A stretch of DNA of 64,000 nt, from contig NZ_JONM01000002.1 of assembly GCF_000711875.1 (NCBI RefSeq), positions 190,769 to 254,768 of the forward strand. The letters run 5' to 3'. The stretch is from Andreprevotia chitinilytica DSM 18519 (GTDB lineage: Bacteria; Pseudomonadota; Gammaproteobacteria; Burkholderiales; Chitinibacteraceae). Below, in pieces: positions 1-64,000 of this stretch. Numbering within the stretch: the first letter of the stretch is position 1; each line of letters begins with the position of its first letter. Made by a program: the position numbers and the translations under genes. Below the pieces are notes generated by a model, which was not told the origin of the DNA, made no database searches, and was given only the letters and a program-made list of their open reading frames with translations.

Positions 1-193
1 CTTGCTGGATGATCGCAACGAGCGCCCCGGTTCGATGTTTGCCGATATGGAACTGATCGGCGTGGCGCATCGCTTCACCATCGGTGACAAGGGTCTGGCC
101 GATGGCGTGGTCGAGTACGTGGCCCGAGCAGGTGGCGAGATGCAAAAAGTGGCGCTGGCTGAAGTTGCCGCGTTTGCCAAAGCGTTGGTCTGA
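1..193 (+). CDS. proS: Prolyl-tRNA synthetase, C-terminal fragment
   Basis: The visible 63 residues begin [20 protein letters not shown] and continue with a short tail. This matches the end of the anticodon-binding domain of bacterial ProS, which charges tRNA-Pro in the cytoplasm. The frame is open from base 2, so the gene starts upstream of the window and only the C-terminus is seen. The next plus-strand genes follow closely, ending in a lytic transglycosylase. The family call rests on the [26 protein letters not shown] signature. Confidence 0.88.
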
Positions 194-254
194 GCGCTAT
201 CGGCCTACCGAAATGCCAGGCGTATGATGAAATTGAACACTGGGTAATCTTGAG

Positions 255-584
255 ATGCTGCATCGCTTTTTGCTGGATTACCTGCTGCCGGTTTGTGTAT
301 TGGGTTCGTTGTTTGGCTCGCTGATTTATTGCTATTTAACGCATACCTTGTACGAGATTTACAAAACGCACTATCCGGCATTGGTCGCGATGGAGCCGCA
401 TCACTATCGGGTTAATCTTGATCAGCCATTCCAGGCGTTGTTCAAGGTTCCCCCGGTATTGAAAAGCGGTGAATGGAAGCAGATTCCGTCCTTGTGGCAT
501 CGCCGATTGAGCATGGGTACGCTGTGGTTCTCCCGCTTTGTACTCGTTTGTTTATTTGGAATATTTGTGCCGTTCTTTATCTAG
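255..584 (+). CDS. Small two-helix membrane protein, unknown function
   Basis: This 109-residue protein has a hydrophobic helix at about residues 8-30, a polar middle (about 31-88) with several His and Trp, and a second helix at about 90-109 ending at the C-terminus. The layout recalls UspB-like small membrane proteins, but I see no decisive motif, so no function is assigned. Codon use is slightly less GC-rich than the flanking genes. The start is the first ATG, with only a weak GAG upstream. It lies between proS and a lytic transglycosylase and may be cotranscribed with them. Confidence 0.6.
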   Translation: MLHRFLLDYLLPVCVLGSLFGSLIYCYLTHTLYEIYKTHYPALVAMEPHHYRVNLDQPFQALFKVPPVLKSGEWKQIPSLWHRRLSMGTLWFSRFVLVCLFGIFVPFFI

Positions 585-617
585 ACTGATAGTCCGATTG
601 AATTGTTGTCGATAACC

Positions 618-1226
618 ATGAAGCTTCTTCTCTCTCTATTGATCTGGCTGACCGCTGCGTTTGCCTGGGCTGGCGCGCAGGAAGAAGAAGCGTTGTCCGC
701 CTCGGTGCAATCGGCCATGTCCCGCGCCATTGGCGATGGCATGCAGCCGCATCTGGTGTTTGCCAATGCGGCCGAAGGCGAAGTGTGGCTGAACGAGATG
801 TCGGCCCGACTTGCCAAGCGCATTCCGGACGAGTTCATGCGCAAGCGCCTGCTGACCGTGGCGCAATACGAGGCCACCCGCGCCGGGCTCGATCCGCAAT
901 TGGTGCTGGGGTTGATTCATGTCGAGAGTGGTTTCAACCGCTACGCCATCAGCCCGGTTGGCGCGCGTGGATTGATGCAGGTGATGCCGTTCTGGCAGCG
1001 GCAGATCGGGAATCCGCAGCAAAGCCTGTTCGACCTTGCCACCAATCTGCGTTACGGCTGCACCATCCTGCGGCATTACCTTGATATCGAGAATGGCGAC
1101 CTGTTCCGTGCACTCGGCCGCTATAACGGCAGCCTCGGTAAGGCGGAGTACCCGAATCTGGTCTACGGCGCATGGAAGAACAACTACGCCTGGGTGCCGC
1201 CAACGCAGCAAGTCGCGCAGCGCTGA
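618..1226 (+). CDS. Exported lytic transglycosylase (SLT domain)
   Basis: The 202-residue product starts with a signal peptide (MKLLLSLLIWLTAAFAWAGA). An SLT/goose-lysozyme-like domain follows, with the catalytic Glu in the HVESGFNRYAISPVGARGL block and the LMQVMP and YNGS motifs. Such enzymes cleave the MurNAc-GlcNAc bond of peptidoglycan in the periplasm and leave 1,6-anhydro ends. An in-frame TTG lies 15 bases upstream at 603, but the ATG at 618 gives a clean signal peptide. It is a short, single-domain member. A place downstream of proS is, as I recall, common in Neisseriales. Confidence 0.88.
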   Translation: MKLLLSLLIWLTAAFAWAGAQEEEALSASVQSAMSRAIGDGMQPHLVFANAAEGEVWLNEMSARLAKRIPDEFMRKRLLTVAQYEATRAGLDPQLVLGLIHVESGFNRYAISPVGARGLMQVMPFWQRQIGNPQQSLFDLATNLRYGCTILRHYLDIENGDLFRALGRYNGSLGKAEYPNLVYGAWKNNYAWVPPTQQVAQR

Positions 1227-1346
1227 TTTGCGCAGTGTGGATCTGTTTCAAGCCCTGATGTTTCAAGCAGCGGTCTCGCGGTAAAGCCGATTGGCTGTGC
1301 CGCTTCGCCATGCTAGTTTTGCCTTCCCGTTTCCATGGAGCATTTC

Positions 1347-1790
1347 ATGTCCATTTGGCACCGTGCCTACACCCTCGCCGAATTAGAGCGCATGTGCGCC
1401 GATACGGCGGTTTCGCATCTGGATATCCACTTCACCGAAATTGGCGACGATTACCTGACCGCCACGATGCCGGTCGACTCGCGCACCGTGCAGCCAATGC
1501 GCATTCTGCATGGCGGTATTTCGTGTGCCTTGGCCGAAACGCTGGCAAGTTTGGCGAGCAATCTGGTAGTGAATCCGGATGGGTTTTACGCGGTGGGTTG
1601 CGAGATCAATGCCAGCCATTTGCGGCCAGCCACGCGAGGTTTGGTCACCGGGACGGCCAGACCGATCCGGCTTGGCAGCAGTCAGCACGTGTGGGAAATC
1701 AAGATCGAAAACGAGGCAGGCGGGCTGGTCTGTATATCGCGGATGACGAATGTGATTCGCCGGCGGCGCGATGCGGTGGAGCGGGATTGA
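1347..1790 (+). CDS. Hotdog-fold acyl-CoA thioesterase, MenI/YdiI-like
   Basis: The 147-residue protein reads MSIWHRAYTLAELERM and carries GDDYLTATMPVDSRT, LHGGISCALAETLAS and NASHLRPA. These blocks align closely with E. coli YdiI (1,4-dihydroxy-2-naphthoyl-CoA thioesterase) as I recall it. The Glu in the AETLAS segment is the expected catalytic acid of this PaaI-type family. The start at 1347 is chosen over the ATG at 1335 because a GGAG lies six bases upstream of it. The physiological acyl-CoA cannot be told from sequence, since YdiI homologues are promiscuous and no menaquinone genes are nearby. Confidence 0.82.
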   Translation: MSIWHRAYTLAELERMCADTAVSHLDIHFTEIGDDYLTATMPVDSRTVQPMRILHGGISCALAETLASLASNLVVNPDGFYAVGCEINASHLRPATRGLVTGTARPIRLGSSQHVWEIKIENEAGGLVCISRMTNVIRRRRDAVERD

Positions 1791-1821
1791 GGTTTAAACC
1801 CAAATCTTGAACCACAGTACC

Positions 1822-1917
1822 GTAGGGCGGGTTAGCAGCTTGCTGCATAACCCGCCGCATGTGGCCCTACCAAGGCGGTTCGGCGGGCTACGATGCGATG
1901 CATCTAACCCGCCCTAC
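1822..1917. repeat. Intergenic inverted repeat, GTAGGGCGGGTTA family
   Basis: GTAGGGCGGGTTA at 1822-1834 is inverted as TAACCCGCCCTAC at 1905-1917. A second short palindrome (AGCAGCTTGCTGC) lies inside. It fills most of the gap between the thioesterase gene and the convergent Crp/Fnr gene. A single arm of the same family recurs at 46271-46303, so it is dispersed. Confidence 0.75.
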
Positions 1918-1948
1918 GATGCACCCGGCGTATCAAATACGTCACCAC

Positions 1949-2620
1949 TCAAACCGGCAAATCATCCGGCTTCAGCAAGCGGATATAGCCGCCAGCCAGT
2001 TCGATCAAGCCTTCATCCACCCACGCATTCAGCTGCTTGTTCACCGATTCGCGGCTGGCGCCGACCAGATTGGCGATTTCCTGCTGCGTGAGTTTCAAGT
2101 CGATCAGCACGCCGTCATCGCTCGAAGAACCATGCTGCGCACCGAGCTGGCGAAGTACTTTGGCGAGTCGTTGCGTCATCGGCAGGAACAACGCGTCCTG
2201 CAGCAATTCATCCGCACTACGTAGCCGCTGGCACAGCGCCGCAATCAGTTGGCGCATCACTTTCGGGTGCGATTCGAGGTGGCCCAGCACCATGTCGCGC
2301 TTGAGCACCAGCAGCTCACACGGTTCCAGCGCTTCGACGCTGGCCGTGCGCGGGCCGCCGTCGAGCATGGCGATTTCGCCGAAGACTTCCCCGCCTTCCA
2401 GAATCGCCAGCGTCGCCTCGCGGCCTTCCTCGTTGGTCCGCACGACCTTCAGCCGGCCATGCAGCACCGCATACATCTCGTGACCGTTGGTGCCTTGGGC
2501 AACGATGACCTGCTTGGCTTTGACGCTGCGCAATTCAGCATGCTGCGCCAGTGCTTCCAGCTCGTCGGCCGGCAGTTCGCAGAAGAGGGTGCTGCCGGAG
2601 AGCAGTTTGCTTTTGTCCAT
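1949..2620 (-). CDS. Crp/Fnr-family transcriptional regulator
   Basis: The 223-residue protein has an N-terminal cyclic-nucleotide-binding-like beta-barrel (about 1-120, with GGEVFGEIAMLDGGPRTAS as the phosphate-binding-cassette region), a long dimerisation helix, and a C-terminal winged helix with LTQQEIANLVGASRESVNKQ. The cassette keeps GE and R, so a nucleotide ligand is plausible. There is no Fnr-type N-terminal cysteine cluster. The start is supported by AAGGA nine bases upstream. It is convergent with the thioesterase gene and lies just downstream of the exonuclease III gene on the same strand. Targets and ligand are unknown. Confidence 0.85.
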   Translation of the reverse strand: MDKSKLLSGSTLFCELPADELEALAQHAELRSVKAKQVIVAQGTNGHEMYAVLHGRLKVVRTNEEGREATLAILEGGEVFGEIAMLDGGPRTASVEALEPCELLVLKRDMVLGHLESHPKVMRQLIAALCQRLRSADELLQDALFLPMTQRLAKVLRQLGAQHGSSSDDGVLIDLKLTQQEIANLVGASRESVNKQLNAWVDEGLIELAGGYIRLLKPDDLPV

Positions 2621-2644
2621 GAGGCTTTCCTTGGTATGGCGCGG

Positions 2645-3415
2645 TCAGGAGGAAAAGGCCGCCCACACCGGGGTGTGATCGGAAGGGCGTTCGACCTTGC
2701 GAGGCTCGCGGTCGATATCACTTGCAGTGAGGCGGGCAACCAGCGGTGCGGTGATCAAGAGATGATCGATGCGCAGCCCGGCGTTTTTCTTGAACGAGAA
2801 GCCCCGGTAATCCCACCAGCTGAACGATTTTTCCGGGTGCTCGAATTGGCGGAAGGCATCGGTCAGGCCGAGGCCGATCAAGCCCTGGAAGGCTTCGCGC
2901 TCAGGCGGCGACACCAGCACGCCGCCTTCCCATTTGGTGATGTCGTGCACATCGCGATCTTCCGGGGCGATGTTGTAATCGCCGGCCAGGATCAATTGCG
3001 GATGGCGCGTCAGCTCATCGGCGATGTAGGCGTGCAGCGCTTCCAGCCAGGCGAGCTTGTAGGGGTATTTTTCTGAATCGAGCGCCTGACCATTCGGGAT
3101 ATAGGCCGAGATGAACCGCACGCCGCTGATGGTTGCTGCGATCAGACGCTTTTGCGGATCATCGAAATTGGGCAGGTTGATCTGGACATCGGCCAGCGGC
3201 TCGCGGCTGATGATGGCGACGCCGTTGTAGGTCTTCTGGCCGGCGAAGGCGACGTGAAAGCCGGCCGCTTCGATCTCGGCCTGTGGGAAGTTTACGTCTT
3301 CCTGCTTGGTTTCCTGCAACCCGAGCGCGGTCAGATCCGGGTTGGCGGCCAGCCATTCCAGCACCTGCGGCAGGCGGACTTTAAGACTGTTGACGTTCCA
3401 GGTAGCAAAACGCAT
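2645..3415 (-). CDS. xth: Exodeoxyribonuclease III (AP endonuclease)
   Basis: The 256-residue protein belongs to the exonuclease III/AP endonuclease family, which nicks 5' of abasic sites and degrades 3' ends in base-excision repair. It shows MRFATWNVNSL at the start, the metal-binding Glu in LGLQETKQED (E35), the LAGDYNIAPEDRDVHD block and the terminal SDHTPVWAAF block with the catalytic Asp-His. I chose the ATG at 3415: it begins the conserved sequence and has GGGAG nine bases upstream. The open frame extends 34 codons further without family similarity. Confidence 0.92.
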   Translation of the reverse strand: MRFATWNVNSLKVRLPQVLEWLAANPDLTALGLQETKQEDVNFPQAEIEAAGFHVAFAGQKTYNGVAIISREPLADVQINLPNFDDPQKRLIAATISGVRFISAYIPNGQALDSEKYPYKLAWLEALHAYIADELTRHPQLILAGDYNIAPEDRDVHDITKWEGGVLVSPPEREAFQGLIGLGLTDAFRQFEHPEKSFSWWDYRGFSFKKNAGLRIDHLLITAPLVARLTASDIDREPRKVERPSDHTPVWAAFSS

Positions 3416-3513
3416 CGGCATGGGCTCCCGATCAAAGCCGACAGTGTAGCCGAACGGGTGGCGCAGACTGCGGCCGATTACATGCTGTTTCAGTTGGTGT
3501 TGCGATGCCGCGC

Positions 3514-3990
3514 TCAACGCTTCGCGACGTAACCTGCTTTGGATAGCGCTGCGCTCCAGATCGCCCGATCCCAGTTCTTGATGATCTCTTTGCCAATGAT
3601 CAGCACGGGCGGGCGGGCATTGAACGTGCCGACGATGCTGTAGAACTTGATCGTTTCCGCTTCGGACGCGCCCACATTCTTCACTTCGTACACCACGCTA
3701 CGCGAATCGAGCAAGCCCAGCGCTTCCTCACAGGGCAGGCCACAGCCTTGGCTGATGTAGAGCGTCACCGTGTAAGTATTCGTGCCGTCCTGCGATGCCG
3801 GCGCGCTGGCGAGACCCGTGTTGATGACATTCTGGCGGATCGTCCGCTCGCGCGCGTTCTGGCCGGCCGGCGGCTGGTCGGAATAGAACACGTGGCCGTC
3901 CGCATCTCGCCACTGATAGATCTTGGCGTTTGCCAACGTCGCAACCAGGAGGGCAATCAATGCAAGGCTAGGTAGAAACCCTGATTTCAT
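3514..3990 (-). CDS. Exported DUF4124 protein with glutaredoxin-like tail
   Basis: This 158-residue protein has a signal peptide (about 1-22, ending ALANA), a DUF4124 module (IYQWRDADGHVFYSDQPP) and a C-terminal part resembling a glutaredoxin/thioredoxin fold, with TVTLYISQGCGLPCEEALGLL and a later cis-Pro-like RPPVLIIG. The redox-type pair reads C-G-L-P-C, so three residues separate the cysteines rather than two. Family members are periplasmic and their role is poorly known. It is the next gene upstream of xth on the same strand, about 100 bases away. Confidence 0.75.
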   Translation of the reverse strand: MKSGFLPSLALIALLVATLANAKIYQWRDADGHVFYSDQPPAGQNARERTIRQNVINTGLASAPASQDGTNTYTVTLYISQGCGLPCEEALGLLDSRSVVYEVKNVGASEAETIKFYSIVGTFNARPPVLIIGKEIIKNWDRAIWSAALSKAGYVAKR

Positions 3991-4063
3991 GACCGGATTA
4001 TCGCGTAAGCGAGGCCAGCCGTTGGTCTGAGTGACGAATGGTCGTTACGGCTCGCAAATCACG

Positions 4064-5227
4064 CTAAACGCGCATCAGTTCAAGCCGACGATAGCTGCCC
4101 CCCAGCGCGGGAGACAGCGCCGCATCGCCCCAGCACCAGCCCGCTGCCGTTGCATAAACCTGCCGGAAATCGATGGCGTATTTCAGGTTGCCGTTCTCCA
4201 GATTGGCCAGATCCGGTGCGCCGCCATACAGCCCGCCCTTGACTGCGCCGCCGGTCACGAAATGCACATTGGCCGTGCCGTGATCGGTGCCGCCACTCTT
4301 GTTCTCCGCCGCGCGCCGGCCGAACTCTGCATAGCTGGTGATGACCGTATCGTTCCAGCGGTTCAGCTCCGTCAGCCCTGTCTGCAAGGCCGCCAGCCCT
4401 TCGGCCAATTCCTTGAGCAAGCGTTGCTGTGTGGCCTGCTGGTTCACGTGGGTATCGAAGCCGGCCAGCGTCAGTCGCAACACGCCGATATGACCATTCT
4501 TCGCCAAGGCTTCGACCGCCGTTTTCACCGTTTTGCCAAAACCATGCTCCGGGAAGGTTGTGTTCAGCTGTGGCGCCGGGCCGGCGAGGCCGGTGGCGGC
4601 GACGTTCAAATCCTGCTGCACCTTGAGGATATGCGCCAGCGCCGGTGTTCTGGCCGCTTGCTGTGCCATTTGCATGCCACCGCCATTGAGATTGTTGCCG
4701 GACAGCACCACCGCTCGCGCGCCGCCGGCCAGCGGCCCTAGTTCCGGGCTGCCGACGATCAAGCCATCCGCCAGCGTATTGCTTGGCAAAGGTTGTTGCC
4801 GGAACACGCGCGTCAGCCAACCTTCGTGCAGATATTCATCGCTGGCGGAGGCGGTATCCCAAATCTCGATCGAGCGGAAATGCGACAGGTTCGGTTCCGG
4901 ATAACCCACGCCTTGCACGATCGCGAGCTGATTCGCCTGCCACAGTGGCAGCAGCGCGGTCATGGCCGGGTGCAAACCGGCGTGATCGGAGAGCTGCAGC
5001 ACCTGATCACGCGCCACGGCGATCTTTGGCCGTAGTGCGTAATAGCTGGCATTGGCGTAGGGCACGACCGTGTTCAAACCATCGTTGCCGCCCTTCAACT
5101 CGATCAGGATCAGCAGCCGGCCCGGTTTGGCATCGCTGCCACTCAGTGCAGCGGCAAACACGGTGGGGGAGAGCGCAACCAAGCCGGCCATGGCGCCCAG
5201 TTTCAGTACATCGCGGCGGTTCATCAT
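4064..5227 (-). CDS. Tat-exported DUF1501 protein
   Basis: The 387-residue protein starts MMNRRDVLKLGAMAGLVAL, a twin-arginine signal peptide with RRDVLK. The body has the DUF1501 hallmarks LLILIELKGGNDGLNTVVPY, LTLAGFDTH and TSYAEFGRRAAENKSGGTDH. DUF1501 resembles sulfatase/alkaline-phosphatase folds, but its substrate is not established. It starts nine bases after the stop of the DUF1800 gene. This pairing is very widespread, so the two products probably act together in the periplasm. Confidence 0.87.
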   Translation of the reverse strand: MMNRRDVLKLGAMAGLVALSPTVFAAALSGSDAKPGRLLILIELKGGNDGLNTVVPYANASYYALRPKIAVARDQVLQLSDHAGLHPAMTALLPLWQANQLAIVQGVGYPEPNLSHFRSIEIWDTASASDEYLHEGWLTRVFRQQPLPSNTLADGLIVGSPELGPLAGGARAVVLSGNNLNGGGMQMAQQAARTPALAHILKVQQDLNVAATGLAGPAPQLNTTFPEHGFGKTVKTAVEALAKNGHIGVLRLTLAGFDTHVNQQATQQRLLKELAEGLAALQTGLTELNRWNDTVITSYAEFGRRAAENKSGGTDHGTANVHFVTGGAVKGGLYGGAPDLANLENGNLKYAIDFRQVYATAAGWCWGDAALSPALGGSYRRLELMRV

Positions 5228-5236
5228 GGCGGTTTC

Positions 5237-6622
5237 CTATTTGAGTTGATAACGCGCATCCAGCGCCAAAGCCCGCAACACCGCCGTGCCATCACCTTCC
5301 GGCACAGGGTCTGGCGGCAGTGGCAACAAGGCCTTGATCGCGCAGGCTTTCGGGCAGCGATCGTTGAAGCTCGCCAGATCGGGTTCATAAAAACCGCGCT
5401 TCATGCGTGGCGGCAGCATGGCGCCGCCTTCCTCGGTATCCGCCCGGAACAAGCGGGCCAGGAATTGCTGCCGTAGCGACAAGGTCTGGCTGTTGATCCA
5501 GCTCTCGCCGCCCGGCCAGCCCTTCACATTCGGTGGTGCGAACACATCCTGACCAAGCTGGCGATTGAGGAACAACAAGGGCCGCAGATCAGGCGGCTGC
5601 ACATCGAACTCACGCAGCGTACCGACGGTGAGGTCGACCGGCGACTTGGTCAGTTGCCCGGCCGACGCATAAAACGCCGGGCTGGTGAACAGCGCTGCCA
5701 TGAGCGGCTTGATCTCATATTGCTGATCGCGGAATAGCTTCGCCAGTCGCTTCACCTCGGCGGAATCTGGCTCGGGCGAAACGAATTCGCGCCACAGTTT
5801 GGTCACCACGAATTCCGCGGTTTCCGGCCGGGCCAGCAGCAGATCGATCACGTCGTCACCGTCGAAATGGCCGCTCTTGCCGAACACCGTCTTGCTGCCG
5901 TCATCGTGCTGGCGTGGTCGGTAGAGGAATTCGCCGTTTTCCGGATTGATGCTCCAGCCTGTGAAGGCGCGTGCCGCCTCGCGAATATCCGCCTCGGTGT
6001 AATGACCCTCGCCCAGCGTGAACAACTCCATCACCTCGCGGGCGAAGTTTTCGTTCGGCTGGCCTTTCTGATTCCGTGCCCCATCCAGATACACCAGCAT
6101 CGCCGGATCACGCGCAATGCCATGCAGCAGCCGGCCGAAGTTGCCCAGCGCCTCGCGCCGTAACAGCACGTTCTGCCGATACATCAACTGCGGCGCTTTG
6201 ACTTTCTCCAGGCTGGAAACGAAGTGGTTATGCCAGAACAAGGTCATGTGCTCGGTGAGTGGCGAGGGCGTGGACAGCATCTCGGTCAGCCACCATTCCC
6301 GCAGCTCGATACCACGCTGGCGAAATTGCTTCTGCAGCTCACGCTTCTCGTCCGGGTTCATGTCTTTTAACCGGGCAGGGCGCAGCTGCGTGTCGTTCAC
6401 CCACTCCGGCGGGGTGGTCTGCGCCACGGTCGGTGATGCTTTGAGCAGGCGGCTGACAGCGACATCCGGCTCCAGCTTGGCGTAATCGGCGATCTGCACC
6501 GGCAGGGCATCGAAGCCGCTGCGGTTGAGCAATAGTCGGGCATTCGCGTCGCCCAGCGGCGCGGCACAGGTGGGGCCTGCAAGCAGCAAGGCAAGCGGAA
6601 AGACGCAGGCGGGGTAGCGCAT
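5237..6622 (-). CDS. Exported DUF1800 protein
   Basis: This 461-residue protein has a signal peptide ending at about residue 20 (AGPTCA|AP) and the DUF1800 signatures NRSGFDALP, LSTPSPLTEHMTLFWHNHF, NENFAREVMELFTLGEGHYTE and AARAFTGW. DUF1800 function is unknown. It is consistently the upstream partner of DUF1501, as here, and probably forms a two-gene operon with it. The start codon is the ATG at 6622, giving a plausible signal peptide. The 222-base gap upstream shows no recognisable gene. Confidence 0.87.
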   Translation of the reverse strand: MRYPACVFPLALLLAGPTCAAPLGDANARLLLNRSGFDALPVQIADYAKLEPDVAVSRLLKASPTVAQTTPPEWVNDTQLRPARLKDMNPDEKRELQKQFRQRGIELREWWLTEMLSTPSPLTEHMTLFWHNHFVSSLEKVKAPQLMYRQNVLLRREALGNFGRLLHGIARDPAMLVYLDGARNQKGQPNENFAREVMELFTLGEGHYTEADIREAARAFTGWSINPENGEFLYRPRQHDDGSKTVFGKSGHFDGDDVIDLLLARPETAEFVVTKLWREFVSPEPDSAEVKRLAKLFRDQQYEIKPLMAALFTSPAFYASAGQLTKSPVDLTVGTLREFDVQPPDLRPLLFLNRQLGQDVFAPPNVKGWPGGESWINSQTLSLRQQFLARLFRADTEEGGAMLPPRMKRGFYEPDLASFNDRCPKACAIKALLPLPPDPVPEGDGTAVLRALALDARYQLK

Positions 6623-6845
6623 GACAAAGCCCGGAAGGGACGCGATGTCAGCTTAACGAGTGAGGCGGTGGGGCGATGACAATGGTATTGAACACGCTTC
6701 CACTGATTGTCCATCGGCTGCGGCCGTTCGAGGGTTGGTGCTGAGCGAAGCGATGCCCAACATCACCGCGCAACACACAATGCCTTTCCTTATTAGCTAC
6801 CAATGTTGGGCCTTATTTCATTCTGCCCAGCCCAACGAAAATAAT

Positions 6846-7541
6846 TCAGCAACCACGCTCGCCGTAGTTGTATGAGGTGTGCCACTCCTTTCTAGAAAAT
6901 TTGAGCGGTTGAAGTTGGGGATCCACAACATGTCCGTCAATACCAATAAGAGGGAAGGCAATGGAGAATTTCGTTTCGGGGTCAGGGGTATCAACTGGGA
7001 AGACCGCATTCATGCATTGCCATTGTCCTTGAGGCAATACTTCATTTAGATCGTGGCTTTGATTGTGAGATCGCTCGGCACCTTGGGGTAGGTTTGAGCA
7101 CGCGATCTCTGGATTGAGCGTGGTGTCGAAGCTATTGCTTGGGGCGGCCAATACCGTTGCGGGTGTTGATTTTCCATCGATAACAAGGACTAAAGATTCA
7201 GGTGCCAAGAAGATTTCATGACCGTGAGCCTGAAAAGCCATGTGTACTATGAATTCATTTTTGGTCGTAGCGTAATTTCGCCTCCTTTTATCGTTTGAAC
7301 TTATGTCTACCGGGATTATTAGTCCAGCGATGCATGAGGACGATAAAATTACGTCGTTTCTTGGCGAAACGGCAATGTCTAAAGCTGGGGTATGCACAAT
7401 ATCCACAAACGGCCCTATTGGGGCGCTGGTTGTTTCCAATCGGCTGGACAGTCTTTTGTCTTTTTCGATGCTATAGCACCCGGTGAGGCCGAAGGCTGCG
7501 ATGCTACATATTGCAATGGCTGCTGTTTGTAACTTGAACAT
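6846..7541 (-). CDS. Predicted lipoprotein, unknown function
   Basis: The 231-residue product starts MFKLQTAAIAICSIAAFGL and has a lipobox LTGC, so the mature N-terminus would be a lipidated Cys at residue 21. The rest contains several cysteines and a C-terminal SYNYGERGC. I recognise no family. The ATG at 7541 is preceded by GGAGA at four-base spacing, which fixes the start; the open frame extends 14 codons further. Base composition is visibly less GC-rich than the neighbours, hinting at acquisition or relaxed selection. Confidence 0.65.
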   Translation of the reverse strand: MFKLQTAAIAICSIAAFGLTGCYSIEKDKRLSSRLETTSAPIGPFVDIVHTPALDIAVSPRNDVILSSSCIAGLIIPVDISSNDKRRRNYATTKNEFIVHMAFQAHGHEIFLAPESLVLVIDGKSTPATVLAAPSNSFDTTLNPEIACSNLPQGAERSHNQSHDLNEVLPQGQWQCMNAVFPVDTPDPETKFSIAFPLIGIDGHVVDPQLQPLKFSRKEWHTSYNYGERGC

Positions 7542-7660
7542 GCGTTCTCCAATCAACTGTTCAACGATAGAGGAAGTCAGCATATTTCCAAGTTTGGTCA
7601 GCTCGCCCTTCTCTTGTGCCTCGGCTATTTCGCCGGAACGAGGTGTAGGTCGGCACGGGC

Positions 7661-8098
7661 TTAGCGCGACTGCGTCCGCACATTGATCACCTGCCCATCT
7701 ACGGTCAGCTGCAACAGCCAGTCACGCCGCGCCTGCGTGCACAACGGCAGCAAGGTCTGGGCCTGCCAGCTGCCATTGGGTTGGCGTTGCAGTGCATAGC
7801 GATTCGGCCCCATCTCCATACCAATCATCTGCCAGCTGGCGTGAACATCGCGGGCGGGGCCGGTGACGGTGAGGACGACGGGTTTGCTGCCGATGACGGT
7901 GGCTTCGCTACGTAACGTGTAGGTCTGCTGATCGAGTGAGAACATGCACGCGCTGGCGAGATCGGGGCAGGTGACTTCCAGTGCGGGTTTGGCAGGGCCA
8001 GCGGCGGAGAAGGGCCGCCAGCCCAGATTGACGGCGAGCAGCACGGACATGCAAACGGCGACCAAGGCGCTCGCGATCAGGCGACCGTTGAGTTTCAT
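7661..8098 (-). CDS. Membrane-anchored protein of unknown function
   Basis: This 145-residue protein has an N-terminal anchor or uncleaved signal (about 7-27) followed by an extracytoplasmic domain with two cysteines (CPDLASACMF) and a third near the end (LLPLCTQ). No family is recognised. Its ATG overlaps the TGA of the upstream Nudix-ThiE gene (ATGA), so the two are translationally coupled and form an operon. The longer open frame reaching back to 8236 only runs inside the upstream gene and is not used. Confidence 0.65.
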   Translation of the reverse strand: MKLNGRLIASALVAVCMSVLLAVNLGWRPFSAAGPAKPALEVTCPDLASACMFSLDQQTYTLRSEATVIGSKPVVLTVTGPARDVHASWQMIGMEMGPNRYALQRQPNGSWQAQTLLPLCTQARRDWLLQLTVDGQVINVRTQSR

Positions 8099-9042
8099 TG
8101 CCATGCCGCAGAAAGCAGTGCCACACCGTGGCCGCCATGTGTTTGCGCGGTAGCTGCCAGCCCGGCATTCATGCCACCGAGGGCGTAGATCGGGAACGGC
8201 CAGCCTTGGCCGACCAGCCCGGCAAAGTCGTTCCACCCGAGCGGTGTTTCGCCAGGGTGGCTGGCAGTATCGAGGACATGGCCGAGCAGGGCGTAGTCGG
8301 CACCGATCTTTTGCGCGTGCGCCAGTTCGGCGGCGTTGTGGGTGGAAACACCCAACCGGTCGATGCCACGGGGGCGGCGCTCCAGCGTGGCGGCGATCCG
8401 GGCCGGCAGGTGAACGCCATCTGCACCCAGCTCGCGAGCCAGCTCGATATCGCCATGCAGGATCACACGGCAGCCACTGCTGCGGCAGCGGGCGAGGGTT
8501 TCGGCGGCGAGGGCGCGGTAGTCGTCTGTCGCCAGTTGCGGCTCACGCAAGATCAGCCATTGCAGTCCCTTGGCCAACCGATCCTGCAGCCGTTGCAACC
8601 ATTCGTCAGTGCCAATGCCATTGGCATTCGATAGCGCCATGACTTCTGGCAGGATGAGCCCACGCAGGATCGGCCCGTTGGCGGGCAGGATGGGCGACAC
8701 GGTCAGTTGCCCCGGTCGTTGCCAGGCGAATGCCTGGCCTTCATGCGGCTGCGGTTCGCCTTGCCAGCCGGTTACGCGGAAGAAATGCAGCCGCACGGTG
8801 GCGTGTGGGTAAGTAAAGGTTTGCACGATCCAAGGTGTGGCTGCGGTGACGGTAACGCCCATTTCTTCGATCAGTTCGCGCCGCAATGCGTCGAGCGCGG
8901 TTTCGCCGGCTTCGAGTTTGCCGCCGGGGAACTCCCAGTAGCCGGCATAAGGTTTGCCGGCCGGGCGGCTGCCAAGCAGGAATGCGCCGTCAGCGCGGAT
9001 CAGGATGCCGGCGGCGACATTGACGGTTTTACCTTGGCTCAT
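8095..9042 (-). CDS. Nudix (MutT-type) hydrolase fused to ThiE-like domain
   Basis: The 315-residue protein has two domains. Residues 1-130 are a MutT-like Nudix hydrolase, with a full Nudix box from G41 to V63 (GKLEAGE...RRELIEEMGV) and GYWEFPGGK before it, suited to removing 8-oxo-dGTP. Residues about 140-315 form a TIM-barrel resembling thiamine-phosphate synthase (GCRVILHG, GADGVHLPA, GVSTHNAAEL, GADYALLGHVLDT, YALGGMN). The same fusion is known in several beta- and gammaproteobacteria, usually annotated as a MutT. Whether the second half still makes thiamine phosphate is doubtful. It is coupled to the downstream gene by a 4-base overlap. Confidence 0.88.
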   Translation of the reverse strand: MSQGKTVNVAAGILIRADGAFLLGSRPAGKPYAGYWEFPGGKLEAGETALDALRRELIEEMGVTVTAATPWIVQTFTYPHATVRLHFFRVTGWQGEPQPHEGQAFAWQRPGQLTVSPILPANGPILRGLILPEVMALSNANGIGTDEWLQRLQDRLAKGLQWLILREPQLATDDYRALAAETLARCRSSGCRVILHGDIELARELGADGVHLPARIAATLERRPRGIDRLGVSTHNAAELAHAQKIGADYALLGHVLDTASHPGETPLGWNDFAGLVGQGWPFPIYALGGMNAGLAATAQTHGGHGVALLSAAWQ

Positions 9043-9146
9043 TGGTGCTTTCCTGTATTTAAGTGTTTGATAACACTTGCGAAACTTGAAACATGCCGAA
9101 TGACATGGATAATGTTTCGAAAACGTCGTGTAAGTTTGGAGCTGGC

Positions 9147-9584
9147 ATGGAGCGTGTGATTGAACTGCAGCATGGGCCGGATCACCGGCTGGTTCGCCAG
9201 TTATGCACGCTCGCGGCCGAGCAAACCACCTTATGCAGCATCATCGGATTCTCGCCGCAAACGCTGGTGGCCCGCGCAGGTTGGGGCGGGGCGCTCAACG
9301 TGCTGATTGTACAGGAGCATTCCAGCTACCTATTGCGCGGCGGGCGACTCTCGATCTTGCGCGAGTTGACCGAAATGCTGATCGAAAACGGCCGCCCGGC
9401 CTTTTTCCTGCCCAGGAAAACCCTGCCGCTGACCGATTGGCCGGCCGAGGACGTTGCACGGTTCCTGATTGCGATTCCGCCGGTTTTGCTGGCCGATAGC
9501 ACGGTGAACCGGCTGCTGCCTGCGGCGCAGCCGATGCATGGCGAAACCATTGAATTGCTGAGCCCGGTGCAGCAGCCGGCTTGA
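9147..9584 (+). CDS. Hypothetical protein, unknown function
   Basis: The 145-residue protein starts MERVIELQHGPDHRLVRQLC. It has no signal peptide or membrane segment and reads as a compact alpha/beta protein with no family I recognise. I use the ATG at 9147, which has GGAG at five-base spacing; the frame is open from 9093. It lies alone on the plus strand between two minus-strand genes whose products (Nudix-ThiE and DUF815 ATPase) are often neighbours elsewhere. Confidence 0.6.
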   Translation: MERVIELQHGPDHRLVRQLCTLAAEQTTLCSIIGFSPQTLVARAGWGGALNVLIVQEHSSYLLRGGRLSILRELTEMLIENGRPAFFLPRKTLPLTDWPAEDVARFLIAIPPVLLADSTVNRLLPAAQPMHGETIELLSPVQQPA

Positions 9585-9632
9585 GTCGGCCCGGCCACCG
9601 AAGGTGTCCGGGCTACCTGCCCTGACCTCTAC

Positions 9633-10508
9633 TTAAGCCTTCTGCCCGGCCCAATCACGCGCGAATTGCCACGCCACCCGGCCATTGCGTGCGCCACGGC
9701 CTTGCGCCCATTGCAATGCGGCGCGTTCGCTATCCGCATCCCACGTCGCCACGCCGAAGTTGCTGCACCACTGCCGGCAAGCGGTGAGGTATTCATCTTG
9801 GCTGAAGCCGTAGAACGAGAGCCACAGGCCGAACCGCTCGGACAGGGCGATCTTTTCTTCGGTCGCTTCGCCGGGGTGGATTTCGCCATCCACGTAGCGC
9901 GTCTCGCGGTTTTCCGTGTGGTATTCCGGCAGCAGGTGCCGGCGATTCGAGGTGGCATAGATCAGCACGTTGGCGCTGGGGGCGGCAATCGAGCCATCCA
10001 GCGCGGTTTTCAGTGCCTGATAGCCCCAGTCGCCTTCTTCAAAACTCAGGTCATCGCAGAAGATCAGGAATTTCTCGGGCCGCTCAGCCACTTGGGCAAC
10101 GATATCCGGCAGGTCGACCAGATGGGTCTTTTCCACCTCGATCAAGCGCAAGCCATCGATGCGAAACCCGTTCCAGACCGCCTTCACCAGTGAGGACTTG
10201 CCACAGCCGCGTGCGCCGGTCAGCAGCACATTGTTGGCCAGCCGACCGCTCACGAACTGGCGCGTGTTGGCGAGCAGCTTGTCCTTTTGCAGTTCGACGT
10301 TCTTCAGGTCATCCAGCCGGACTTTGTGCGGGTGGCGCACCGCCTGCAGATGGCCGCGACCGTGCAGGTTGCGCCAGCGGAATGCTTCGGCGTTCCAGTC
10401 GATATCGGGCGGGGCGGCGGGCAGCCAGTCTTCAAGGCGGCCGAGCAAGGTATCGGTGCGTTCGATCAGTTGCAGGAAGTAGGGCGCGAGCGGATGGGGT
10501 TGATCCAT
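9633..10508 (-). CDS. DUF815-family P-loop ATPase
   Basis: The 291-residue protein has an N-terminal helical part, then an AAA-like ATPase core: Walker A at about 98-106 (GARGCGKSS), Walker B in FLIFCDDLSFEEGD, and a sensor-like IYATSNRRHLLPE. DUF815 proteins are uncharacterised ATPases found next to MutT-type genes. The start at 10508 (MDQPHPLAPY) is where family similarity begins; the frame stays open for 88 more codons but that part is not protein-like. No good Shine-Dalgarno is visible. Confidence 0.82.
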   Translation of the reverse strand: MDQPHPLAPYFLQLIERTDTLLGRLEDWLPAAPPDIDWNAEAFRWRNLHGRGHLQAVRHPHKVRLDDLKNVELQKDKLLANTRQFVSGRLANNVLLTGARGCGKSSLVKAVWNGFRIDGLRLIEVEKTHLVDLPDIVAQVAERPEKFLIFCDDLSFEEGDWGYQALKTALDGSIAAPSANVLIYATSNRRHLLPEYHTENRETRYVDGEIHPGEATEEKIALSERFGLWLSFYGFSQDEYLTACRQWCSNFGVATWDADSERAALQWAQGRGARNGRVAWQFARDWAGQKA

Positions 10509-10646
10509 GATGAGGTGGCAGCGGGAACAAGAAGGAGTGAAAGCGTAAACCCAAGCGTCGCTGTTTGTCGTCGCGAAACAGACACAAGACGGATTGAAAG
10601 TGACATAAGTTGCTGTTTTTATTGATTTGTTCTGTTTTTGGCGAGT

Positions 10647-10676
10647 TTGACGCTGGCATGAAGCCGGTGCTAGAGT
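10647..10676 (+). promoter_or_regulatory. Sigma-70-type promoter of the isolated small gene
   Basis: TTGACG at 10647-10652 and TAGAGT at 10671-10676 are separated by 18 bases. A T-rich stretch (about 10610-10640) just upstream could act as an UP element. Transcription would start near 10683 and run through a leader of about 190 bases into the 47-codon ORF. Confidence 0.55.
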
Positions 10677-10873
10677 GGTTAGGCCGTCGTTGCAATCCTG
10701 CCGCGGCGGACGTTCGGTTGTGCAAACAGGCCGGCATGTCCCAAAGGTGTGTCGCGCGGCCGGAGACGACACTCCGGCAACGAGTTATCCCGTCTGGTAG
10801 GTAATAGCGGGATGACACCTGTCAGCAAAATCTGCGACGTAGATAGTGAAACCTTCGAAACAAGGAGATCGCA
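10677..10873 (+). other. Structured 5' leader of the small gene
   Basis: There is no ORF of note here. It holds several local palindromes, including ATCCCG...CGGGAT at about 10786-10813 and GACACCTGTC just after it, then an unpaired purine-rich stretch leading to AAGGAG. The length and structure suggest a regulated leader. I do not recognise a known riboswitch class. Confidence 0.4.
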
Positions 10874-11017
10874 ATGCGATTCGACTTCCTGGAAGGCTTA
10901 GCGAGTACGGTCAACGATGCGTTGATGAACTTGTTCCGGGCCTTTAAACCCTCTACCCAACTCGACCACGACGATTCGAGGAACCTCGCCCTCGAAAACG
11001 CGGAACCATTTCGGTAG
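10874..11017 (+). CDS. Candidate small protein, 47 residues
   Basis: The ORF reads MRFDFLEGLASTVNDALMN and ends ENAEPFR. The first 25 residues could form an amphipathic helix; the rest is polar. A near-perfect AAGGAG lies seven bases before the ATG, a sigma-70-like promoter lies about 200 bases upstream, and a strong intrinsic terminator follows 30 bases after the stop. It is therefore a self-contained unit and not a leader peptide for the next gene. No homologous family is recognised. The alternative is that the functional product is the RNA itself. Confidence 0.55.
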   Translation: MRFDFLEGLASTVNDALMNLFRAFKPSTQLDHDDSRNLALENAEPFR

Positions 11018-11047
11018 CTACCCTGGCCAGGTAAAACGTGATTCCTG

Positions 11048-11085
11048 AAAGGACAAAGGGGCGGAAACGCCCCTTTGTCCTTTTT
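11048..11085 (+). terminator. Strong rho-independent terminator
   Basis: A 16-base-pair stem (AAAGGACAAAGGGGCG with its complement) closes on a GAAA loop and runs into TTTTT. It ends the small transcript and insulates the downstream solute-binding protein gene. Confidence 0.9.
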
Positions 11086-11181
11086 CATTTCAGGCTGGGC
11101 GGTTCGTGGCTGATTAGCGGTGAGCGGCGGCGAACAGCAGGCGACTATGCTTGAGTGATCCAGAGCCGAACGGGTCTGCAC

Positions 11182-11925
11182 ATGACATCCAAGCTGTTTT
11201 GTATCGGGATAGGTGTTTGGGTGGCGCTGCTGGCGACGACCAGCCGGGCCGCCGATGTGCTGACGCTGGTGACCGAAGACTATCCCCCGTTCAATATCAG
11301 CCTCGATAACGGCAAAGGCGTTGGCGGTGTATCGACCGATATCGTCAGAGCGCTGCTGGCCCGCGCCAATGTTCAGGGGGATATCCACGTCTACCCCTGG
11401 GTGCGGGCCTTGCAGATGGCGCGAGACGAAGTGAACACCTGCGTGTATTCCACCAACCGCACGCCCGAGCGGGAGGCGCTCTACAAATGGGTCGGCCCGA
11501 TGATCGATGACGAGCAGGTGCTGTATGCCCGTGCTGACGAGCCTGTCCGGGTAAAGCAACTGGAAGATGCCCGCTCTGCACGGATCGGCAGTTATAACGG
11601 CGCGGCCATGTCCACTTATCTGCGGGGTTTGGGCTTCAAGGTGGAAGATGCGCCGCAGGAACGCCTCAACCCGCACAAGCTGGCAGCCGGCCGGATCGAC
11701 TATTGGGTGACCGGCGTGCTGACCGGCCAATATCTGGCCAGCAAGGAGGGCGTGACCCATATCAAGCCGGTGCTGACGGTGCGGAAGAACGAGATGTTCA
11801 TCGCCTGCAATCTGGGGGTGGCTGACACGTTGATAGGCCGCCTGAATTCGGTGCTCGCCGCGATGAGAAAAGATGGCACGCTGGGCAGGATTCAGCAGAC
11901 GTTTTTTGCCACGAACGGGCATTAG
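11182..11925 (+). CDS. Periplasmic solute-binding protein, family 3
   Basis: The 247-residue protein has a signal peptide ending TTSRA|AD at about residue 23, then LTLVTEDYPPFN and the GVSTDIVRALLARA segment typical of SBP_bac_3 (amino-acid-type) binding proteins. No permease or ATPase genes adjoin it, so it is either an orphan binding protein or a solitary sensor-like protein common in betaproteobacteria. The ligand cannot be predicted. The ATG at 11182 is chosen for the signal peptide; its Shine-Dalgarno is weak. Confidence 0.82.
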   Translation: MTSKLFCIGIGVWVALLATTSRAADVLTLVTEDYPPFNISLDNGKGVGGVSTDIVRALLARANVQGDIHVYPWVRALQMARDEVNTCVYSTNRTPEREALYKWVGPMIDDEQVLYARADEPVRVKQLEDARSARIGSYNGAAMSTYLRGLGFKVEDAPQERLNPHKLAAGRIDYWVTGVLTGQYLASKEGVTHIKPVLTVRKNEMFIACNLGVADTLIGRLNSVLAAMRKDGTLGRIQQTFFATNGH

Positions 11926-11960
11926 TTTGCGAGGCGTGAGCAGGGCAGGGATGTAAACAA

Positions 11961-11982
11961 CAACGGGGCCTGAGCCCCGTTG
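11961..11982 (-). terminator. Intrinsic terminator between convergent genes
   Basis: CAACGGGGC pairs with GCCCCGTTG around a 4-base loop. Read on the minus strand it is followed by TTGTTTAC, so it best serves the AraC-type gene; it may also stop the plus-strand transcript. Confidence 0.7.
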
Positions 11983-11999
11983 CCAGTACCGTTGAACGC

Positions 12000-12839
12000 T
12001 CAGCTTGCGAGTGGAATGCGGATCAACGTGCGCAGCTCGGTGGGCGGCGTGTTGCGCGGGTTATTCAGGTATTCCTCGGTGGCTGGGGCATTACCCGGTA
12101 AGAAGCCGTTTTTCGGCAGCCATTCGCTATAGAGCCAGTTGTAGGCAGCCGCTAGCCCGGCGTACGGCCCGATGAATTCGAGCGTGGCGTAACGCTCGCG
12201 CGCAATTTGCAGCGGCTCCACGCCGTTGTCCGCTTTAACGCCGGCCGGCAATGTCATGGCCGCAGCTGACTTCAGTTCGTTGACCGGCACGCTTTGCGGG
12301 TCGCTGTAATAGATGCCGAACATGCGGTGCCCCTCCAGCGAGACGCCTTGCTTTTGCGTCCAGAGCATCAGCCGCTCAAACGCGTGGCTGATCTCCATGT
12401 ATGACCCGGTGTGCGGCACGCTGGCGAGCGTGAAGGGGCCGATTTCTTCAATCGTGACGTTGTACATGTTGGGTTCCTCTTCGGTTGGGTGGCCAGAGGC
12501 ATGCGCGGTACGAAACGAATTGGGCGGTAGCCCATAAGCCTGCCGGAACGCCCGGCTGAACGCGGCCGGTGATTCGTAGCCCGCGCGGTTGGCAACGAGC
12601 GCCAACGGTTTGGGCGACGCGATCAACTCGCCAGCGGCCCGATGCAAGCGCAACCGCCTCACCGTCTCCGTCACTGTCTCGCCCATCCAGGCACGCCAGA
12701 CGCGATGGAAGTGATACGGCGACAAGCAGGCGATGTCGGCCAGCCGGTACAAGTCCGGGTCAGCGTCCAGATGCTGGTGAAGATGGATGATGACCTTCTC
12801 CAGACGACTGGCGTAGAGCTGTTGCGTGCTTCGTTTCAT
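12000..12839 (-). CDS. AraC-family regulator with GyrI-like effector domain
   Basis: The 279-residue protein has an N-terminal double helix-turn-helix AraC domain (about 8-105: LADIACLSPYHFHRVWRAW and RAGYESPAAFSRAFRQAYG) and a C-terminal GyrI/SOUL-like small-molecule-binding domain (about 125-279: MYNVTIEEIGPFTLASV). This architecture resembles Rob and similar drug-responsive activators. The start has AGGAGG at four-base spacing; the longer frame would read through a palindromic repeat and is rejected. Its target genes are not evident. Confidence 0.88.
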   Translation of the reverse strand: MKRSTQQLYASRLEKVIIHLHQHLDADPDLYRLADIACLSPYHFHRVWRAWMGETVTETVRRLRLHRAAGELIASPKPLALVANRAGYESPAAFSRAFRQAYGLPPNSFRTAHASGHPTEEEPNMYNVTIEEIGPFTLASVPHTGSYMEISHAFERLMLWTQKQGVSLEGHRMFGIYYSDPQSVPVNELKSAAAMTLPAGVKADNGVEPLQIARERYATLEFIGPYAGLAAAYNWLYSEWLPKNGFLPGNAPATEEYLNNPRNTPPTELRTLIRIPLAS

Positions 12840-12910
12840 GCTGCCTCCTGAACGCCACTTTAGGGCGAGGCGATTTGCAGATTTTGCGGTTTTGCGTGAG
12901 ATGAAAACAT

Positions 12911-12981
12911 TGTAGGAGCGAGCTTGCTCGCGATTGCATCGACAATCCACCATTGCCATCGCGAGCAAGCTCGCTCCTACA
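12911..12981. repeat. REP-like palindrome, copy 1 (GAGCGAGCTTGCTCGC)
   Basis: TGTAGGAGCGAGCTTGCTCG at 12911-12930 is inverted at 12961-12981, with a variable 25-30 base centre. Each arm is itself palindromic (GCGAGCTTGCTCGC). Identical arms occur at 24109-24183 and 39160-39234. Confidence 0.9.
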
Positions 12982-13010
12982 GGATGGCGCTGAATTGGGC
13001 GTCAGTTCCC

Positions 13011-13115
13011 GTAGCCCGGACGGCTTTGCCGGCCGGGGCCGCTGCAGTATCAAGTTCCGGCGGCAAGCGCACTTGGTGGCATCGTCACCCCGGCCGGCAA
13101 AGCCGTCCGGGCTAC
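13011..13115. repeat. Inverted repeat, CCGGACGGCTTTGCCGG family
   Basis: GTAGCCCGGACGGCTTTGCC at 13011 onward is repeated in inverted form up to 13115. The arms are 28 bases with a 49-base centre. Relatives lie at 29231-29312, 30858-30885 and 32934-33030. Confidence 0.88.
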
Positions 13116-13187
13116 GGAGGCCGGGTCAGGTGACGCCATCGTGAACTGGCCTGCCCTACAAGTTGGAGATGACGTGATTGGTGCTTC

Positions 13188-13943
13188 TTAAGCCAGCGTA
13201 ATGGACGGGCCAGCAGCCCCTAATGGCTCGAGCAACGCATCCGCCACGCCATGCTCGGTGATGATGCCGCTGATCTCGGCCAGCGATGCGATCACATAAG
13301 CCGAAGCCGCGTTGATTTTCTCGGCCGAGGCCAGCACCACCGTTTCCGCCGCCCGCGCCATCAATGCGCGCTTCATATAGGCCTCTTCGTGATCGCCGGT
13401 ACTCAAGCCGGCCTCGGCATGCACGCCGGTCACACCCATGAAAAACAAGTCCGCCCGGATATGGCCCAGTGACTCCAGCGCGGCCACCCCGACTGCCACG
13501 ACAGAATGCTTGAACAAGCGCCCGCCGATCAGGATCACCTCCACGCTCGGGTGTTGTGCCAGCTCGACCGCCACGCTGGGGCTATGGGTGACGATGGTCG
13601 CCTTCAGGTCGGCCCGCAGATGCCGCGCCAGCTGCACGGCCGTGGTGCCGCCATCGAGGATCACCACTTGGCCGTCGTTGATCATTTCTGCAGCAACGCG
13701 GCCGATGGCGGCTTTGCCATCCGATGCGATCGTGCTGCGGCCAGCGAAGTCGACCACCGCCGGCGAGGCTGGCAGCGCACCGCCATGCACGCGTTGCAGC
13801 AAGCCCTCGGCGGCCAGCTCGCGCAGATCGCGGCGGATGGTGTCTTCGGAGAGGTCCAGCTCTTGGCTCAATGTCTTGGCGACGATCTGCCCGTCACGCT
13901 GCAGCACGGCGAGGATGTGTTGTTTTCTTTGAGTGGTCAGCAT
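13188..13943 (-). CDS. DeoR-family transcriptional regulator
   Basis: The 251-residue protein has the DeoR N-terminal winged helix (RKQHILAVLQRDGQIVAKTL, SEDTIRRDLRELAAEGLLQRVHGGAL) and the C-terminal sugar-phosphate sensor domain (DGGTTAVQLARHL, FFMGVTGVHAEAGLST). Such repressors respond to phosphorylated sugars or related metabolites. It is divergent from the nudK-like gene, and the gap holds three TGCACGA repeats that look like its operator. Glycerate kinase lies just beyond nudK. The start at 13943 begins the family domain; the longer frame runs into nudK antisense. Confidence 0.88.
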   Translation of the reverse strand: MLTTQRKQHILAVLQRDGQIVAKTLSQELDLSEDTIRRDLRELAAEGLLQRVHGGALPASPAVVDFAGRSTIASDGKAAIGRVAAEMINDGQVVILDGGTTAVQLARHLRADLKATIVTHSPSVAVELAQHPSVEVILIGGRLFKHSVVAVGVAALESLGHIRADLFFMGVTGVHAEAGLSTGDHEEAYMKRALMARAAETVVLASAEKINAASAYVIASLAEISGIITEHGVADALLEPLGAAGPSITLA

Positions 13944-13950
13944 TAATGTA

Positions 13951-13989
13951 TGCACGAAAATTCTTGACGTTGCACGAAATTGCACGATA
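13951..13989. promoter_or_regulatory. Putative DeoR operator: three TGCACGA repeats
   Basis: TGCACGAAA occurs at 13951 and 13971 and TGCACGATA at 13981, all in the same orientation and spaced 20 and 10 bases apart. A TTGACG at 13964-13969 with GATAAC 16 bases on forms a possible plus-strand promoter overlapped by the repeats. The arrangement suits autoregulation and control of the divergent nudK-like gene. Confidence 0.5.
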
Positions 13990-14048
13990 ACTTGGCCGAA
14001 GTATAGCACTGCTTGATCCCGCTTTCTTCGCCCAAGAGGTCCGTCCAA

Positions 14049-14654
14049 ATGGAAACACGCCAAATACCCGATACATCGACCCAACGCATCAAGATCGTCG
14101 ATGTGGAAGTGCTCTCGCACGACTGGTATCTGCTCAAGAAAACCACGTTCGACTACCGGCGCAACAATGGCAGCTGGCAACGGCAAAGCCGCGAAACCTA
14201 CGACCGAGGCAATGGCGCGACCATCCTGCTCTATAACACCGCGCAGCGCACCGTGATCCTCACTCGGCAGTTCCGCTTTCCGGCTTATGTGAATGGTCAT
14301 AGCGGCATGCTGATCGAAACCGCCGCCGGCTTGCTGGACGATGCCACGCCGGAGCAGCGCATCAAGGCGGAAGTGGAAGAGGAAACCGGCTACTGCGTGC
14401 AAAGCGTACGCAAGGTGTTCGAGGCCTTCATGAGCCCCGGTTCGGTGACCGAGAAGCTGTTCTTCTTCGTGGCCGAATATGACCCGGCTTCGAAAGTCAG
14501 TGCGGGCGGCGGGGTGGAGGCCGAGGGCGAGGACATCGAAGTGCTGGAAATCCCGTTCGCGGAAAGTCTGGCGATGATCGGGCGCGGCGAGATCATGGAT
14601 GGCAAGACCATCATGTTGCTGCAGTATGCGCAGCTGTATTTGTTTGTTGGCTAA
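14049..14654 (+). CDS. nudK: Nudix hydrolase, NudK/ADP-sugar pyrophosphatase type
   Basis: The 201-residue protein shows SRETYDRGNGATILLYN, RQFRFPAYVNG and ETAAGLLDDATPEQRIKAE with EEETGY. These match the NudK group (GDP-mannose and related nucleotide-sugar pyrophosphatases), from the family as I recall it. The metal-binding glutamates of the Nudix box are present; the usual Arg before the first Glu is Ala. AAGAGG lies eight bases before the ATG. The DeoR operator-like repeats lie between the two divergent genes. Confidence 0.8.
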   Translation: METRQIPDTSTQRIKIVDVEVLSHDWYLLKKTTFDYRRNNGSWQRQSRETYDRGNGATILLYNTAQRTVILTRQFRFPAYVNGHSGMLIETAAGLLDDATPEQRIKAEVEEETGYCVQSVRKVFEAFMSPGSVTEKLFFFVAEYDPASKVSAGGGVEAEGEDIEVLEIPFAESLAMIGRGEIMDGKTIMLLQYAQLYLFVG

Positions 14655-14749
14655 AGGGCCAAGTTGAAAAGCAAGTGCGGGTGCTGGTTGTTTTGCCTAC
14701 CGGACCCAACGTTGCAACGATCCCGGCGTTACGGTTGTGGCGCACATCT

Positions 14750-16078
14750 CTATCGACTCCCTGAATGATCGCCGTGCTGAGCGGCAATGAAGATGGCCCG
14801 GAAATCGTTGACATTAGTCCGCGTCGGCCCGGTGATGACCGAGTCGCCCAGTGCCTGGAAAAAGCGGTGTGCGTCGTTATTCTGGAGATGCTCGGCCGGA
14901 CGGAGCCCGTGCTCGCGAGCCCGTTGCAACGTATCTGGTCGCAGCAATGCGCCAGCGATTTCTTCTTGCCCATCGACACCGTCGGTGTCGCCCGCGATGG
15001 CGAATACCCCAGGCTCACCGTTCAGCGCGATACCGAGCGACAGCAGGAATTCGACGTTGCGGCCGCCGCGGCCATTGCCGCGAACCGTGACTGTCGTTTC
15101 GCCGCCGGAGAGCAGCATGCAGGGCGCCTGGAACGGCTGACCGCGACGACTCACCTGCTTGGCGATGCTTGCCATCACCACGCCCACGTCGCGTGCTTCG
15201 CCTTCGATGGCGTCGCTGAGAATATGGGCGGCGATGCCAGCCGCGCGCGACTGCGCTGCCGCAGCTTCGAGCGCGAGCTGCGGTGTTGCGATCAGATGCG
15301 TTTCGATGCGGGGCAACCGCGGATCGTCCGGTTTCAACGTTTCCGTGCTGCCGCTCGTCAGCAATGCAATGACTGCGGGCGACGCGCAGATTTCGTAGCG
15401 ACGCAGCACCGCGAGCGCATCGGCGCAGGTCGTTGTGTCGGGGACGGTCGGGCCCGATGCGATGTCGCTCGGGGCATCGGCCGGTACGTCAGAGATGATC
15501 AGGTTGACCACCTGTGCCGGATAGCAGGCCGCCGCGAGCCGGCCGCCCTTGATCGCCGATAGGTGCCGACGCACGCAATTCATTTCGGAAATCGTCGCGC
15601 CGCTGGCGAGCAGCGCCTGATTGATTTGCTGTTTGTCTTGCAGTGTCAGGCCTGCTGCAGGAAGCGGGAGCAGGGCCGAGCCGCCGCCGGAAATCAGGCA
15701 GATGACGAGATCGTCGGCCGTCAGTCCCGCTACGAGTTGCAGCATGCGTTGCGCCGCCTTCAGTCCGTTCTCGTCGGGCACGGGATGCGCCGCTTCGACG
15801 ATCTCGATCCGCTCGCACGCAACCTGGTAGCCGTAGCGGGTGACGACGAGCCCTTCGAGCTGGCCTGCCCAGTGGTCTTCGACCGCTCGCGCCATCGCCG
15901 CTGACGCCTTGCCGGCACCGATGACGATCGTGCGACCGCGCGGCCTTTGCGGCAGGAAGTCGGGCACGCGCAAGGCGGGCTGTGCCGATGCGATCGCAGC
16001 GTCGAACATGTTTCGCAACAGGTGGTCGACATCGAGTTCTGTGCTGTTGCTGGTTGGCTGCTGGTCGGTGGGTTTCAT
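14750..16078 (-). CDS. Glycerate 2-kinase, MOFRL/TtuD type
   Basis: The 442-residue protein has VIGAGKASAAMARAVED, LISGGGSALLPLPAAGLTL, MNCVRRHLSAIKGGRLA, LSGGETTVTVRGNGRGGRN and AIAGDTDGVDG. These are the signatures of the DUF4147 plus MOFRL type of D-glycerate 2-kinase (TtuD/GckA), which phosphorylates glycerate from tartrate or glyoxylate catabolism. An ATG at 16078 follows a TTG at 16081 in frame; I use the ATG. The gene is CG-dinucleotide rich compared with its neighbours and may have been acquired. It is convergent with nudK. Confidence 0.9.
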   Translation of the reverse strand: MKPTDQQPTSNSTELDVDHLLRNMFDAAIASAQPALRVPDFLPQRPRGRTIVIGAGKASAAMARAVEDHWAGQLEGLVVTRYGYQVACERIEIVEAAHPVPDENGLKAAQRMLQLVAGLTADDLVICLISGGGSALLPLPAAGLTLQDKQQINQALLASGATISEMNCVRRHLSAIKGGRLAAACYPAQVVNLIISDVPADAPSDIASGPTVPDTTTCADALAVLRRYEICASPAVIALLTSGSTETLKPDDPRLPRIETHLIATPQLALEAAAAQSRAAGIAAHILSDAIEGEARDVGVVMASIAKQVSRRGQPFQAPCMLLSGGETTVTVRGNGRGGRNVEFLLSLGIALNGEPGVFAIAGDTDGVDGQEEIAGALLRPDTLQRAREHGLRPAEHLQNNDAHRFFQALGDSVITGPTRTNVNDFRAIFIAAQHGDHSGSR

Positions 16079-16159
16079 CAATACGCTCGCAACGAAGTGA
16101 ACCGCTCACGGTTGAAGGAAGTGGACATCACGTCTCCAGGACCAAGCGCAGCTACAGAC

Positions 16160-16492
16160 TTATGAGCGCGGCGCAAACATGATGATCGCCATGCCCGCCA
16201 AAGCCACCGCGCCGCCGAGCAAATCCCAACCTGTCGGGCGGATGCCATCAACCAGCCACAACCAGAGCAAAGCCATGCCGATGTAGACGCCGCCATACGC
16301 AGCATAGGTGCGGCCAGCAGCGGTGGGGTGCAGGGTCAGCAGCCAGGCGAACAGGGTCAACGAGGCTGCGGCCGGCAGCAGCAGCCATATCGAGCCGCCG
16401 CGCTTGAGCCACAACCACGGCAGGTAGCAGCCGGCGATTTCGGCTAGCGCGGTGAGCGCGAATAGGAGGGTGGTCTTGAGGAGAGCGCTCAT
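16160..16492 (-). CDS. ynfA: YnfA-family membrane protein (UPF0060)
   Basis: This 110-residue protein has four hydrophobic helices. It starts with [20 protein letters not shown] and contains [12 protein letters not shown] and [14 protein letters not shown], all typical of YnfA. The fold is related to small multidrug resistance transporters. It lies nine bases downstream of the EmrE-like gene, so the two probably form one transcript. Transport activity is not well established for the family. Confidence 0.92.
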
Positions 16493-16501
16493 CCGCTGGG
16501 C

Positions 16502-16834
16502 TTAATGCATCGTTGATTTGGAAAACAGATTCATCACCAGCACGCCGGTGATGATCAAGGCAATACCGATCACGGCCGGGGCATCCAGGGTTTGTTTGTA
16601 GACCAGCCAGCCCAGCAATGAGATCAGCACGATGCCAACGCCTGACCACATCGCATAGGCAATACCGATTGGGATGGTGCGCAGGGTGAGCGCCAGAAAA
16701 TAGAAGGCGATGCCATAGCCCGCAACGACGATGGCTGATGGGACCAGCTTGCTGAAGCCGGCGGAGGCCTTGAGGGCCGTGGTCGCGATGACCTCGGCGA
16801 TGATGGCGATGGCGAGAAAGAGCCAGTTGTACAT
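16502..16834 (-). CDS. Small multidrug resistance (SMR) transporter
   Basis: The 110-residue, four-helix protein starts MYNWLFLAIAIIAEVIATTA. It has the essential membrane Glu at residue 14 and SRT-like GIAYAMWSGVGIVLI. This is the EmrE subtype of proton-coupled exporters of quaternary cations. GGAGG at five-base spacing selects the ATG at 16834. Being next to ynfA, it might form a hetero-oligomeric pair, though nothing in the sequence proves that. Confidence 0.9.
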   Translation of the reverse strand: MYNWLFLAIAIIAEVIATTALKASAGFSKLVPSAIVVAGYGIAFYFLALTLRTIPIGIAYAMWSGVGIVLISLLGWLVYKQTLDAPAVIGIALIITGVLVMNLFSKSTMH

Positions 16835-16935
16835 TGCAGCCTCCAAAAATCCGTGTGGATGGATCGGGCCAGATGGGAATCCGGGCCCGATCCGGCCGCT
16901 GCATTCTACGGATCGGGCTGCATGACAGCGCGGTA

Positions 16936-18165
16936 CTAGCTGCGGTAATCCGCGTTGATCTTCACATAGTCATAAGAAAAGTCGCAGGTCCAGACGGTGG
17001 CGTTTTCTGTGCCGCGATTCAGTTTCACCGTGATCTCGATCTCGGCTTCCTTCATCACGCGCTGGCCTTGCTCTTCGGTGTAGCTGGCGGCACGGCCGCC
17101 TTTCTCGGCCACCAGCACGTCGCCTAGCCAAACCTCCAGCGTGTCCACGTCCAGATCAGGTACGGCGGAATAACCGATTGCGCACAGGATGCGGCCGAGG
17201 TTGGGGTCGCTGGCGAAGAAGGCCGTCTTGATCAGCGGCGAGCGGCCGATGGCATAACCAACGGCTTTGCATTCGTCGCGATCCTTACCGCCTTCGACGT
17301 TGATGGTCATGAACTTGGTGGCGCCTTCGCCGTCGCGAATGATGGCCTTGGCGAGTGTTTGTGCGACGTCCAGGAGCGCATCGCGGAAGGCGGTGAAATC
17401 GGCGCTGGTTTCATCGGCGATTTCGGCGTTCCCAGCCTGGCCGGTGGCGATCAGGATGTAGCTGTCGTTGGTGCTGGTGTCACCGTCAACGGTGATGCTG
17501 TTGAACGAACGATCTGCCGTCCACTTCACCAGCTTTTGCAATGCAGCTGGCGCAATGGCGGCATCGGTGGCGACGTAACCGAGCATGGTCGCCATGTTCG
17601 GGTGGATCATGCCGGCGCCCTTGCTGATGCCGGTGATGGTGACGGTCTTGCCACCGATCTGGACTTGCTTCGAGGCCGCTTTCGGGGCGACGTCGGTGGT
17701 CATGATGGCCTTGGCGGCTTCAGCCCAGTTGGTCGGCTGCAGATCGACGATGGCGGCCGGCAGCGCGGCGATGATTTTCTCGTGCGGCAGCGGTTCCAGA
17801 ATCACACCGGTCGAGAACGGCAGCACTTGCGCCGGTTCGATCTTCATCAGATCAGCCAAGGCGAGACAGATCGCGTTACCGCGCTCATAGCCGGCAAGAC
17901 CCGTGCCGGCGTTGGCGTTGCCGGTATTCACCACCAGCGCGCGGATGTCGCTGCGTTCTTCCAGGTGCGTGCGGCAGATGCGTACCGGGGCAGCACAGAA
18001 CTTGTTGAGTGTGAACACCCCCGCTGCACGCGAGCCTTCTGCCAACTTGATCACCAACACGTCTCGTCGGCCCGCCGTCTTCACACCGGCAGAAGCAATG
18101 CCGAGTTCCACGCCAGCGACGGGGAAGAGCTTGGAGGGATCGAGTTCGGGCAGGTTGACGGGCAT
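16936..18165 (-). CDS. argJ: Arginine biosynthesis bifunctional protein ArgJ
   Basis: The 409-residue protein is ornithine acetyltransferase/N-acetylglutamate synthase of the cyclic arginine pathway. The autocleavage site is visible as [20 protein letters not shown], with Thr193 as the new N-terminal nucleophile of the beta chain. [12 protein letters not shown] and the C-terminal [18 protein letters not shown] fit the family. The start at 18165 has GAGGA six to seven bases upstream; the ORF otherwise extends 44 codons through a non-conserved stretch. Confidence 0.95.
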
Positions 18166-18426
18166 GGTAGTCCTCGGCTGAGTTGGGTTGAAACGGCGGG
18201 GTTGGAACGAGGGCAGATTGTACCCGGCCGACCGGGCATTTGTGCGTTGCGGCAGTGCGTTAAGAATTCGTAAAAGTTTCCAGTCGTGACAATTCACATG
18301 GCGTTAATCAGTCACAGCGGGCGGGGGCAGCATTTTCTTAGGATGCATTCCACCGGGATCGCGCCCAGCGGTAATCGAACCGAATCGGCGCTCGACCCGA
18401 ATGCTTCTCAAAAGGAGAGCCTGCAT

Positions 18427-18996
18427 ATGAAATACTTCAAACACCTGCTCGCTGCTGTCGCTTTTGGCGCAGCAACCACCGCGGCCTTCGCTGGCGATAC
18501 CTACCTCTACGGCGACTTGGGCCAATCCACCTATCAGGATAACGATGCGGTCAATCGGCTGAACCCCGGCGCATCGGCTGACAAATCCGATTTCGGTTTC
18601 AATCTCGGTGCCGGTTATCGCTTCAACCAGAATTTCGCGGTTGAAGGTGGCTATTTGAATCTGGGCAAGATGAACGTCAATAGCGCCTCCGGCCACGGCG
18701 ATTTCAAGGCGCAAGGTTTGGCCTTCCAAGCGGTTGGCAGCGTGCCGCTCGGTGATCGTTTCAGCGTGTATGGCACGCTGGGCCTGAACCCGCTACAAGT
18801 GAAGACCAGCTTCCCGACCAGTTCCAGCAGCGGCTGGCGTGTCGCACCCAGCGCAGGCCTGGGCGTCGGGTTCAAGGTGAATGATCAGGTTGGTCTGCGT
18901 GCCGGTTATGCCCGCTACTTCAACGTAGTGGACGACAACGGCATGAAGTCGGATGCAGACTTGCTGTCGGCTGGTCTGACTTACTCGTTCAAGTAA
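18427..18996 (+). CDS. Outer-membrane beta-barrel protein (OmpA/OmpX-like)
   Basis: The 189-residue protein has a signal peptide ending TTAAFA|GD at about residue 22, then alternating amphipathic strands (FGFNLGAGYRF, FAVEGGYLNLG, VGLRAGYARYF) and ends LSAGLTYSFK with a terminal Lys after Phe. It resembles 8-stranded OmpA-like or OmpW/PagP-sized barrels. No periplasmic OmpA domain is present. AAGGAGAG lies upstream, and a strong terminator follows the gene, so it is monocistronic. Confidence 0.82.
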   Translation: MKYFKHLLAAVAFGAATTAAFAGDTYLYGDLGQSTYQDNDAVNRLNPGASADKSDFGFNLGAGYRFNQNFAVEGGYLNLGKMNVNSASGHGDFKAQGLAFQAVGSVPLGDRFSVYGTLGLNPLQVKTSFPTSSSSGWRVAPSAGLGVGFKVNDQVGLRAGYARYFNVVDDNGMKSDADLLSAGLTYSFK

Positions 18997-19018
18997 TTCC
19001 ACGCAGTGATCGCACCAA

Positions 19019-19053
19019 AGCAAAACGGGCCTTTTGGCCCGTTTTGCTTTTTC
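19019..19053 (+). terminator. Rho-independent terminator after the barrel gene
   Basis: AGCAAAACGGGCC pairs with GGCCCGTTTTGCT around TTTT and is followed by TTTT. It sits between the convergent barrel and mutY genes and could serve both directions. Confidence 0.9.
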
Positions 19054-19081
19054 TGGTCGAGCCAAATTGGTCGATCTAAAT

Positions 19082-20122
19082 CTAGCGATTCAGCAACTTG
19101 CGCAACGGCGTAGGAATCCCCGCTGCCAGCGCTTCCGGATACGAGAACCAACGCAGCTCGTCGTCGCGCAATGCATTGCACGGCCCGGTGATGACGGCCG
19201 GTTGCGGCGTGATGGTCAGCCGGAAATGGGTGAACACATGAGTGAAGTCTGCCAGTGCCGGTTCGAGCTCAACACGCAAGCCAAAGCGTTCCCGGCAGGC
19301 GTTTTCGGCATCGAGCGTGCTGCCTGTTTCCGGCAAGCTCCACAGCCCTCCCCAGATGCCGGTAGGTGGACGGCGTTCCAGTAAGACCCTCCCGGCGTCG
19401 TCATGGATCAACAGCATCACCGTACTGCGTTCCGGTACGGCTTTCTTGGGTTTGGCTGTCGGTAGTTCGAGCTGACGGCCGGTGGCTTTGGCGATGCAAT
19501 CGTCGCTCAACGGACAGGCGAGGCAAGCGGGTTTCTTGGGCGTGCACACCGTTGCGCCGAGATCCATTTGCGCCTGCGTATAGGCCGGCATGTCAGTCAC
19601 GTTGGTTGGCAACAGCGATTCAGCCAGCAACCAGAGTTTGTTCTCGATGGCTTTCTCGCCGGGGAAGCCGGCGATGCCGGCCCAGCGCGTCAACACCCGT
19701 TTGACGTTGCCGTCGAGGATGGCGCTTTGCGTGTTGAACGAGAACGCGGCAATCGCAGCGGCGGTAGAGCGGCCGATGCCGGGCAGCTCGGCGATCTCGG
19801 CCGGCAAGTGCGGGAATTGGCCGCCAAAGCGTGCCATGACCATTTGCGCGGCGGCGTGCAGGTTGCGGGCGCGGCTGTAGTAGCCAAGACCGCTCCAATG
19901 GGCGAGCACGTCGTCTTGCGTAGCGGCGGCCAGATCAGCGATGGTGGGGAAGCGGTCGAGAAAACGCTGGTAGTACGGAATGACCGTGGCGACCTGCGTT
20001 TGCTGCAGCATGATTTCGCTGAGCCAAACGCGATACGGATCGGAGACCTGCCACGGCAAATCATGACGGCCGTGACTGGATTGCCAGCCAATCAGGCGGG
20101 CGGAAAACGTTGCGGCGCTCAT
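19082..20122 (-). CDS. mutY: A/G-specific adenine glycosylase
   Basis: The 346-residue protein removes adenine mispaired with 8-oxoguanine. Seen are E36 in LSEIMLQQTQVATV, the helix-hairpin-helix LPGIGRSTAAAI, catalytic D137 in ILDGNVKRV, and four [4Fe-4S] cysteines C193, C200, C203 and C209. A C-terminal MutT-like domain (about 230-346) recognises 8-oxoG. It overlaps the stop of asmA by four bases (ATGA), so it is translated after asmA in the same operon. Confidence 0.96.
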   Translation of the reverse strand: MSAATFSARLIGWQSSHGRHDLPWQVSDPYRVWLSEIMLQQTQVATVIPYYQRFLDRFPTIADLAAATQDDVLAHWSGLGYYSRARNLHAAAQMVMARFGGQFPHLPAEIAELPGIGRSTAAAIAAFSFNTQSAILDGNVKRVLTRWAGIAGFPGEKAIENKLWLLAESLLPTNVTDMPAYTQAQMDLGATVCTPKKPACLACPLSDDCIAKATGRQLELPTAKPKKAVPERSTVMLLIHDDAGRVLLERRPPTGIWGGLWSLPETGSTLDAENACRERFGLRVELEPALADFTHVFTHFRLTITPQPAVITGPCNALRDDELRWFSYPEALAAGIPTPLRKLLNR

Positions 20123-22359
20123 TTCTTCTTGGCGGCCTTCTTTGGCGTGGCTTTTTTATCGGCTGGCTTCGCCTTGGCCGGGGTTTTTTTCGGCGCTTGC
20201 TCTGCTTTCTGCCGCGCCAGGATCTGATCCTTGAGGTTGGCGTAGTCGATCTTGTATTGCGGCGCATCCAGCGTGCCGGCCAGCGTGATCGGCAGTGTCA
20301 GCCCGACCAGACCTTTCAGCTCCGGCACCTTGGGGTTGGCGCTGGCGGACAGTTTGTAATCGACGGCGTTGTCCGACAGGTTGAGTGTGCCGCCGCCCTT
20401 GAGCTGCAGTACGCCGGCCGAGACATTCAGATCGCTGTTGCTGGCGAGGCCGTGCTTGAGTTGCATGGTGGCGTTCAGTTCAGAAAAGCGCGTGCGGGCG
20501 TCGAGATTGAGCAGTTGCGTTTGCGAACCTTGCAGCGCCTTCAATTGCTGGCTGGCGGTGCGCAGCAGCGCTTCGATGTCGATACCGCGAATCGCGCCCT
20601 TGTTGAGCAACACCCGCACATTGCCACCTGCCGTGCGTTTGAGGTCGGAAGGGCGGTCGCCCACGGCCGAAATATCGAGATCGAGATGACCACGGCCTTC
20701 GAAGCGGCTGGTGTCGAGCACGTCGGCCAGTAGCGTGTTGACGTTCATATTGGTCAGCTTTTGCGTCACGCGCCAAGCAGGGGTCTTGTTGCTGGCATCG
20801 ACTTCGAGCCGGCCGGCCAGCTGGCCTTCATATAGCGTGGCGGAGAGCGGGTCGAGCGTGAGCTTGCGGTCGTGCGCATCGAGCTTCATCGACAGATCGT
20901 CGACGTGCAGTTTTTGCATCACCAGCTCGCCAATCTGCACTTCGCCCTGCGCGTTGAGCGTGTTGAGGAAGCCCAGATCAAGCGCGGTATCGTCCTTGAC
21001 CGACTTCGCGCCCTCGGCAACCGCTGGCAGATAGGGGCTGAGGTCGAGCTTGGCGAGGTCGAACTGGACGCGATAGCGCGGCTTCACGAAGTCGTCGAGA
21101 TTGAAGCTTGCTGCCAAATGCGAGTGGTCGAGCTCACCGGCGCTGGTGACTTGCAGCGATTCGTTGCGCAAGTCGAGCAGCGCATCGCCAGTGAGCGAGA
21201 GCGGGATTGCGCCGCGTGGAAGGGCCTTGTGGGCATACAGCCCGTCGAGCTTATACGCCGGCATCCGTGCCAACGTGCCGCTGTGCATGTCCAGCGGGCT
21301 CTTGAAGTTGAGTTGCAGCAACTGGTGGGGCGTCTGCAGCCGGACGTTGAGCGCTGCGTCATCCGCATGCATGGTGCCTTGCGGCGTGGCCGAGAGTGCA
21401 GGCAGAGCCACGTTGGCGTTGAACTGGGCGGTATGGCTCTTCATATCGACCTTGACGCCCATGCGATACAAGCCAAGCAGATTTTGCGTGTAGCGAATTT
21501 CCGGGATGTTGATCTCGCCCTGCCATTGCTGATCGGCGCGCTGGCCACTGCCGGAGAGCTTGAGATCACCACCAGTCAGTCGCAGTGGCTGCCAGCCATA
21601 GACGAGGTTGCCGACGGCGGAGACCTCGACATTCTTCAGGTCGACACCCGGGCGGCTGGCGCCGTCTTGCGTCAGGGCGAGATTCAGCCCCGCCACCAGA
21701 ATGCGTCGCTCGTCCTGGTGATAACGCATCGCGGCAGTGGCCTTGACCCGCCCTTGCCAGATCGGTGCCTGGGCAGTGCCAAGTAGCAGGCGGCCATCGA
21801 TATCGAGCCGGCCTTTGCTGGGGTCGGCGAGGTTGTCCATGGTGAAGTCGAGCGGGCCGAGTTCGGCGCTTTCGCCCAGGAACTGATCGCGATAATCGAA
21901 GCGCGCGCCGGTGAAGTTGAGGCGGTTCAGGGCGAACTGCAGCTTGTTGTTGGGATCGTGCGGGCGCAATAGATCGTCGAAGTTGTAGCTGCCGTCGGCG
22001 TGGCGTTCGATCTTCAGCTGCGGGTTTTCAAAATCGATGGCTTCGATTTCCAGCTTGCCATGCAACAGCGGCCACGGGGCGAGGGTGATCTTGACCTGGT
22101 CGGTGCGGGCGAAGACGGTGCGGTTGCCGGGTTCCGTCAGCCGGGTGTTCGACAGCAGCAATGCCGGGCGTGGCAACAGGACGACGCGGGTACGACCATC
22201 GATCAGCAGGGCGCGCTGCGTATCACGCTCGATCTGCGTCGTGAGGAGCGTGCGCATCCAGTCGGCCTCGAAAAAATACGGGCCGATACCTGCAAGTGCC
22301 ACCAGCATGGTGACGAGCAGTAGACAAAGCCGGAAGGGGCGGGAGTGGCGCAGGTCCAT
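20119..22359 (-). CDS. AsmA-family envelope protein
   Basis: This 746-residue protein has one N-terminal membrane helix (FRLCLLLVTMLVALAGIG), then a long periplasmic region rich in beta-strands. The AsmA N-terminal domain is at about 20-200, and the C-terminal AsmA_2-like part includes GRGHLDLDISAVGDRPSDL and VNTLLADVL. AsmA-like proteins are thought to move lipids between membranes or affect outer-membrane assembly. The tail is strikingly Lys/Ala/Pro-rich and ends KKAAKKK. An upstream ATG at 22410 is in frame, but the one at 22359 is next to the membrane segment. Confidence 0.88.
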   Translation of the reverse strand: MDLRHSRPFRLCLLLVTMLVALAGIGPYFFEADWMRTLLTTQIERDTQRALLIDGRTRVVLLPRPALLLSNTRLTEPGNRTVFARTDQVKITLAPWPLLHGKLEIEAIDFENPQLKIERHADGSYNFDDLLRPHDPNNKLQFALNRLNFTGARFDYRDQFLGESAELGPLDFTMDNLADPSKGRLDIDGRLLLGTAQAPIWQGRVKATAAMRYHQDERRILVAGLNLALTQDGASRPGVDLKNVEVSAVGNLVYGWQPLRLTGGDLKLSGSGQRADQQWQGEINIPEIRYTQNLLGLYRMGVKVDMKSHTAQFNANVALPALSATPQGTMHADDAALNVRLQTPHQLLQLNFKSPLDMHSGTLARMPAYKLDGLYAHKALPRGAIPLSLTGDALLDLRNESLQVTSAGELDHSHLAASFNLDDFVKPRYRVQFDLAKLDLSPYLPAVAEGAKSVKDDTALDLGFLNTLNAQGEVQIGELVMQKLHVDDLSMKLDAHDRKLTLDPLSATLYEGQLAGRLEVDASNKTPAWRVTQKLTNMNVNTLLADVLDTSRFEGRGHLDLDISAVGDRPSDLKRTAGGNVRVLLNKGAIRGIDIEALLRTASQQLKALQGSQTQLLNLDARTRFSELNATMQLKHGLASNSDLNVSAGVLQLKGGGTLNLSDNAVDYKLSASANPKVPELKGLVGLTLPITLAGTLDAPQYKIDYANLKDQILARQKAEQAPKKTPAKAKPADKKATPKKAAKKK

Positions 22360-22499
22360 ATGATTGATTGGTTTGACCAGCTGAGGATGCGGGCGATTAT
22401 CAACTAACACCCGGTCGAAATCATAGTGCTAATATTTGCCGCAATAGCCGCTTCTTTCGTCCTCAATCGTCTCCATTTGCGCGAGTTCCCGCCAAAATC

Positions 22500-22916
22500 A
22501 TGCTCCACACTACTGAAATCAAGGTCCGCGGCTATCACCTCGACCTCTATGGCCACGTCAACAACGCCCGCTATCTGGAGTTTCTGGAAGAGGCGCGCTG
22601 GAATCTGCTGGAAGAGCGTGGCGATATCAGCTGGTTCATGCAGCAGCAGCTGGCGCTGGTCGTTTCGCGCATCGATATCCGTTATAAACGACCGGCGACG
22701 ATGGGGGACGTCATTGTCATCGAAACCCGGCTCGATCGCATCGAGGAGCGCACCGGCGTGATCGTGCAGCGCATCGTGCGAGCGGACAACGGCAAAGTCG
22801 TGGCCGAGGCCGACGTCACCATCGCGGTGGTGCATCCCGACACACAAGGTGCACTCATGATCGAAGGCGAGCTGGCTACGCGGCTTGGGGCGTTGATTGT
22901 GGAGACCGCAGAATGA
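22500..22916 (+). CDS. YbgC-like acyl-CoA thioesterase
   Basis: The 138-residue hotdog protein has the 4HBT signature GYHLDLYGHVNNARYLEFL, with D15 as the expected catalytic residue, and VVSRIDIRYKRPATMGD. It likely hydrolyses an acyl-CoA in the cytoplasm. It is divergent from asmA and its stop overlaps the start of the next gene (ATGATG), so the two are coupled. The start follows an A-rich stretch with no clear Shine-Dalgarno. Confidence 0.85.
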   Translation: MLHTTEIKVRGYHLDLYGHVNNARYLEFLEEARWNLLEERGDISWFMQQQLALVVSRIDIRYKRPATMGDVIVIETRLDRIEERTGVIVQRIVRADNGKVVAEADVTIAVVHPDTQGALMIEGELATRLGALIVETAE

Positions 22917-23392
22917 TGATTCGCCGCTGGCTGGTTCTGGCAACCTTGTTGCTCGCCGCGTGCATGAACGTGCCGGATCATTTCGAGAAGCCACGCGTCA
23001 GCCTGGCCGGCATCGAGCTCAAGGAAGTCGGCCTGCTGGAGCAGCGCTTCGTACTCACCTTGCGGCTGCAAAACCCCAACAACATTTCGATTCCCATCGA
23101 TGGCCTGGATGCCGAGCTATCCATTGCCGACAAACCGCTGGCGCAAGGCGTGTTGCGGCAACATGTAACTTTGCCGGCGCTGGGCGAAGCCACCGTGCCG
23201 ATCGAAGTCACCGCCAACTTGCCGGCGCTGATCAAGGCATGGCGAGCCTTGCAGCAGCGGGGCAGCTACCGGCTGACTGGCAAGCTTTTCGTGCCGTTGC
23301 GCCCGGATGGCGTGCCGTTCGACCACACCGGCGAGTTGCCGATGCTGAACGATGTACTGAACAAGCTCGTCCCTGGTTCCACCAGCTTCTAA
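22913..23392 (+). CDS. LEA14/WHy-domain lipoprotein
   Basis: The 159-residue protein begins MMIRRWLVLATLLLAACMN with lipobox LAAC, placing it as a lipidated envelope protein. The body has VSLAGIELKEVGLLEQRFVL, LRLQNPNNISIPIDGL and ATVPIEVTANL, the pattern of LEA type 2/WHy domains. The function of bacterial members is not established; stress protection is suggested. It overlaps the preceding thioesterase gene by four bases. Confidence 0.82.
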   Translation: MMIRRWLVLATLLLAACMNVPDHFEKPRVSLAGIELKEVGLLEQRFVLTLRLQNPNNISIPIDGLDAELSIADKPLAQGVLRQHVTLPALGEATVPIEVTANLPALIKAWRALQQRGSYRLTGKLFVPLRPDGVPFDHTGELPMLNDVLNKLVPGSTSF

Positions 23393-23532
23393 GTGCAGCG
23401 GACAAAGCCGCCCTGGCATTGTTGTGCAGTCATGCCGTACAAATAAGTGTTGGTTGGGGCTGAGCGGCTGACCAGACGGTGAAGCGCCCGGCTAGCGGCC
23501 TTGAATTCATTGATACGGATAGTCCAAACACC

Positions 23533-24087
23533 ATGTCCGACACCCCTGAAAAATCCGCGACTGATGATGCCGAGGCCGCCGCGCCGTCTGGCGGTAAACG
23601 TTGGTTGCTGCCGGCACTGATCGGCGGTGGCGTCGTTCTGCTGTTGTTGGCGCTGTTTGTCGGCGTCGGGCTTGGCATGGCCAAGCGGCAGTTCGAGCGC
23701 AAAAGCTATGTCGATCAGATCGCCAAACTGAAAATCGCGCTGCAGGACACCGACGGACTACGCAAAGAGGCCGAAGGCCGGATCGAAAAGATGCGCGAGG
23801 ATCTGAAGGAAAAGCGTGACGAGATCCACAATCTGGAGCTCAAGCTGGATGAAGCCAAACAAGCCGTCGATCATCACGCCCAGCAAGAGTCGCCGTCGCA
23901 AGCCAGCGCCGTAGCCGCTGCCGTGACCCCCCCGCCGGCGAACAGCGCTATCGCGGCGCAGTTGTCCCGCAAGGGGGATTGCGTGCTGACGACTGGCCAG
24001 AAGGGGACGGACTGGAAGAATTGTCTGGCGACCCAGGCATCGGGGCCAACGGATAAGCCGGGCGCGGCTAAAAAAGCTGAGCATTAG
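23533..24087 (+). CDS. Single-pass membrane protein with coiled coil
   Basis: The 184-residue protein has an acidic cytoplasmic N-terminus, a membrane helix (about 26-48, LLPALIGGGVVLLLLALFVG), a coiled coil (about 60-112, rich in K/E/L heptads such as EAEGRIEKMREDLKEKRDE), and an Ala/Pro tail with a Cys pair (GDCVLTTG, KNCLAT). I do not recognise a family. An alternative GTG at 23479 exists, but the ATG at 23533 gives a cleaner N-terminus. A REP-like palindrome follows directly. Confidence 0.65.
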   Translation: MSDTPEKSATDDAEAAAPSGGKRWLLPALIGGGVVLLLLALFVGVGLGMAKRQFERKSYVDQIAKLKIALQDTDGLRKEAEGRIEKMREDLKEKRDEIHNLELKLDEAKQAVDHHAQQESPSQASAVAAAVTPPPANSAIAAQLSRKGDCVLTTGQKGTDWKNCLATQASGPTDKPGAAKKAEH

Positions 24088-24108
24088 ACGCTGTGTTGCG
24101 GTTGCTTT

Positions 24109-24183
24109 TGTAGGAGCGAGCTTGCTCGCGATGGCAATGGGGAGTCGTTCCTCGTCGTCATCGCGAGCAAGCTCGCTCCTACA
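24109..24183. repeat. REP-like palindrome, copy 2
   Basis: It has the same arms as at 12911-12981 (TGTAGGAGCGAGCTTGCTCG and its inverse) with a different centre. It lies between convergent genes and could form a long hairpin in either transcript. Confidence 0.9.
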
Positions 24184-24223
24184 ATGTTTGGCCACCTTGA
24201 TTCATCAAGAACCCAACGCCTAA

Positions 24224-24259
24224 AAACAAACACCCCAGCCTAGGCTGGGGTGTTGTTTT
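24224..24259 (-). terminator. Bidirectional intrinsic terminator
   Basis: ACACCCCAGCC pairs with GGCTGGGGTGT. Both flanks are T-rich in the outgoing direction (TTGTTTTG on plus, TTTGTTTTTA on minus). It ends the tyrB transcript and probably also the transcript of the coiled-coil protein. Confidence 0.88.
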
Positions 24260-24281
24260 GCAGTGTTACCAACGGAGCGTG

Positions 24282-25484
24282 TTACAGCACCTTGGCAATC
24301 GACTCAGCCACATAGTCGATGTTCTTGCTGTTGAGGGCAGCCAGGCAGATACGGCCAGTCGAAACGGCGTAGATACCGAAGTCGTTCTTCAGCGTTTCCA
24401 CCTGCGCGGCGGTCAGGCCGGTGTAGGAGAACATGCCGCGCTGGGCGCTGACGAAGCTGAAGTCCTGCGTGACGCCCTTGGCCTTCAATGCCTCGACCAG
24501 ACCGACGCGCATGGCGCGGATGCGGTCACGCATGCCGGCGAGTTCGTCTTCCCACTGCTGGCGCAGTTCCGGGCTGGACAGCACCGCAGCAACCACCGCG
24601 CCACCGTGGATCGGCGGGTTGGAGTAGTTGGTGCGGATCACGCGCTTCAGTTGCGACAGTACGCGGCCGGCTTCTTCCTTCGAAGACGACACGATCGACA
24701 GCGCGCCAACCCGTTCGCCATACAGCGAGAAGCTCTTCGAGAACGAGCTGGACACGAAGAATTGCAGGCCGGAGGCGGAGAACAGGCGCACCGCGATCGC
24801 GTCTGGCTCGATGCCATCGGCAAAGCCTTGATAAGCCATGTCGAGGAACGGGACGAGGCCACGTTCACGGCAGGCTTCGACCACTTCGGCCCATTGCGCT
24901 TCGTTCAGATCAGCGCCAGTCGGGTTGTGACAGCAAGCATGCAGCACGATCACCGAGCCCGGTGCATAAGACAGCAGTGCGGCCTTCATGGCGGCGAAGT
25001 TCACGCCACGGGTGGTTGCGTCGTAATACGGATAGTTTTCGACCGTGAAGCCAGCCGACTCGAACAGCGCACGATGGTTTTCCCAGCTCGGATCGCTGAT
25101 ATAGACCTTGGCATCGGCGTTCAGGCGCTTGAGAAAGTCCGCGCCGATTTTCAGCGCGCCGGTGCCGCCCAGCGCTTCGGCGGTGATCACGCGGCCGGAG
25201 GTGGTCAGTTCGGAGCCGGCGCCGAACAGCAGGTTCTGCACCGCGTTGTTGTAGGCAGCAAGGCCTTCGATCGGCTGATAGCCCCGTGCCGGTTGGGTTT
25301 CCAGGCGAGCCTTTTCAGCAGCCTTCACGGCGGCGAGCAGCGGAATCTTGCCGTTGTCGTCGCTGTAGACACCCACACCCAGATTTACTTTGGTGGTGCG
25401 GGTATCGGCGTTGAAGGCTTCGTTCAGACCCAGGATCGGGTCGCGCGGCGCCATTTCGACGGCGGCAAATATCGATGTGCTCAT
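24282..25484 (-). CDS. tyrB: Aromatic/aspartate aminotransferase
   Basis: The 400-residue class I PLP aminotransferase has GGTGALKIGADFL, CCHNPTGADL and the Schiff-base lysine K250 in SSSFSKSFSLYGERVG. It interconverts oxaloacetate or aromatic 2-oxoacids and amino acids. TyrB versus AspC cannot be settled by reading, and both activities are usual. GGAGAG at four-base spacing marks the ATG at 25484. It is a single gene between a terminator and a divergent signalling gene. Confidence 0.9.
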   Translation of the reverse strand: MSTSIFAAVEMAPRDPILGLNEAFNADTRTTKVNLGVGVYSDDNGKIPLLAAVKAAEKARLETQPARGYQPIEGLAAYNNAVQNLLFGAGSELTTSGRVITAEALGGTGALKIGADFLKRLNADAKVYISDPSWENHRALFESAGFTVENYPYYDATTRGVNFAAMKAALLSYAPGSVIVLHACCHNPTGADLNEAQWAEVVEACRERGLVPFLDMAYQGFADGIEPDAIAVRLFSASGLQFFVSSSFSKSFSLYGERVGALSIVSSSKEEAGRVLSQLKRVIRTNYSNPPIHGGAVVAAVLSSPELRQQWEDELAGMRDRIRAMRVGLVEALKAKGVTQDFSFVSAQRGMFSYTGLTAAQVETLKNDFGIYAVSTGRICLAALNSKNIDYVAESIAKVL

Positions 25485-25733
25485 GCTGCTCTCCGTAGGA
25501 GGGGACAAGTGGGTAACAAGGACGGCGGACGGGGAAACACGTCGGCCAAAACAGAAAAATATGAGGTTGGGATTTTAGCATGGGAGCAAGCCAGCCGGCG
25601 CTGCCAAGCCCTTGCCGATTCCACCAATCCGTACCTGATGTTGTCGCAGGCAACAAATGCTAACCAGCGGGTTTGTCATGTCTTGTCGTGTGTGTAATCG
25701 ACGGGTAGGCTTTCCAGAAAGAAGGGGACATTG

Positions 25734-28658
25734 ATGCCTAAGCAACGGGACGGAAGCGGCAAGCACCGGCGCTATCCGTTGTATGCCTATATCTCGATTT
25801 TGTTCGTCGCGCTGCTCGTGGTCTTTGCGCTCGTCAACATTGTCTATCAGTACCGCCAGACCAGCCGGATGTTGCTGACAGCCTCCGGTGCGCTGTTCAG
25901 CCGCATTGGCGATCAAACCGTGCGCGAGCTGGAACGCCGCTATACGCCAACCTCCACGGTGGTGAACCTGCTGTCGCACCAGGGGGTGATGGAAGCTGGC
26001 TCGCTGTACGAGCGTCTGCACAGCTTCCCGTATTTCGCCGAAATATTGCGTGGCTCGCTCGGTTTGGCATCGGTGTATATCGGCTATGACAACGGCGACT
26101 TTTTCCTGGTGCGGCGCCTCGACCAATCCCCGGCTCTGCGGGAACATTTCAATGCCCCGGATGGTGCGATGTACATGGTGCAAAGCGTCGAACGCCACGG
26201 TGCCGATGTCGACGGACGCTATTTGTTCTACAACAGCAGCCTGCGAATGATCGAGCAGCGCTCCGAGCCTACTTACCAGTTCGATCCACGTCAGCGACCG
26301 TGGTATGTGGCCGCGAGCACGCAGCGTGATGTGTCCTTCACCCGGCCTTACCTGTTTTTCACGGTCAAGGAAGTCGGGACCACGATCTCGCGGCGTAGCG
26401 AAAACAGCGAAGCCGTGGTTGCGGCCGACATCACGCTCGATAGCCTGAGCAACCTGCTCGCCGCACAACGCATCACGCCCAATTCCGAACTGGCCTTGTT
26501 CGATGATCAACGGCAGGTGCTGGCCTATCGCGACCCCGCCCGCGTGATGCTCCAGACCCAAAGTGGTGCGCAGCTCCGGCAGCTGGACGATTTGCACGTG
26601 CCGGCGTTATCGCAGCTGGTCGAAGCGGCCAAGGCCGGCAATTCGATGCCGACCTTCGATTCAGGCGGCATCGCCTGGCAAGGTTATCTGGCGACCATTC
26701 CAGTGCCCGGCGGAACGCCAATGCATCTGGCAATTGCCGCGCCACAGAGTGAGCTGCTCAGCGATGCCATCAACGTGCGCAACCGCGCGATGGAAATCTC
26801 CGCGGGTATGTTGATCATCGCTATCGCCATCGCGCTCTGGGTGTCGCGGCTGGCGTCGCAACCCATCAAGGCCCTGCTCGAAGAAGCCAAGCAGATTCAG
26901 GCGCTCCAGTTCGACTCCACCCTCACCGTGCGCTCGCGCATTGAAGAAATCGACGAACTCGCGCAAGCGATGGGGACAGCCAAAGCCACGATCCGCAACT
27001 TCCTCGATATCGGCATGGCACTGGCCAGCGAGCGGCGCTTCGATTCGCTGATCGCACGCATTCTCGAAGAAACCGCAGATATCTCGCACGGCCGCGGCGG
27101 GGTGGTGTACCTCCAGGAGGAAAGTGGCCTCAAGCCAGTGCAAGCCCGTTGGGGCGAGCAAGCGTTCGACGGTAACAAGTTGGCGACATTGATCGGCGGC
27201 CGTGACGACACGCATCCCGCCATGCAGGCTTATCTCTATGGCAATACCGTCAGTGAATCCTTCAGCCCGGCCGAGCTCACCGAGCGCTTTGATCACGTGA
27301 GCGAATTCGACCACCCGCTGACCGTATTGGCGGTGCCGCTCAAGAACCAGCTCAACGAATGTCTGGGCGTGTTGCTGTTGCTGCAGGATGAAGAGGAATA
27401 CCTGGTCAATGCGTCGCTGATTGCCTTGGTCGAAGCGCTCTCCGGCTCGGCCGCCATCGCCATCGAAGCCCAACAGCTGGTGCTGGAGCAAAAGCACCTG
27501 CTGGAAGCCTTTATCCAGCTCATCGCCGGCGCCATCGACGCCAAGAGCCCCTACACCGGCGGCCACTGCCAGCGCGTGCCGGAACTCACCAAGATGCTGG
27601 CCCGTGCTGCCGAACGCGAAATCGAAGGCCCATACGCCGATTTCAACCCGACGCTGGATGAATGGGAGGCGCTACACATCGCCGCGTGGTTGCATGACTG
27701 CGGCAAGGTGACGACACCGGAATACGTGGTCGACAAAGCCACCAAGCTCGAAACCCTCTACGACCGCATCCACGAAGTCCGCATGCGCTTTGAGGTGCTC
27801 AAGCGCGATGCCGAGCTTTCTTACTGGCAAGCGGTCGCTGTCGGCGGCGATCCGGCCGTACTCAAAACAATCCTCGACCAGCAACTGCGCCGGCTCGACG
27901 ACGATTTCGCCTTTATCGGCGAATGCAATCTCGGAGGCGAATTCATGGCCCCGGAGCGCGTGGAGCGCCTGAAAACCATCGCCGCGAAGACTTGGCGGCG
28001 CACGATATCCGACCGGATCGGTATTTCGTACGAAGAAGCCGAGCGCAAGGCCAGAGCGCCCGAATCGCTGTTGCCGGTGGATGAACCCCTGCTTGTCGAC
28101 CGACCAGAACACTTGTTCATGCGCGGCCCGCATGATGTTCTGCCGGCCGGTTACGGCTTCGACATGAAAGAGCCGGAGTACCTCTACAACCGCGGCGAGC
28201 TTTATAACCTTGCTGTCGCGCGTGGCACGCTCTCCGCCGAAGAGCGCTACAAGATCAACCAGCACATCGTGCAAACCATCGTCATGCTGGAAAAACTGCC
28301 GTTCCCCAAGCATCTGCAACAGGTGCCGGAAATTGCCGGTGGTCATCACGAAAAAATGGACGGCAACGGCTATCCGAAGCGGCTCAGGGGCGGCGATATG
28401 AGCCTGCCGGCGCGAATGATGGCCATTGCCGATATCTTCGAAGCCCTCACCGCGATCGATCGACCGTACAAGAAGGGCAAGATGCTCTCTGAATCGCTCA
28501 AGATCATGGCCAGCATGGCCCGCGAAGGCCATGTCGACCCTGGCCTGTTCCGGCTCTTTATCCGGCAAAAAGTGTATCTGGAATACGCCGAGCGCTTTAT
28601 GCGGCAGCAGCAGGTTGATGTGGTGGATGAACAGGCGTTATTGGCTGGATTGGCCTAG
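25734..28658 (+). CDS. Cache-HAMP-GAF-HD-GYP sensor phosphodiesterase
   Basis: This 974-residue membrane signalling protein has a helix at about 14-36, a large periplasmic dCache-like sensor (about 40-345, with RQRPWYVAA and FTRPYLFFT), a second helix (about 352-372), a HAMP-like linker, a GAF domain (about 430-590) and a C-terminal HD-GYP domain. Metal residues H611, H654-D655, H844 and HHEKMDGNGYP (871-881) are present, so c-di-GMP hydrolysis is likely. The HD and HHExxxGxGYP blocks are 217 residues apart, far more than in compact HD-GYP domains, so there is an insertion. The ATG follows GGGGAC. Confidence 0.88.
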   Translation: MPKQRDGSGKHRRYPLYAYISILFVALLVVFALVNIVYQYRQTSRMLLTASGALFSRIGDQTVRELERRYTPTSTVVNLLSHQGVMEAGSLYERLHSFPYFAEILRGSLGLASVYIGYDNGDFFLVRRLDQSPALREHFNAPDGAMYMVQSVERHGADVDGRYLFYNSSLRMIEQRSEPTYQFDPRQRPWYVAASTQRDVSFTRPYLFFTVKEVGTTISRRSENSEAVVAADITLDSLSNLLAAQRITPNSELALFDDQRQVLAYRDPARVMLQTQSGAQLRQLDDLHVPALSQLVEAAKAGNSMPTFDSGGIAWQGYLATIPVPGGTPMHLAIAAPQSELLSDAINVRNRAMEISAGMLIIAIAIALWVSRLASQPIKALLEEAKQIQALQFDSTLTVRSRIEEIDELAQAMGTAKATIRNFLDIGMALASERRFDSLIARILEETADISHGRGGVVYLQEESGLKPVQARWGEQAFDGNKLATLIGGRDDTHPAMQAYLYGNTVSESFSPAELTERFDHVSEFDHPLTVLAVPLKNQLNECLGVLLLLQDEEEYLVNASLIALVEALSGSAAIAIEAQQLVLEQKHLLEAFIQLIAGAIDAKSPYTGGHCQRVPELTKMLARAAEREIEGPYADFNPTLDEWEALHIAAWLHDCGKVTTPEYVVDKATKLETLYDRIHEVRMRFEVLKRDAELSYWQAVAVGGDPAVLKTILDQQLRRLDDDFAFIGECNLGGEFMAPERVERLKTIAAKTWRRTISDRIGISYEEAERKARAPESLLPVDEPLLVDRPEHLFMRGPHDVLPAGYGFDMKEPEYLYNRGELYNLAVARGTLSAEERYKINQHIVQTIVMLEKLPFPKHLQQVPEIAGGHHEKMDGNGYPKRLRGGDMSLPARMMAIADIFEALTAIDRPYKKGKMLSESLKIMASMAREGHVDPGLFRLFIRQKVYLEYAERFMRQQQVDVVDEQALLAGLA

Positions 28659-28731
28659 CCTGCGGTGATTGAGTGCGATCTCATGTCGGGATTTCTTCAT
28701 TCTCTTTATTTAAAGACCAATCAATCCGGCT

Positions 28732-28795
28732 GATTCAATTGAACCATTGAATCAAACCAATAAGAGTCAAACCAATAAGAGTCAAACCAATCAAT
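28732..28795. repeat. Palindrome followed by three 15-bp tandem repeats
   Basis: GATTCAAT pairs with ATTGAATC (28732-28753). Then a 15-base unit, ATCAAACCAATAAGA or GTCAAACCAATAAGA, occurs at 28751, 28766 and 28781 (the last diverging at its end). It is AT-rich compared with its surroundings and sits just upstream of the SnoaL-like gene. Confidence 0.85.
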
Positions 28796-28823
28796 CAGGC
28801 CCGGCGTTTTGGAAAAGGATGAA

Positions 28824-29219
28824 ATGATGAACGATGGACAAGCAATTCGTGCCTGGTTCGAGACTTGGCGCCAAGCCACGCTGGCCGGGGATGTGCAGCA
28901 GCTGATCGACCTCTGCGCCGACGATGCCGTATTCCTGCAGCCCGGCCGCCCGCCGATGCGTGGCGCAGATACATTCGCTGCCGCGTTCCGCAGTGCCATC
29001 AGCCAGTTCTGCATCGACTACACCTCGACCATTGAAGAAATCCGCATCCACGGCGATCACGCCCATTGCTGGACCACGCTCGCCGTCACCATCACCCCGC
29101 GCACCGGCGGCGAACCCGTGCACCGGGCCGGTAACACGCTGACGGTATTCGAGAAGCGCAACGGCGGTTGGCTACTGAGCCGCGATGCCAATATGTTGGT
29201 GACGGTGCCACAGGTTTGA
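28824..29219 (+). CDS. SnoaL-like / SgcJ-type domain protein
   Basis: The 131-residue protein has the NTF2-like fold pattern of the SgcJ/EcaC (DUF4440) group: IRAWFETWRQATLAGDVQQL, LCADDAVFLQPGRPPMRGAD and NTLTVFEKRNGGWLLSRDAN. Members include small-ligand binders and isomerase-like enzymes; no specific function follows. AAAGGA precedes the ATG at 28824. The tandem repeats immediately upstream occupy its promoter region. Confidence 0.8.
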   Translation: MMNDGQAIRAWFETWRQATLAGDVQQLIDLCADDAVFLQPGRPPMRGADTFAAAFRSAISQFCIDYTSTIEEIRIHGDHAHCWTTLAVTITPRTGGEPVHRAGNTLTVFEKRNGGWLLSRDANMLVTVPQV

Positions 29220-29230
29220 GCGGCCGTCCC

Positions 29231-29312
29231 GTAGGCCGGCCGGCTTTACCGGCCGGGGCTTTACCCAACGCCTTACCCGTATCTTCCCGGCCGGTAAAAC
29301 CATCCGGGCTGC
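29231..29312. repeat. Inverted repeat, CCGGCCGGCTTTACCGG variant
   Basis: GTAGGCCGGCCGGCTTTACC at 29231 is inverted at 29285-29312, where it reads CCCGGCCGGTAAAACCATCC. It is a diverged copy of the family at 13011-13115 and 32934-33030. Confidence 0.8.
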
Positions 29313-29605
29313 ATATTGAAATGAAAATTCAATATCCGGACGCAATTGCAATTTGATGGAAATCCATCGGGCGTGAATTCAAATTCGCGCAAAACGCAAT
29401 AGCGGATGTTGCGATAGCCCAATTCCCCCAAAAATCCACGATCCAATTGAATCAAAATGTAATTGGCCGCAATTAATTACCAAGGGCTGAATTATCAGAA
29501 TCGTCGCAGATACACCCAACCCACGCCGCGCTACATTCCCGACTCCCTAACGCCGCCATTCCATCCCGGCCCCGCCGGCGAACCGGAATCAACCAAGGAG
29601 TCACC
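29313..29605 (+). other. AT-rich intergenic region upstream of hdeD
   Basis: There is no gene. It holds a perfect hairpin (ATATTGAA, 7-base loop, TTCAATAT at about 29313-29335) and many CAATT/AATTG words up to about 29490. It ends with the AAGGAG Shine-Dalgarno of the HdeD gene. The composition contrasts sharply with the GC-rich surroundings and suggests a regulated promoter or a protein-binding region. Confidence 0.5.
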
Positions 29606-30136
29606 ATGTCGCTCACCCCAACCGAAACCAACTACGCCAAGCCATTGGCCATCATCCTGATCGTTGTCGGCATCATCAGCATCGTTGCCCCGCTCGCCAG
29701 CAGCATCGCGATTGCCATGCTGTTTGCCGGCCTGGTCGCCGCCGCCGGCGTCTTGCAGCTGATGCTCGCCTTCCAGCCACAACACGCCATGGGCCGCATC
29801 TGGCACGTGCTCGCCGCACTGGTCCTGATCGTTGGCGGCGGCTACCTGCTCTGCAGCCCGATCGAAGCCGTCGCCTCGCTCACCCTCGCCATCGCCTGGC
29901 TGTTCATTGCCACCGGCATCTTCCGCATCGTCGCCTGGGTCGGCATCCGTGCACTGCCCGGCTCAATCTGGATGCTGTTCGACGGCATCATCACCACGCT
30001 GCTGGGCTTCATGCTCTCTGCGCAATGGCCCGCCAGCGGCCTGTGGGCGATTGGCACCCTGGTCGGCATCAGCTTCGTCTTCAACGGCATTTCCGCTTTG
30101 CAATATGCGTCACTGATCAAGCGTGGGCGGTATTGA
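29606..30136 (+). CDS. hdeD: HdeD-family membrane protein (DUF308)
   Basis: The 176-residue protein has six hydrophobic helices with the repeated DUF308 pattern (LAIILIVVGIISIVAPLASS and RIWHVLAALVLIVGGGYLL). E. coli HdeD contributes to acid resistance at high cell density; the role here is inferred from family. AAGGAG lies six bases before the ATG. A terminator follows, so it is a single-gene unit. Confidence 0.88.
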   Translation: MSLTPTETNYAKPLAIILIVVGIISIVAPLASSIAIAMLFAGLVAAAGVLQLMLAFQPQHAMGRIWHVLAALVLIVGGGYLLCSPIEAVASLTLAIAWLFIATGIFRIVAWVGIRALPGSIWMLFDGIITTLLGFMLSAQWPASGLWAIGTLVGISFVFNGISALQYASLIKRGRY

Positions 30137-30170
30137 GCATCAACCATTTAAATTTGTAGCCAGCGCTGTA

Positions 30171-30203
30171 AAAACGCCCCGCAAGAAGCGGGGCGTTGAT
30201 TTT
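30171..30203 (+). terminator. Rho-independent terminator of hdeD
   Basis: AACGCCCCGC and GCGGGGCGTT form a 10-base-pair stem with loop AAGAA, followed by GATTTTG. Confidence 0.85.
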
Positions 30204-30206
30204 GTG

Positions 30207-30459
30207 AAACACCCGCATCATGCCTTGGGGTCCCGTCGCTGCAGGCGGATCGCTGTGACGGCTTCGTCAATAACCTTCTCCAATGCCTCGGCGCCGCGCA
30301 TGGCAGCAGAACGACGCAAGGTGATTGAAGAAACGCGGATTTCCAATGAATACCGGCGAATGATCGAAAATCGGAGTGATCGATGGTCGTTGATGCAACA
30401 AAGAAGCCGCCTTGAGAGAGGCGGCTTTGCGTTGAAGAGTGCGGTACGAGCCAACTTGC
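30207..30459. other. No convincing gene; one GC hairpin
   Basis: A minus-strand frame ending at 30218 has a protein-like tail (MRGAEALEKVIDEAVTAIR) but no start signal, so it may be a gene remnant. A hairpin AGCCGCC/GGCGGCT at 30405-30426 is followed on both strands by T-containing sequence and could be a further terminator. Confidence 0.4.
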
Positions 30460-30497
30460 GTAAAAAAACAAAGCCTGCCGTAAAGGCGGGTTTGTTG
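30460..30497 (-). terminator. Terminator of the small exported-protein gene
   Basis: On the minus strand AACAAACCCGCC pairs with GGCAGGCTTTGTT around TTTAC and is followed by a run of seven T. It lies 20 bases after the stop of the gene at 30517-30717. Confidence 0.75.
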
Positions 30498-30516
30498 ATG
30501 GCATTGAGGGGGGCAT

Positions 30517-30717
30517 CTAGCGCATGTCGGCATTGCGTTCGAGCCGTTGGCGCAATATTTCGGCCTTGGCCCATTCACGCTGTCGCTGCGTGATATTCAT
30601 CTGCCACACGCGTCGCTCCAAGGCATTGCCGACCCAGGCGTGGGTGGGGGCGATGCCACATAACAACACGCTAACGGCGGACAGGATGAATTTGGCGTAG
30701 GGCTTGGTATTGCGCAT
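30517..30717 (-). CDS. Small exported protein, unknown function
   Basis: The 66-residue product has a signal peptide (about 1-27, KFILSAVSVLLCGIAPTHA|WV) and a 38-residue charged mature part (QRQREWAKAEILRQRLERN). No family is recognised. The Shine-Dalgarno is weak, but a well-formed terminator directly downstream supports a real minus-strand gene. The frame is open further upstream but that part overlaps a palindromic repeat. Confidence 0.5.
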   Translation of the reverse strand: MRNTKPYAKFILSAVSVLLCGIAPTHAWVGNALERRVWQMNITQRQREWAKAEILRQRLERNADMR

Positions 30718-30857
30718 GACAAGGCCCGAGGCCGGGGAAAAAGGAAGGCTGAGAGGATATCGGCCCGGTGCCAATGGCAGTATCGGCCTTGGCTTAAAGG
30801 CGTGATGGATAGCCAGCCCATTTCCATCCAATCCGGCCGAGAATGTTCGCATTGCAA

Positions 30858-30885
30858 CCCCGGCCGGCCAAGCCGTCCGGGCTAC
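30858..30885. repeat. Single arm of the CCGGACGGC repeat family
   Basis: CCCCGGCCGGCCAAGCCGTC and the following CGGGCTAC form one arm without a partner, eight bases from the stop codon of the SMP-30-like gene. Confidence 0.75.
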
Positions 30886-30892
30886 GAAAGCG

Positions 30893-31894
30893 TTACTGCG
30901 GCAGTTCAACGGATTGCAGGTCGAACGGCACGCCGAGCGGCACTTGTTCGGGCTTGCGGCTGAACAGCAGCGAGTATTTCGATTCGATGAAATACACGCG
31001 GTTGCCCACGATCACGCCGGATGACGGATCGTTGAGCCCGGTCACGATGGTCTGCAGCACGGCTTGCGTGCCGGTGACTTTGGCGACGCTGATCTGCCCG
31101 CCATAAGGGCCGTCCTTCCCAAAGGCGTTGCTCTCGAAGATCACCAGCCGATCCGGCCCGGCCATGCGGATGGCGTCGGCATTTTTCAGGGGGCGTGGCG
31201 TGTCGACGCGGGTGATGGCGCTGGCTGAACCATCCGGTTGCACATCCATGCGGAACAGGAAGGGCACGGCGGAGACTGCGCTCACGTACACGCGCTGATC
31301 GCGATCGATGGCGATGCCGTTCAGAAAGTAACCGTCCTTGCCGACGGCAAATGCAGCATCTTCCTTCCACACCGAGAGCGTCGTCTCGCCCGGACGCAGA
31401 CGTAATACACGCGGATTGAAGGAGTCGGTCACATACAGCGTGCCGTGGCTGTCTTTTGCCAGATCGTTGCAATAGCCCTTGTCCGGCATCGGGTAGCTAG
31501 CCTTTGGCGCACCGGTAGCGAGGTCGTAGCTCTTCAGTGCGCTGGGTGTGGACGGGACGGTGGTAAAGCCGAGGTTGCCAGAGCAGACCCATAGCACTTT
31601 GCGCTCGGCATCGACCAGTACACCCTGACCATTGCCCAGACCGTTGGAGCCCGGTGTCACGAGGGTTTCCGGTGTGCTGCCGTCTAGCTTGATGCGGGCT
31701 ACCGCGCCTTGCCGCCAGCTACCGACATAGAACGAGCCATCCGGCCCGGTGGCGAGGCTTTCGGGATACCAGTCGGCAGGCAATGCCAGCGTGGCCGGCG
31801 GGGTGGTAGCGGCGAAGGCATGGCCGCCTGCCAGCGCCAGCAGCAGGGCGGTACGGGGGAGAAAGCAGCGGTGCAAGAAGGATGCGCGTGTCAT
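30893..31894 (-). CDS. Exported SMP-30/NHL-like beta-propeller protein
   Basis: The 333-residue protein has a signal peptide ending GGHAFA|AT at about residue 28 and then repeated propeller blades: PESLATGPDGSFYVGSW, GVLVDAERKVLWVCS, DLAKDSHGTLYVTDSF and NGIAIDRDQRVYVSA. It resembles SMP-30/gluconolactonase-like and NHL-type periplasmic proteins. The enzymatic activity is uncertain, as the metal ligands cannot be assigned by eye. GAGGAA lies before the ATG. It is divergent from a LysR gene that probably controls it. Confidence 0.8.
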   Translation of the reverse strand: MTRASFLHRCFLPRTALLLALAGGHAFAATTPPATLALPADWYPESLATGPDGSFYVGSWRQGAVARIKLDGSTPETLVTPGSNGLGNGQGVLVDAERKVLWVCSGNLGFTTVPSTPSALKSYDLATGAPKASYPMPDKGYCNDLAKDSHGTLYVTDSFNPRVLRLRPGETTLSVWKEDAAFAVGKDGYFLNGIAIDRDQRVYVSAVSAVPFLFRMDVQPDGSASAITRVDTPRPLKNADAIRMAGPDRLVIFESNAFGKDGPYGGQISVAKVTGTQAVLQTIVTGLNDPSSGVIVGNRVYFIESKYSLLFSRKPEQVPLGVPFDLQSVELPQ

Positions 31895-32033
31895 TGTGGT
31901 TTCCTCGCCGGTTGGGTGGGGGTTGATGATGAAACGATTCTGTTCGCGGTGCCCCGATTGATAAACTGCGCAAGACTTTGGATATTCCACACTTTTGCTT
32001 TGGAATGGCGCGCTTGAACAGGGATGAACGGAT

Positions 32034-32915
32034 ATGGATCGACTGACCAGCATGGCGGTGTTTGTGCGCGTGGTTGAAAAGGGCAGCTTCGCGGCGGTGG
32101 CCGATGAGTTCGGCCTGTCGACCACCATGGTTGCCAACCACGTGCGTGCGCTGGAAACCCAGCTGGGCACACGACTGCTGGATCGCACTACGCGCCGTCA
32201 CAGCCTGACCGAGATCGGCAGCGTTTATCTGGAGCGCTGTCGCGATGTGCTGAGCACCGTGCATGTGGCGGATCAGGTGGTCGAGGAGTTGCGCGCCGTG
32301 CCACAAGGCACGCTGCGGCTGACGGCGGCGGTGTCGTACGGGGCGCACAAGCTGGTGCCGCTGATTGGCGAATACATGGCGCGTTACCCGAATGTGCGGG
32401 TGGAGCTGACCTTGAATGACCGGGTGGTCGATCTGGTGGAAGAGGGATTCGAGGTCGGTATTCGCTCCGGTCGGCTGGATAACCCCAACCTCATCGCCCG
32501 GCCGTTGCAGCCGTCGCGCATGTTGGCGGTGGCCAGCCCGGCGTATCTGGCCAAGCGCGGCATGCCGCAGCATCCGGCGGATTTGGCGCAGCACGATTGC
32601 CTTGGCTTCATGCCGTGGGGGCGGCGGCATGAATGGCGCTTTACGCGTGGCGATGAAACGGCGCGCGTGCCGGTGAAGGGGGGATTCGTCAGCAACAACG
32701 GTCAGGCATTGAAGACTGCCGCGCTAGCCGGCATGGGGGTGGTGGTGCAGGCTGATGTGTTGCTGGCGGATGCGGTGGAATCGGGGCAGTTGGTGCAGCT
32801 GTTGCCCGATTGGGAGTTGCCGCAGCGGCCGATTCATATCGTGCGAACCAAGGATTCGCGGCCGACGCCCAAGTTGCGCACGTTTGTGGATTTTATTGTG
32901 GAGCGGTTGGGGTGA
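32034..32915 (+). CDS. LysR-family transcriptional regulator
   Basis: The 293-residue protein starts MDRLTSMAVFVRVVEKGSFA with the LysR winged helix (VADEFGLSTTMVANHVRALE, LGTRLLDRTTRRHSLTE) and ends with the effector domain. The subgroup resembles the CrgA/PtxR-like regulators (GFEVGIRSGRL). It is divergent from the SMP-30-like gene, 139 bases apart, which is the likely target. The effector is unknown. Confidence 0.92.
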   Translation: MDRLTSMAVFVRVVEKGSFAAVADEFGLSTTMVANHVRALETQLGTRLLDRTTRRHSLTEIGSVYLERCRDVLSTVHVADQVVEELRAVPQGTLRLTAAVSYGAHKLVPLIGEYMARYPNVRVELTLNDRVVDLVEEGFEVGIRSGRLDNPNLIARPLQPSRMLAVASPAYLAKRGMPQHPADLAQHDCLGFMPWGRRHEWRFTRGDETARVPVKGGFVSNNGQALKTAALAGMGVVVQADVLLADAVESGQLVQLLPDWELPQRPIHIVRTKDSRPTPKLRTFVDFIVERLG

Positions 32916-32933
32916 CGAGGGCGCGAAGGTTTT

Positions 32934-33030
32934 GTAGCCCGGACGGCTTTGCCGGCCGGGGGCGATGTGATCTCGGGCCGGGATGGTTCTTGACGCGGTG
33001 TCACCCCGGCCGGCAAAGCCGTCCGGCTAC
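32934..33030. repeat. Inverted repeat, CCGGACGGCTTTGCCGG family
   Basis: Arms at 32934-32961 and 33004-33030 are nearly identical to those at 13011-13115, with a 42-base centre. Confidence 0.88.
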
Positions 33031-33060
33031 GTTGCCGGGGTGAAGGGGGTGTTTTTCGTC

Positions 33061-33168
33061 CCCTCGCCCACTTGTGGGAGAGGGCTAGGGAGAGGGTGCT
33101 AGCAAGGTCATTGAAGGTTGCACGACCTTCTCCCCCGGCCCCTCTCCCGCAAGCGTGAGAGGGGAGAA
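33061..33168. repeat. CCCTCTCCC-type inverted repeat
   Basis: CCCTCGCCCACTTGTGGGAG and AGGGCTAGGGAGAGGG are followed by CCTTCTCCCCCGGCCCCTCT and CCCGCAAGCGTGAGAGGGG. The element can fold as one long arm or as two smaller hairpins. It fills the gap between LysR and aroA. Confidence 0.75.
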
Positions 33169-33189
33169 AGCGTTTGACGGGAAGCTGAA

Positions 33190-34488
33190 TCAGCTGCTAA
33201 TCCGCCCCAACTCGTCAAAATAAGTCGGGAACGTCTTGGCCGTGCAGCCCGGGTCGAGAATCCGTACCGGCACGCCGCCAAGCGCAGCCAGCGAGAAGCA
33301 CATGGCGATGCGGTGGTCGTCGTAGGTGGCGATGGCGGCATTCGGTGTGAGCTCGGCCGGTGGGGTGACGCGCAGGTAGTCCTGGCCTTCTTCCACTGTT
33401 GCGCCGAGCTTGCGCAGCTCGGTCGCCATTGCGGCGAGGCGGTCGGTTTCCTTCACGCGCCAGCTTTCGATATTGCGCAGCGTGGTGGTGCCTTCGGCGA
33501 ATAGCGCGGCGATGGCGATGGTCATGGCGGCATCGGGGATGTGGTTGAAGTCCATGTCGATGGCCTTGAGCTTGCCGGAGGCCGGGCGGCTGGCGCTGAT
33601 CCAGTCGTCGCCACGCTCGATGACGGCGCCCATTGCTTCCAGTGCCTCTGCAAAGCGCACGTCGCCTTGAATACTCTGTCTGCCAACGCCGGTCACTGTG
33701 ACCGGGGCATCGGCATTCGCGCCGATGGCACCGGCAGCGAGGAAGTAGGACGCGCTGGAGGCGTCGCCTTCGACAAAGATTTCGCCCGGGCTGGTGTAGG
33801 TCTGCAGGCCGGGAATGAAGAACGCGTTCCAACCGTTGCGTTCCACCTTGATGCCAAAGCGTTGCAGCAGATTCAGGGTGATTTCGATGTACGGCTTGGA
33901 GATCAGCTCGCCGATCACTTCCACAGTGAAATCGCGGCCGGTCAGCGGCAGGGCCATCAACAGGCCGGTGAGGAACTGGCTGGATACATTGCCCTTCACG
34001 GCAACGCGATCGCCGCCGATCGTGCCGGGGCGAATCTGCAATGGCGGGTAGCCGTCGTTGCCGAGGTATTCGATCTGCGCGCCGGCTTGGCGCAATGCAT
34101 CGACCAAGTCACCAATTGGCCGCTCGTGCATGCGGGCCACGCCGGACAATTTGTAGGTGCCACCAGCCAACGCTAGCGCAGCAGTCAACGGGCGGAAGGC
34201 GGTGCCGGCGTTGCCAAGGAACAGGTCGACATCCTTCACCGGGAAATCACCGCCGCAACCCCAAACGCGGAAATCGCGGCTGTCGCCCAGCTGTTCCCAC
34301 TTCACACCGAGCGCAGCCAATGCTTCCAGCATGCGTTGCGTGTCGTCCGAGGCCAGCAGGCCCTTCACCAGCGTCTCGCCCCGGCTGAGCGCGGCCAGCA
34401 GCAAGGTGCGGTTGGAGATGCTCTTAGAACCGGGCAGGTCGACGCTGCCGGCAACGCGGGAAATCGGGGAGAGGTCGAGGAATTCCAT
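33190..34488 (-). CDS. aroA: EPSP synthase (3-phosphoshikimate 1-carboxyvinyltransferase)
   Basis: The 432-residue protein makes 5-enolpyruvylshikimate-3-phosphate in aromatic amino acid synthesis. Seen are [38 protein letters not shown], the DGYPPL segment, [17 protein letters not shown] and [15 protein letters not shown]. The NAGTA(F/M)RPL block fits the class I glyphosate-sensitive type. It is 28 bases downstream of waaF on the same strand. The Shine-Dalgarno is weak. Confidence 0.95.
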
Positions 34489-34516
34489 GGGCGGGTCTCA
34501 GAGGTCTCGGAACGGG

Positions 34517-35572
34517 TTAGATGGGGGTCAGATGGATCGATGCGGTAGGCGGCGCGGGCCACAGATCGGGGGCCAGCCGGGATACCGCCGCAGTGACGCG
34601 GTCGGCTTCGAGCTGGTTCAGGCAATTCATATGGCCAAGCGGGCAGATGCGCTCGAAACAGGGGCTGCATTCGAGATCAAGCGTGACGATCTCGGCATGG
34701 TTGGACAAGGGAGGGGTGAACTCTGGGCTGCTCGATCCATAGATGGCAGCCAGTGGCACTTGCAGCGCAGCGGCCACGTGCATCAGGCCGGAATCATTGC
34801 AGACGGCGACGCGGGCGAAGCTCATCAGGTCGATGGCTTCGGCCAAGGTGGTGCGGCTGGATAGATTGTGGACGCCGGGGGCGAGCGCTTCGATTTCGTC
34901 GGCAATCTCGCGGTCCTTGGCGGAACCCAGCAGCCACACCTGCAAACCGCGCGCGAGGCATTGGCGGGCGAACTCGGCGAAGTGCCGCGCTGGCCAGCGC
35001 TTGGCCGGGCCATATTCCGCACCGGGGCAACAGACGATGACGGGCTGATCGAGATGGAGACCAAGCTTGGTGAGCGTGGCTTGGCGCTCGGCATCGTTCA
35101 CATGCAGCTGCGGGTAAGGCAGCGGGCGGGGCAACGGCACGCCGCTGTCTTCGGCCAAGGCAGCGAAGCGTTCCGCCATTTGTGGCAGGGCCAAGGTATC
35201 GAGCGTGCGGATGTCGTTGACGAGCCAATAACGCGCTTCGCCGGTCCAGCCGGTACGCAGCGGGATGCCGGCAAAGAACGGGATCAGGGCCGACTTGAGC
35301 GAGTTCGGCAGCAGGATGGCTTGGTCGTAGCGGCGTTTTTTCAGTTGCCGGGCCAGCTTCCAGCGTGCGCCGAGCTTGAGTTCGCCGTGACCGAACGGGT
35401 TGTCGAACGACTCGCTGATTTCCGGCATGCGGGCATGCAACGGGCGCGTCCACGCCGGCGCGAGCACGTCGATCTCGCAACCGGGATGCTTGGCCTTGAG
35501 CCGCGCATACAGCGGCTGGGCCATGATGGCGTCGCCAACCCAGGCGGGGGCGACTATCAGGATTCGTTTCAT
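34517..35572 (-). CDS. waaF: ADP-heptose:LPS heptosyltransferase II
   Basis: The 351-residue glycosyltransferase family 9 protein starts MKRILIVAPAWVGDAIMAQP. It has LLPNSLKSALIPFFAGIPLRTGW, CCPGAEYGPAKRWP, LGSAKDREIADEI and VCNDSGLMHVAAALQVP. It adds the second heptose to the lipopolysaccharide inner core at the inner membrane. The Cys-rich ECSPCFERICPLGHMNCL near the end is usual for WaaF. The ATG at 35572 has GGAAG five bases upstream. Confidence 0.93.
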   Translation of the reverse strand: MKRILIVAPAWVGDAIMAQPLYARLKAKHPGCEIDVLAPAWTRPLHARMPEISESFDNPFGHGELKLGARWKLARQLKKRRYDQAILLPNSLKSALIPFFAGIPLRTGWTGEARYWLVNDIRTLDTLALPQMAERFAALAEDSGVPLPRPLPYPQLHVNDAERQATLTKLGLHLDQPVIVCCPGAEYGPAKRWPARHFAEFARQCLARGLQVWLLGSAKDREIADEIEALAPGVHNLSSRTTLAEAIDLMSFARVAVCNDSGLMHVAAALQVPLAAIYGSSSPEFTPPLSNHAEIVTLDLECSPCFERICPLGHMNCLNQLEADRVTAAVSRLAPDLWPAPPTASIHLTPI

Positions 35573-35584
35573 GTCTTCCAACGA

Positions 35585-35610
35585 CAAAGCGGCGTCACGA
35601 CGCCGCTTTG
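35585..35610. other. Stem-loop just upstream of waaF
   Basis: CAAAGCGGCG and CGCCGCTTTG form a 10-base-pair stem with a 6-base loop ending 13 bases before the waaF start. On the plus strand it is followed by CTTTTATC. It looks like a terminator, but on the minus strand it lies in the 5' leader of waaF. Confidence 0.5.
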
Positions 35611-35629
35611 CTTTTATCAGTCACCGGTT

Positions 35630-35744
35630 AGAGCCGCTAACAAAACCCAGCGTAGCGGTGCTGGCTAGGCGTGCGAAGCGCAGACAGTACAACTGGTACG
35701 GCAAGCGAGCACAGCAACGCCAGCAGGGTTTTGTTGGTGGCTCT
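35630..35744. repeat. 115-bp element with 19-bp terminal inverted repeats
   Basis: AGAGCCGCTAACAAAACCC (35630-35648) is inverted with two mismatches at 35726-35744. Inside, TGCTGGC (35659) pairs with GCCAGCA (35719) and GTACAACTGGTAC forms a small hairpin. The core words GCGAAGCGCAGACAGTACA and GTACGGCAAG resemble, from memory, a dispersed Neisseria repeat. One end abuts the stop codon of the zinc-finger gene. Confidence 0.7.
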
Positions 35745-35950
35745 TAGTGGTGACCCTTGATCACTTCACCGGCACGCAATTTGTACAGCGTGCCGCAGTA
35801 CGGGCACAGCGCCTCGCCGGATTTTTCGATCGGCAGGAACACGCGGGGGTGCGAGTTCCAGGCGACCTGGTCCGGCGTTGGGCAGTGCAGCGGCAAGTCG
35901 GCAGCGCCGACTTCGATCACGCGTTGGGTGTTTTCTTTTTGAACGCTCAT
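35744..35950 (-). CDS. Zinc-finger protein, zf-CHCC family
   Basis: The 68-residue protein has candidate zinc ligands in LHCPTPDQVAWNSHPRVFLP and LCPYCGTLYKL (one Cys, one or two His and the CPYC pair). The family is small, cytoplasmic and related to the NDUFS6-type CHCC fold. Its role in betaproteobacteria is not established. It is encoded 17 bases downstream of ilvE on the same strand, and an upstream neighbour of waaF. AAGGA precedes the ATG at 35950. Confidence 0.88.
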   Translation of the reverse strand: MSVQKENTQRVIEVGAADLPLHCPTPDQVAWNSHPRVFLPIEKSGEALCPYCGTLYKLRAGEVIKGHH

Positions 35951-35967
35951 CTCGTTGTTCCTTGCGA

Positions 35968-36888
35968 TCAAACCAGGGTGAGCCAATCGGCGTGCTTCTC
36001 GTCGCGGCCTTGCACGATGTCGAAGTAACGCTTCTGGATTTCCGCCGTGATCGGGCCACGTGAGCCGATGCCGATCGGACGGTTGTCCAGTTCGCGGATC
36101 GGGGTGACTTCGGCGGCGGTGCCGGTGAAGAACGCTTCGTCGGCGATGTAGATTTCATCGCGGGTGATGCGCTTCTCGATCACTTGTACGCCCATTTCGC
36201 TGGCGATCTGGAACACCGTGTTGCGGGTGATGCCGTCCAGACAGCTGGTCAGGTCCGGCGTGTAGAGCTTGCCGCCGCGGATGACGAAGACGTTCTCGCC
36301 CGAACCTTCGGCCACGTAGCCATCCACATCCAGCAACAGCGCTTCGTCGTAACCGTCTTGGGCTGCTTCCTGATGGGCCAGGATCGAGTTCATGTAATTG
36401 CCGTTGGCCTTGGCCTTGCACATCGTCACATTGACGTGGTGACGGCTGAAGCTGGAGGTCTTGACGCGGATGCCGCGCTCCAGACCTTCGGTGCCGAGGT
36501 AAGCACCCCACGGCCAGGCGGCGACGATCACTTGCACATTGTTGGCCGGCGGGGCGATGCCGAGCTTTTCCGGGCCGTAGAACGCCATCGGGCGCAGGTA
36601 GCCGGATTTGAGCTTGTTCTCGCGGATCACTGCGAGTTGGGCGGCGTTGATTTCTTCTTTGGAGAACGGCAGGTTGATGCCGAGAATCTTGGCCGAATTG
36701 AACAGGCGGTTGGTGTGGTCTTGCAGGCGGAAGATTGCAGCGCCCTTGCTGGTTTCATAGGCGCGCACGCCTTCGAATACGCCCATGCCGTAGTGCAGCG
36801 TGTGGGTGAGTACGTGCGTGGTCGCTTCGCGCCACGGCACCAGTTTGCCGTCGTACCAGATAAAGCCGTCGCGGTCAGCCATCGACAT
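35968..36888 (-). CDS. ilvE: Branched-chain amino acid aminotransferase
   Basis: The 306-residue class IV PLP aminotransferase starts MSMADRDGFIWYDGKLVPW. It has THTLHYGMGVFEGVRAYET, the Schiff-base lysine K160 in CKAKANGNYMNS and EGSGENVFVIRGGKLYTP. It performs the last step of valine, leucine and isoleucine synthesis. AGGAG is eight bases before the ATG at 36888 but only two before the ATG at 36894, so the former is chosen. Confidence 0.94.
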   Translation of the reverse strand: MSMADRDGFIWYDGKLVPWREATTHVLTHTLHYGMGVFEGVRAYETSKGAAIFRLQDHTNRLFNSAKILGINLPFSKEEINAAQLAVIRENKLKSGYLRPMAFYGPEKLGIAPPANNVQVIVAAWPWGAYLGTEGLERGIRVKTSSFSRHHVNVTMCKAKANGNYMNSILAHQEAAQDGYDEALLLDVDGYVAEGSGENVFVIRGGKLYTPDLTSCLDGITRNTVFQIASEMGVQVIEKRITRDEIYIADEAFFTGTAAEVTPIRELDNRPIGIGSRGPITAEIQKRYFDIVQGRDEKHADWLTLV

Positions 36889-36964
36889 GGTCATTTCTCC
36901 TGCGGAATTCTGTGGGGCGAAAAGGGGCAATTGTAGCCGAAATACGTGTCTTTTATCCCGCCAA

Positions 36965-37747
36965 TCACCGGAAAAACGCGCTCGGAGCGACACCAAAGTG
37001 GCGGCGGAACATGGCGGTAAACGCGCTGGGGCTGTCGTAACCGCAGTCGAGTGCCACATCGACCACCTTTGCGCCGGTCGCCAGCCGTTCCAGCGCCGCC
37101 AACAGCCGCGCCTGTTGTCGCCATTGGCCGAAGGTCATGCCGGTTTCACGGGCGAACAGGCGTTGAATGGTGCGGGCGTCGATGCCCAGGCGTTCGGCCC
37201 ATTGTGTTGCGGTGGCGAGCGAATCCGGTTCGGCGGCGAGTGCATTGCAGATGGTTTGCAGGCGCGGGTCGGTCGGGCGGGGCAAATGCAGTGGCAGGGT
37301 GGGCAGCAGCAGGATTTCGTCGAGCAGCAGCCGCGTCAGCCGGCCAGCGCGGGAATCATCGGCATACGGTTGCGGCAAGTCGATGGCCGCAAGAATCAGC
37401 TCGCGCATCAGCGGTGATACGGCCAGCACCGCACATTGCTGCGGCAGGCCCGGCGCAGCATCCGGACGAATGAAGGCGGTGCGCATCTGCACGTGGCCGA
37501 CCATGCGGACGTGATGTTCGACGTTGGCCGGCATCCACAACGCGCGGCTTGGCGGCACGACCCAGCGACCGCCAGCGGTGGAGACGATCATCACACCTTG
37601 CACCGCATGGATCAGCTGCGCATGCGGGTGTTGGTGCCATGCGGTGACGTGGTCGGGTGTGTAGTCCGCCGCCATGGCGACGACCGGTAGCTGGCTGCTG
37701 TGATATTGCAGGTAGCGCGGCGGTTGATCGTTGATGGGAATGGTCAT
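36965..37747 (-). CDS. AraC-family regulator with cupin sensor
   Basis: The 260-residue protein has an N-terminal cupin (AWHQHPHAQLIHAVQGVMIV, PPSRALWMPANVEHHVRM) and a C-terminal AraC domain (ATATQWAERLGIDARTIQRLF, ALDCGYDSPSAFTAMFRRHF). It is divergent from the Fsr-type exporter gene with a 95-base shared promoter region, so control of that exporter is likely. The ligand is unknown. Confidence 0.9.
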   Translation of the reverse strand: MTIPINDQPPRYLQYHSSQLPVVAMAADYTPDHVTAWHQHPHAQLIHAVQGVMIVSTAGGRWVVPPSRALWMPANVEHHVRMVGHVQMRTAFIRPDAAPGLPQQCAVLAVSPLMRELILAAIDLPQPYADDSRAGRLTRLLLDEILLLPTLPLHLPRPTDPRLQTICNALAAEPDSLATATQWAERLGIDARTIQRLFARETGMTFGQWRQQARLLAALERLATGAKVVDVALDCGYDSPSAFTAMFRRHFGVAPSAFFR

Positions 37748-37842
37748 GTCCGTTTCTCGACGAATATTGTCTTATTCTCGCAGGACGGGCCTTGGTCTGG
37801 CGACTAGCATGGCGATGTTTCTGTCATTTTCCGGAGCAAGCC

Positions 37843-39054
37843 ATGAGCGAATCCAATAGCGCCGTTGCCACGGCCGGCGGCAATCCGGCGCGAGAGCGGA
37901 CCGGTTTCAACGTGTTGGGGGCGATCAGTTTTTCGCACTTCATCAACGACATGATCCAGTCGCTGATCCTCGCCATCTACCCGTTGCTGAAAAGCAATTT
38001 CCATCTCAGTTTCACGCAGATCGGCCTGATCACGCTGACCTATCAGATCACCGCCTCGCTGCTGCAGCCGATGGTCGGCATGTACACCGACAAGCATCCG
38101 CAGCCCTATTCGCTGCCGTTCGGCATGACCTGCAGTCTGGCCGGTTTGCTGACGCTGGCGTTCGCACCGAACTTCGGCATGTTGCTGGTTGCGGCGGCAT
38201 TGATGGGGACCGGCTCATCGATTTTCCATCCTGAATCATCACGTGTGGCGCGGCTGGCGTCGGGTGGTAAACATGGTCTGGCGCAATCGGTGTTTCAGGT
38301 TGGCGGCAATGCCGGTAGCGCCATGGGGCCGTTGCTGGCGGCGCTGATCATCATCCCGAACGGTCAGCACAGCGTGGCCTTGTTTTCACTGGCGGCGCTG
38401 ATCGGAATTGGCGTGCTGTGGCAGATCGGCGGCTGGTACAAGCACCAGCATCGCTCGGGTGCGAAGCGCGCCGTGGTCGATAACGGTTTGTCCAAACGGC
38501 AAGTGGCGTGGGCGATGGCGGTGCTGATGGCGCTGGTGTTCTCGAAGTATTTCTATCTCGCCAGCATCAATAGCTACTTCACCTTCTATCTGATGAAGCG
38601 CTTCCAGCTGCCGGTACAGTCCGCCCAGCTGCACCTGTTCGTGTTCCTGTTCGCCGTCGCCGCCGGCACGATTCTGGGCGGCCCGATCGGCGACCGGATC
38701 GGCCGCAAGCGCGTGATCTGGTTCTCGATCCTTGGTGCCGCGCCCTTCACGTTGGCCTTGCCCTATGTCGGTCTTGCCTGGACTGGCGTGCTGACTTTCA
38801 TCATCGGTTTCATCCTGGCTTCGGCGTTCTCCGCCATTCTGGTTTACGCACAGGAGTTGCTGCCGGGGCGGGTAGGGATGGTGTCGGGGTTGTTCTTTGG
38901 TTTTGCGTTTGGCATGGGCGGCATTGGCGCTGGCGTGCTGGGCAAGCTGGCCGATGCGCAAGGCATCGAATTTGTTTACCGGCTGTGTGCGTTTTTGCCG
39001 CTGCTGGGCTTGCTGACGGTGTTTTTGCCGGATTTGCGTAAGCGGGTGAGTTAG
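37843..39054 (+). CDS. fsr: MFS exporter, fosmidomycin-resistance (Fsr) type
   Basis: The 403-residue, 12-helix transporter has SFSHFINDMIQSLILAIYP, QPMVGMYTDKHP, GTGSSIFHPESSRVARLAS and PIGDRIGRKRVIW. These are typical of the Fsr group, which exports fosmidomycin and related compounds in E. coli. The natural substrate here is unknown. GGAG lies seven bases before the ATG. It is divergent from an AraC-type regulator and followed by a nested repeat. Confidence 0.88.
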   Translation: MSESNSAVATAGGNPARERTGFNVLGAISFSHFINDMIQSLILAIYPLLKSNFHLSFTQIGLITLTYQITASLLQPMVGMYTDKHPQPYSLPFGMTCSLAGLLTLAFAPNFGMLLVAAALMGTGSSIFHPESSRVARLASGGKHGLAQSVFQVGGNAGSAMGPLLAALIIIPNGQHSVALFSLAALIGIGVLWQIGGWYKHQHRSGAKRAVVDNGLSKRQVAWAMAVLMALVFSKYFYLASINSYFTFYLMKRFQLPVQSAQLHLFVFLFAVAAGTILGGPIGDRIGRKRVIWFSILGAAPFTLALPYVGLAWTGVLTFIIGFILASAFSAILVYAQELLPGRVGMVSGLFFGFAFGMGGIGAGVLGKLADAQGIEFVYRLCAFLPLLGLLTVFLPDLRKRVS

Positions 39055-39088
39055 GACGCCAAGACTGGAAGTCTTGAACAATGGAGAA

Positions 39089-39298
39089 AGGCAAAGGCGA
39101 AAACCTGTAGACACAGAGTCCGTTGAGAACACAAAGAACACAGAGAAAAGCACACCTTATGTAGGAGCGAGCTTGCTCGCGATGGCGGCGTTGAATAATC
39201 CACCGTTGCCATCGCGAGCAAGCTCGCTCCTACAAAGGTTTTCTCTCTGTTCTCCGTGCACTTCGTGTGCTCAGTGTCTACACGTGTCTGCCTTTTCC
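39089..39298. repeat. Nested inverted repeat around REP-like copy 3
   Basis: An outer inverted pair (AGGCAAAGGC...GTAGACACAGAG at 39089-39156 against TTCTCTCTGTTCTCCGTG...GTGTCTACACG at 39238-39298) surrounds a perfect REP-like palindrome at 39160-39234 with the same arms as the other two copies. It is convergent between fsr and the chemoreceptor gene. Confidence 0.8.
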
Positions 39299-40810
39299 CT
39301 AAACCACAAACTGCGCCACCACTTCCTGCAGCTTCCCGGCCAGCCGGGTGATTTCCCGATTCGCAAAGAACGAGCGCTCGGCGAAGTTGGCGGCGTCTTG
39401 CGATAGCCGGTTGACGTAGCCCAGCTTGCTGACCACCTCGCGGGAGACTTCGGCCTGCTTGGCGATGGCGCTGTGGATTTCGTCGTTCATCGCGTGGATG
39501 GTCTTGATCGAGTCATTGATGTCGCTGAGTGCCCCGCCGGTTCGTTGGGCTTGCTCGACGCTATGAGCAGCCTTGCCCTGGCTGCGCTCCATCGCGGCGA
39601 GGGCGTCGTGGCTGCCGCCTTGCAGCAATTCGATCATCTTCTGGATCGTGGTCGTGGCTTCGGTGGTGCGTTGGGCCAGCGTGCGCACTTCATCTGCGAC
39701 CACGGCGAAGCCGCGGCCTTGTTCGCCGGCACGGGCGGCTTCGATGGCGGCATTGAGCGCCAGCAGGTTGGTCTGATCGGCAATGCCGCGAATCACGTCG
39801 ACCACCCGGCCGATTTCTTCGCTGTGGCTGGCCAGCTGGCGCATGGCGCCGGTGGTGCCTTCCACTTCGCCAGCCAGATGATTGATGGTGGTGATGTTGG
39901 TATCGACCACGCTGCCGCAATCGACCGCGTTGCGTTCAGCTTGCTCGGCGGCGCTGACCGCTGCGTTGGCGGCGGTGCTGGAGCGGGTGGATACATCGTT
40001 GAGCGCTTCGCTCAGTGCGTTGATGGCCGCCACCATTTGCTCGGCTTCCCCTTTTTGCTTGTGCATGTCTTCGACCGATGAGCTGGTGCTCTCGGCCAGT
40101 TTTTCGGCTTCATCGTGCAGCGTGCGGGCGGCGTTTTGCGCTTCCAGCACCACGTTGTGGATCACCTGCATGAACTGGTTGAAGTTGCTGGCGAACTCGC
40201 TGGCTGCGCCGGCCTGCCGGAAAGTGAGGTTCACCTTTTCGTTCACCACCGCCAAGTTGGAGGCGATGTTGTGCAGCTCGGCATTCTGGACGGCCTCTTT
40301 GCGGCCTTGGTAGGCCATCGCGATCAGGATGGCGGCCTCGAAGATCACGTAGACGTAATGCAGCAGCACGCGTAGGTAGCTGGTTTCGGTGAAGACGTAG
40401 ATGCCGTAGCCGGCGGCTTGCAGATAATTGGCGGCCAGATGATGGGTGGCGATCACGACCACGGCCGTCACAATCACCCACCAGTCGCGGTAGTACAGCA
40501 AGAAGGCGAGGAAGACGAAGACGCTGAAGTGCATCTCGATCATGCCGTGGCCCTGGTGGATTTGCAGGGCGGAGAACACCATGAAGGCGGCGGCGATGGT
40601 GTGGCGGGTCAGTGCCTGGCCGGGGGCTTGATAGACCAGCACCGTGCCGACCAGGGCGGTCGGCAGGCCGATCAGCAGGGCTTCAAGCCAGGTGCCGTAC
40701 CACGTTGCCAGCAACAGGGCGGCCGCAGCCATGATCCAGAGCAGCTTGACCATGAGTTGGTCGACTTTGACGAAATGCTTGGTCAGATGGGCGTTTTGCG
40801 TGGCATCCAT
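39299..40810 (-). CDS. Methyl-accepting chemotaxis protein
   Basis: The 503-residue receptor has an N-terminal membrane domain of about six helices (about 20-190) without a periplasmic ligand domain, then a cytoplasmic signalling domain with the hairpin tip [20 protein letters not shown] followed by [20 protein letters not shown]. It should pass signals to CheA/CheW. The membrane-embedded sensor has several His and suggests sensing of an intramembrane or intracellular cue. No che genes are in the window. Confidence 0.92.
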
Positions 40811-40949
40811 GGACGAGCCTTTTTCGGTGGTCGGGAGCGCCGGAGTTGCGGGAGCGTAACCTTAAAATAGGTGTTCGCTTGAGTGGCTACAAGACATTGT
40901 TCGGCAAGTTTTCATTGGTTTTGCGTAAGAAATTGATGGGCGTGGGCTA

Positions 40950-41645
40950 TTAGGCTGACTGGTCGCCGGGTTGGTCGGACCACGGGCAAAAGCAGCCGAC
41001 TGCAGCGACGCTGTCCAGCTTCACGGGTGAGCCAGCCAGAATGCCTTGCAGTACGCGCTCGGCCGGGCCGTTGTCAGTGGTGCTGCAGAACGAGTCGAGG
41101 CTATAGGGGCCGAGATAGGCGAGGTGCCCGCTGCCATCGAACACCGCCGTAGCTGGGCTGACTGGCACCGTCAGTGCAGTTGGCCATTGTGCTGGTTCGA
41201 TCAGGATGGCGGAGCGCCCGAAGGTGGCGCGGACTTTGTCCGCAAGTTGTGCTGAAGCGGTCACGCCGGGTTTGGGCACGACCAGCAAGGTGACGCCTTG
41301 TGGGCCGAATGCTGCCAGCAATGCTTTGACGTGCAGATCGCTGAAGCGGGCGCAAGGGCAATCCGGGTTCCAGAAGTGCACCAGCAGTGCTTTGGCGGGT
41401 GCGTGGTTTGCGCCGATCTGCTGGGTGAATGAGGGCGGTAGTGTGATGTCCGGGCGCGTGAACGGGACGACATGCGCCGTCTGGCCGGACATGAGGGAAA
41501 AGGGCCGTAGATTGCGCCCTTGAAACCACCAGAGCGCCCATGCTGTTCCCAGCAGCCAGACCACAACCATGAGCCAATGCCACGGCCGCACTTTTGCGAG
41601 CGTAGCCGCTACGTTATTCGTGGTCGTCGTGCTGAGCGTATTCAT
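40950..41645 (-). CDS. DUF6436 thioredoxin-like membrane protein
   Basis: The 231-residue protein has one N-terminal membrane helix (about 24-42) and an extracytoplasmic thioredoxin-like domain with HFWNPDCPCARFSDLHVKAL and a C-terminal GCFCPW. The CPC and CFC cysteines may take part in redox chemistry or metal binding. The family's function is unknown. It starts 25 bases after the hoxX stop, suggesting an operon. Its Shine-Dalgarno is weak. Confidence 0.75.
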   Translation of the reverse strand: MNTLSTTTTNNVAATLAKVRPWHWLMVVVWLLGTAWALWWFQGRNLRPFSLMSGQTAHVVPFTRPDITLPPSFTQQIGANHAPAKALLVHFWNPDCPCARFSDLHVKALLAAFGPQGVTLLVVPKPGVTASAQLADKVRATFGRSAILIEPAQWPTALTVPVSPATAVFDGSGHLAYLGPYSLDSFCSTTDNGPAERVLQGILAGSPVKLDSVAAVGCFCPWSDQPGDQSA

Positions 41646-41670
41646 GAGGCAGCGATCGGGTCGGAACTGG

Positions 41671-43437
41671 CTACATCGGCTCGCCAGGCCCGGCATCGTC
41701 TCCCCGCCGGTGCCTTGCCAAATACAGCGGCGTTTCGCTGGGCGTGACTTTGTGGACGAACTGGGCACGCGCCACGTGGTAGCTGTGATCCTCGCCGTAA
41801 AAGTTGTCCCACATTTTTTCCAGTTCTTCGGCGCGATAGCGTTCCAGCGGTTTGTCGTGCTCGTCGTGCTCGCGGGCTTCGCGCTTGGTGGCCAAAGCGG
41901 CGCTGTAGTCAGGGTCGTGAGCGATCTTTTCGGCGATCCGGCTGATCTGGCGATGAAACGTGGAGGTACCTTCGTCGTCGTCTTGCACTACGTCGTCGAT
42001 CAGACCCAGTTCCTTGGCTTTCCAGCAGCCGAGCGGCAGGCAACGATTGGTCAGCCGTTCCGCCCAGGCTTTGCCGACCCGCCGTGGCAGCAGGTAGGTC
42101 CAATATTCCGAGCCATACAGGCCGCCCATCGAGCGATAGTGCGGGTTGAGCACCACGCCATCGCGCACGAACACCTTGTCTGCTGCCAGAGCGAACATCA
42201 CGCCGCCCGCGCCGGCGCTGCCGTGCATGGCGGAGATCACGATCTTGTCCGTGGCGTCGATGATGGCGCGCACCAGATCGTCCATGGCGTTGATGTTGCG
42301 CCACGATTCGTCGGCGGCGCCGTTGGGGCCGTCAGCCTGCGCGGCTTCGATCAGGTTCAGGTGGATGCCGTTGGACCAGAAGTCCCGGCCCCCCATCAGC
42401 ACGAGCACCTTGGTCGGGCGCGCGGCGGCTTGCAGAAACGCGTGGGTTAGCCGCTGGCACTGCGCGGTCCCCATCGCGCCGTTGTAGAACTCGAAGTACA
42501 GGTAGCCGACGTCCCGTTGTTCCTCGTACCAGATTTCCTTGAAGGTCTGGACTTGCCCGTCGACGAGCAGGGGCAGGGGTAGTTCTGGGATGTCGTCGAG
42601 GTGATCACCAAGCGCCACGGCCGCCGGCAGTTTGAAAGGGCGCTTGCCGGCTGGGCTGCTCTTGTCCGCGGCTTTCTTCAGGTGGCTGATCCAGACGGCG
42701 CCATCGGTCGCGGCACGGCAAATTGCGCCGTCGCGCTGGGCCAGCACCTTGCCGGGCGGGCCGACCAGCTTGCCTTCGCGACATGCGCCATAGAGGTAGT
42801 ACTGCTCGTCGAACAGTGTATCCAGCACACCGGGATTGCTATCGGCGGAGCGGATCTTGGTGACGATGGTCGCCACGCTATCCGTTGCCCAGTCAGTCGC
42901 CCGCGCGGTTTGCGGCATGGTCGGGCAATAGCGGCCGCGTATTTCCGGCCGGGTGTAATCGAGCGGCTCCGGTACGAACAAGCCGTTGTCGAAGCGTTGC
43001 ACGGCTTTGATGATCACCTGGACGGCTGCCACGGTCAGCTCGTCGCGATAGAGGCTGCTCTTGCTGCCCGGCCGCATGGCGAACCGGCGGCTGGCCCAGA
43101 TCGGGCCGGAATCGACTTCATGCGCCGCTTGCACCGCCGTCACGCCCCATTCGGCATCCTGGCGCAAGATGGCCCAGTCGAGCGAACTGGAGCCCCGGTC
43201 GCCGGTGATGCCGGGGTGCACGATGATGCAAGGCGTGCTGTGCCAGACATCCTCCGGCAGGATTTGCTTGAGCATCGGGCACAGCACCAGATCGGGCTTG
43301 AACAGGGCCACGCCATCGCGCACGTGTCGCTCGCTCAGGAACAACTCAACACTGACTTCATGCCCGAGCCGGGTGAGGGCGACATGGGCGTGCTGGGAAA
43401 GGCTGTTGTACGACGAGGACACAAGCAGAATGCGCAT
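41671..43437 (-). CDS. hoxX: HoxX-like formyl-transferase/enoyl-CoA hydratase fusion
   Basis: The 588-residue protein has an N-terminal formyl-THF-dependent transferase-like domain (about 1-270; VHPGITGDRGSSSLDWAIL with H74, and D109 in HEVDSG) and a C-terminal crotonase domain (about 285-560; SAMHGSAGAGGVMFALAAD). This is the HoxX architecture, which in hydrogen-oxidising bacteria makes the CO ligand of [NiFe]-hydrogenase from formyl-THF in air. No hydrogenase gene is present in 64 kb. The ATG at 43437 has GGGAG seven bases upstream. Confidence 0.85.
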   Translation of the reverse strand: MRILLVSSSYNSLSQHAHVALTRLGHEVSVELFLSERHVRDGVALFKPDLVLCPMLKQILPEDVWHSTPCIIVHPGITGDRGSSSLDWAILRQDAEWGVTAVQAAHEVDSGPIWASRRFAMRPGSKSSLYRDELTVAAVQVIIKAVQRFDNGLFVPEPLDYTRPEIRGRYCPTMPQTARATDWATDSVATIVTKIRSADSNPGVLDTLFDEQYYLYGACREGKLVGPPGKVLAQRDGAICRAATDGAVWISHLKKAADKSSPAGKRPFKLPAAVALGDHLDDIPELPLPLLVDGQVQTFKEIWYEEQRDVGYLYFEFYNGAMGTAQCQRLTHAFLQAAARPTKVLVLMGGRDFWSNGIHLNLIEAAQADGPNGAADESWRNINAMDDLVRAIIDATDKIVISAMHGSAGAGGVMFALAADKVFVRDGVVLNPHYRSMGGLYGSEYWTYLLPRRVGKAWAERLTNRCLPLGCWKAKELGLIDDVVQDDDEGTSTFHRQISRIAEKIAHDPDYSAALATKREAREHDEHDKPLERYRAEELEKMWDNFYGEDHSYHVARAQFVHKVTPSETPLYLARHRRGDDAGPGEPM

Positions 43438-43599
43438 CTTTCGCTCCCTGTTGCTTACGATATTCATGCATGTCTAATCGATATGACTGAAAGTTAATCA
43501 TTAGCATGGGGACAGCGACAATCAACCTTGGCTGCGGGGCGCACCGGCTGGATCGGCTGGTCGCGTCAGTGAGGCTGACGGATGGCGGGATCGAGAAGG

Positions 43600-43636
43600 G
43601 AAAAAACAAAAAAGCCCTGACGCAGGTCAGGGCTTT
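43600..43636 (-). terminator. Terminator of the tRNA operon
   Basis: AAAGCCCTGA pairs with TCAGGGCTTT around CGCAGG. On the minus strand it is followed by TTTTTTGTTTTTTC. It lies just after tRNA-Cys. Confidence 0.88.
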
Positions 43637-43641
43637 CGTAT

Positions 43642-43715
43642 TGGAGGCGGGGGTCGGAATCGAACCGGCATAGACGGATTTGCAATCCGCTGCATAACCA
43701 TTTTGCTACCCCGCC
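43642..43715 (-). tRNA. tRNA-Cys (GCA)
   Basis: The minus strand gives a 74-base cloverleaf with acceptor GGCGGGG/CCCCGCC, an anticodon loop TTGCAAA (anticodon GCA), a TTCGATT T-loop and an encoded CCA end. It is the third tRNA of the cluster. Confidence 0.96.
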
Positions 43716-43723
43716 GCGGGGTT

Positions 43724-43760
43724 AAAAAAAGGGAAATGCAGAACTGCGTTTCCCTTTTTT
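43724..43760 (-). terminator. Terminator-like hairpin inside the tRNA cluster
   Basis: AAAAAAGGGAAA and TTTCCCTTTTTT form a symmetric stem, extended by GCAG/CTGC, between tRNA-Gly and tRNA-Cys. A run of T follows on both strands. It may act as an attenuator or as an RNase processing signal. Confidence 0.7.
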
Positions 43761-43769
43761 TACTGCAAC

Positions 43770-43845
43770 TGGAGCGGGAGAAGAGTCTCGAACTCTCGAC
43801 CTCAACCTTGGCAAGGTTGCGCTCTACCAACTGAGCTACTCCCGC
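43770..43845 (-). tRNA. tRNA-Gly (GCC), copy 2
   Basis: The 76-base minus-strand gene has acceptor GCGGGAG/CTCCCGC, anticodon loop TTGCCAA (GCC), TTCGAGA in the T-arm and an encoded CCA. It is identical to the copy at 43877-43952. Confidence 0.97.
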
Positions 43846-43876
43846 ATGGAGTTTGCTGCAAGTGCACGAAGAAATA

Positions 43877-43952
43877 TGGAGCGGGAGAAGAGTCTCGAAC
43901 TCTCGACCTCAACCTTGGCAAGGTTGCGCTCTACCAACTGAGCTACTCCCGC
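43877..43952 (-). tRNA. tRNA-Gly (GCC), copy 1
   Basis: It is identical in sequence to the next copy, with anticodon GCC and encoded CCA. As the first gene of the minus-strand tRNA operon it lies about 24 bases after the predicted start of transcription. Confidence 0.97.
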
Positions 43953-43982
43953 ATCTGTCTTCGTGCTGCAACAGAGAGGCGC

Positions 43983-44011
43983 ATTATGGTGAGCCGCTCG
44001 TCGCCTGTCAA
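43983..44011 (-). promoter_or_regulatory. Promoter of the tRNA operon
   Basis: On the minus strand TTGACA (44011-44006) and CATAAT (43988-43983) are separated by exactly 17 bases and followed by the GC-rich discriminator GCGCC, as expected for a stable-RNA promoter under stringent control. Confidence 0.85.
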
Positions 44012-44202
44012 CACCGTCCTTGGAAAATTTTCTGTCGATGCTCCTAATTGCTTGAGCAAGCGTATAAAATCGTTGCCGTGGCGCTATCCGGTGGGATGCA
44101 TCGGATGCTTTTCGGTGCCACGTGTTGATGTCGTTGATCTCCTTTGGGAGGTCAGTTCCGGTTGCGGGATGAGCCCGCACCTTTATTGCATGGAGGAACC
44201 CC

Positions 44203-45120
44203 ATGTCCAAGAAAGTCGTTACGCTGGCGCATTACTATACCCAGCCCGAAATCCAGCAGATGGCCGACAAAGTCGGCGATAGCCTGGAACTCTCCCTCTA
44301 TGCCAAGGAATGCGGCGCGGACACTATCGTGTTCGCCGGTGTGCGTTTCATGGCAGAGACGGCCAAGATTCTCAATCCGAACGCCGAAGTGATCCTGCCG
44401 GATTCGCGTTCGACCTGTTCCCTCGTTACCCAGACCGATGTGAACGCGCTCAAGCAATGGCGCGAAGATCACGCCGATTACGTGCACGTGAGTTACATCA
44501 ACAGCTCGGCCGAGCACAAAGCGTTGTCCGACTGGATCGTGACCAGCCGCAATGTGGACGACATCATTGCCCACCTGTATGCGGACGGCAAAAAGGTCAT
44601 CTTCTCGCCCGATCGCAATATGGGCGCCTACCTCAACTTTCAGTACGACTACGGCATGCCCTTGTGGAGTGCCGTGTGCGAAGTGCACGACAAATTCAAT
44701 CAGGCCGCGCTGGATGAAGCCTTTGCCGGCGTGGCGGGTGCGAAGTACCTGATCGCTCACCCGGAATCGCCGCTGCCAGTGCTGCAGCAGGCCGATTACG
44801 TCGGCTCGACCAGCGGCATGTTGAACTGGATCAAGTCGTTCGATAAAGAGCCGGATGCGGTGATCTTCGTCGCCACCGAAGACGGCATCCTCTACAACAT
44901 GGGCCTGGCCCGGCCAGACCTGAACATCCAGCAAGCGCCGATCTATGCCGGTTGCCAGTGCAACCAGTGCCCGTACATGAAGATGAACAGCATCGAAGCG
45001 GTGAAGCGGGCGCAAGCCGGCGAGGGCACGCGCATCGACTATCTGACCGATGCGCAGATGGCAGCAGCCCGCTTGCCCATCGAGCGGATGCTGGAATTCT
45101 CGAAGCGCTACTACCAGTGA
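44203..45120 (+). CDS. nadA: Quinolinate synthase A
   Basis: The 305-residue protein condenses iminoaspartate with dihydroxyacetone phosphate to quinolinate for NAD synthesis. It has the AHYYTQPEIQQMADKVGDSL opening, SRSTCSLV (C72), VCEVHDK (C159) and CQCNQCPYMKMN (C251, C253, C256), which supply the three [4Fe-4S] ligands, and VATEDGILYNM. GGAGG lies well placed before the ATG. It is followed by a NadM-Nudix fusion, giving two NAD-related genes in a row. No nadB is adjacent. Confidence 0.92.
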   Translation: MSKKVVTLAHYYTQPEIQQMADKVGDSLELSLYAKECGADTIVFAGVRFMAETAKILNPNAEVILPDSRSTCSLVTQTDVNALKQWREDHADYVHVSYINSSAEHKALSDWIVTSRNVDDIIAHLYADGKKVIFSPDRNMGAYLNFQYDYGMPLWSAVCEVHDKFNQAALDEAFAGVAGAKYLIAHPESPLPVLQQADYVGSTSGMLNWIKSFDKEPDAVIFVATEDGILYNMGLARPDLNIQQAPIYAGCQCNQCPYMKMNSIEAVKRAQAGEGTRIDYLTDAQMAAARLPIERMLEFSKRYYQ

Positions 45121-45194
45121 TCAGTGAGGCGTGAGGTGTAAAAAATGAAGAATATCCTGCCTTTGCACCTCACCCCTTACTCCTCGCTCCTCAC
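45121..45194 (+). repeat. Hairpin element ahead of the nadM start
   Basis: GTGAGGCGTGAGGTG pairs partly with CACCTCAC and CTCGCTCCTCAC around an AT-rich loop. It fills the gap between nadA and the NadM-Nudix gene and ends about six bases before the ATG, where a Shine-Dalgarno would be expected but none is seen. A related element precedes dnaG. Confidence 0.7.
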
Positions 45195-45200
45195 GTGCGT

Positions 45201-46259
45201 ATGAAGTACGACTACCTCGTTTTCATCGGTCGCTTCCAGCCTGTGCACCTCGGTCATCTCAAGGTGATCGAGGCCGCATTGGCGCAGGCGGACAAGCTGA
45301 TCATCATTTGCGGCTCATCCCGCCAGGCCGTCAGCCCGCGGACCCCGTTCACATTTGCCGAGCGCGAAGAAATGCTGCGCGCTGCGCTGCCGGCCGAATG
45401 GCAGGAGCGGGTGTTCGTGGTGGGTTGCTCGGACCGGATGTACAACGATCAGCAATGGGTGACGGAGGTGCAAAACCTCGTCGACAAGGTGATTGCGGTC
45501 GATACCGCCAGCCTGGGCCATCGCGCCGCCGAATTCTGCGTTGGCCTCGTCGGCAGCAGTCACAACCGCAACAACTACTATCTCGAACTGTTCCCGCAAT
45601 GGCAGCGGCTGGAAGTGCCAGACGAACCGGGCATCGATGCGGCCCGGCTGCGTGATTGTTTTCTGGCCGAGGGCGGTGAGCATTTTGCTGAATGTGCCGA
45701 CAAGCTGCCGCCTGCTGTATACGCGTGGTTGCAGCGCTTCCGGCAAGGGGATGTCTACCCGCTGATTGCTGCCGAGCATCGCTATCTGCGCGACTTCCGC
45801 CAGCGCTGGGCCGCTGCGCCCTATCCGCCGACCTTCGTCACCGTTGATGCGGTGGTGATCCATTCCGGCCACATCTTGCTGGTGCGCCGGCATGGTATGC
45901 CGGGCAAGGGGCTATGGGCGCTGCCGGGGGGATTCGTCGATCAAGGCGAGCTGGTGCGTGATGCAGTCATTCGGGAGCTGAAGGAAGAAACGCGACTGAA
46001 GGTGCCTGCGCCGGTGCTGGCGGGTTCTATTCGTGCCAATCGCGTGTTCGACCACCCGCAACGCAGTCTGCGTGGCCGCACGATTACGCATGCGTTTCTG
46101 ATTGAGCTGGCCCCGACCGGTGAAGGGTTGCCCAAGGTACGCGGTGGGGATGACGCGGATCGCGCGTCCTGGGTGCCGCTCTTCGAATTCAGCCGGATGG
46201 AAACACAGTTGTTCGAAGACCACTTCTACATCGTGAACTGGTTTCTCGGGCAGATTTGA
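45201..46259 (+). CDS. Bifunctional NadM-type adenylyltransferase/Nudix hydrolase
   Basis: The 352-residue protein joins a nucleotidyltransferase domain (1-185; YDYLVFIGRFQPVHLGHL with the HxGH motif) to a Nudix domain (200-352; WALPGGFVDQGELVRDAVIR followed by ELKEETRL). It matches the known NMN adenylyltransferase/ADP-ribose pyrophosphatase fusion, which makes NAD from NMN and clears ADP-ribose. A GTG at 45195 is in frame; the ATG at 45201 is preferred. It lies downstream of nadA across a hairpin element. Confidence 0.9.
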   Translation: MKYDYLVFIGRFQPVHLGHLKVIEAALAQADKLIIICGSSRQAVSPRTPFTFAEREEMLRAALPAEWQERVFVVGCSDRMYNDQQWVTEVQNLVDKVIAVDTASLGHRAAEFCVGLVGSSHNRNNYYLELFPQWQRLEVPDEPGIDAARLRDCFLAEGGEHFAECADKLPPAVYAWLQRFRQGDVYPLIAAEHRYLRDFRQRWAAAPYPPTFVTVDAVVIHSGHILLVRRHGMPGKGLWALPGGFVDQGELVRDAVIRELKEETRLKVPAPVLAGSIRANRVFDHPQRSLRGRTITHAFLIELAPTGEGLPKVRGGDDADRASWVPLFEFSRMETQLFEDHFYIVNWFLGQI

Positions 46260-46270
46260 GCGGCATGCGG

Positions 46271-46303
46271 CGGCTTACGCAGCAGGCTGCTAACCCGCCC
46301 TAC
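46271..46303. repeat. Single arm of the GTAGGGCGGGTTA family
   Basis: TAACCCGCCCTAC at 46291-46303 is preceded by AGCAGGCTGC, as in the element at 1822-1917. It sits between the convergent nadM and pseudopilin genes. Confidence 0.7.
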
Positions 46304-46326
46304 GGTTCATTGTGGGCGAGCGATAC

Positions 46327-46839
46327 TTAGCGCCGCCCGCCGCCACCCGTCGGGTAATAGGCAAAGCGCCAGTCCTGAAAGGTGGTCTTGTCGTTGAAGC
46401 CGCTGTATTGGGTCGGGAAGTTACTCGTCTTGATCGGCTTGAGCGTCGACTTGCTGTAAACGCCGAGGAAGCCGCCATTCGGTCCACTCATGAGAACCCA
46501 GTCATCGCCAGTCATCGGGTCTTTGTAGGCGTGGCGCAAGTAATGTTTGGGGGTCGAGCTGCGGGGGTCTTGCACCAGATCGTTCAGCGTTTTGGGGTAT
46601 TGATTGCCGGCTTGCTCGGCATATGCCTTGATCGCGAGCCGGATCTGATCGCCCACGCGGAGCAGTTCTTCTTCATGCGCACGCTGGATCTTGGTTTTCC
46701 ACACGTCGCCGACTTCACTCAGATAGATGGCCATCACCAGCACCATCATCAGCGCCCAGAGATAGGCGAAACCCTGCTGGTTCGGACGCATGCCCTGTTG
46801 GCGGGAGATCGCGCTAGAGCGAGTTGAAAGCCTGGCCAT
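46327..46839 (-). CDS. Pseudopilin-like protein lacking Glu5
   Basis: The 170-residue protein has a prepilin-type leader ending PNQQG, then FAYLWALMMVLVMAIYL. Cleavage after Gly would leave Phe1, but position 5 is Trp instead of the conserved Glu. The globular part has PMTGDDWVLM and a glycine-rich end (PTGGGGRR). It is the last gene of the secretion operon and overlaps the preceding pseudopilin gene. A shorter start at 46791 is possible. Confidence 0.72.
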   Translation of the reverse strand: MARLSTRSSAISRQQGMRPNQQGFAYLWALMMVLVMAIYLSEVGDVWKTKIQRAHEEELLRVGDQIRLAIKAYAEQAGNQYPKTLNDLVQDPRSSTPKHYLRHAYKDPMTGDDWVLMSGPNGGFLGVYSKSTLKPIKTSNFPTQYSGFNDKTTFQDWRFAYYPTGGGGRR

Positions 46840-47188
46840 CGCTGCCGTTTCCGTCTGCGCCGCTTTTCACGTCATATACGCCAGTGCCGCCTTCCGGCGC
46901 GATGATCTTCCATGAATCGCGCCGCCCGGTGATCGGGTCGAGCGGCACTTCGCGCAGATAGTGCTTGCTGACCAGCTCGTCCAGATCGGTCGGGTAGTGG
47001 CCGGTGTCGGCATAGAACTTGTCCACCGCATCGCGCATGGCGACGAGGTTGTGCTTGAGCACGGTTTCCGCGGCGCGATCGGTCTGCTGGAAGTAGCGCG
47101 GCACGACCAGCGTCAGCAGACTGGCCATGATGGCGAGCACGACCAGGAGTTCGATCAGGGTGAAGCCGCGAGGGCGGTGGCGGGGCAT
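46814..47188 (-). CDS. Type II/MSHA-like pseudopilin
   Basis: This 124-residue protein has the classical class III leader and helix, PRGFTLIELLVVLAIMASLL, with Gly-1, Phe1 and Glu5. It continues with YADTGHYPTDLDELV and PLDPITGRRDSWKII, a GspG-like calcium-loop region without the full GspG C-terminus. It is a minor pseudopilin of the operon, sharing coding sequence with the next gene by 26 bases. A prepilin peptidase encoded elsewhere should process it. Confidence 0.87.
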   Translation of the reverse strand: MPRHRPRGFTLIELLVVLAIMASLLTLVVPRYFQQTDRAAETVLKHNLVAMRDAVDKFYADTGHYPTDLDELVSKHYLREVPLDPITGRRDSWKIIAPEGGTGVYDVKSGADGNGSDGQAFNSL

Positions 47189-47194
47189 GATGTC

Positions 47195-47680
47195 TTACCA
47201 GTTGCGATAGGGGATGCCGTTCAGGCCTACCCCGGTGGAATACGAATAGACATCGTACACGTCGCGCCCTTCGGCTGGCGTATCCGCCGGGCTGGCGTAG
47301 CTGCGCTGGCCCCAGGTTTCCTCGTCAAGCTTGCTGGCGCAATCACAGAAGGGATCGCGTGGAATCCGCCGCAGGAAGTAGATCTTCTTGCCGGTCGGGT
47401 CCTTGGCATCCTTGATGCCATCGACCAGCACTTTCAGCGTGGGCGGATAACCGGTTTCATCGAGCGATTTGGTGACGCGACCATCGTCGACAGCCTGTTT
47501 GTAGGCGTCGATGCCGGAGCGAATCTGCCACAGCGCCTGGCGCAATTGCTCCTCGCGATTGCGCGTGGCGGCGATCTGCGACAAGGGCAGGGCGACGGAC
47601 GCCAGCACGGCGAGGATGGTCAGGGTGACCATCAGCTCGATCAGCGTAAAGCCGCGCTGACATAGGCCGTGCCGGGGCAT
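47195..47680 (-). CDS. Type II/MSHA-like pseudopilin
   Basis: The 161-residue protein has the leader and helix CQRGFTLIELMVTLTILAVL with Glu5 and a long amphipathic helix, then RRIPRDPFCDCA and TGVGLNGIPYRNW. It resembles GspG/GspH-type minor pseudopilins. The start at 47680 precedes the leader; the longer frame runs back into the secretin gene. It lies 16 bases after the secretin stop. Confidence 0.87.
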   Translation of the reverse strand: MPRHGLCQRGFTLIELMVTLTILAVLASVALPLSQIAATRNREEQLRQALWQIRSGIDAYKQAVDDGRVTKSLDETGYPPTLKVLVDGIKDAKDPTGKKIYFLRRIPRDPFCDCASKLDEETWGQRSYASPADTPAEGRDVYDVYSYSTGVGLNGIPYRNW

Positions 47681-47696
47681 CTTCGCGCTCACCGGA

Positions 47697-49652
47697 TCAA
47701 TGCCGGCCCATGCTGGCGCGCGGGATTGGCGTGGTTTCGCCCTGCGGTTGCGGCGCCGGCTGCGGAGCAGGTTGTGGTACGGGTTGCTGGTCGACCGGCA
47801 TGGGCGCCGGTGCCGGCGCGCCGTTGGCGTTGCTGGTGACGTTGACGGTCGAGGTGTCACGCAGTCGCAGCGGTTCGGTGGTCAGCTGGCCGTCGGTGCC
47901 GCTGTTGAAGTTGGTGATGTAACCGCTCGGCGTGGGCAGGTTGCGGACGACGCGTGGGGTGATCATCAACACCAGTTCGGTGCGGTCGCTTTCGTTTGAT
48001 TTGGAGCCGAAAATGCGATCCAGAATCGGGAGTTCACCCAGGCCTGGGATCGCGGAGCCGCTACCTTGCTCATTACGCTGCAACAGGCCGGCGAGTACCT
48101 GCGTTTCACCATCATGCGCGCTCATATTGGTTTCGGCGCGACGGGTGCCGATGGTGTAGGTCACGGTGCCTGAATTGGTCTTGCTCTTGTCGGTGATGCT
48201 GGACACTTCCAGCGTCAGCTTGACCGAGATATCCGCGTCCTGCGTGAGCGTGGGTTCGACATTCAGCGTCAGGCCGACATCCTGATAGGTGACCGATTCA
48301 CTGGTGACCCCATTGGATACCGTGGTGGTGACGACTGGCACGCGATTACCGATCAGGATCTTGGCCTTGTCACGGTTCTTGACGCGAATCTTCGGGTTGG
48401 CCAAGACATTGGTGTTGCCCTTCTGATGCAGCATATTGGCTGTGATCGTTGGTGTGCCGAGATTGACGAGGGCGTTGGTGCTGTTCAGGTGGCGCAATTC
48501 GCTCAGCGTCATCACGCCTGGATTGAACGTGCCGGCTACGCCTGAGGCATTGCCGCTGGCCGTGAAGCCGCCGATATTCGCTGTCACGCTGCCCGGGTAC
48601 TGGATACCGAGGTTCAGCAAATCGGTGCTGTTGACCTCCAGCACTTCCACATCGAGTACCACTTCCGATTGCGGCAGGTCTTGCGCGGCGATCAGGCGTT
48701 CGGCCACGGCGATGGCTTCCGGCGTGTCACGCATCACCAGCATGTTCAGGCGCTCGTCGATATAGACGTCACGGGTCTTCACCATTTGCTTGATCATCGC
48801 CAGCACTTGCTTGGGGTCGGCGTTGGACAAGTAGAAGGTGCGCATCACCAGATCCTTGTAGTCGCGATCCTTATCGGGCCGCTTCGGATAGATCAGGATG
48901 GTGTTGTCGTTGAGGATCTTCTTGTCGAGCTGGTTGGTGGTCAGCAACAGGTTGATCACGTCTTCGACCGTCGTATCGCGGGCGTAGATCGTGGTGCGCA
49001 AGGTGGAGGGCACATCGCGGTCGAAGATGAAGTTGACCTTGCCGATGCGGGAAATGATGTCGAACACGCTGAAAATCGCCTGATCGCGGAATTGCAGCGA
49101 GATGGGGCTTTTCAGGGTTTGCGCCAGCGCCGGTTTCAGGCTCGCCTCACGCGATTTGCGCTGCTCCAGATCGTCTTTCAGCTGCACGGCGCCAATATGG
49201 CGCGGGTTTTCGCCGATGATCTGCCGGGCGATGTCGAGCGCTTCGTCCGGCTTGGTGTCCTTGATCGAGCGGGCGTACTTGAGCATCGAATCCTGTTTGA
49301 CCTGCGATTCGATCGTGCGCAGGCCTTCCTTGGCGCGCAGGTTGCTCGGGTCATAGACGAGGATCTGCTGATAGTTGACGAGCGCCTTGGCCAAGCCGTC
49401 GCTGGTGCCGCTGGCGCGGCCATCGTCGGCCTCCTTCTGTAGCCGTGTCACGTAGATATCGATCTGGCGCTGATAGCTGGCGCGCAGGGCGATGTCTTCC
49501 GGGTCATTTTTCAGCGCATTCTGCAGCGTGCTGATGCCGGAGGCGGTTTCGCCTTGCTGGATCTGCCGCGCGGACTGCTTGCGTGCCAATTCGGATGCAC
49601 AGCCTGCCAGCAGGCCGATGAAAATGACGGTCATGGTCAACGCGCGTTTCAC
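47697..49652 (-). CDS. gspD: Lipoprotein secretin (GspD/MshL-like)
   Basis: The 651-residue outer-membrane secretin begins VKRALTMTVIFIGLLAGC with a lipobox. It has an N-terminal helical repeat region (about 20-165), N0/N1-type domains (FRDQAIFSVFDIISRIGKVN; ADPKQVLAMIKQMVKTRDVY) and the C-terminal channel domain (VPVVTTTVSNG, YQDVGLTLNVEP, RTELVLMITPRVV) plus a Pro/Gln tail. The GTG at 49652 has AGGAGG at perfect distance and overlaps the upstream stop (GTGA), so I choose it over ATG 49634. Confidence 0.9.
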   Translation of the reverse strand: MKRALTMTVIFIGLLAGCASELARKQSARQIQQGETASGISTLQNALKNDPEDIALRASYQRQIDIYVTRLQKEADDGRASGTSDGLAKALVNYQQILVYDPSNLRAKEGLRTIESQVKQDSMLKYARSIKDTKPDEALDIARQIIGENPRHIGAVQLKDDLEQRKSREASLKPALAQTLKSPISLQFRDQAIFSVFDIISRIGKVNFIFDRDVPSTLRTTIYARDTTVEDVINLLLTTNQLDKKILNDNTILIYPKRPDKDRDYKDLVMRTFYLSNADPKQVLAMIKQMVKTRDVYIDERLNMLVMRDTPEAIAVAERLIAAQDLPQSEVVLDVEVLEVNSTDLLNLGIQYPGSVTANIGGFTASGNASGVAGTFNPGVMTLSELRHLNSTNALVNLGTPTITANMLHQKGNTNVLANPKIRVKNRDKAKILIGNRVPVVTTTVSNGVTSESVTYQDVGLTLNVEPTLTQDADISVKLTLEVSSITDKSKTNSGTVTYTIGTRRAETNMSAHDGETQVLAGLLQRNEQGSGSAIPGLGELPILDRIFGSKSNESDRTELVLMITPRVVRNLPTPSGYITNFNSGTDGQLTTEPLRLRDTSTVNVTSNANGAPAPAPMPVDQQPVPQPAPQPAPQPQGETTPIPRASMGRH

Positions 49653-50248
49653 GGCGTTCCTCCTATCGGCAGCACTTGCTGCTGATTCAACGGCATAAAG
49701 GTAAACACGATCTGTTGTCGTGTGACTTGTTCTACGCGATAGACGCCAAGCAGCGTCTCGCCTTGCTGGACGCGCCCCAGTGCTTCGCAGCGGGTGCAAA
49801 CAACGTACTGCTGGCCGCCGGCTTCAAGCACGATCTCGTCAACGCCCTTGGTGTGCCAGGTGGCGACGATGTTGAACGGCAGCGGTGGCGCAACCGGCAC
49901 CGGGGTAGGGGTCGGTTTGGCTGGCGGCGGGGGTGGAGGCGGTGTCGGCGCCCAGGTTTGCTTCGGAAACAGGCTGACTTCGCTTGCATCCGATGCGGAT
50001 TTTGTCTTGGAGACCACGCTGCGGGCCGTGCGGCTCGCCGAGCTTGCGACGCCTGAAGCTGTGCCGGTGGCTGCCTCAGCGGCTTCGCTGGCTATTTCTT
50101 CGGCCGCTGGAACGGAGGCCGGGGCCAAGCGGCCGCTGCGGGCACGGGTCTGCAGTTGTGGCTGCTCCTCATCGTGACTTTTCCACCAACTGTAGCCCAC
50201 CAGAACCAAGGTAATGGCCAGGACGATTTGCAATGGACGGGACAACAT
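49649..50248 (-). CDS. PilP/MshK/GspC-like inner-membrane protein
   Basis: The 199-residue protein has an N-terminal helix (about 5-21), an Ala/Ser-rich and Pro-rich linker (TPPPPPPPAKPTPTPVPVA) and a C-terminal domain (LPFNIVATWHTKGVDEIVL, LLGVYRVEQVTRQQIVF) resembling the homology region of GspC or PilP/MshK. It should connect the inner-membrane assembly to the secretin encoded next. Stop and start codons overlap. Confidence 0.78.
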   Translation of the reverse strand: MLSRPLQIVLAITLVLVGYSWWKSHDEEQPQLQTRARSGRLAPASVPAAEEIASEAAEAATGTASGVASSASRTARSVVSKTKSASDASEVSLFPKQTWAPTPPPPPPPAKPTPTPVPVAPPLPFNIVATWHTKGVDEIVLEAGGQQYVVCTRCEALGRVQQGETLLGVYRVEQVTRQQIVFTFMPLNQQQVLPIGGTP

Positions 50249-50775
50249 TACGGCGTCTCCGTCAGGTAGCTGAGTTGGATCTGTGCCGCCAAGGTTTCCT
50301 CGGCAATCTGTGTGCGACCGACCGAGAACGTCTCGACGCGTACGCCTGGGATTTTCTCGATGTCGGCCACGAAGGCGCGCAGGTCGGCGTAGCTGCCGGT
50401 GGCGGGGAACTGCACGCCATAGCGCAACAAGTGGCCGGCACCTTCCGGGCTCGATTTGTAGTCGGTTTGCGGCACGATCAGCTTGTGATCTTGCGATAGC
50501 TTGGCCAGCTCACGCAGGAAATCGGTAAAGCTGCCAGCGTGGCGCAGCGGGGCAAGCGCAGCCAGGCTGGATGCCCCACTGGCGGCGGGATGGGCGAGCT
50601 TGGCGGCTTCTGCATCGACGGTTTCTTCGCGCCGGTCGAGATCATGCTCGATCGGTTTCACTTTCTGCAGCCAGATGAGCCCGGCAGCCACCAGCAGTGC
50701 CGCGCCGACAAAACCGAGGATGCCGGTATAGCGGGGCCATTTGCGCAGCAGCCAAAGCAGTTGTTGCTGCTTCAT
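50248..50775 (-). CDS. PilO/MshJ/GspM-like protein
   Basis: The 175-residue protein has a membrane helix (about 19-37), a short coiled region (IEHDLDRREETVDAEAAKL) and a ferredoxin-like domain (FTDFLRELAKLSQDHKL, GSYADLRAFVADIEKIPGVR). This layout is that of PilO/GspM, which pairs with a PilN/GspL partner in the inner membrane. It overlaps both neighbours by a few bases. Confidence 0.82.
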   Translation of the reverse strand: MKQQQLLWLLRKWPRYTGILGFVGAALLVAAGLIWLQKVKPIEHDLDRREETVDAEAAKLAHPAASGASSLAALAPLRHAGSFTDFLRELAKLSQDHKLIVPQTDYKSSPEGAGHLLRYGVQFPATGSYADLRAFVADIEKIPGVRVETFSVGRTQIAEETLAAQIQLSYLTETP

Positions 50776-51299
50776 CGCGGCGCTCCTTTCAGGAAGACTT
50801 CCAGCCCGGCCTGCGTGGGCTTGAACGGATCATTCTGCTTGACCGATTGGCGGGCCAGGACCACGCGCTGGATATTCGGGTTACGCGTGAGTGCATCGAT
50901 CAGCTCGAGCAGATCGTCTGCCCGTCGGGCTTCCAGCTCCAGCTTGACGTCATGGTCGGTCGGGCTCAGTTCGAGGCGGGTCAAGCCGATATCGCGCGTC
51001 CAGGCGCTTTCGATGACCTCCAACGCGGGCAGGGCGCTTACTTGCTGGGCACGGCGGATGGCGGCGAGCTTCTCGTCGGCCGGTTTTTCCTTTTGCGCTT
51101 CCTGTTGCTTGTATTGCTGCTGCTTCTTTTTCCAGGCGAGGTCGGTTTCGGTGGTTTCGATCTGTTGGCGACGTTGGGTGACGACGTCTTGCTGCACTGC
51201 TACCCACATCAAGGCGACCACGCCCGCCGTGACCAGGGCAAGCCCGATCCAGGGGGTAGGTTTGGCGACGCGGTGAAAATCAAGCTGCATGAGTTGCAT
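50772..51299 (-). CDS. PilN-like protein
   Basis: This 175-residue protein has a short cytoplasmic N-terminus with MQLDFHRV, a helix (about 17-36), a long Gln/Lys-rich coiled coil (TDLAWKKKQQQYKQQEAQKE) and a periplasmic ferredoxin-like domain (DVKLELEARRADDLLELIDA). It fits PilN or the C-terminal part of GspL. It overlaps the preceding gene by 20 bases, indicating translational coupling. Confidence 0.8.
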   Translation of the reverse strand: MQLMQLDFHRVAKPTPWIGLALVTAGVVALMWVAVQQDVVTQRRQQIETTETDLAWKKKQQQYKQQEAQKEKPADEKLAAIRRAQQVSALPALEVIESAWTRDIGLTRLELSPTDHDVKLELEARRADDLLELIDALTRNPNIQRVVLARQSVKQNDPFKPTQAGLEVFLKGAPR

Positions 51300-52089
51300 C
51301 GTCTGCCCTCCGCATCAGGTCAGCATGGATGGGGCCGAGCCACTGCAGGTCGAATTCATCCAGCTCCATCCGCGCAAAGCGCGAGCTGTTGGCGACCAGA
51401 TAAATCTGCTCCGGCAGGAAGTCACTGGCGAGTACTGCTGCATCGCGCACCAGTGCACCGAGTGCGGCGCTGTCTTTCTTCAGTTGGTCGGGTTGTGTTG
51501 CCAGCGTAATCACACCGCGCCAAGCCCGGTCGCGCCAGAACGCACACACGGCTTGGTCTTCATCAAGATGCACCAGCACGAACTCGCGTTGGCGCAGCTG
51601 GCCCTTGTAACGGTTGATGGCGGTGGTAAGCAGCGGTTCGACGCGTTGCAGTGAGAATTTCTGGCTGCGCGCCAGCTCGCACAAGGTTTGATACATGCCC
51701 TGGTCGACGGCTGCAGCCAGTCGCGGTTTGCCCCAGCCGGCCTCGGCCACGCGCACGCGCCAGTTGTCGGTGCCGATGCCATAAACCTGCGCCATCGCGA
51801 CGCGGGCGTAGTTTTCCCAGTCGCTATCGCGCTTGAGCTTGTCTTGCCACGGGATCACCGCATAACGCACCCACGGCGCACCAAGGTAGAGATCGAGCGT
51901 ATCGAACTTGAGGCTGCCGCGTGGCGCTTCGGACAGCATCTGCTGCAGTTTCAGTACGGCGGTTTCGGATGTGTTGTCCACCGGCGCTTGCGCACGGGTG
52001 GCCGGTGCGCGTGCGAATGCTGCGCTGCTGGAAAGCAACGCCTGCCCACGGGTGAGCCAGCCCTGATGCTTAATCCACAAACGTGACAC
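51280..52089 (-). CDS. PilM/MshI/GspL-cytoplasmic-like protein
   Basis: The 269-residue protein has no signal or membrane helix. It carries GAPWVRYAVIPWQDKL, WRVRVAEAGWGKPRLAAAV and a second half with SLQRVEPLLTTAINRYK. It resembles the cytoplasmic actin-like domain of MshI/GspL/PilM but is short and diverged, and I see no clear nucleotide-binding motif. By position it should link the ATPase to the PilN/O pair. Confidence 0.65.
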   Translation of the reverse strand: MSRLWIKHQGWLTRGQALLSSSAAFARAPATRAQAPVDNTSETAVLKLQQMLSEAPRGSLKFDTLDLYLGAPWVRYAVIPWQDKLKRDSDWENYARVAMAQVYGIGTDNWRVRVAEAGWGKPRLAAAVDQGMYQTLCELARSQKFSLQRVEPLLTTAINRYKGQLRQREFVLVHLDEDQAVCAFWRDRAWRGVITLATQPDQLKKDSAALGALVRDAAVLASDFLPEQIYLVANSSRFARMELDEFDLQWLGPIHADLMRRADDATHAA

Positions 52090-53728
52090 GGTTGATTTCC
52101 TGTAGCGTCGTCTCGCCGCGAGAGACCGAGGCCATGGCCATCTGGCGCATGTTCTGGAAGCCGTATTGCGCGGCGAGTTGCTTGATTTCTACCGCGGGTG
52201 CGCGGCCGGCAATGGCTTGTTTGAGTTCGTCGTTGAGTCGCAGGACTTCGGCAATGGCCTTGCGGCCGAGATAGCCGGTGTCGCGGCAATGGCTGCAACC
52301 GGTGCCCTTGCGGAAGCGCCAGGTGGCGACCTGGTTGCGAGTGAGGCCGGATTGGGCCAGCAGGTCGACATCGGGATGGTCGTCAGTAATGCAATGCGGG
52401 CAGATCTTGCGGATCAGGCGCTGGGCGACCACGCCGATCAAGGCATCGACAAAGCTGTTGGGCTCCACGCCCATGTGCATGAAGCGGTCCAGCACCGAGA
52501 ACACGTTGTTGGCGTGGACGGAAGTTAGCACCAAGTGACCGGTCAGCGCCGCTTGCACGGCGATGTTGGCGGTTTCACCGTCGCGGATTTCGCCGACGAG
52601 GATCTTGTCCGGGTCATGCCGCAGCACCGAGCGCAGGCCGCGTGCGAAGGTCAGGCCTTTCTTGTCGTTGACCGGAATCTGCAGGATGCCGGGCAACTGG
52701 TATTCGACCGGGTCTTCAATGGTGATGATTTTTTCATCGCCGGTATTGATCTCGGACAGCGTGGCATAGAGCGTGGTCGATTTGCCCGAGCCGGTCGGGC
52801 CGGTGACCAGCAGCAGCCCGTACGGTTCGCTGGCCAGCGAGCGGATGGCGGCCATCGTGGCTTCTTCGTGTCCCAGCACCTCCAGCCGCAATTGCTTGAA
52901 GGCGTCGCCGCCGCCTTGTTTATCCAGAATCCGCAGCACGGCGTCTTCGCCGTAGATCGACGGCATGATCGAGACGCGGAAGTCGACATCGCGATTGTTG
53001 ACGATGACCTTGAAGCGGCCGTCTTGCGGGATGCGGCGTTCAGAAATGTCCAGCTCGGCCAGTACCTTGATCCGCGAGATGATCTGTTCGGCGGTCTCGG
53101 TGCCATTCGCGCCACCAGCATGCAGCAGCACGCCGTCGATCCGGTACTTGATCGTCAGGCCGCTGGGCGTGCTTTCCATGTGGATGTCGGAGGCTTTGGA
53201 TTTCAGGCCGTCGTACAGCGTGGAGTTGACCAGCTTGACGACCGGGTTGGTGTCCTTGGCCAGGGTGGACAGTGAAATCTCGGGCACCGCATCGGCACCG
53301 CCTTCGTTGTCGCTGCCGATGGCAAGTTGATCCATGGCGCGGTGCGAGGTTTCGAACTGTGCCAGGTAGTCGGCCAAATCTTCGAAGTGGGCAAACGCGC
53401 TCTGGTAATGCGTGGCCAGCCGCTGCTGCACCCAGTTGCGGGTGATGGCATCGAACGGGTCGGCCAGGATCAGGAAGCGGTGGCCGTCGGCATCATCGGC
53501 CAACAGGCACTGGCGTGAGACCGCATCGCCATAGGGCAGTAGATCGTGGCGTGGAAACAACACCGTTAGCTCTTCGCGGGTGAAGCTTGGCAGGCCGAGG
53601 AACGAGCCGACTTCGTCGCAATAGCCTTCGTTGGATAAGCCGAGCGCTTGCTGCACGAGCAGCGGCAACGGCGTCTCACCGGCGTGCGCGCGCAGGTGCT
53701 GGATCAGGTCGAGGGTGAGCTCGCTCAT
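52070..53728 (-). CDS. gspE: Secretion ATPase GspE/PilB-like
   Basis: The 552-residue ATPase has an N-terminal N1E/MshEN-like domain, DIHMES (Asp box, about 181), Walker A GPTGSGKST (310-318), ITIEDPVEYQLPGILQIPVN, Walker B ILVGEIRDGETA, the His box GHLVLTSVHAN, and a CPHC/CSHC zinc site. It powers pseudopilus assembly from the cytoplasmic face. Its start overlaps the gspF stop (ATGA) by four bases. Confidence 0.95.
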   Translation of the reverse strand: MSELTLDLIQHLRAHAGETPLPLLVQQALGLSNEGYCDEVGSFLGLPSFTREELTVLFPRHDLLPYGDAVSRQCLLADDADGHRFLILADPFDAITRNWVQQRLATHYQSAFAHFEDLADYLAQFETSHRAMDQLAIGSDNEGGADAVPEISLSTLAKDTNPVVKLVNSTLYDGLKSKASDIHMESTPSGLTIKYRIDGVLLHAGGANGTETAEQIISRIKVLAELDISERRIPQDGRFKVIVNNRDVDFRVSIMPSIYGEDAVLRILDKQGGGDAFKQLRLEVLGHEEATMAAIRSLASEPYGLLLVTGPTGSGKSTTLYATLSEINTGDEKIITIEDPVEYQLPGILQIPVNDKKGLTFARGLRSVLRHDPDKILVGEIRDGETANIAVQAALTGHLVLTSVHANNVFSVLDRFMHMGVEPNSFVDALIGVVAQRLIRKICPHCITDDHPDVDLLAQSGLTRNQVATWRFRKGTGCSHCRDTGYLGRKAIAEVLRLNDELKQAIAGRAPAVEIKQLAAQYGFQNMRQMAMASVSRGETTLQEINRVTFVD

Positions 53729-54894
53729 TGCATATTCCCGGCGAGTTCAAAAATGGGCATATACAGCAGGAACACGATCCCGCCGATCAATACGCCGATG
53801 AACAACATCAGTACCGGCTCGAACAGCCGGGTGAACATTTCGATGGCGCGGTCGAGTTCTTCATCACAGAACTGCGCCGAGCGCTCGCACATGGTCGCCA
53901 GCTCGCCGCTTTGCTCGCCCACGCGGAGAAGCCGTTCAGAAACCGGTGTGGTCAAGCCATAGCGTGGCAGCGTGTTGGAGAGCGACTGACCCGATTTGAT
54001 ATCGATGATGGCTTGCGCCAACGCCAGTCGCATGGCGCCGGGCAACAGCTGCGCGGCCAGTTCCATGGCGGCGACGACGGAAAGACCGCCGGCCAGCAGC
54101 AGGCCGACGGTGCGATAGAAGCGCGTCAGCGAGAACAACGAGCGGTAGCTCTCCAGCTTGGGTAGTTTCCACAACAGTTCTTGCAGCGAATTCTGGATCG
54201 ACTCGGTGCGCAACATCATCACGACCAGCGCGATGGTGCCGATGATGCCGCCGAAGATGAATTGACCGTTGCTGTGCACCAGCTGGCCCCAATACAGCAT
54301 CAGTTCGGCCGCGAACGGCAGGTGTTTCATGCTGGCGTAGATCTGGCTGAACTTGGGAATCACGTAGAACAGCAGGAACAACATGATGCCGCCGCCGATG
54401 GTGATGATCACCATCGGGTAGATCAGCGCCGAAATGATCTTCTTCTTTACGCCAGCCAGCCGGGTTTCATAGTGGTGGTAGCGCTTGAGTGCATCGGCCA
54501 GATGGCCGGTCTTTTCGGCCGAGCCAACGGTAGCGATATAGAGGGGTGGAAAGTACTCCGGCATCTGGCCGAGCACGCGTGACAGCGGCAGCCCTTGGTA
54601 AAGCCCTTCGATGATGCGCCCGAGCACCATGCCCCCGCCGTCGTGGCTTTTGTCGCGCAGGGTTTCGACGGCTTCGACCAGTGTCAGGCCGGCTTCCAGC
54701 AGCGCAATCAGCTCCTGCGTGAACAGCGACAGGGCGAAGTCGCTTTTCTTGAGCGAAAGGCGCGTCTGCTTCTCGGCGGAAACGAGCGTCGCGCCTTGGG
54801 CGGACAGCCGATCGCGCAGCTCGTCTTCGTTGGCGGCGTCGAGGTCGAGTTCCTGCAGGCGGCCAGCCTGCAGGACTGTGACTTTGTAGCGCAT
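53725..54894 (-). CDS. gspF: Secretion platform protein GspF
   Basis: The 389-residue protein has three membrane helices and two repeated cytoplasmic T2SF domains: FTQELIALLEAGLTLVEAVE with SAEKTGHLADALKRYHHYE, and FYRTVGLLLAGGLSVVAAM with VGEQSGELATMCERSAQFC. It is the inner-membrane platform that works with the ATPase. It lies between gspG (23 bases) and gspE (4-base overlap). Confidence 0.94.
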   Translation of the reverse strand: MRYKVTVLQAGRLQELDLDAANEDELRDRLSAQGATLVSAEKQTRLSLKKSDFALSLFTQELIALLEAGLTLVEAVETLRDKSHDGGGMVLGRIIEGLYQGLPLSRVLGQMPEYFPPLYIATVGSAEKTGHLADALKRYHHYETRLAGVKKKIISALIYPMVIITIGGGIMLFLLFYVIPKFSQIYASMKHLPFAAELMLYWGQLVHSNGQFIFGGIIGTIALVVMMLRTESIQNSLQELLWKLPKLESYRSLFSLTRFYRTVGLLLAGGLSVVAAMELAAQLLPGAMRLALAQAIIDIKSGQSLSNTLPRYGLTTPVSERLLRVGEQSGELATMCERSAQFCDEELDRAIEMFTRLFEPVLMLFIGVLIGGIVFLLYMPIFELAGNMQ

Positions 54895-54917
54895 GATGGC
54901 GCTGTCTTATGCGGGGT

Positions 54918-55352
54918 TTAGTACGTGATGTCGGTGTCTTCGCCCGTGCCGCCCGGTTTGCCATCGGCACCGTAGGTCAGCAGGTCGAAGTCTTTGCCGT
55001 TCTCGCCAGGGCGGCGATAGATGTAGGGCCGATCCCAAGGGTCGGCGGGGACATCTTTCATCAGGTAAGGACCAGCCCATTTGCCGCTGACATCGGTCGG
55101 CTTGGTCATCAACGCTGCCAGGCCTTGTTCCGTGCTGGGATACTGGCCGATGTCGAGTCGGTAGTGATCGAGCGCATCCGCGATGGACTTCATCTGGCTC
55201 AAGGCGGTCTTGCTCTTGGCTTTACCAACTTCGCCAAATAGCTTGGGGCCGACATAGCCGGCAAGCAGGGCAATAATCAGCAGCACCACCAGCAATTCGA
55301 GCAAGGTGAAGCCGCGGGCAAGTGAGCGTTGCAATGGGCGCGGGGCGATCAT
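54918..55352 (-). CDS. gspG: Major pseudopilin GspG
   Basis: The 144-residue protein has leader and helix ARGFTLLELLVVLLIIALLA with Glu5, then DIGQYPSTEQGLAALMTKPT, PADPWDRPYIYRRPGENGKD and a C-terminal YGADGKPGGTGEDTDI that forms the calcium site of genuine GspG. It is the first gene of the minus-strand operon, so the promoter should lie in 55353-55406. Confidence 0.95.
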   Translation of the reverse strand: MIAPRPLQRSLARGFTLLELLVVLLIIALLAGYVGPKLFGEVGKAKSKTALSQMKSIADALDHYRLDIGQYPSTEQGLAALMTKPTDVSGKWAGPYLMKDVPADPWDRPYIYRRPGENGKDFDLLTYGADGKPGGTGEDTDITY

Positions 55353-55406
55353 GGGTGGTCTTCTTTGGTTTTGTCGGTGTAAGTATTTATTGTTTTAATC
55401 CATCCT

Positions 55407-55565
55407 GTGCTCGCCATCCTAACTGCGGCGTTGGTGCCCCGCAAGCCCTATGCCATTGAGGTGTTGTGTGATGGAATCAAAGCGGGGCGTGCTTTTGCGG
55501 TGCAATATCGCCAGTTGGAAGTGTTCGGGTCGTCCGGTGGTTCGGTGATGATGCGTGTCAGCTGA
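55407..55565 (+). CDS. Doubtful small ORF, 52 codons
   Basis: A GTG-started frame gives a protein-like sequence with RKPYAIEVLCDGIKAGRAF and QYRQLEVFGSSGG. It runs toward the bidirectional terminator at 55597. No Shine-Dalgarno is seen and the first residues are hydrophobic. It could be a gene remnant or a chance frame. Confidence 0.22.
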   Translation: MLAILTAALVPRKPYAIEVLCDGIKAGRAFAVQYRQLEVFGSSGGSVMMRVS

Positions 55566-55596
55566 CTCGTTTTAAGCGAGCAGGGGGCCGGGCATG

Positions 55597-55626
55597 AAAA
55601 AAGGACGGCAAGCCGTCCTTTTTTTG
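55597..55626 (-). terminator. Bidirectional terminator after sodB
   Basis: AAGGACGGC and GCCGTCCTT form a 9-base-pair stem with a 2-base loop between A and T runs, so it can stop both directions. It ends the sodB transcript. Confidence 0.88.
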
Positions 55627-55651
55627 AAGCGCTGGTTTGAATCGCTGGCGA

Positions 55652-56242
55652 TTAGCCGAGGCGTTGCGCCACTGCGTCCCAGTTGACCAGCTTCCAGAAG
55701 CCTTCGAGGTAGTTCGGGCGGCTGTTGCGATAGTCGATGTAGTACGCGTGTTCCCACACGTCACAGGTCAGCAGCGCCACATCAGCGGTAGTCAGCGGGG
55801 TGCCGGCGGCGCCCGTGTTGACGATGTCGAGGCTGCCGTCTGCCTTCTTCACCAGCCAGGTCCAGCCAGAGCCGAAGTTGCCGGCGGCCGACGTGTTGAA
55901 CGCCTTCTTGAATTCGTCGAAGGAGCCCCACTTGGTGTTGATGGCATCAGCCAGCTTGCCGGCCGGAGCGCGATCGGCACCTTGCGGGTTCGGAGCGAAG
56001 CCGAGCCAGTAGAAGGTGTGGTTCCAGGTTTGTGCCGCGTTGTTGTACAGGCCACCCGCCGGAGCAGTCTTGACGATCTCTTCGAGCGACTTGCTCTCGT
56101 TGTCGGTGCCCTTGATCAGGTTGTTCAGGTTGGTGATGTAGGTCTGGTGATGCTTGCCGTAGTGGTAGGACAGCGTTTCAGCAGACAGGTACGGCGCCAG
56201 AGCGTCTTGGGCGTACGGCAGTTCGGGCAGTTTGTGTTCCAT
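55652..56242 (-). CDS. sodB: Iron superoxide dismutase
   Basis: The 196-residue protein is an Fe-type SOD. Metal ligands are H27 (SYHYGKHH), H74 ([11 protein letters not shown]) and the Asp and His of [13 protein letters not shown]. Gln70 in NNAAQ marks the iron type as in E. coli SodB. It acts in the cytoplasm against superoxide. It is a single-gene unit with its own terminator. Confidence 0.96.
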
Positions 56243-56430
56243 TGCAGACTCCTGATTCGTGGTGTTGGAGAGATGGCGAATCGCATATCAGGGTGATTCG
56301 TTAGTATTTCAAGTGTCTTGTCGCGGCGGTCCAGAAAGGCGCCGGATTGGGGCCTTGGGTTGGGCCTCGCTAGGTGGCTATGTTATCTTGCGACACGAAT
56401 CCAGCCGTCGCATTCAGCAAAATAAAACTC

Positions 56431-57357
56431 ATGACCATTCTATCCCTGATCCTTGCGCTTCTGCTCGAACAGCTTCGCCCGATCAGCAGCCGCAATCCTG
56501 TCTATCTGGCCTTCATCCGTGCTGCCAACAAGCTTGAGCGTGCGCTTAACGCCGGCGAGTTTCGCAACGGGGTTTACGGCTGGCTGATCGCGACATTGCC
56601 GCTGCTGATTGTCAGTGTGGGTGGCTACTGGTTGCTGTATCGGATCAGCCCGTTTCTGGCGTGGGGCTGGAACGTGGTGGTGCTCTATCTGACGATGGGT
56701 TTTCGCCAATTCAGCCATGCGTTCTCCGGTATTTCCAAAGCGCTGCAGACCGGTGATATCGATGCCGCACGCGCTTTGTTGTCCGACTGGACTGGCCAAC
56801 ACACCTCGCAAATGAACGATGACGAAGTCTCGCGCTTTGCCATTGAGCAAGGTCTGCTCGATTCCTACCGTTATGTGTTCGGGACGGTGTTCTGGTTTGT
56901 GGCGCTGGCGTGGATTGCCGGCCCGGCTGGCGCTGTTCTATACCGCGCTGCGTGTTTGCTGGAACAGAAGTGGGGCTCGCACGAAGAGGCCAATTCATTT
57001 GGTCGCTGCGCACAAGGCGTTCTGGCGGTACTCGATTACTTGCCTGTTCGTTTCACCGCAGCCGGGTTTGCGATCATGGGTGATTTTGAAGATGCCGTTT
57101 ATTGCTGGCGCTCGCAGGCGCAAGCATGGGGCAACTATGCGCAAGGCATCATTCTGGCCGCTGGTGCAGGTGCCATCGGCATTCGGTTGGGCGAAGCACT
57201 GCACATGGATCACACGGTCAAGTTCCGGCCGGAGATCGGTATTGGCGATGCGGCGAATGCTGACTATCTCGCCAGCGCTGTCGGTCTGATCTGGCGCTCG
57301 ATCCTGTTGTGGCTGGCGCTGGTTCTGCTGTTTAGTTTGGGGCAGTGGCTGGCTTGA
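56431..57357 (+). CDS. CobD/CbiB-like membrane protein
   Basis: The 308-residue protein has several membrane helices and starts MTILSLILALLLEQLRPIS. It contains AFSGISKALQTGDIDAARALL, VFWFVALAWIAGPAGAVLYR and LDYLPVRFTAAGFAIMGDFE, the pattern of CbiB-like proteins found widely in betaproteobacteria without other cobalamin genes. Adenosylcobinamide-phosphate synthesis is therefore doubtful; a role like that of AmpE-type proteins is possible. The ATG at 56431 gives the expected N-terminus. Confidence 0.78.
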   Translation: MTILSLILALLLEQLRPISSRNPVYLAFIRAANKLERALNAGEFRNGVYGWLIATLPLLIVSVGGYWLLYRISPFLAWGWNVVVLYLTMGFRQFSHAFSGISKALQTGDIDAARALLSDWTGQHTSQMNDDEVSRFAIEQGLLDSYRYVFGTVFWFVALAWIAGPAGAVLYRAACLLEQKWGSHEEANSFGRCAQGVLAVLDYLPVRFTAAGFAIMGDFEDAVYCWRSQAQAWGNYAQGIILAAGAGAIGIRLGEALHMDHTVKFRPEIGIGDAANADYLASAVGLIWRSILLWLALVLLFSLGQWLA

Positions 57358-57431
57358 TGTTTTTGCTGATTGTTTCGGGGAGTGGCTACTGAGTAAGGTG
57401 GCGACTCCCCGTCTGCTTTTTGGAGTTCCTC

Positions 57432-58079
57432 ATGCCTGCCATCCGTATCGCCAATGCTGAGTTGCCTGTCGCCAATATCTACTGCGTGGCACGCAATTAC
57501 GTTGCCCATGCCGCCGAGATGGGTGCAACCATTGGCGCGGAGCCGGTGGTCTTCCTCAAGCCGACATCCGCATTGCTGTTTCCGGGGTCGTCCATCGCGC
57601 TGCCAGAATGGTCGAACGAGATCCACCATGAGGCAGAGCTGGTCGTCGCGATTGGCCGGGATTGCAATAACGTTGACCGGGCTGCTGCGCGCTCCTATAT
57701 CGCCGGTTACGCGCTTGGGCTCGATCTGACTGCACGGGATGTGCAGGCTGAAGCCAAGAAAAAGGGCATGCCGTGGACGCTATCCAAAGGCTTTGCCGGT
57801 GCCGCGGTGCTGACTGATTTCGTGCCGGCGCCAGCCATTGAACCGACTGATGTCACCTTTGATTTTTCGATCAACGGTGAGCTGCGCCAGCATGCGGATA
57901 CACGGCAAATGGCGTTTGACGTTCCGACGCTGATTGCGTGGCTTTCCAGTCGTTTCGGCCTCAAGGCGGGCGATCTGATCTACACCGGAACCCCCGAAGG
58001 CGTCGGGCCGATTCGTTCTGGTGATGTTCTTCATTTGTTGCTCGGCAAGTTGATCGATCAGACCTTCAACGTCGCCTGA
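57432..58079 (+). CDS. Fumarylacetoacetate hydrolase-family protein (YcgM-like)
   Basis: The 215-residue protein has IYCVARNYVAHAAEMGA, PVVFLKPTSALLFPG and the metal-binding acids in EIHHEAELVVAIG, plus GYALGLDLTARD and YTGTPEGVGP. It belongs to the FAH group with acylpyruvate hydrolase or oxaloacetate decarboxylase activity. GGAG lies six bases before the ATG at 57432. The substrate is not certain. Confidence 0.88.
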   Translation: MPAIRIANAELPVANIYCVARNYVAHAAEMGATIGAEPVVFLKPTSALLFPGSSIALPEWSNEIHHEAELVVAIGRDCNNVDRAAARSYIAGYALGLDLTARDVQAEAKKKGMPWTLSKGFAGAAVLTDFVPAPAIEPTDVTFDFSINGELRQHADTRQMAFDVPTLIAWLSSRFGLKAGDLIYTGTPEGVGPIRSGDVLHLLLGKLIDQTFNVA

Positions 58080-58104
58080 TTCACCGGTTATGTCGGCGGC
58101 TTGG

Positions 58105-59124
58105 TTACGCCGACACCGCTGGCAAACTTGCCAAATCCCAGCGCGGCTTCGCACCGTAACCGTATTCATGCTTGGCGTACTGCAGCCGCATGGCGCCAGC
58201 GTAGGCGATCATTGCGCCATTGTCGGTGCAGAGCGCCAGCGGCGGGTAGTAGACCTGCAGCTGGCGTCTTTTCGCCGCGTCGTCCAATCCTTCCCGCAGC
58301 TGCCGGTTTGCGCCGACACCGCCAGCGATCACCAGTCGCCGCATGCCGGTTTGCTTGAGCGCGGCGAGACATTTCTTCACCAGCACTTCGACGATCGCCT
58401 CTTGGAACGCGGCACAAATATCGGCGCGCGTCACATCGTCGATGGGTGCTTGTTCAGTCACCAGCTTGAGCACGGCAGTCTTTAGGCCGGAGAAACTGAA
58501 ATCGAGGTCGCCGGAATGCAGCATCGGCCGGGGGAGCTTGAAGCGCGTGGCATCGCCGGTATCGGCTAGTTTCGAAAGCGCCGGGCCGCCGGGGTAGCCG
58601 AGGTCGAGCAGCTTGGCTGATTTATCGAATGCTTCGCCCGCTGCGTCATCGACCGTTTCGCCCAGTAACTCATAGTTGCCGATGCCGCGCACAGCCATCA
58701 GTTGCGTATGTCCACCGGAAACCAGTAGTGCGACAAAAGGAAATTCGGGCTTCGGATCAGATAGGAGCGGTGAGAGCAGATGCCCTTCGAGGTGATGCAC
58801 TTCGATGACCGGCTTCTGCAGGGCAAAGCCCAGTGCGTTGGCTACGCTTGCTCCGACCAGCAGTGCGCCAGCCAAGCCGGGCCCAGCGGTATAAGCAATG
58901 GCATCCAGCTGTTTGAGCGTGCAGCCGGCTTCGGCCAGGCAATCTTCAGTCAGCGGCAGTACACGGCGGATGTGGTCGCGCGAAGCAAGCTCGGGCACCA
59001 CGCCGCCGTACTCGGTGTGCATGGCGATTTGTGAGTGGATACGGTGCGCGAGCAGGCCCCGTTCAGTATCGAACAGGGCAACGCCGGTTTCATCGCAAGA
59101 GGATTCAAGGCCGAGAACGAGCAT
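58105..59124 (-). CDS. tsaD: tRNA threonylcarbamoyltransferase TsaD
   Basis: The 339-residue protein transfers threonylcarbamoyl to A37 of ANN-decoding tRNAs. Seen are [19 protein letters not shown], the metal site HHLEGH (110-115), [28 protein letters not shown] and [12 protein letters not shown]. It is divergent from rpsU, the usual layout in proteobacteria. The start at 59124 is the first family residue. Confidence 0.96.
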
Positions 59125-59207
59125 ACATATACAGAAGAGGCGGGGATGGATGGGCATGCTACCCGCTTGGGGTGGCTAACAAAAGGGTCAACAAAAGCGG
59201 GAATGCT

Positions 59208-59236
59208 TTGACAGGGCGCATCGAGTTTGCGAAAAT
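59208..59236 (+). promoter_or_regulatory. Promoter of the rpsU-dnaG-rpoD operon
   Basis: TTGACA (59208-59213) and GAAAAT (59231-59236) are separated by 17 bases, about 50 bases upstream of the rpsU start. Confidence 0.7.
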
Positions 59237-59287
59237 GCCAGACTTTCCACGGTGTTCTGTGGTTCAACCCCCAAGGATTTTAGCTCG

Positions 59288-59500
59288 ATGCCTTCCGTAC
59301 GCGTAAAAGAGAACGAGCCGTTCGAAGTAGCCATGCGCCGCTTCAAGCGTGCTGTTGAAAAGACTGGCTTGCTGACCGAACTGCGTTCCCGCGAGTTCTA
59401 CGAAAAGCCGACTGCCGAGCGTAAGCGCAAGCTTGCCGCTGCCGTGAAGCGCCATTACAAGCGCATCCGCAGCCAGCAGCTGCCGCCGAAGCTGTACTAA
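59288..59500 (+). CDS. rpsU: 30S ribosomal protein S21
   Basis: The 70-residue basic protein reads [20 protein letters not shown] and ends [12 protein letters not shown], a full-length S21. S21 helps initiation near the anti-Shine-Dalgarno of 16S rRNA. It leads the macromolecular synthesis operon; a terminator-like hairpin after it probably lowers the expression of the downstream genes. Confidence 0.97.
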
Positions 59501-59518
59501 GCAGCACAGCGTTCGCGA

Positions 59519-59546
59519 AGAAAGGCCGCCATCGAGCGGCCTTTTC
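59519..59546 (+). terminator. Terminator-like hairpin after rpsU
   Basis: AAAGGCCGC pairs with GCGGCCTTT around CATCGA, followed by TCC. The short T tract suggests partial termination, leaving read-through to yqeY, dnaG and rpoD. Confidence 0.7.
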
Positions 59547-59626
59547 CTGCTTCTGCGATCTGGTGCCGGTTTAATGTCGGCACGTATTCCTGAAACACCC
59601 CCGCAAACCCCATTCGAGGCGTACCC

Positions 59627-60067
59627 ATGAGTCTGAAAGAACAAGTCCAGCAGGACATGAAAACGGCGATGAAGGAAAAGCAGACTGAGCGTCTCGGCAC
59701 GATTCGTTTGTTGTGGGCAGCGATCAGGCAGCGCGAGGTGGATGAGCGTATCGATCTCGATGATGCAGCCATCACCAGCGTGATCGAAAAGATGCTCAAG
59801 CAACGCAAAGACAGCATCGAGCAGTACCGCGCCGCCAATCGTGAAGACCTCGCGATCAAGGAAGAGGCTGAAGCTGCCGTGCTGAAGGATTACATGCCGC
59901 AGCAACTCTCAGTCGATGAAATCGCCGTTTTCGTGGATGCGGCAATTGCTGCGCATGGCACCGCGCCGGCGGCGATGGGCAAGATCATGGCCGAACTCAA
60001 GCCAAAGCTCGCCGGTCGGGCCGATATGGCCGAAGTGAACAAGTTGGTCAAGGCGCGAATGGCGTAA
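59627..60067 (+). CDS. yqeY: GatB/YqeY-domain protein
   Basis: The 146-residue protein has MSLKEQVQQDMKTAMKEKQ, RLLWAAIRQREVDERIDL and KDYMPQQLSVDEI, and ends in a three-helix GatB-like tail domain (MGKIMAELKPKLAGRADM). The fold occurs at the C-terminus of GatB, but the free-standing protein has no proven role. It sits between rpsU and dnaG, as in many proteobacteria. Confidence 0.93.
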   Translation: MSLKEQVQQDMKTAMKEKQTERLGTIRLLWAAIRQREVDERIDLDDAAITSVIEKMLKQRKDSIEQYRAANREDLAIKEEAEAAVLKDYMPQQLSVDEIAVFVDAAIAAHGTAPAAMGKIMAELKPKLAGRADMAEVNKLVKARMA

Positions 60068-60073
60068 GGATGT

Positions 60074-60125
60074 GGCGTGAGGCACTAGGCTAAGGGCTGT
60101 CCCCCCACGCCTTACGCCTCACGCC
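60074..60125 (+). repeat. Hairpin element ahead of the dnaG start
   Basis: GGCGTGAGGC (60074-60083) pairs perfectly with GCCTCACGCC (60116-60125). It ends nine bases before the dnaG ATG, occupying the place of the Shine-Dalgarno. It belongs to the same type as 45121-45194. Confidence 0.75.
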
Positions 60126-60134
60126 TCGCGCTCA

Positions 60135-62033
60135 ATGGCTCGTATCCCCGATTCCTTCATTCAGGATCTACTGAACCGCGTTGACATTGTCGACGTGGTA
60201 GAGCGCTACTTGCCGCTCAAGAAGGGCGGGCAGAACTACATGGCGTGCTGCCCGTTCCACAAGGAAAAATCGCCGTCGTTCACGGTCAGTCCGACCAAAC
60301 AGTTCTATCACTGCTTTGGTTGTGGCGCGCACGGTTCGGCGGTGAGCTTCGTGATGGAGTATGAGGGGCTGAGTTTTCCTGAGGCCGTGCGCAAACTGGC
60401 CGAATCGGTCGGTTTGCCGGTGCCGCAGGAAGTGGGCAACGAGCCAGAGTCGGCCAAGGCTGAGCCGGGCCTGTTTGATGTATTAAAGACCGCCTGCGAT
60501 TTTTATCGTCAGGCGCTGAAGACGGCGCCGCAGGCCATCAATTATTTGAAGGGGCGCGGTCTGGATGGCAAGACGGCCGCGCGTTTTGGTTTGGGTTATT
60601 CGCCTGGCGGCGAAGACTGGCAAGCGCTGAAGAAGATTTTTCCGGATTACGACTGGAACAAGTTGCTGGCTGAAGCTGGCCTCGTGATCGACAAGGAAGA
60701 GACCAAGCGCCGCTATGATCGTTTCCGTGATCGGGTCATGTTTCCGATCTTGAATCAGCGTGGCTCGGTGATCGGTTTTGGTGGCCGGGTGATGGGGCAG
60801 GGTGAGCCGAAATACCTGAACTCGCCCGAGACGCCGGTCTTCGAGAAGGGTCGTGAGTTGTACGGCCTGACGCAAGCCCGTGCCTCGATCCGCGATGTGG
60901 GTCGGGTGCTGGTGGTTGAAGGCTACATGGATGTCGTGATGCTGGCGCAGCACGGCGTCGAATACGCGGTGGCAACACTGGGTACTGCGTGTACGCCGGA
61001 GCACGTGAAAAAGTTGTTGAAGCTCGCCGACGACGTGGTGTTTTGCTTCGACGGCGACAAGGCTGGGCGTAAAGCGGCATGGCGGGCATTGGAAAACAGT
61101 CTTGAAATTCTGGCAGATGGTAAGAAATTAACCTTCTTGTTCCTGCCGGAAGAGCACGACCCCGATTCTTATGTGCGCGAATTTGGTCGTGATGCGTTCG
61201 AAATACAGGTAAAACAGCAGGCCGTGCCGCTGGCGCAATTCCTGTTGCGTGAGTTGGCGGCGCAGGTCGAGCTGGATAGCGATGAAGGTCGAGCCAGGTT
61301 GATCCATTTGGCTAAACCGCTGATCGCCCGTGTTCATGCACCGGCTTATGCGTTGATGCTGAAAAAACGCTTGGCCGAGTTATGCGGGCTGGAGACCTTT
61401 GAGCTGGATGGCTTGCTGGGTGGGCAGGCGCAAGAGCTACGTAGCGAGCCACAACGCAATGAATCACACGGTGGCGAGTTCCGTCCGCGTGAGTCGCGTC
61501 GGCAAGAGGGTTTTCGCGGCGAGGGTCGTCGGAACGAGGGCGGATGGAATGGCGGCAAGCCAGGTCGTGGGCGTTTTGATGACCGCCCGCTCCGACCGTT
61601 GCCGCGCCCGCGCCCGACCGGTGATGCGCCAACGCGGTTGCTGCAGATGGCGCTGACTGATCCGGCACTGACGCAAACGGGCGAGCCGGTCTGGTTGACC
61701 TGGCCTGAGCGGAGTAGCGCATTGTGCGAAGTGCTGCAGTACCTGCGTAGTCAGCCTGCTAATGCAGGGGGGGCGCAACTGATTGAGCACTGGCGTGATA
61801 CGCCGCTGTTCGAGCGGTTGGAGGCGGCTCAGTCTGAAGGTGAGCGGCTATTTGGTCGTATGACTGACGAAGAGCGTACAACCGAGTTTGCCGCTTTGCT
61901 CGTGAGCGCCGGGCAGGTGTTGGAGAGGCCGGCTACACTGGATCGGCGTACCGAATTGGAACAACGGGCTGCCAATGGCGGCCTGACGGAAGTTGAAAAA
62001 CAAGAATATCTGGCGTTGCTGGCGCGGCGCTGA
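60135..62033 (+). CDS. dnaG: DNA primase
   Basis: The 632-residue primase has the N-terminal CHC2 zinc domain (CPFHKEKSPSF and HCFGCG), the catalytic TOPRIM core (GFGGRVMGQGEPKYLNSPET, VVEGYMDVVMLAQHG, FCFDGDKAGRKAA) and a C-terminal helicase-binding domain. It makes RNA primers at the replication fork. Between core and C-terminal domain lies an unusual linker of about 60 residues (435-495) rich in Arg, Gly and Glu. No Shine-Dalgarno is seen before the ATG. Confidence 0.96.
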   Translation: MARIPDSFIQDLLNRVDIVDVVERYLPLKKGGQNYMACCPFHKEKSPSFTVSPTKQFYHCFGCGAHGSAVSFVMEYEGLSFPEAVRKLAESVGLPVPQEVGNEPESAKAEPGLFDVLKTACDFYRQALKTAPQAINYLKGRGLDGKTAARFGLGYSPGGEDWQALKKIFPDYDWNKLLAEAGLVIDKEETKRRYDRFRDRVMFPILNQRGSVIGFGGRVMGQGEPKYLNSPETPVFEKGRELYGLTQARASIRDVGRVLVVEGYMDVVMLAQHGVEYAVATLGTACTPEHVKKLLKLADDVVFCFDGDKAGRKAAWRALENSLEILADGKKLTFLFLPEEHDPDSYVREFGRDAFEIQVKQQAVPLAQFLLRELAAQVELDSDEGRARLIHLAKPLIARVHAPAYALMLKKRLAELCGLETFELDGLLGGQAQELRSEPQRNESHGGEFRPRESRRQEGFRGEGRRNEGGWNGGKPGRGRFDDRPLRPLPRPRPTGDAPTRLLQMALTDPALTQTGEPVWLTWPERSSALCEVLQYLRSQPANAGGAQLIEHWRDTPLFERLEAAQSEGERLFGRMTDEERTTEFAALLVSAGQVLERPATLDRRTELEQRAANGGLTEVEKQEYLALLARR

Positions 62034-62109
62034 TTGAGTACATCGTTGTTATGTACGGGTTTTTTGTGCAGTGCGGGAATTTTGGTGGCGGAAAAATGTC
62101 CGTCAGTTC

Positions 62110-62118
62110 TGATATAAT
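62110..62118 (+). promoter_or_regulatory. Extended -10 promoter of rpoD
   Basis: TGATATAAT, a perfect TATAAT preceded by TGn, lies 37 bases before the rpoD start. No good -35 is seen, which is typical for extended -10 promoters. It would allow rpoD transcription apart from the operon. Confidence 0.7.
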
Positions 62119-62154
62119 CCTCGGTTTTTCCGAATCTTTTTGAGTCTCACGTTC

Positions 62155-64000
62155 ATGGCGGCAGCAAACGAGTTCGACAAGGAAGACCAAGAGCGGGTTG
62201 ATTTCCGCGAAGGCAAACGCGACGACGCCGAAAAGCTCGATCCGGAAGTCCGCAAGGCCAAGTTCAAGCAATTGATCGTGCTCGGCAAAGAGCGCGGCTA
62301 TCTCACGTACGCCGAAATCAACGATCACCTGCCCGAAGACATGCTCGATGCCGAGCAGATCGAAGGCGTGATCGGCATGATTTCGAACATGGGCATTCAG
62401 GTCTATGACGAGGCGCCCGACGCCGAAGACCTGCTGATGTCCGATGCGCCGCCGGCCGTTGCCGACGACGACGCGGCAGAAGAAGCCGAAGCGGCATTGT
62501 CCTCGGTGGATGCCGAGTTCGGCCGCACGACTGACCCGGTGCGTATGTACATGCGCGAAATGGGTACGGTTGAGCTCCTGACCCGCGAAGGCGAAATTGA
62601 AATCGCCAAGCGGATCGAGGACGGCCTCAAGCACATGATCACCGCGATCTCGGCTTGCCCGACGACGATCCAGACCATTCTGGAGCTGGTCGACAAGGGC
62701 CTGTCCGACGAAATCCGCATCGACGACGTGATCGACGGCTTCATCGACCCGAACGCGGTCGAAGAAGAAGCGGCTGCACCCGAGGCTTTGCCGGAAGAAC
62801 TCGCCGAAGAGGGCGAAGAAGGCGAAGAGGGTGAGGACGACGGCGGTGCAGCAGCGGCACACGCCAACCTGGAGCTGCTGAAAGGGCAAGCGCGCGAACA
62901 CTTCGACGTGATCCGCGCCCTGTTCGACAAGATGCTCAAGGCGCTGGCCAAGGAAGGCGTGCACGGCAAGACCTATCTGAATCTGCAAGGCCAGATTGCC
63001 GAGGAGTTCCAGAAGATCCGCTTCTCGGCCCGTCAGGTCGAGGCGCAGTGTGATCAGTTGCGCACGATGGTGGATAACATCCGCAGCCACGAGCGCGAGA
63101 TCATGGACCTCTGTGTACAGAAAGTCCGCATGCCGCGCGAGCACTTCATCAAGACATTCCCGGGCCGCGAAACCGATACCAAGTGGGTGGTCGAAGAGAT
63201 CAACTACGGGCACAAGTATTCCGAGATCCTGGCGCGCTATCAGCACGCCATCATGGAAAAGCAGCAGAAGCTGGGCGAGCTGCAAGAACGTGCCATGGTG
63301 CCGATCAAGGAGCTGAAGGAAATCAACCGGCAGATGTCCACCGGTGAAGCCAAGGCCCGCCGCGCCAAGCGCGAGATGATCGAAGCCAACTTGCGTCTCG
63401 TGATCTCGATCGCCAAGAAATACACCAACCGTGGCCTGCAATTCCTCGATCTGATCCAGGAAGGCAACATCGGTCTGATGAAGGCGGTGGACAAGTTCGA
63501 ATACCGTCGTGGTTACAAATTCTCGACCTATGCGACGTGGTGGATTCGTCAGGCCATCACCCGCTCGATCGCGGATCAGGCGCGCACCATCCGGATTCCG
63601 GTTCACATGATCGAAACGATCAACAAGATGAACCGCATCCAGCGTCAGATCCTGCAGGAAACCGGTCTGGAGCCGACGCCGGAAGAACTGTCGTTCAAGA
63701 TGGAAATGCCGGAAGACAAGATCCGCAAGATCCTCAAGATCGCCAAAGAGCCGATCTCGATGGAAACGCCGATCGGTGACGACGACGATTCACATCTGGG
63801 CGACTTCATCGAAGACCAGAACAACATGGCCCCGGCTGAAGCCGCTGTGTACGCCGGCCTGCGCGAAGCGACCAAGGAAATCCTTGATACGCTGACCCCG
63901 CGTGAGGCCAAGGTGCTGCGCATGCGTTTCGGTATCGACATGAACACCGATCACACGCTGGAAGAAGTCGGCAAGCAATTCGACGTCACCCGTGAGCGGA
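62155..64000 (+). CDS. rpoD: RNA polymerase sigma-70 factor RpoD (3' end missing)
   Basis: About 615 residues are visible. Region 1.1 includes [20 protein letters not shown]; region 1.2 [20 protein letters not shown]; then an acidic non-conserved insert (about 200-240, [12 protein letters not shown]). Regions 2.1-2.4 have [20 protein letters not shown] and [20 protein letters not shown]; region 3 and the start of region 4 follow. The frame is still open at the window end, within [14 protein letters not shown], so only the last residues of region 4.2 are missing. It is the primary sigma factor. Confidence 0.97.

Follow-up and report, generated by a model that had tools for sequence, protein, structure and literature searches.

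A putative small-protein gene of the Chitinibacteraceae with a structured leader and a hairpin within its coding sequence

The window, a 64,000-nucleotide stretch of DNA from an Andreprevotia-genus genome of the Chitinibacteraceae, carries at 10605-11085 a complete stand-alone transcription unit, in which a small-protein gene and its leader appear to be new as a family, although their kind, the structured-leader small-protein mRNA or the dual-function RNA, is already known. Selection would seem to guard both the protein and the RNA here, since the leader and part of the coding stretch form conserved RNA shapes. The anatomy of the unit, the structure of its leader, purifying selection on its peptide and RNA-level constraint in codons 7-25 were all established computationally. 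The sequence-only reading had proposed a unit with promoter, structured leader, SD sequence and terminator, and had posed protein or RNA as a fork. All of the parts are present and the answer to the fork is both, with protein constraint in the 3' half of the ORF, covariation in the leader, and the two at once in codons 7-25. The features of the unit are as follows.

10614..10640, + strand: T-rich upstream tract, containing (T)GCTGTTTTT (alignment of 17 loci)
10647..10676, + strand: sigma-70-type promoter TTGACG-18-TAGAGT, with TGC before the -10, kept in homologs
10684..10709, + strand: leader hairpin P1, from the predicted transcription start (16 different sequences all fold; strand-swap 0/2000; covariation)
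10716..10730, + strand: 5' strand of leader stem P2 (GGTTGTG..AACAGG), near-invariant in the leader alignment
10732..10754, + strand: leader hairpin P3 (strand-swap 0/2000)
10755..10782, + strand: leader hairpin P4, with invariant loop (GGAGACGACACTCC) and one C-G to A-U covarying pair
10784..10816, + strand: leader hairpin P5, variable in sequence and length with the stem retained (strand-swap 0/2000; both-side changes in 7 pairs)
10818..10832, + strand: 3' strand of leader stem P2 (CCTGTCAGCAAAATC), near-invariant in the leader alignment
10835..10855, + strand: near-invariant linker CGACGTAGATAGTGAAACCTT ahead of the SD (alignment; single copy per genome)
10862..10890, + strand: SD (10862-10867) and start codon in a predicted hairpin, ATCGC-aat-GCGAT (folding prediction)
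10874..11017, + strand: 47-codon ORF, MRFDFLEGLASTVNDALMNLFRAFKPSTQLDHDDSRNLALENAEPFR, with amphipathic N-terminal helix and conserved C-terminal AEP(F/Y)R (homologs, substitution pattern)
10892..10945, + strand: 22-bp hairpin within codons 7-25, synonymous sites nearly frozen (alignment, substitution and recoding tests)
11048..11083, + strand: intrinsic terminator with 16-bp stem, GAAA loop and T tail (folding; comparison of 19 copies)

The promoter that had been read from the sequence, TTGACG-18-TAGAGT, is the sole sigma-70-like match within 10000-12000, but taken alone it is no better than chance (1 found against 0.6 expected, the average in shuffled sequences). It is credible because its hexamers recur: TTGAC and an extended -10, (T/A)G(C/G)TA(G/A)A(T/G)T, are seen again upstream of homologs. 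The (T)GCTGTTTTT tract is found at the same place, upstream of the -35, in most of the non-Chitinibacter homologs among the 17 aligned loci, and it is possible that it is an UP element or a regulator site. At the other end of the unit the 16-bp-stem terminator was found where expected, and there are intrinsic terminators in 19/19 copies, differing in sequence among them and stopping ahead of the next gene. The fold of the transcript is 5.2 sd below that of shuffles. Transcription from this vegetative-type promoter would produce a monocistronic mRNA of about 400 nt that ends at its own terminator.

The leader, of approximately 190 nt, begins with the 5' hairpin P1, followed by the P2 stem around P3, P4, and P5 in a three-hairpin junction. 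RNAalifold identified 14 pairs with changes on both sides across 16 leaders. When the 3' arms were exchanged between species, 0/2000 permutations reached the pairing of the native arms in P1, P3, and P5. The P2 stem and P4 loop are nearly invariant and are therefore beyond the reach of the covariation test. These comparisons support the view that the leader, which had been described as palindromic, is a real structured RNA, with P1, P3, and P5 backed by compensatory change. A conserved covarying structure is thus present in the 5' UTR of homologous ORFs, as in cis-regulatory structured leaders. The covariance search that had been suggested as a check revealed that the leader recurs within the family: a model built from these leaders finds them in homologs at E values of 1e-24 to 1e-43 and matches the same 17 genomes that carry the 47-aa form of the protein. 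Against 300 genomes of the order it gave one weak match of 80 nt, which was taken as chance.

An upstream ORF in the leader (TPVSKICDVDSETF), open in places, was rejected because its frame relative to the ATG varies and there is no common start codon; Amantichitinum lacks it altogether. In Chitinibacter sp. GC72 (G016:C49; locus L010, about 1215-1480) a MITE-like insertion of approximately 260 bp, with terminal inverted repeats of approximately 25 bp (AGGGTCTGTTGG.GCTTGGTTT), parts the leader from the SD, the leader and ORF being otherwise intact.

The 47-codon ORF is present as claimed and begins MRFDFLEGLASTVNDALMN. In codons 26-47 synonymous differences are high and amino-acid differences low (pS 0.565, pN 0.141), the frame-biased, protein-type pattern that a synonymous/non-synonymous comparison of the 47 residues had been proposed to look for; this substitution pattern would fit a translated ORF. 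The motif FxEGLxSTVND...EP(F/Y)R persists in relatives that use other codons. In the distant homolog L107 it is encoded in part by GGC CTG GTG AGC ACC, against GGC TTA GCG AGT ACG in the core group, while a 52-aa variant retains the EGLASTVND and EPFR ends around a replaced middle. Conservation in codons 26-47, in the 52-aa form and in the distant homolog is therefore of the protein type, and it argues that the ORF is a real gene whose peptide is under purifying selection. AlphaFold2 predicts a helix at residues 2-24 (pLDDT 81-89) and, less certainly, a second helix. Strong amphipathicity of the first helix (permutation p 0.0002) suggests that the protein probably binds the membrane through it. 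There is no transmembrane or long hydrophobic stretch and the tail is acidic and polar.

Codons 7-25 behave quite differently at synonymous sites, with pS of 0.094 and pN of 0.008. Among six neighbouring genes of the same genomes, 0/2095 windows of 19 codons are as low (minimum 0.298), and in other genes of these genera synonymous differences are seen at 50-75% of sites. When the hairpin was compared with synonymous recodings of six core sequences, between 1 and 34 of 2000 were as stable, and the C/T change at codon 21 sits in a bulge of the hairpin. Indeed, RNA structure in the coding sequence persists as the letters change, because in Formivibrio the inner stem stays paired via a C-G to G-C double change and in L107 a differently spelled hairpin (GGCC.GGUGAGC/GCUCACC.GGCC) lies at the same codons. 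The coding fold is unusually stable in one of the two Formivibrio MAGs (18/2000 recodings) and only mildly unusual in L107 (139/2000). Taken together, these patterns point to simultaneous RNA-level and protein constraint on codons 7-25. The frozen stretch is longer between the two Formivibrio MAGs (L018 and L019, around 1501-1610) than in the core group, near-identity extending to about codon 36 before it falls.

An SD of AAGGAG at seven bases had been proposed; AAGGAG is present at 10862-10867, but the spacing before the ATG is six bases. Across 16 homologs the SD is predicted to be partly to fully paired, with a mean unpaired probability of 0.01-0.48 at 37 C and with varying partners, and the start codon is predicted to be inside a small local hairpin in most of them. 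No clear difference separates the structures predicted at 37 and at 20 C. With the SD mostly paired and the start codon hairpinned in these predictions, translation gating is plausible, albeit with partners that differ among species.

The genome of the window is congeneric with Andreprevotia lacus and Andreprevotia sp. IGB-42. A tblastn-type search, the homology check that had been suggested, found one copy of the ORF in each of 16 other family genomes, at 74-94% identity. By profile search of 43 family genomes, the 47-aa form is present once per genome in 17 genomes and 6/11 genera and the 52-aa variant in two Formivibrio MAGs, while four genera have no copy, which makes the gene dispensable. 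Searches of about 390 genomes from the order and 400 from the phylum gave a single distant copy, L107 (MAIYFLEGLVSTVNDAIAPF...NVEPFR), from another family of the order, which adjoins mutT and DUF815 as in the window. In these searches the element is limited to Chitinibacteraceae and close kin. Misbinning of the L107 contig is unlikely because its DUF815 most resembles, at 65-70%, the DUF815 proteins of its own family. The weak profile matches L108-L112 were judged to be chance, and DUF815 neighbourhoods of 30 other genomes contain no recognisable copy. In genus g3, which lacks the gene, the interval from DUF815 to the following gene likewise holds no hidden divergent copy that can be recognised. 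In another genus without it, g11, the flanking genes nearly abut at the equivalent site (L099, 2426-2428), a pattern that would fit a clean loss of the unit or its original absence.

Because the genes on either side otherwise differ between genomes in both identity and strand, the small gene is an independent one, inherited within a neighbourhood that is loosely shared. Also in this neighbourhood, at 9093-9584 of the window, is a 163-aa ORF without a Pfam match, beside mutT and DUF815 across the family and at 38-41% identity in two further genera.

No recognised family had been assigned to the unit and none was found. Searched against the 4227 families of Rfam 15, the window region has no match at E<=1, and homolog loci have sub-threshold matches only, that on the leader being just a 16-bit fragment on the opposite strand. 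Profile searches with the 47-aa protein returned no Pfam, NCBIfam, or PDB chain match, there was no match in plasmids, phages, or viral contigs, and no description of the gene or leader was found in the literature on the family and genus.

Of the parts of the unit, the peptide and the coding hairpin have the widest distribution, and the multibranched leader occurs in the core genera alone. The leader of L107 is only approximately 50 nt, and those of the two Formivibrio MAGs are poorly conserved, unlike the core leader and unlike each other. Because the peptide and coding hairpin range more widely, the multibranched leader appears to have been added later, for regulation, to a small-protein gene that already existed. 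The peptide persists where the conserved leader does not, which suggests that the leader serves the ORF.

The somewhat favoured explanation is that this is a new gene for a small amphipathic protein, the translation of which would be controlled in cis by the structured leader together with the start-site and coding hairpins. The leader would fold into its 5' hairpin plus a multibranched domain in which P2 surrounds P3, P4, and P5, while a local hairpin holds the SD and start codon and a second covers codons 7-25. The leader domain may sense something, whether metabolite, protein, or temperature, and with the hairpins would gate ribosome access, so that the 47-aa protein, with its amphipathic helix and fixed C-terminal EP(F/Y)R, would be made only under some condition. 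Of this explanation, translational gating, sensing, and membrane binding are the inferred steps. Cis-regulation is preferred over a trans-acting RNA mainly because of the apparent later addition of the leader. Against it, the predicted SD partners vary among homologs and do not point to a single switch, the near-invariant unpaired linker at 10835-10855 is unexplained by folding in cis and would also suit a trans-pairing RNA, the leader is replaced in the Formivibrio MAGs and short in L107, and four genera do without the gene.

A dual-function RNA is the main rival, though an unlikely one. The transcript would pair with or sequester RNAs or a protein through the leader, linker, and codon 7-25 hairpin, and would also encode the peptide. 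The frozen linker, which is apparently unpaired, the P4 loop, and the frozen synonymous sites exceed what folding in cis needs, and the transcript has its own promoter and terminator. However, no complement within 3 mismatches to the two most conserved segments was found in the genomes searched, although real sRNA seeds are shorter; the linker and coding-hairpin patterns match only at the small gene, bar two 3-mismatch matches in a genus without the gene. Formivibrio and L107 also keep the peptide and coding hairpin where the leader is replaced or short. A purely non-coding RNA with an incidental ORF would account for codons 7-25 behaving as an RNA element but is very improbable, given the protein-type substitutions in codons 26-47, the in-frame length change that keeps both termini, and the L107 peptide kept in different codons.

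A type I toxin, in which a membrane-active amphipathic peptide is made from a structured mRNA silenced by an antisense RNA, would be in keeping with the small amphipathic peptide, the long leader, and a start codon predicted to be masked by a hairpin. It is nonetheless improbable: a consensus scan has no antisense promoter-like site, no trans complement within 3 mismatches was found in the genomes searched, and the single-copy gene sits in a shared chromosomal neighbourhood, has no plasmid, phage, or viral contig match, and encodes no transmembrane stretch, with an acidic, polar tail. The short ORF does lie upstream of a same-direction gene in the window genome, as a leader peptide or attenuator would. 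A leader peptide had been dismissed on the grounds that termination precedes the next gene and, indeed, this explanation is refuted because no downstream gene is conserved: strong terminators follow the ORF in 19/19 copies and downstream neighbours differ in identity and strand, so there is no downstream target.

A tentative possibility is that the unit represents a new class of structured RNA. Such an RNA would extend without a break from a 5' sensor domain with several branches, past the start codon and into codons 7-25, and selection would act on peptide and RNA in shared bases. It would be either a new dual-function RNA or a new sensor of the riboswitch type that serves a small membrane protein. 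For chitin-degrading beta-proteobacteria, the unit brings both a small-protein family and a structured leader that have not been described before. It also offers a small and testable example of a protein and an RNA structure that evolve within one set of bases, over 19 codons with almost no synonymous change. If the leader senses a ligand, it would represent a new class of regulatory RNA whose dedicated output is a small protein.

Riboswitch and thermosensor leaders that mask an SD, such as the cspA-type 5' UTRs, share with this unit a long multibranched 5' UTR, an SD and start region in a predicted hairpin, and a monocistronic small protein. Unlike these leaders, the unit has no match to any Rfam family and no cold-shock domain, and its predicted fold is not clearly different at 37 and at 20 C. 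Peptide-encoding small RNAs with a dual function include SgrS/SgrT, SR1/SR1P, and RNAIII/hld. Like these, the unit is an autonomous short transcript with promoter, terminator, small ORF, and conserved RNA segments, and its peptide is amphipathic like delta-haemolysin. It differs from them in having no sequence or Rfam relation and no pairing partner found, and in that the RNA structure is upstream of and inside the ORF, with the peptide the more widely kept part. The dual-function small RNA SR1 is covered in PMC8501984. In Pseudomonas aeruginosa, SicX (PA1414) is annotated as a gene yet acts as an sRNA, with a dispensable protein and orthologs confined to one species (PMC10247376). The unit described here resembles SicX in having a small annotated-type ORF, synonymous sites that matter, a lineage-restricted distribution, and its own terminator, but its peptide, unlike that of SicX, shows protein-type selection across genera.
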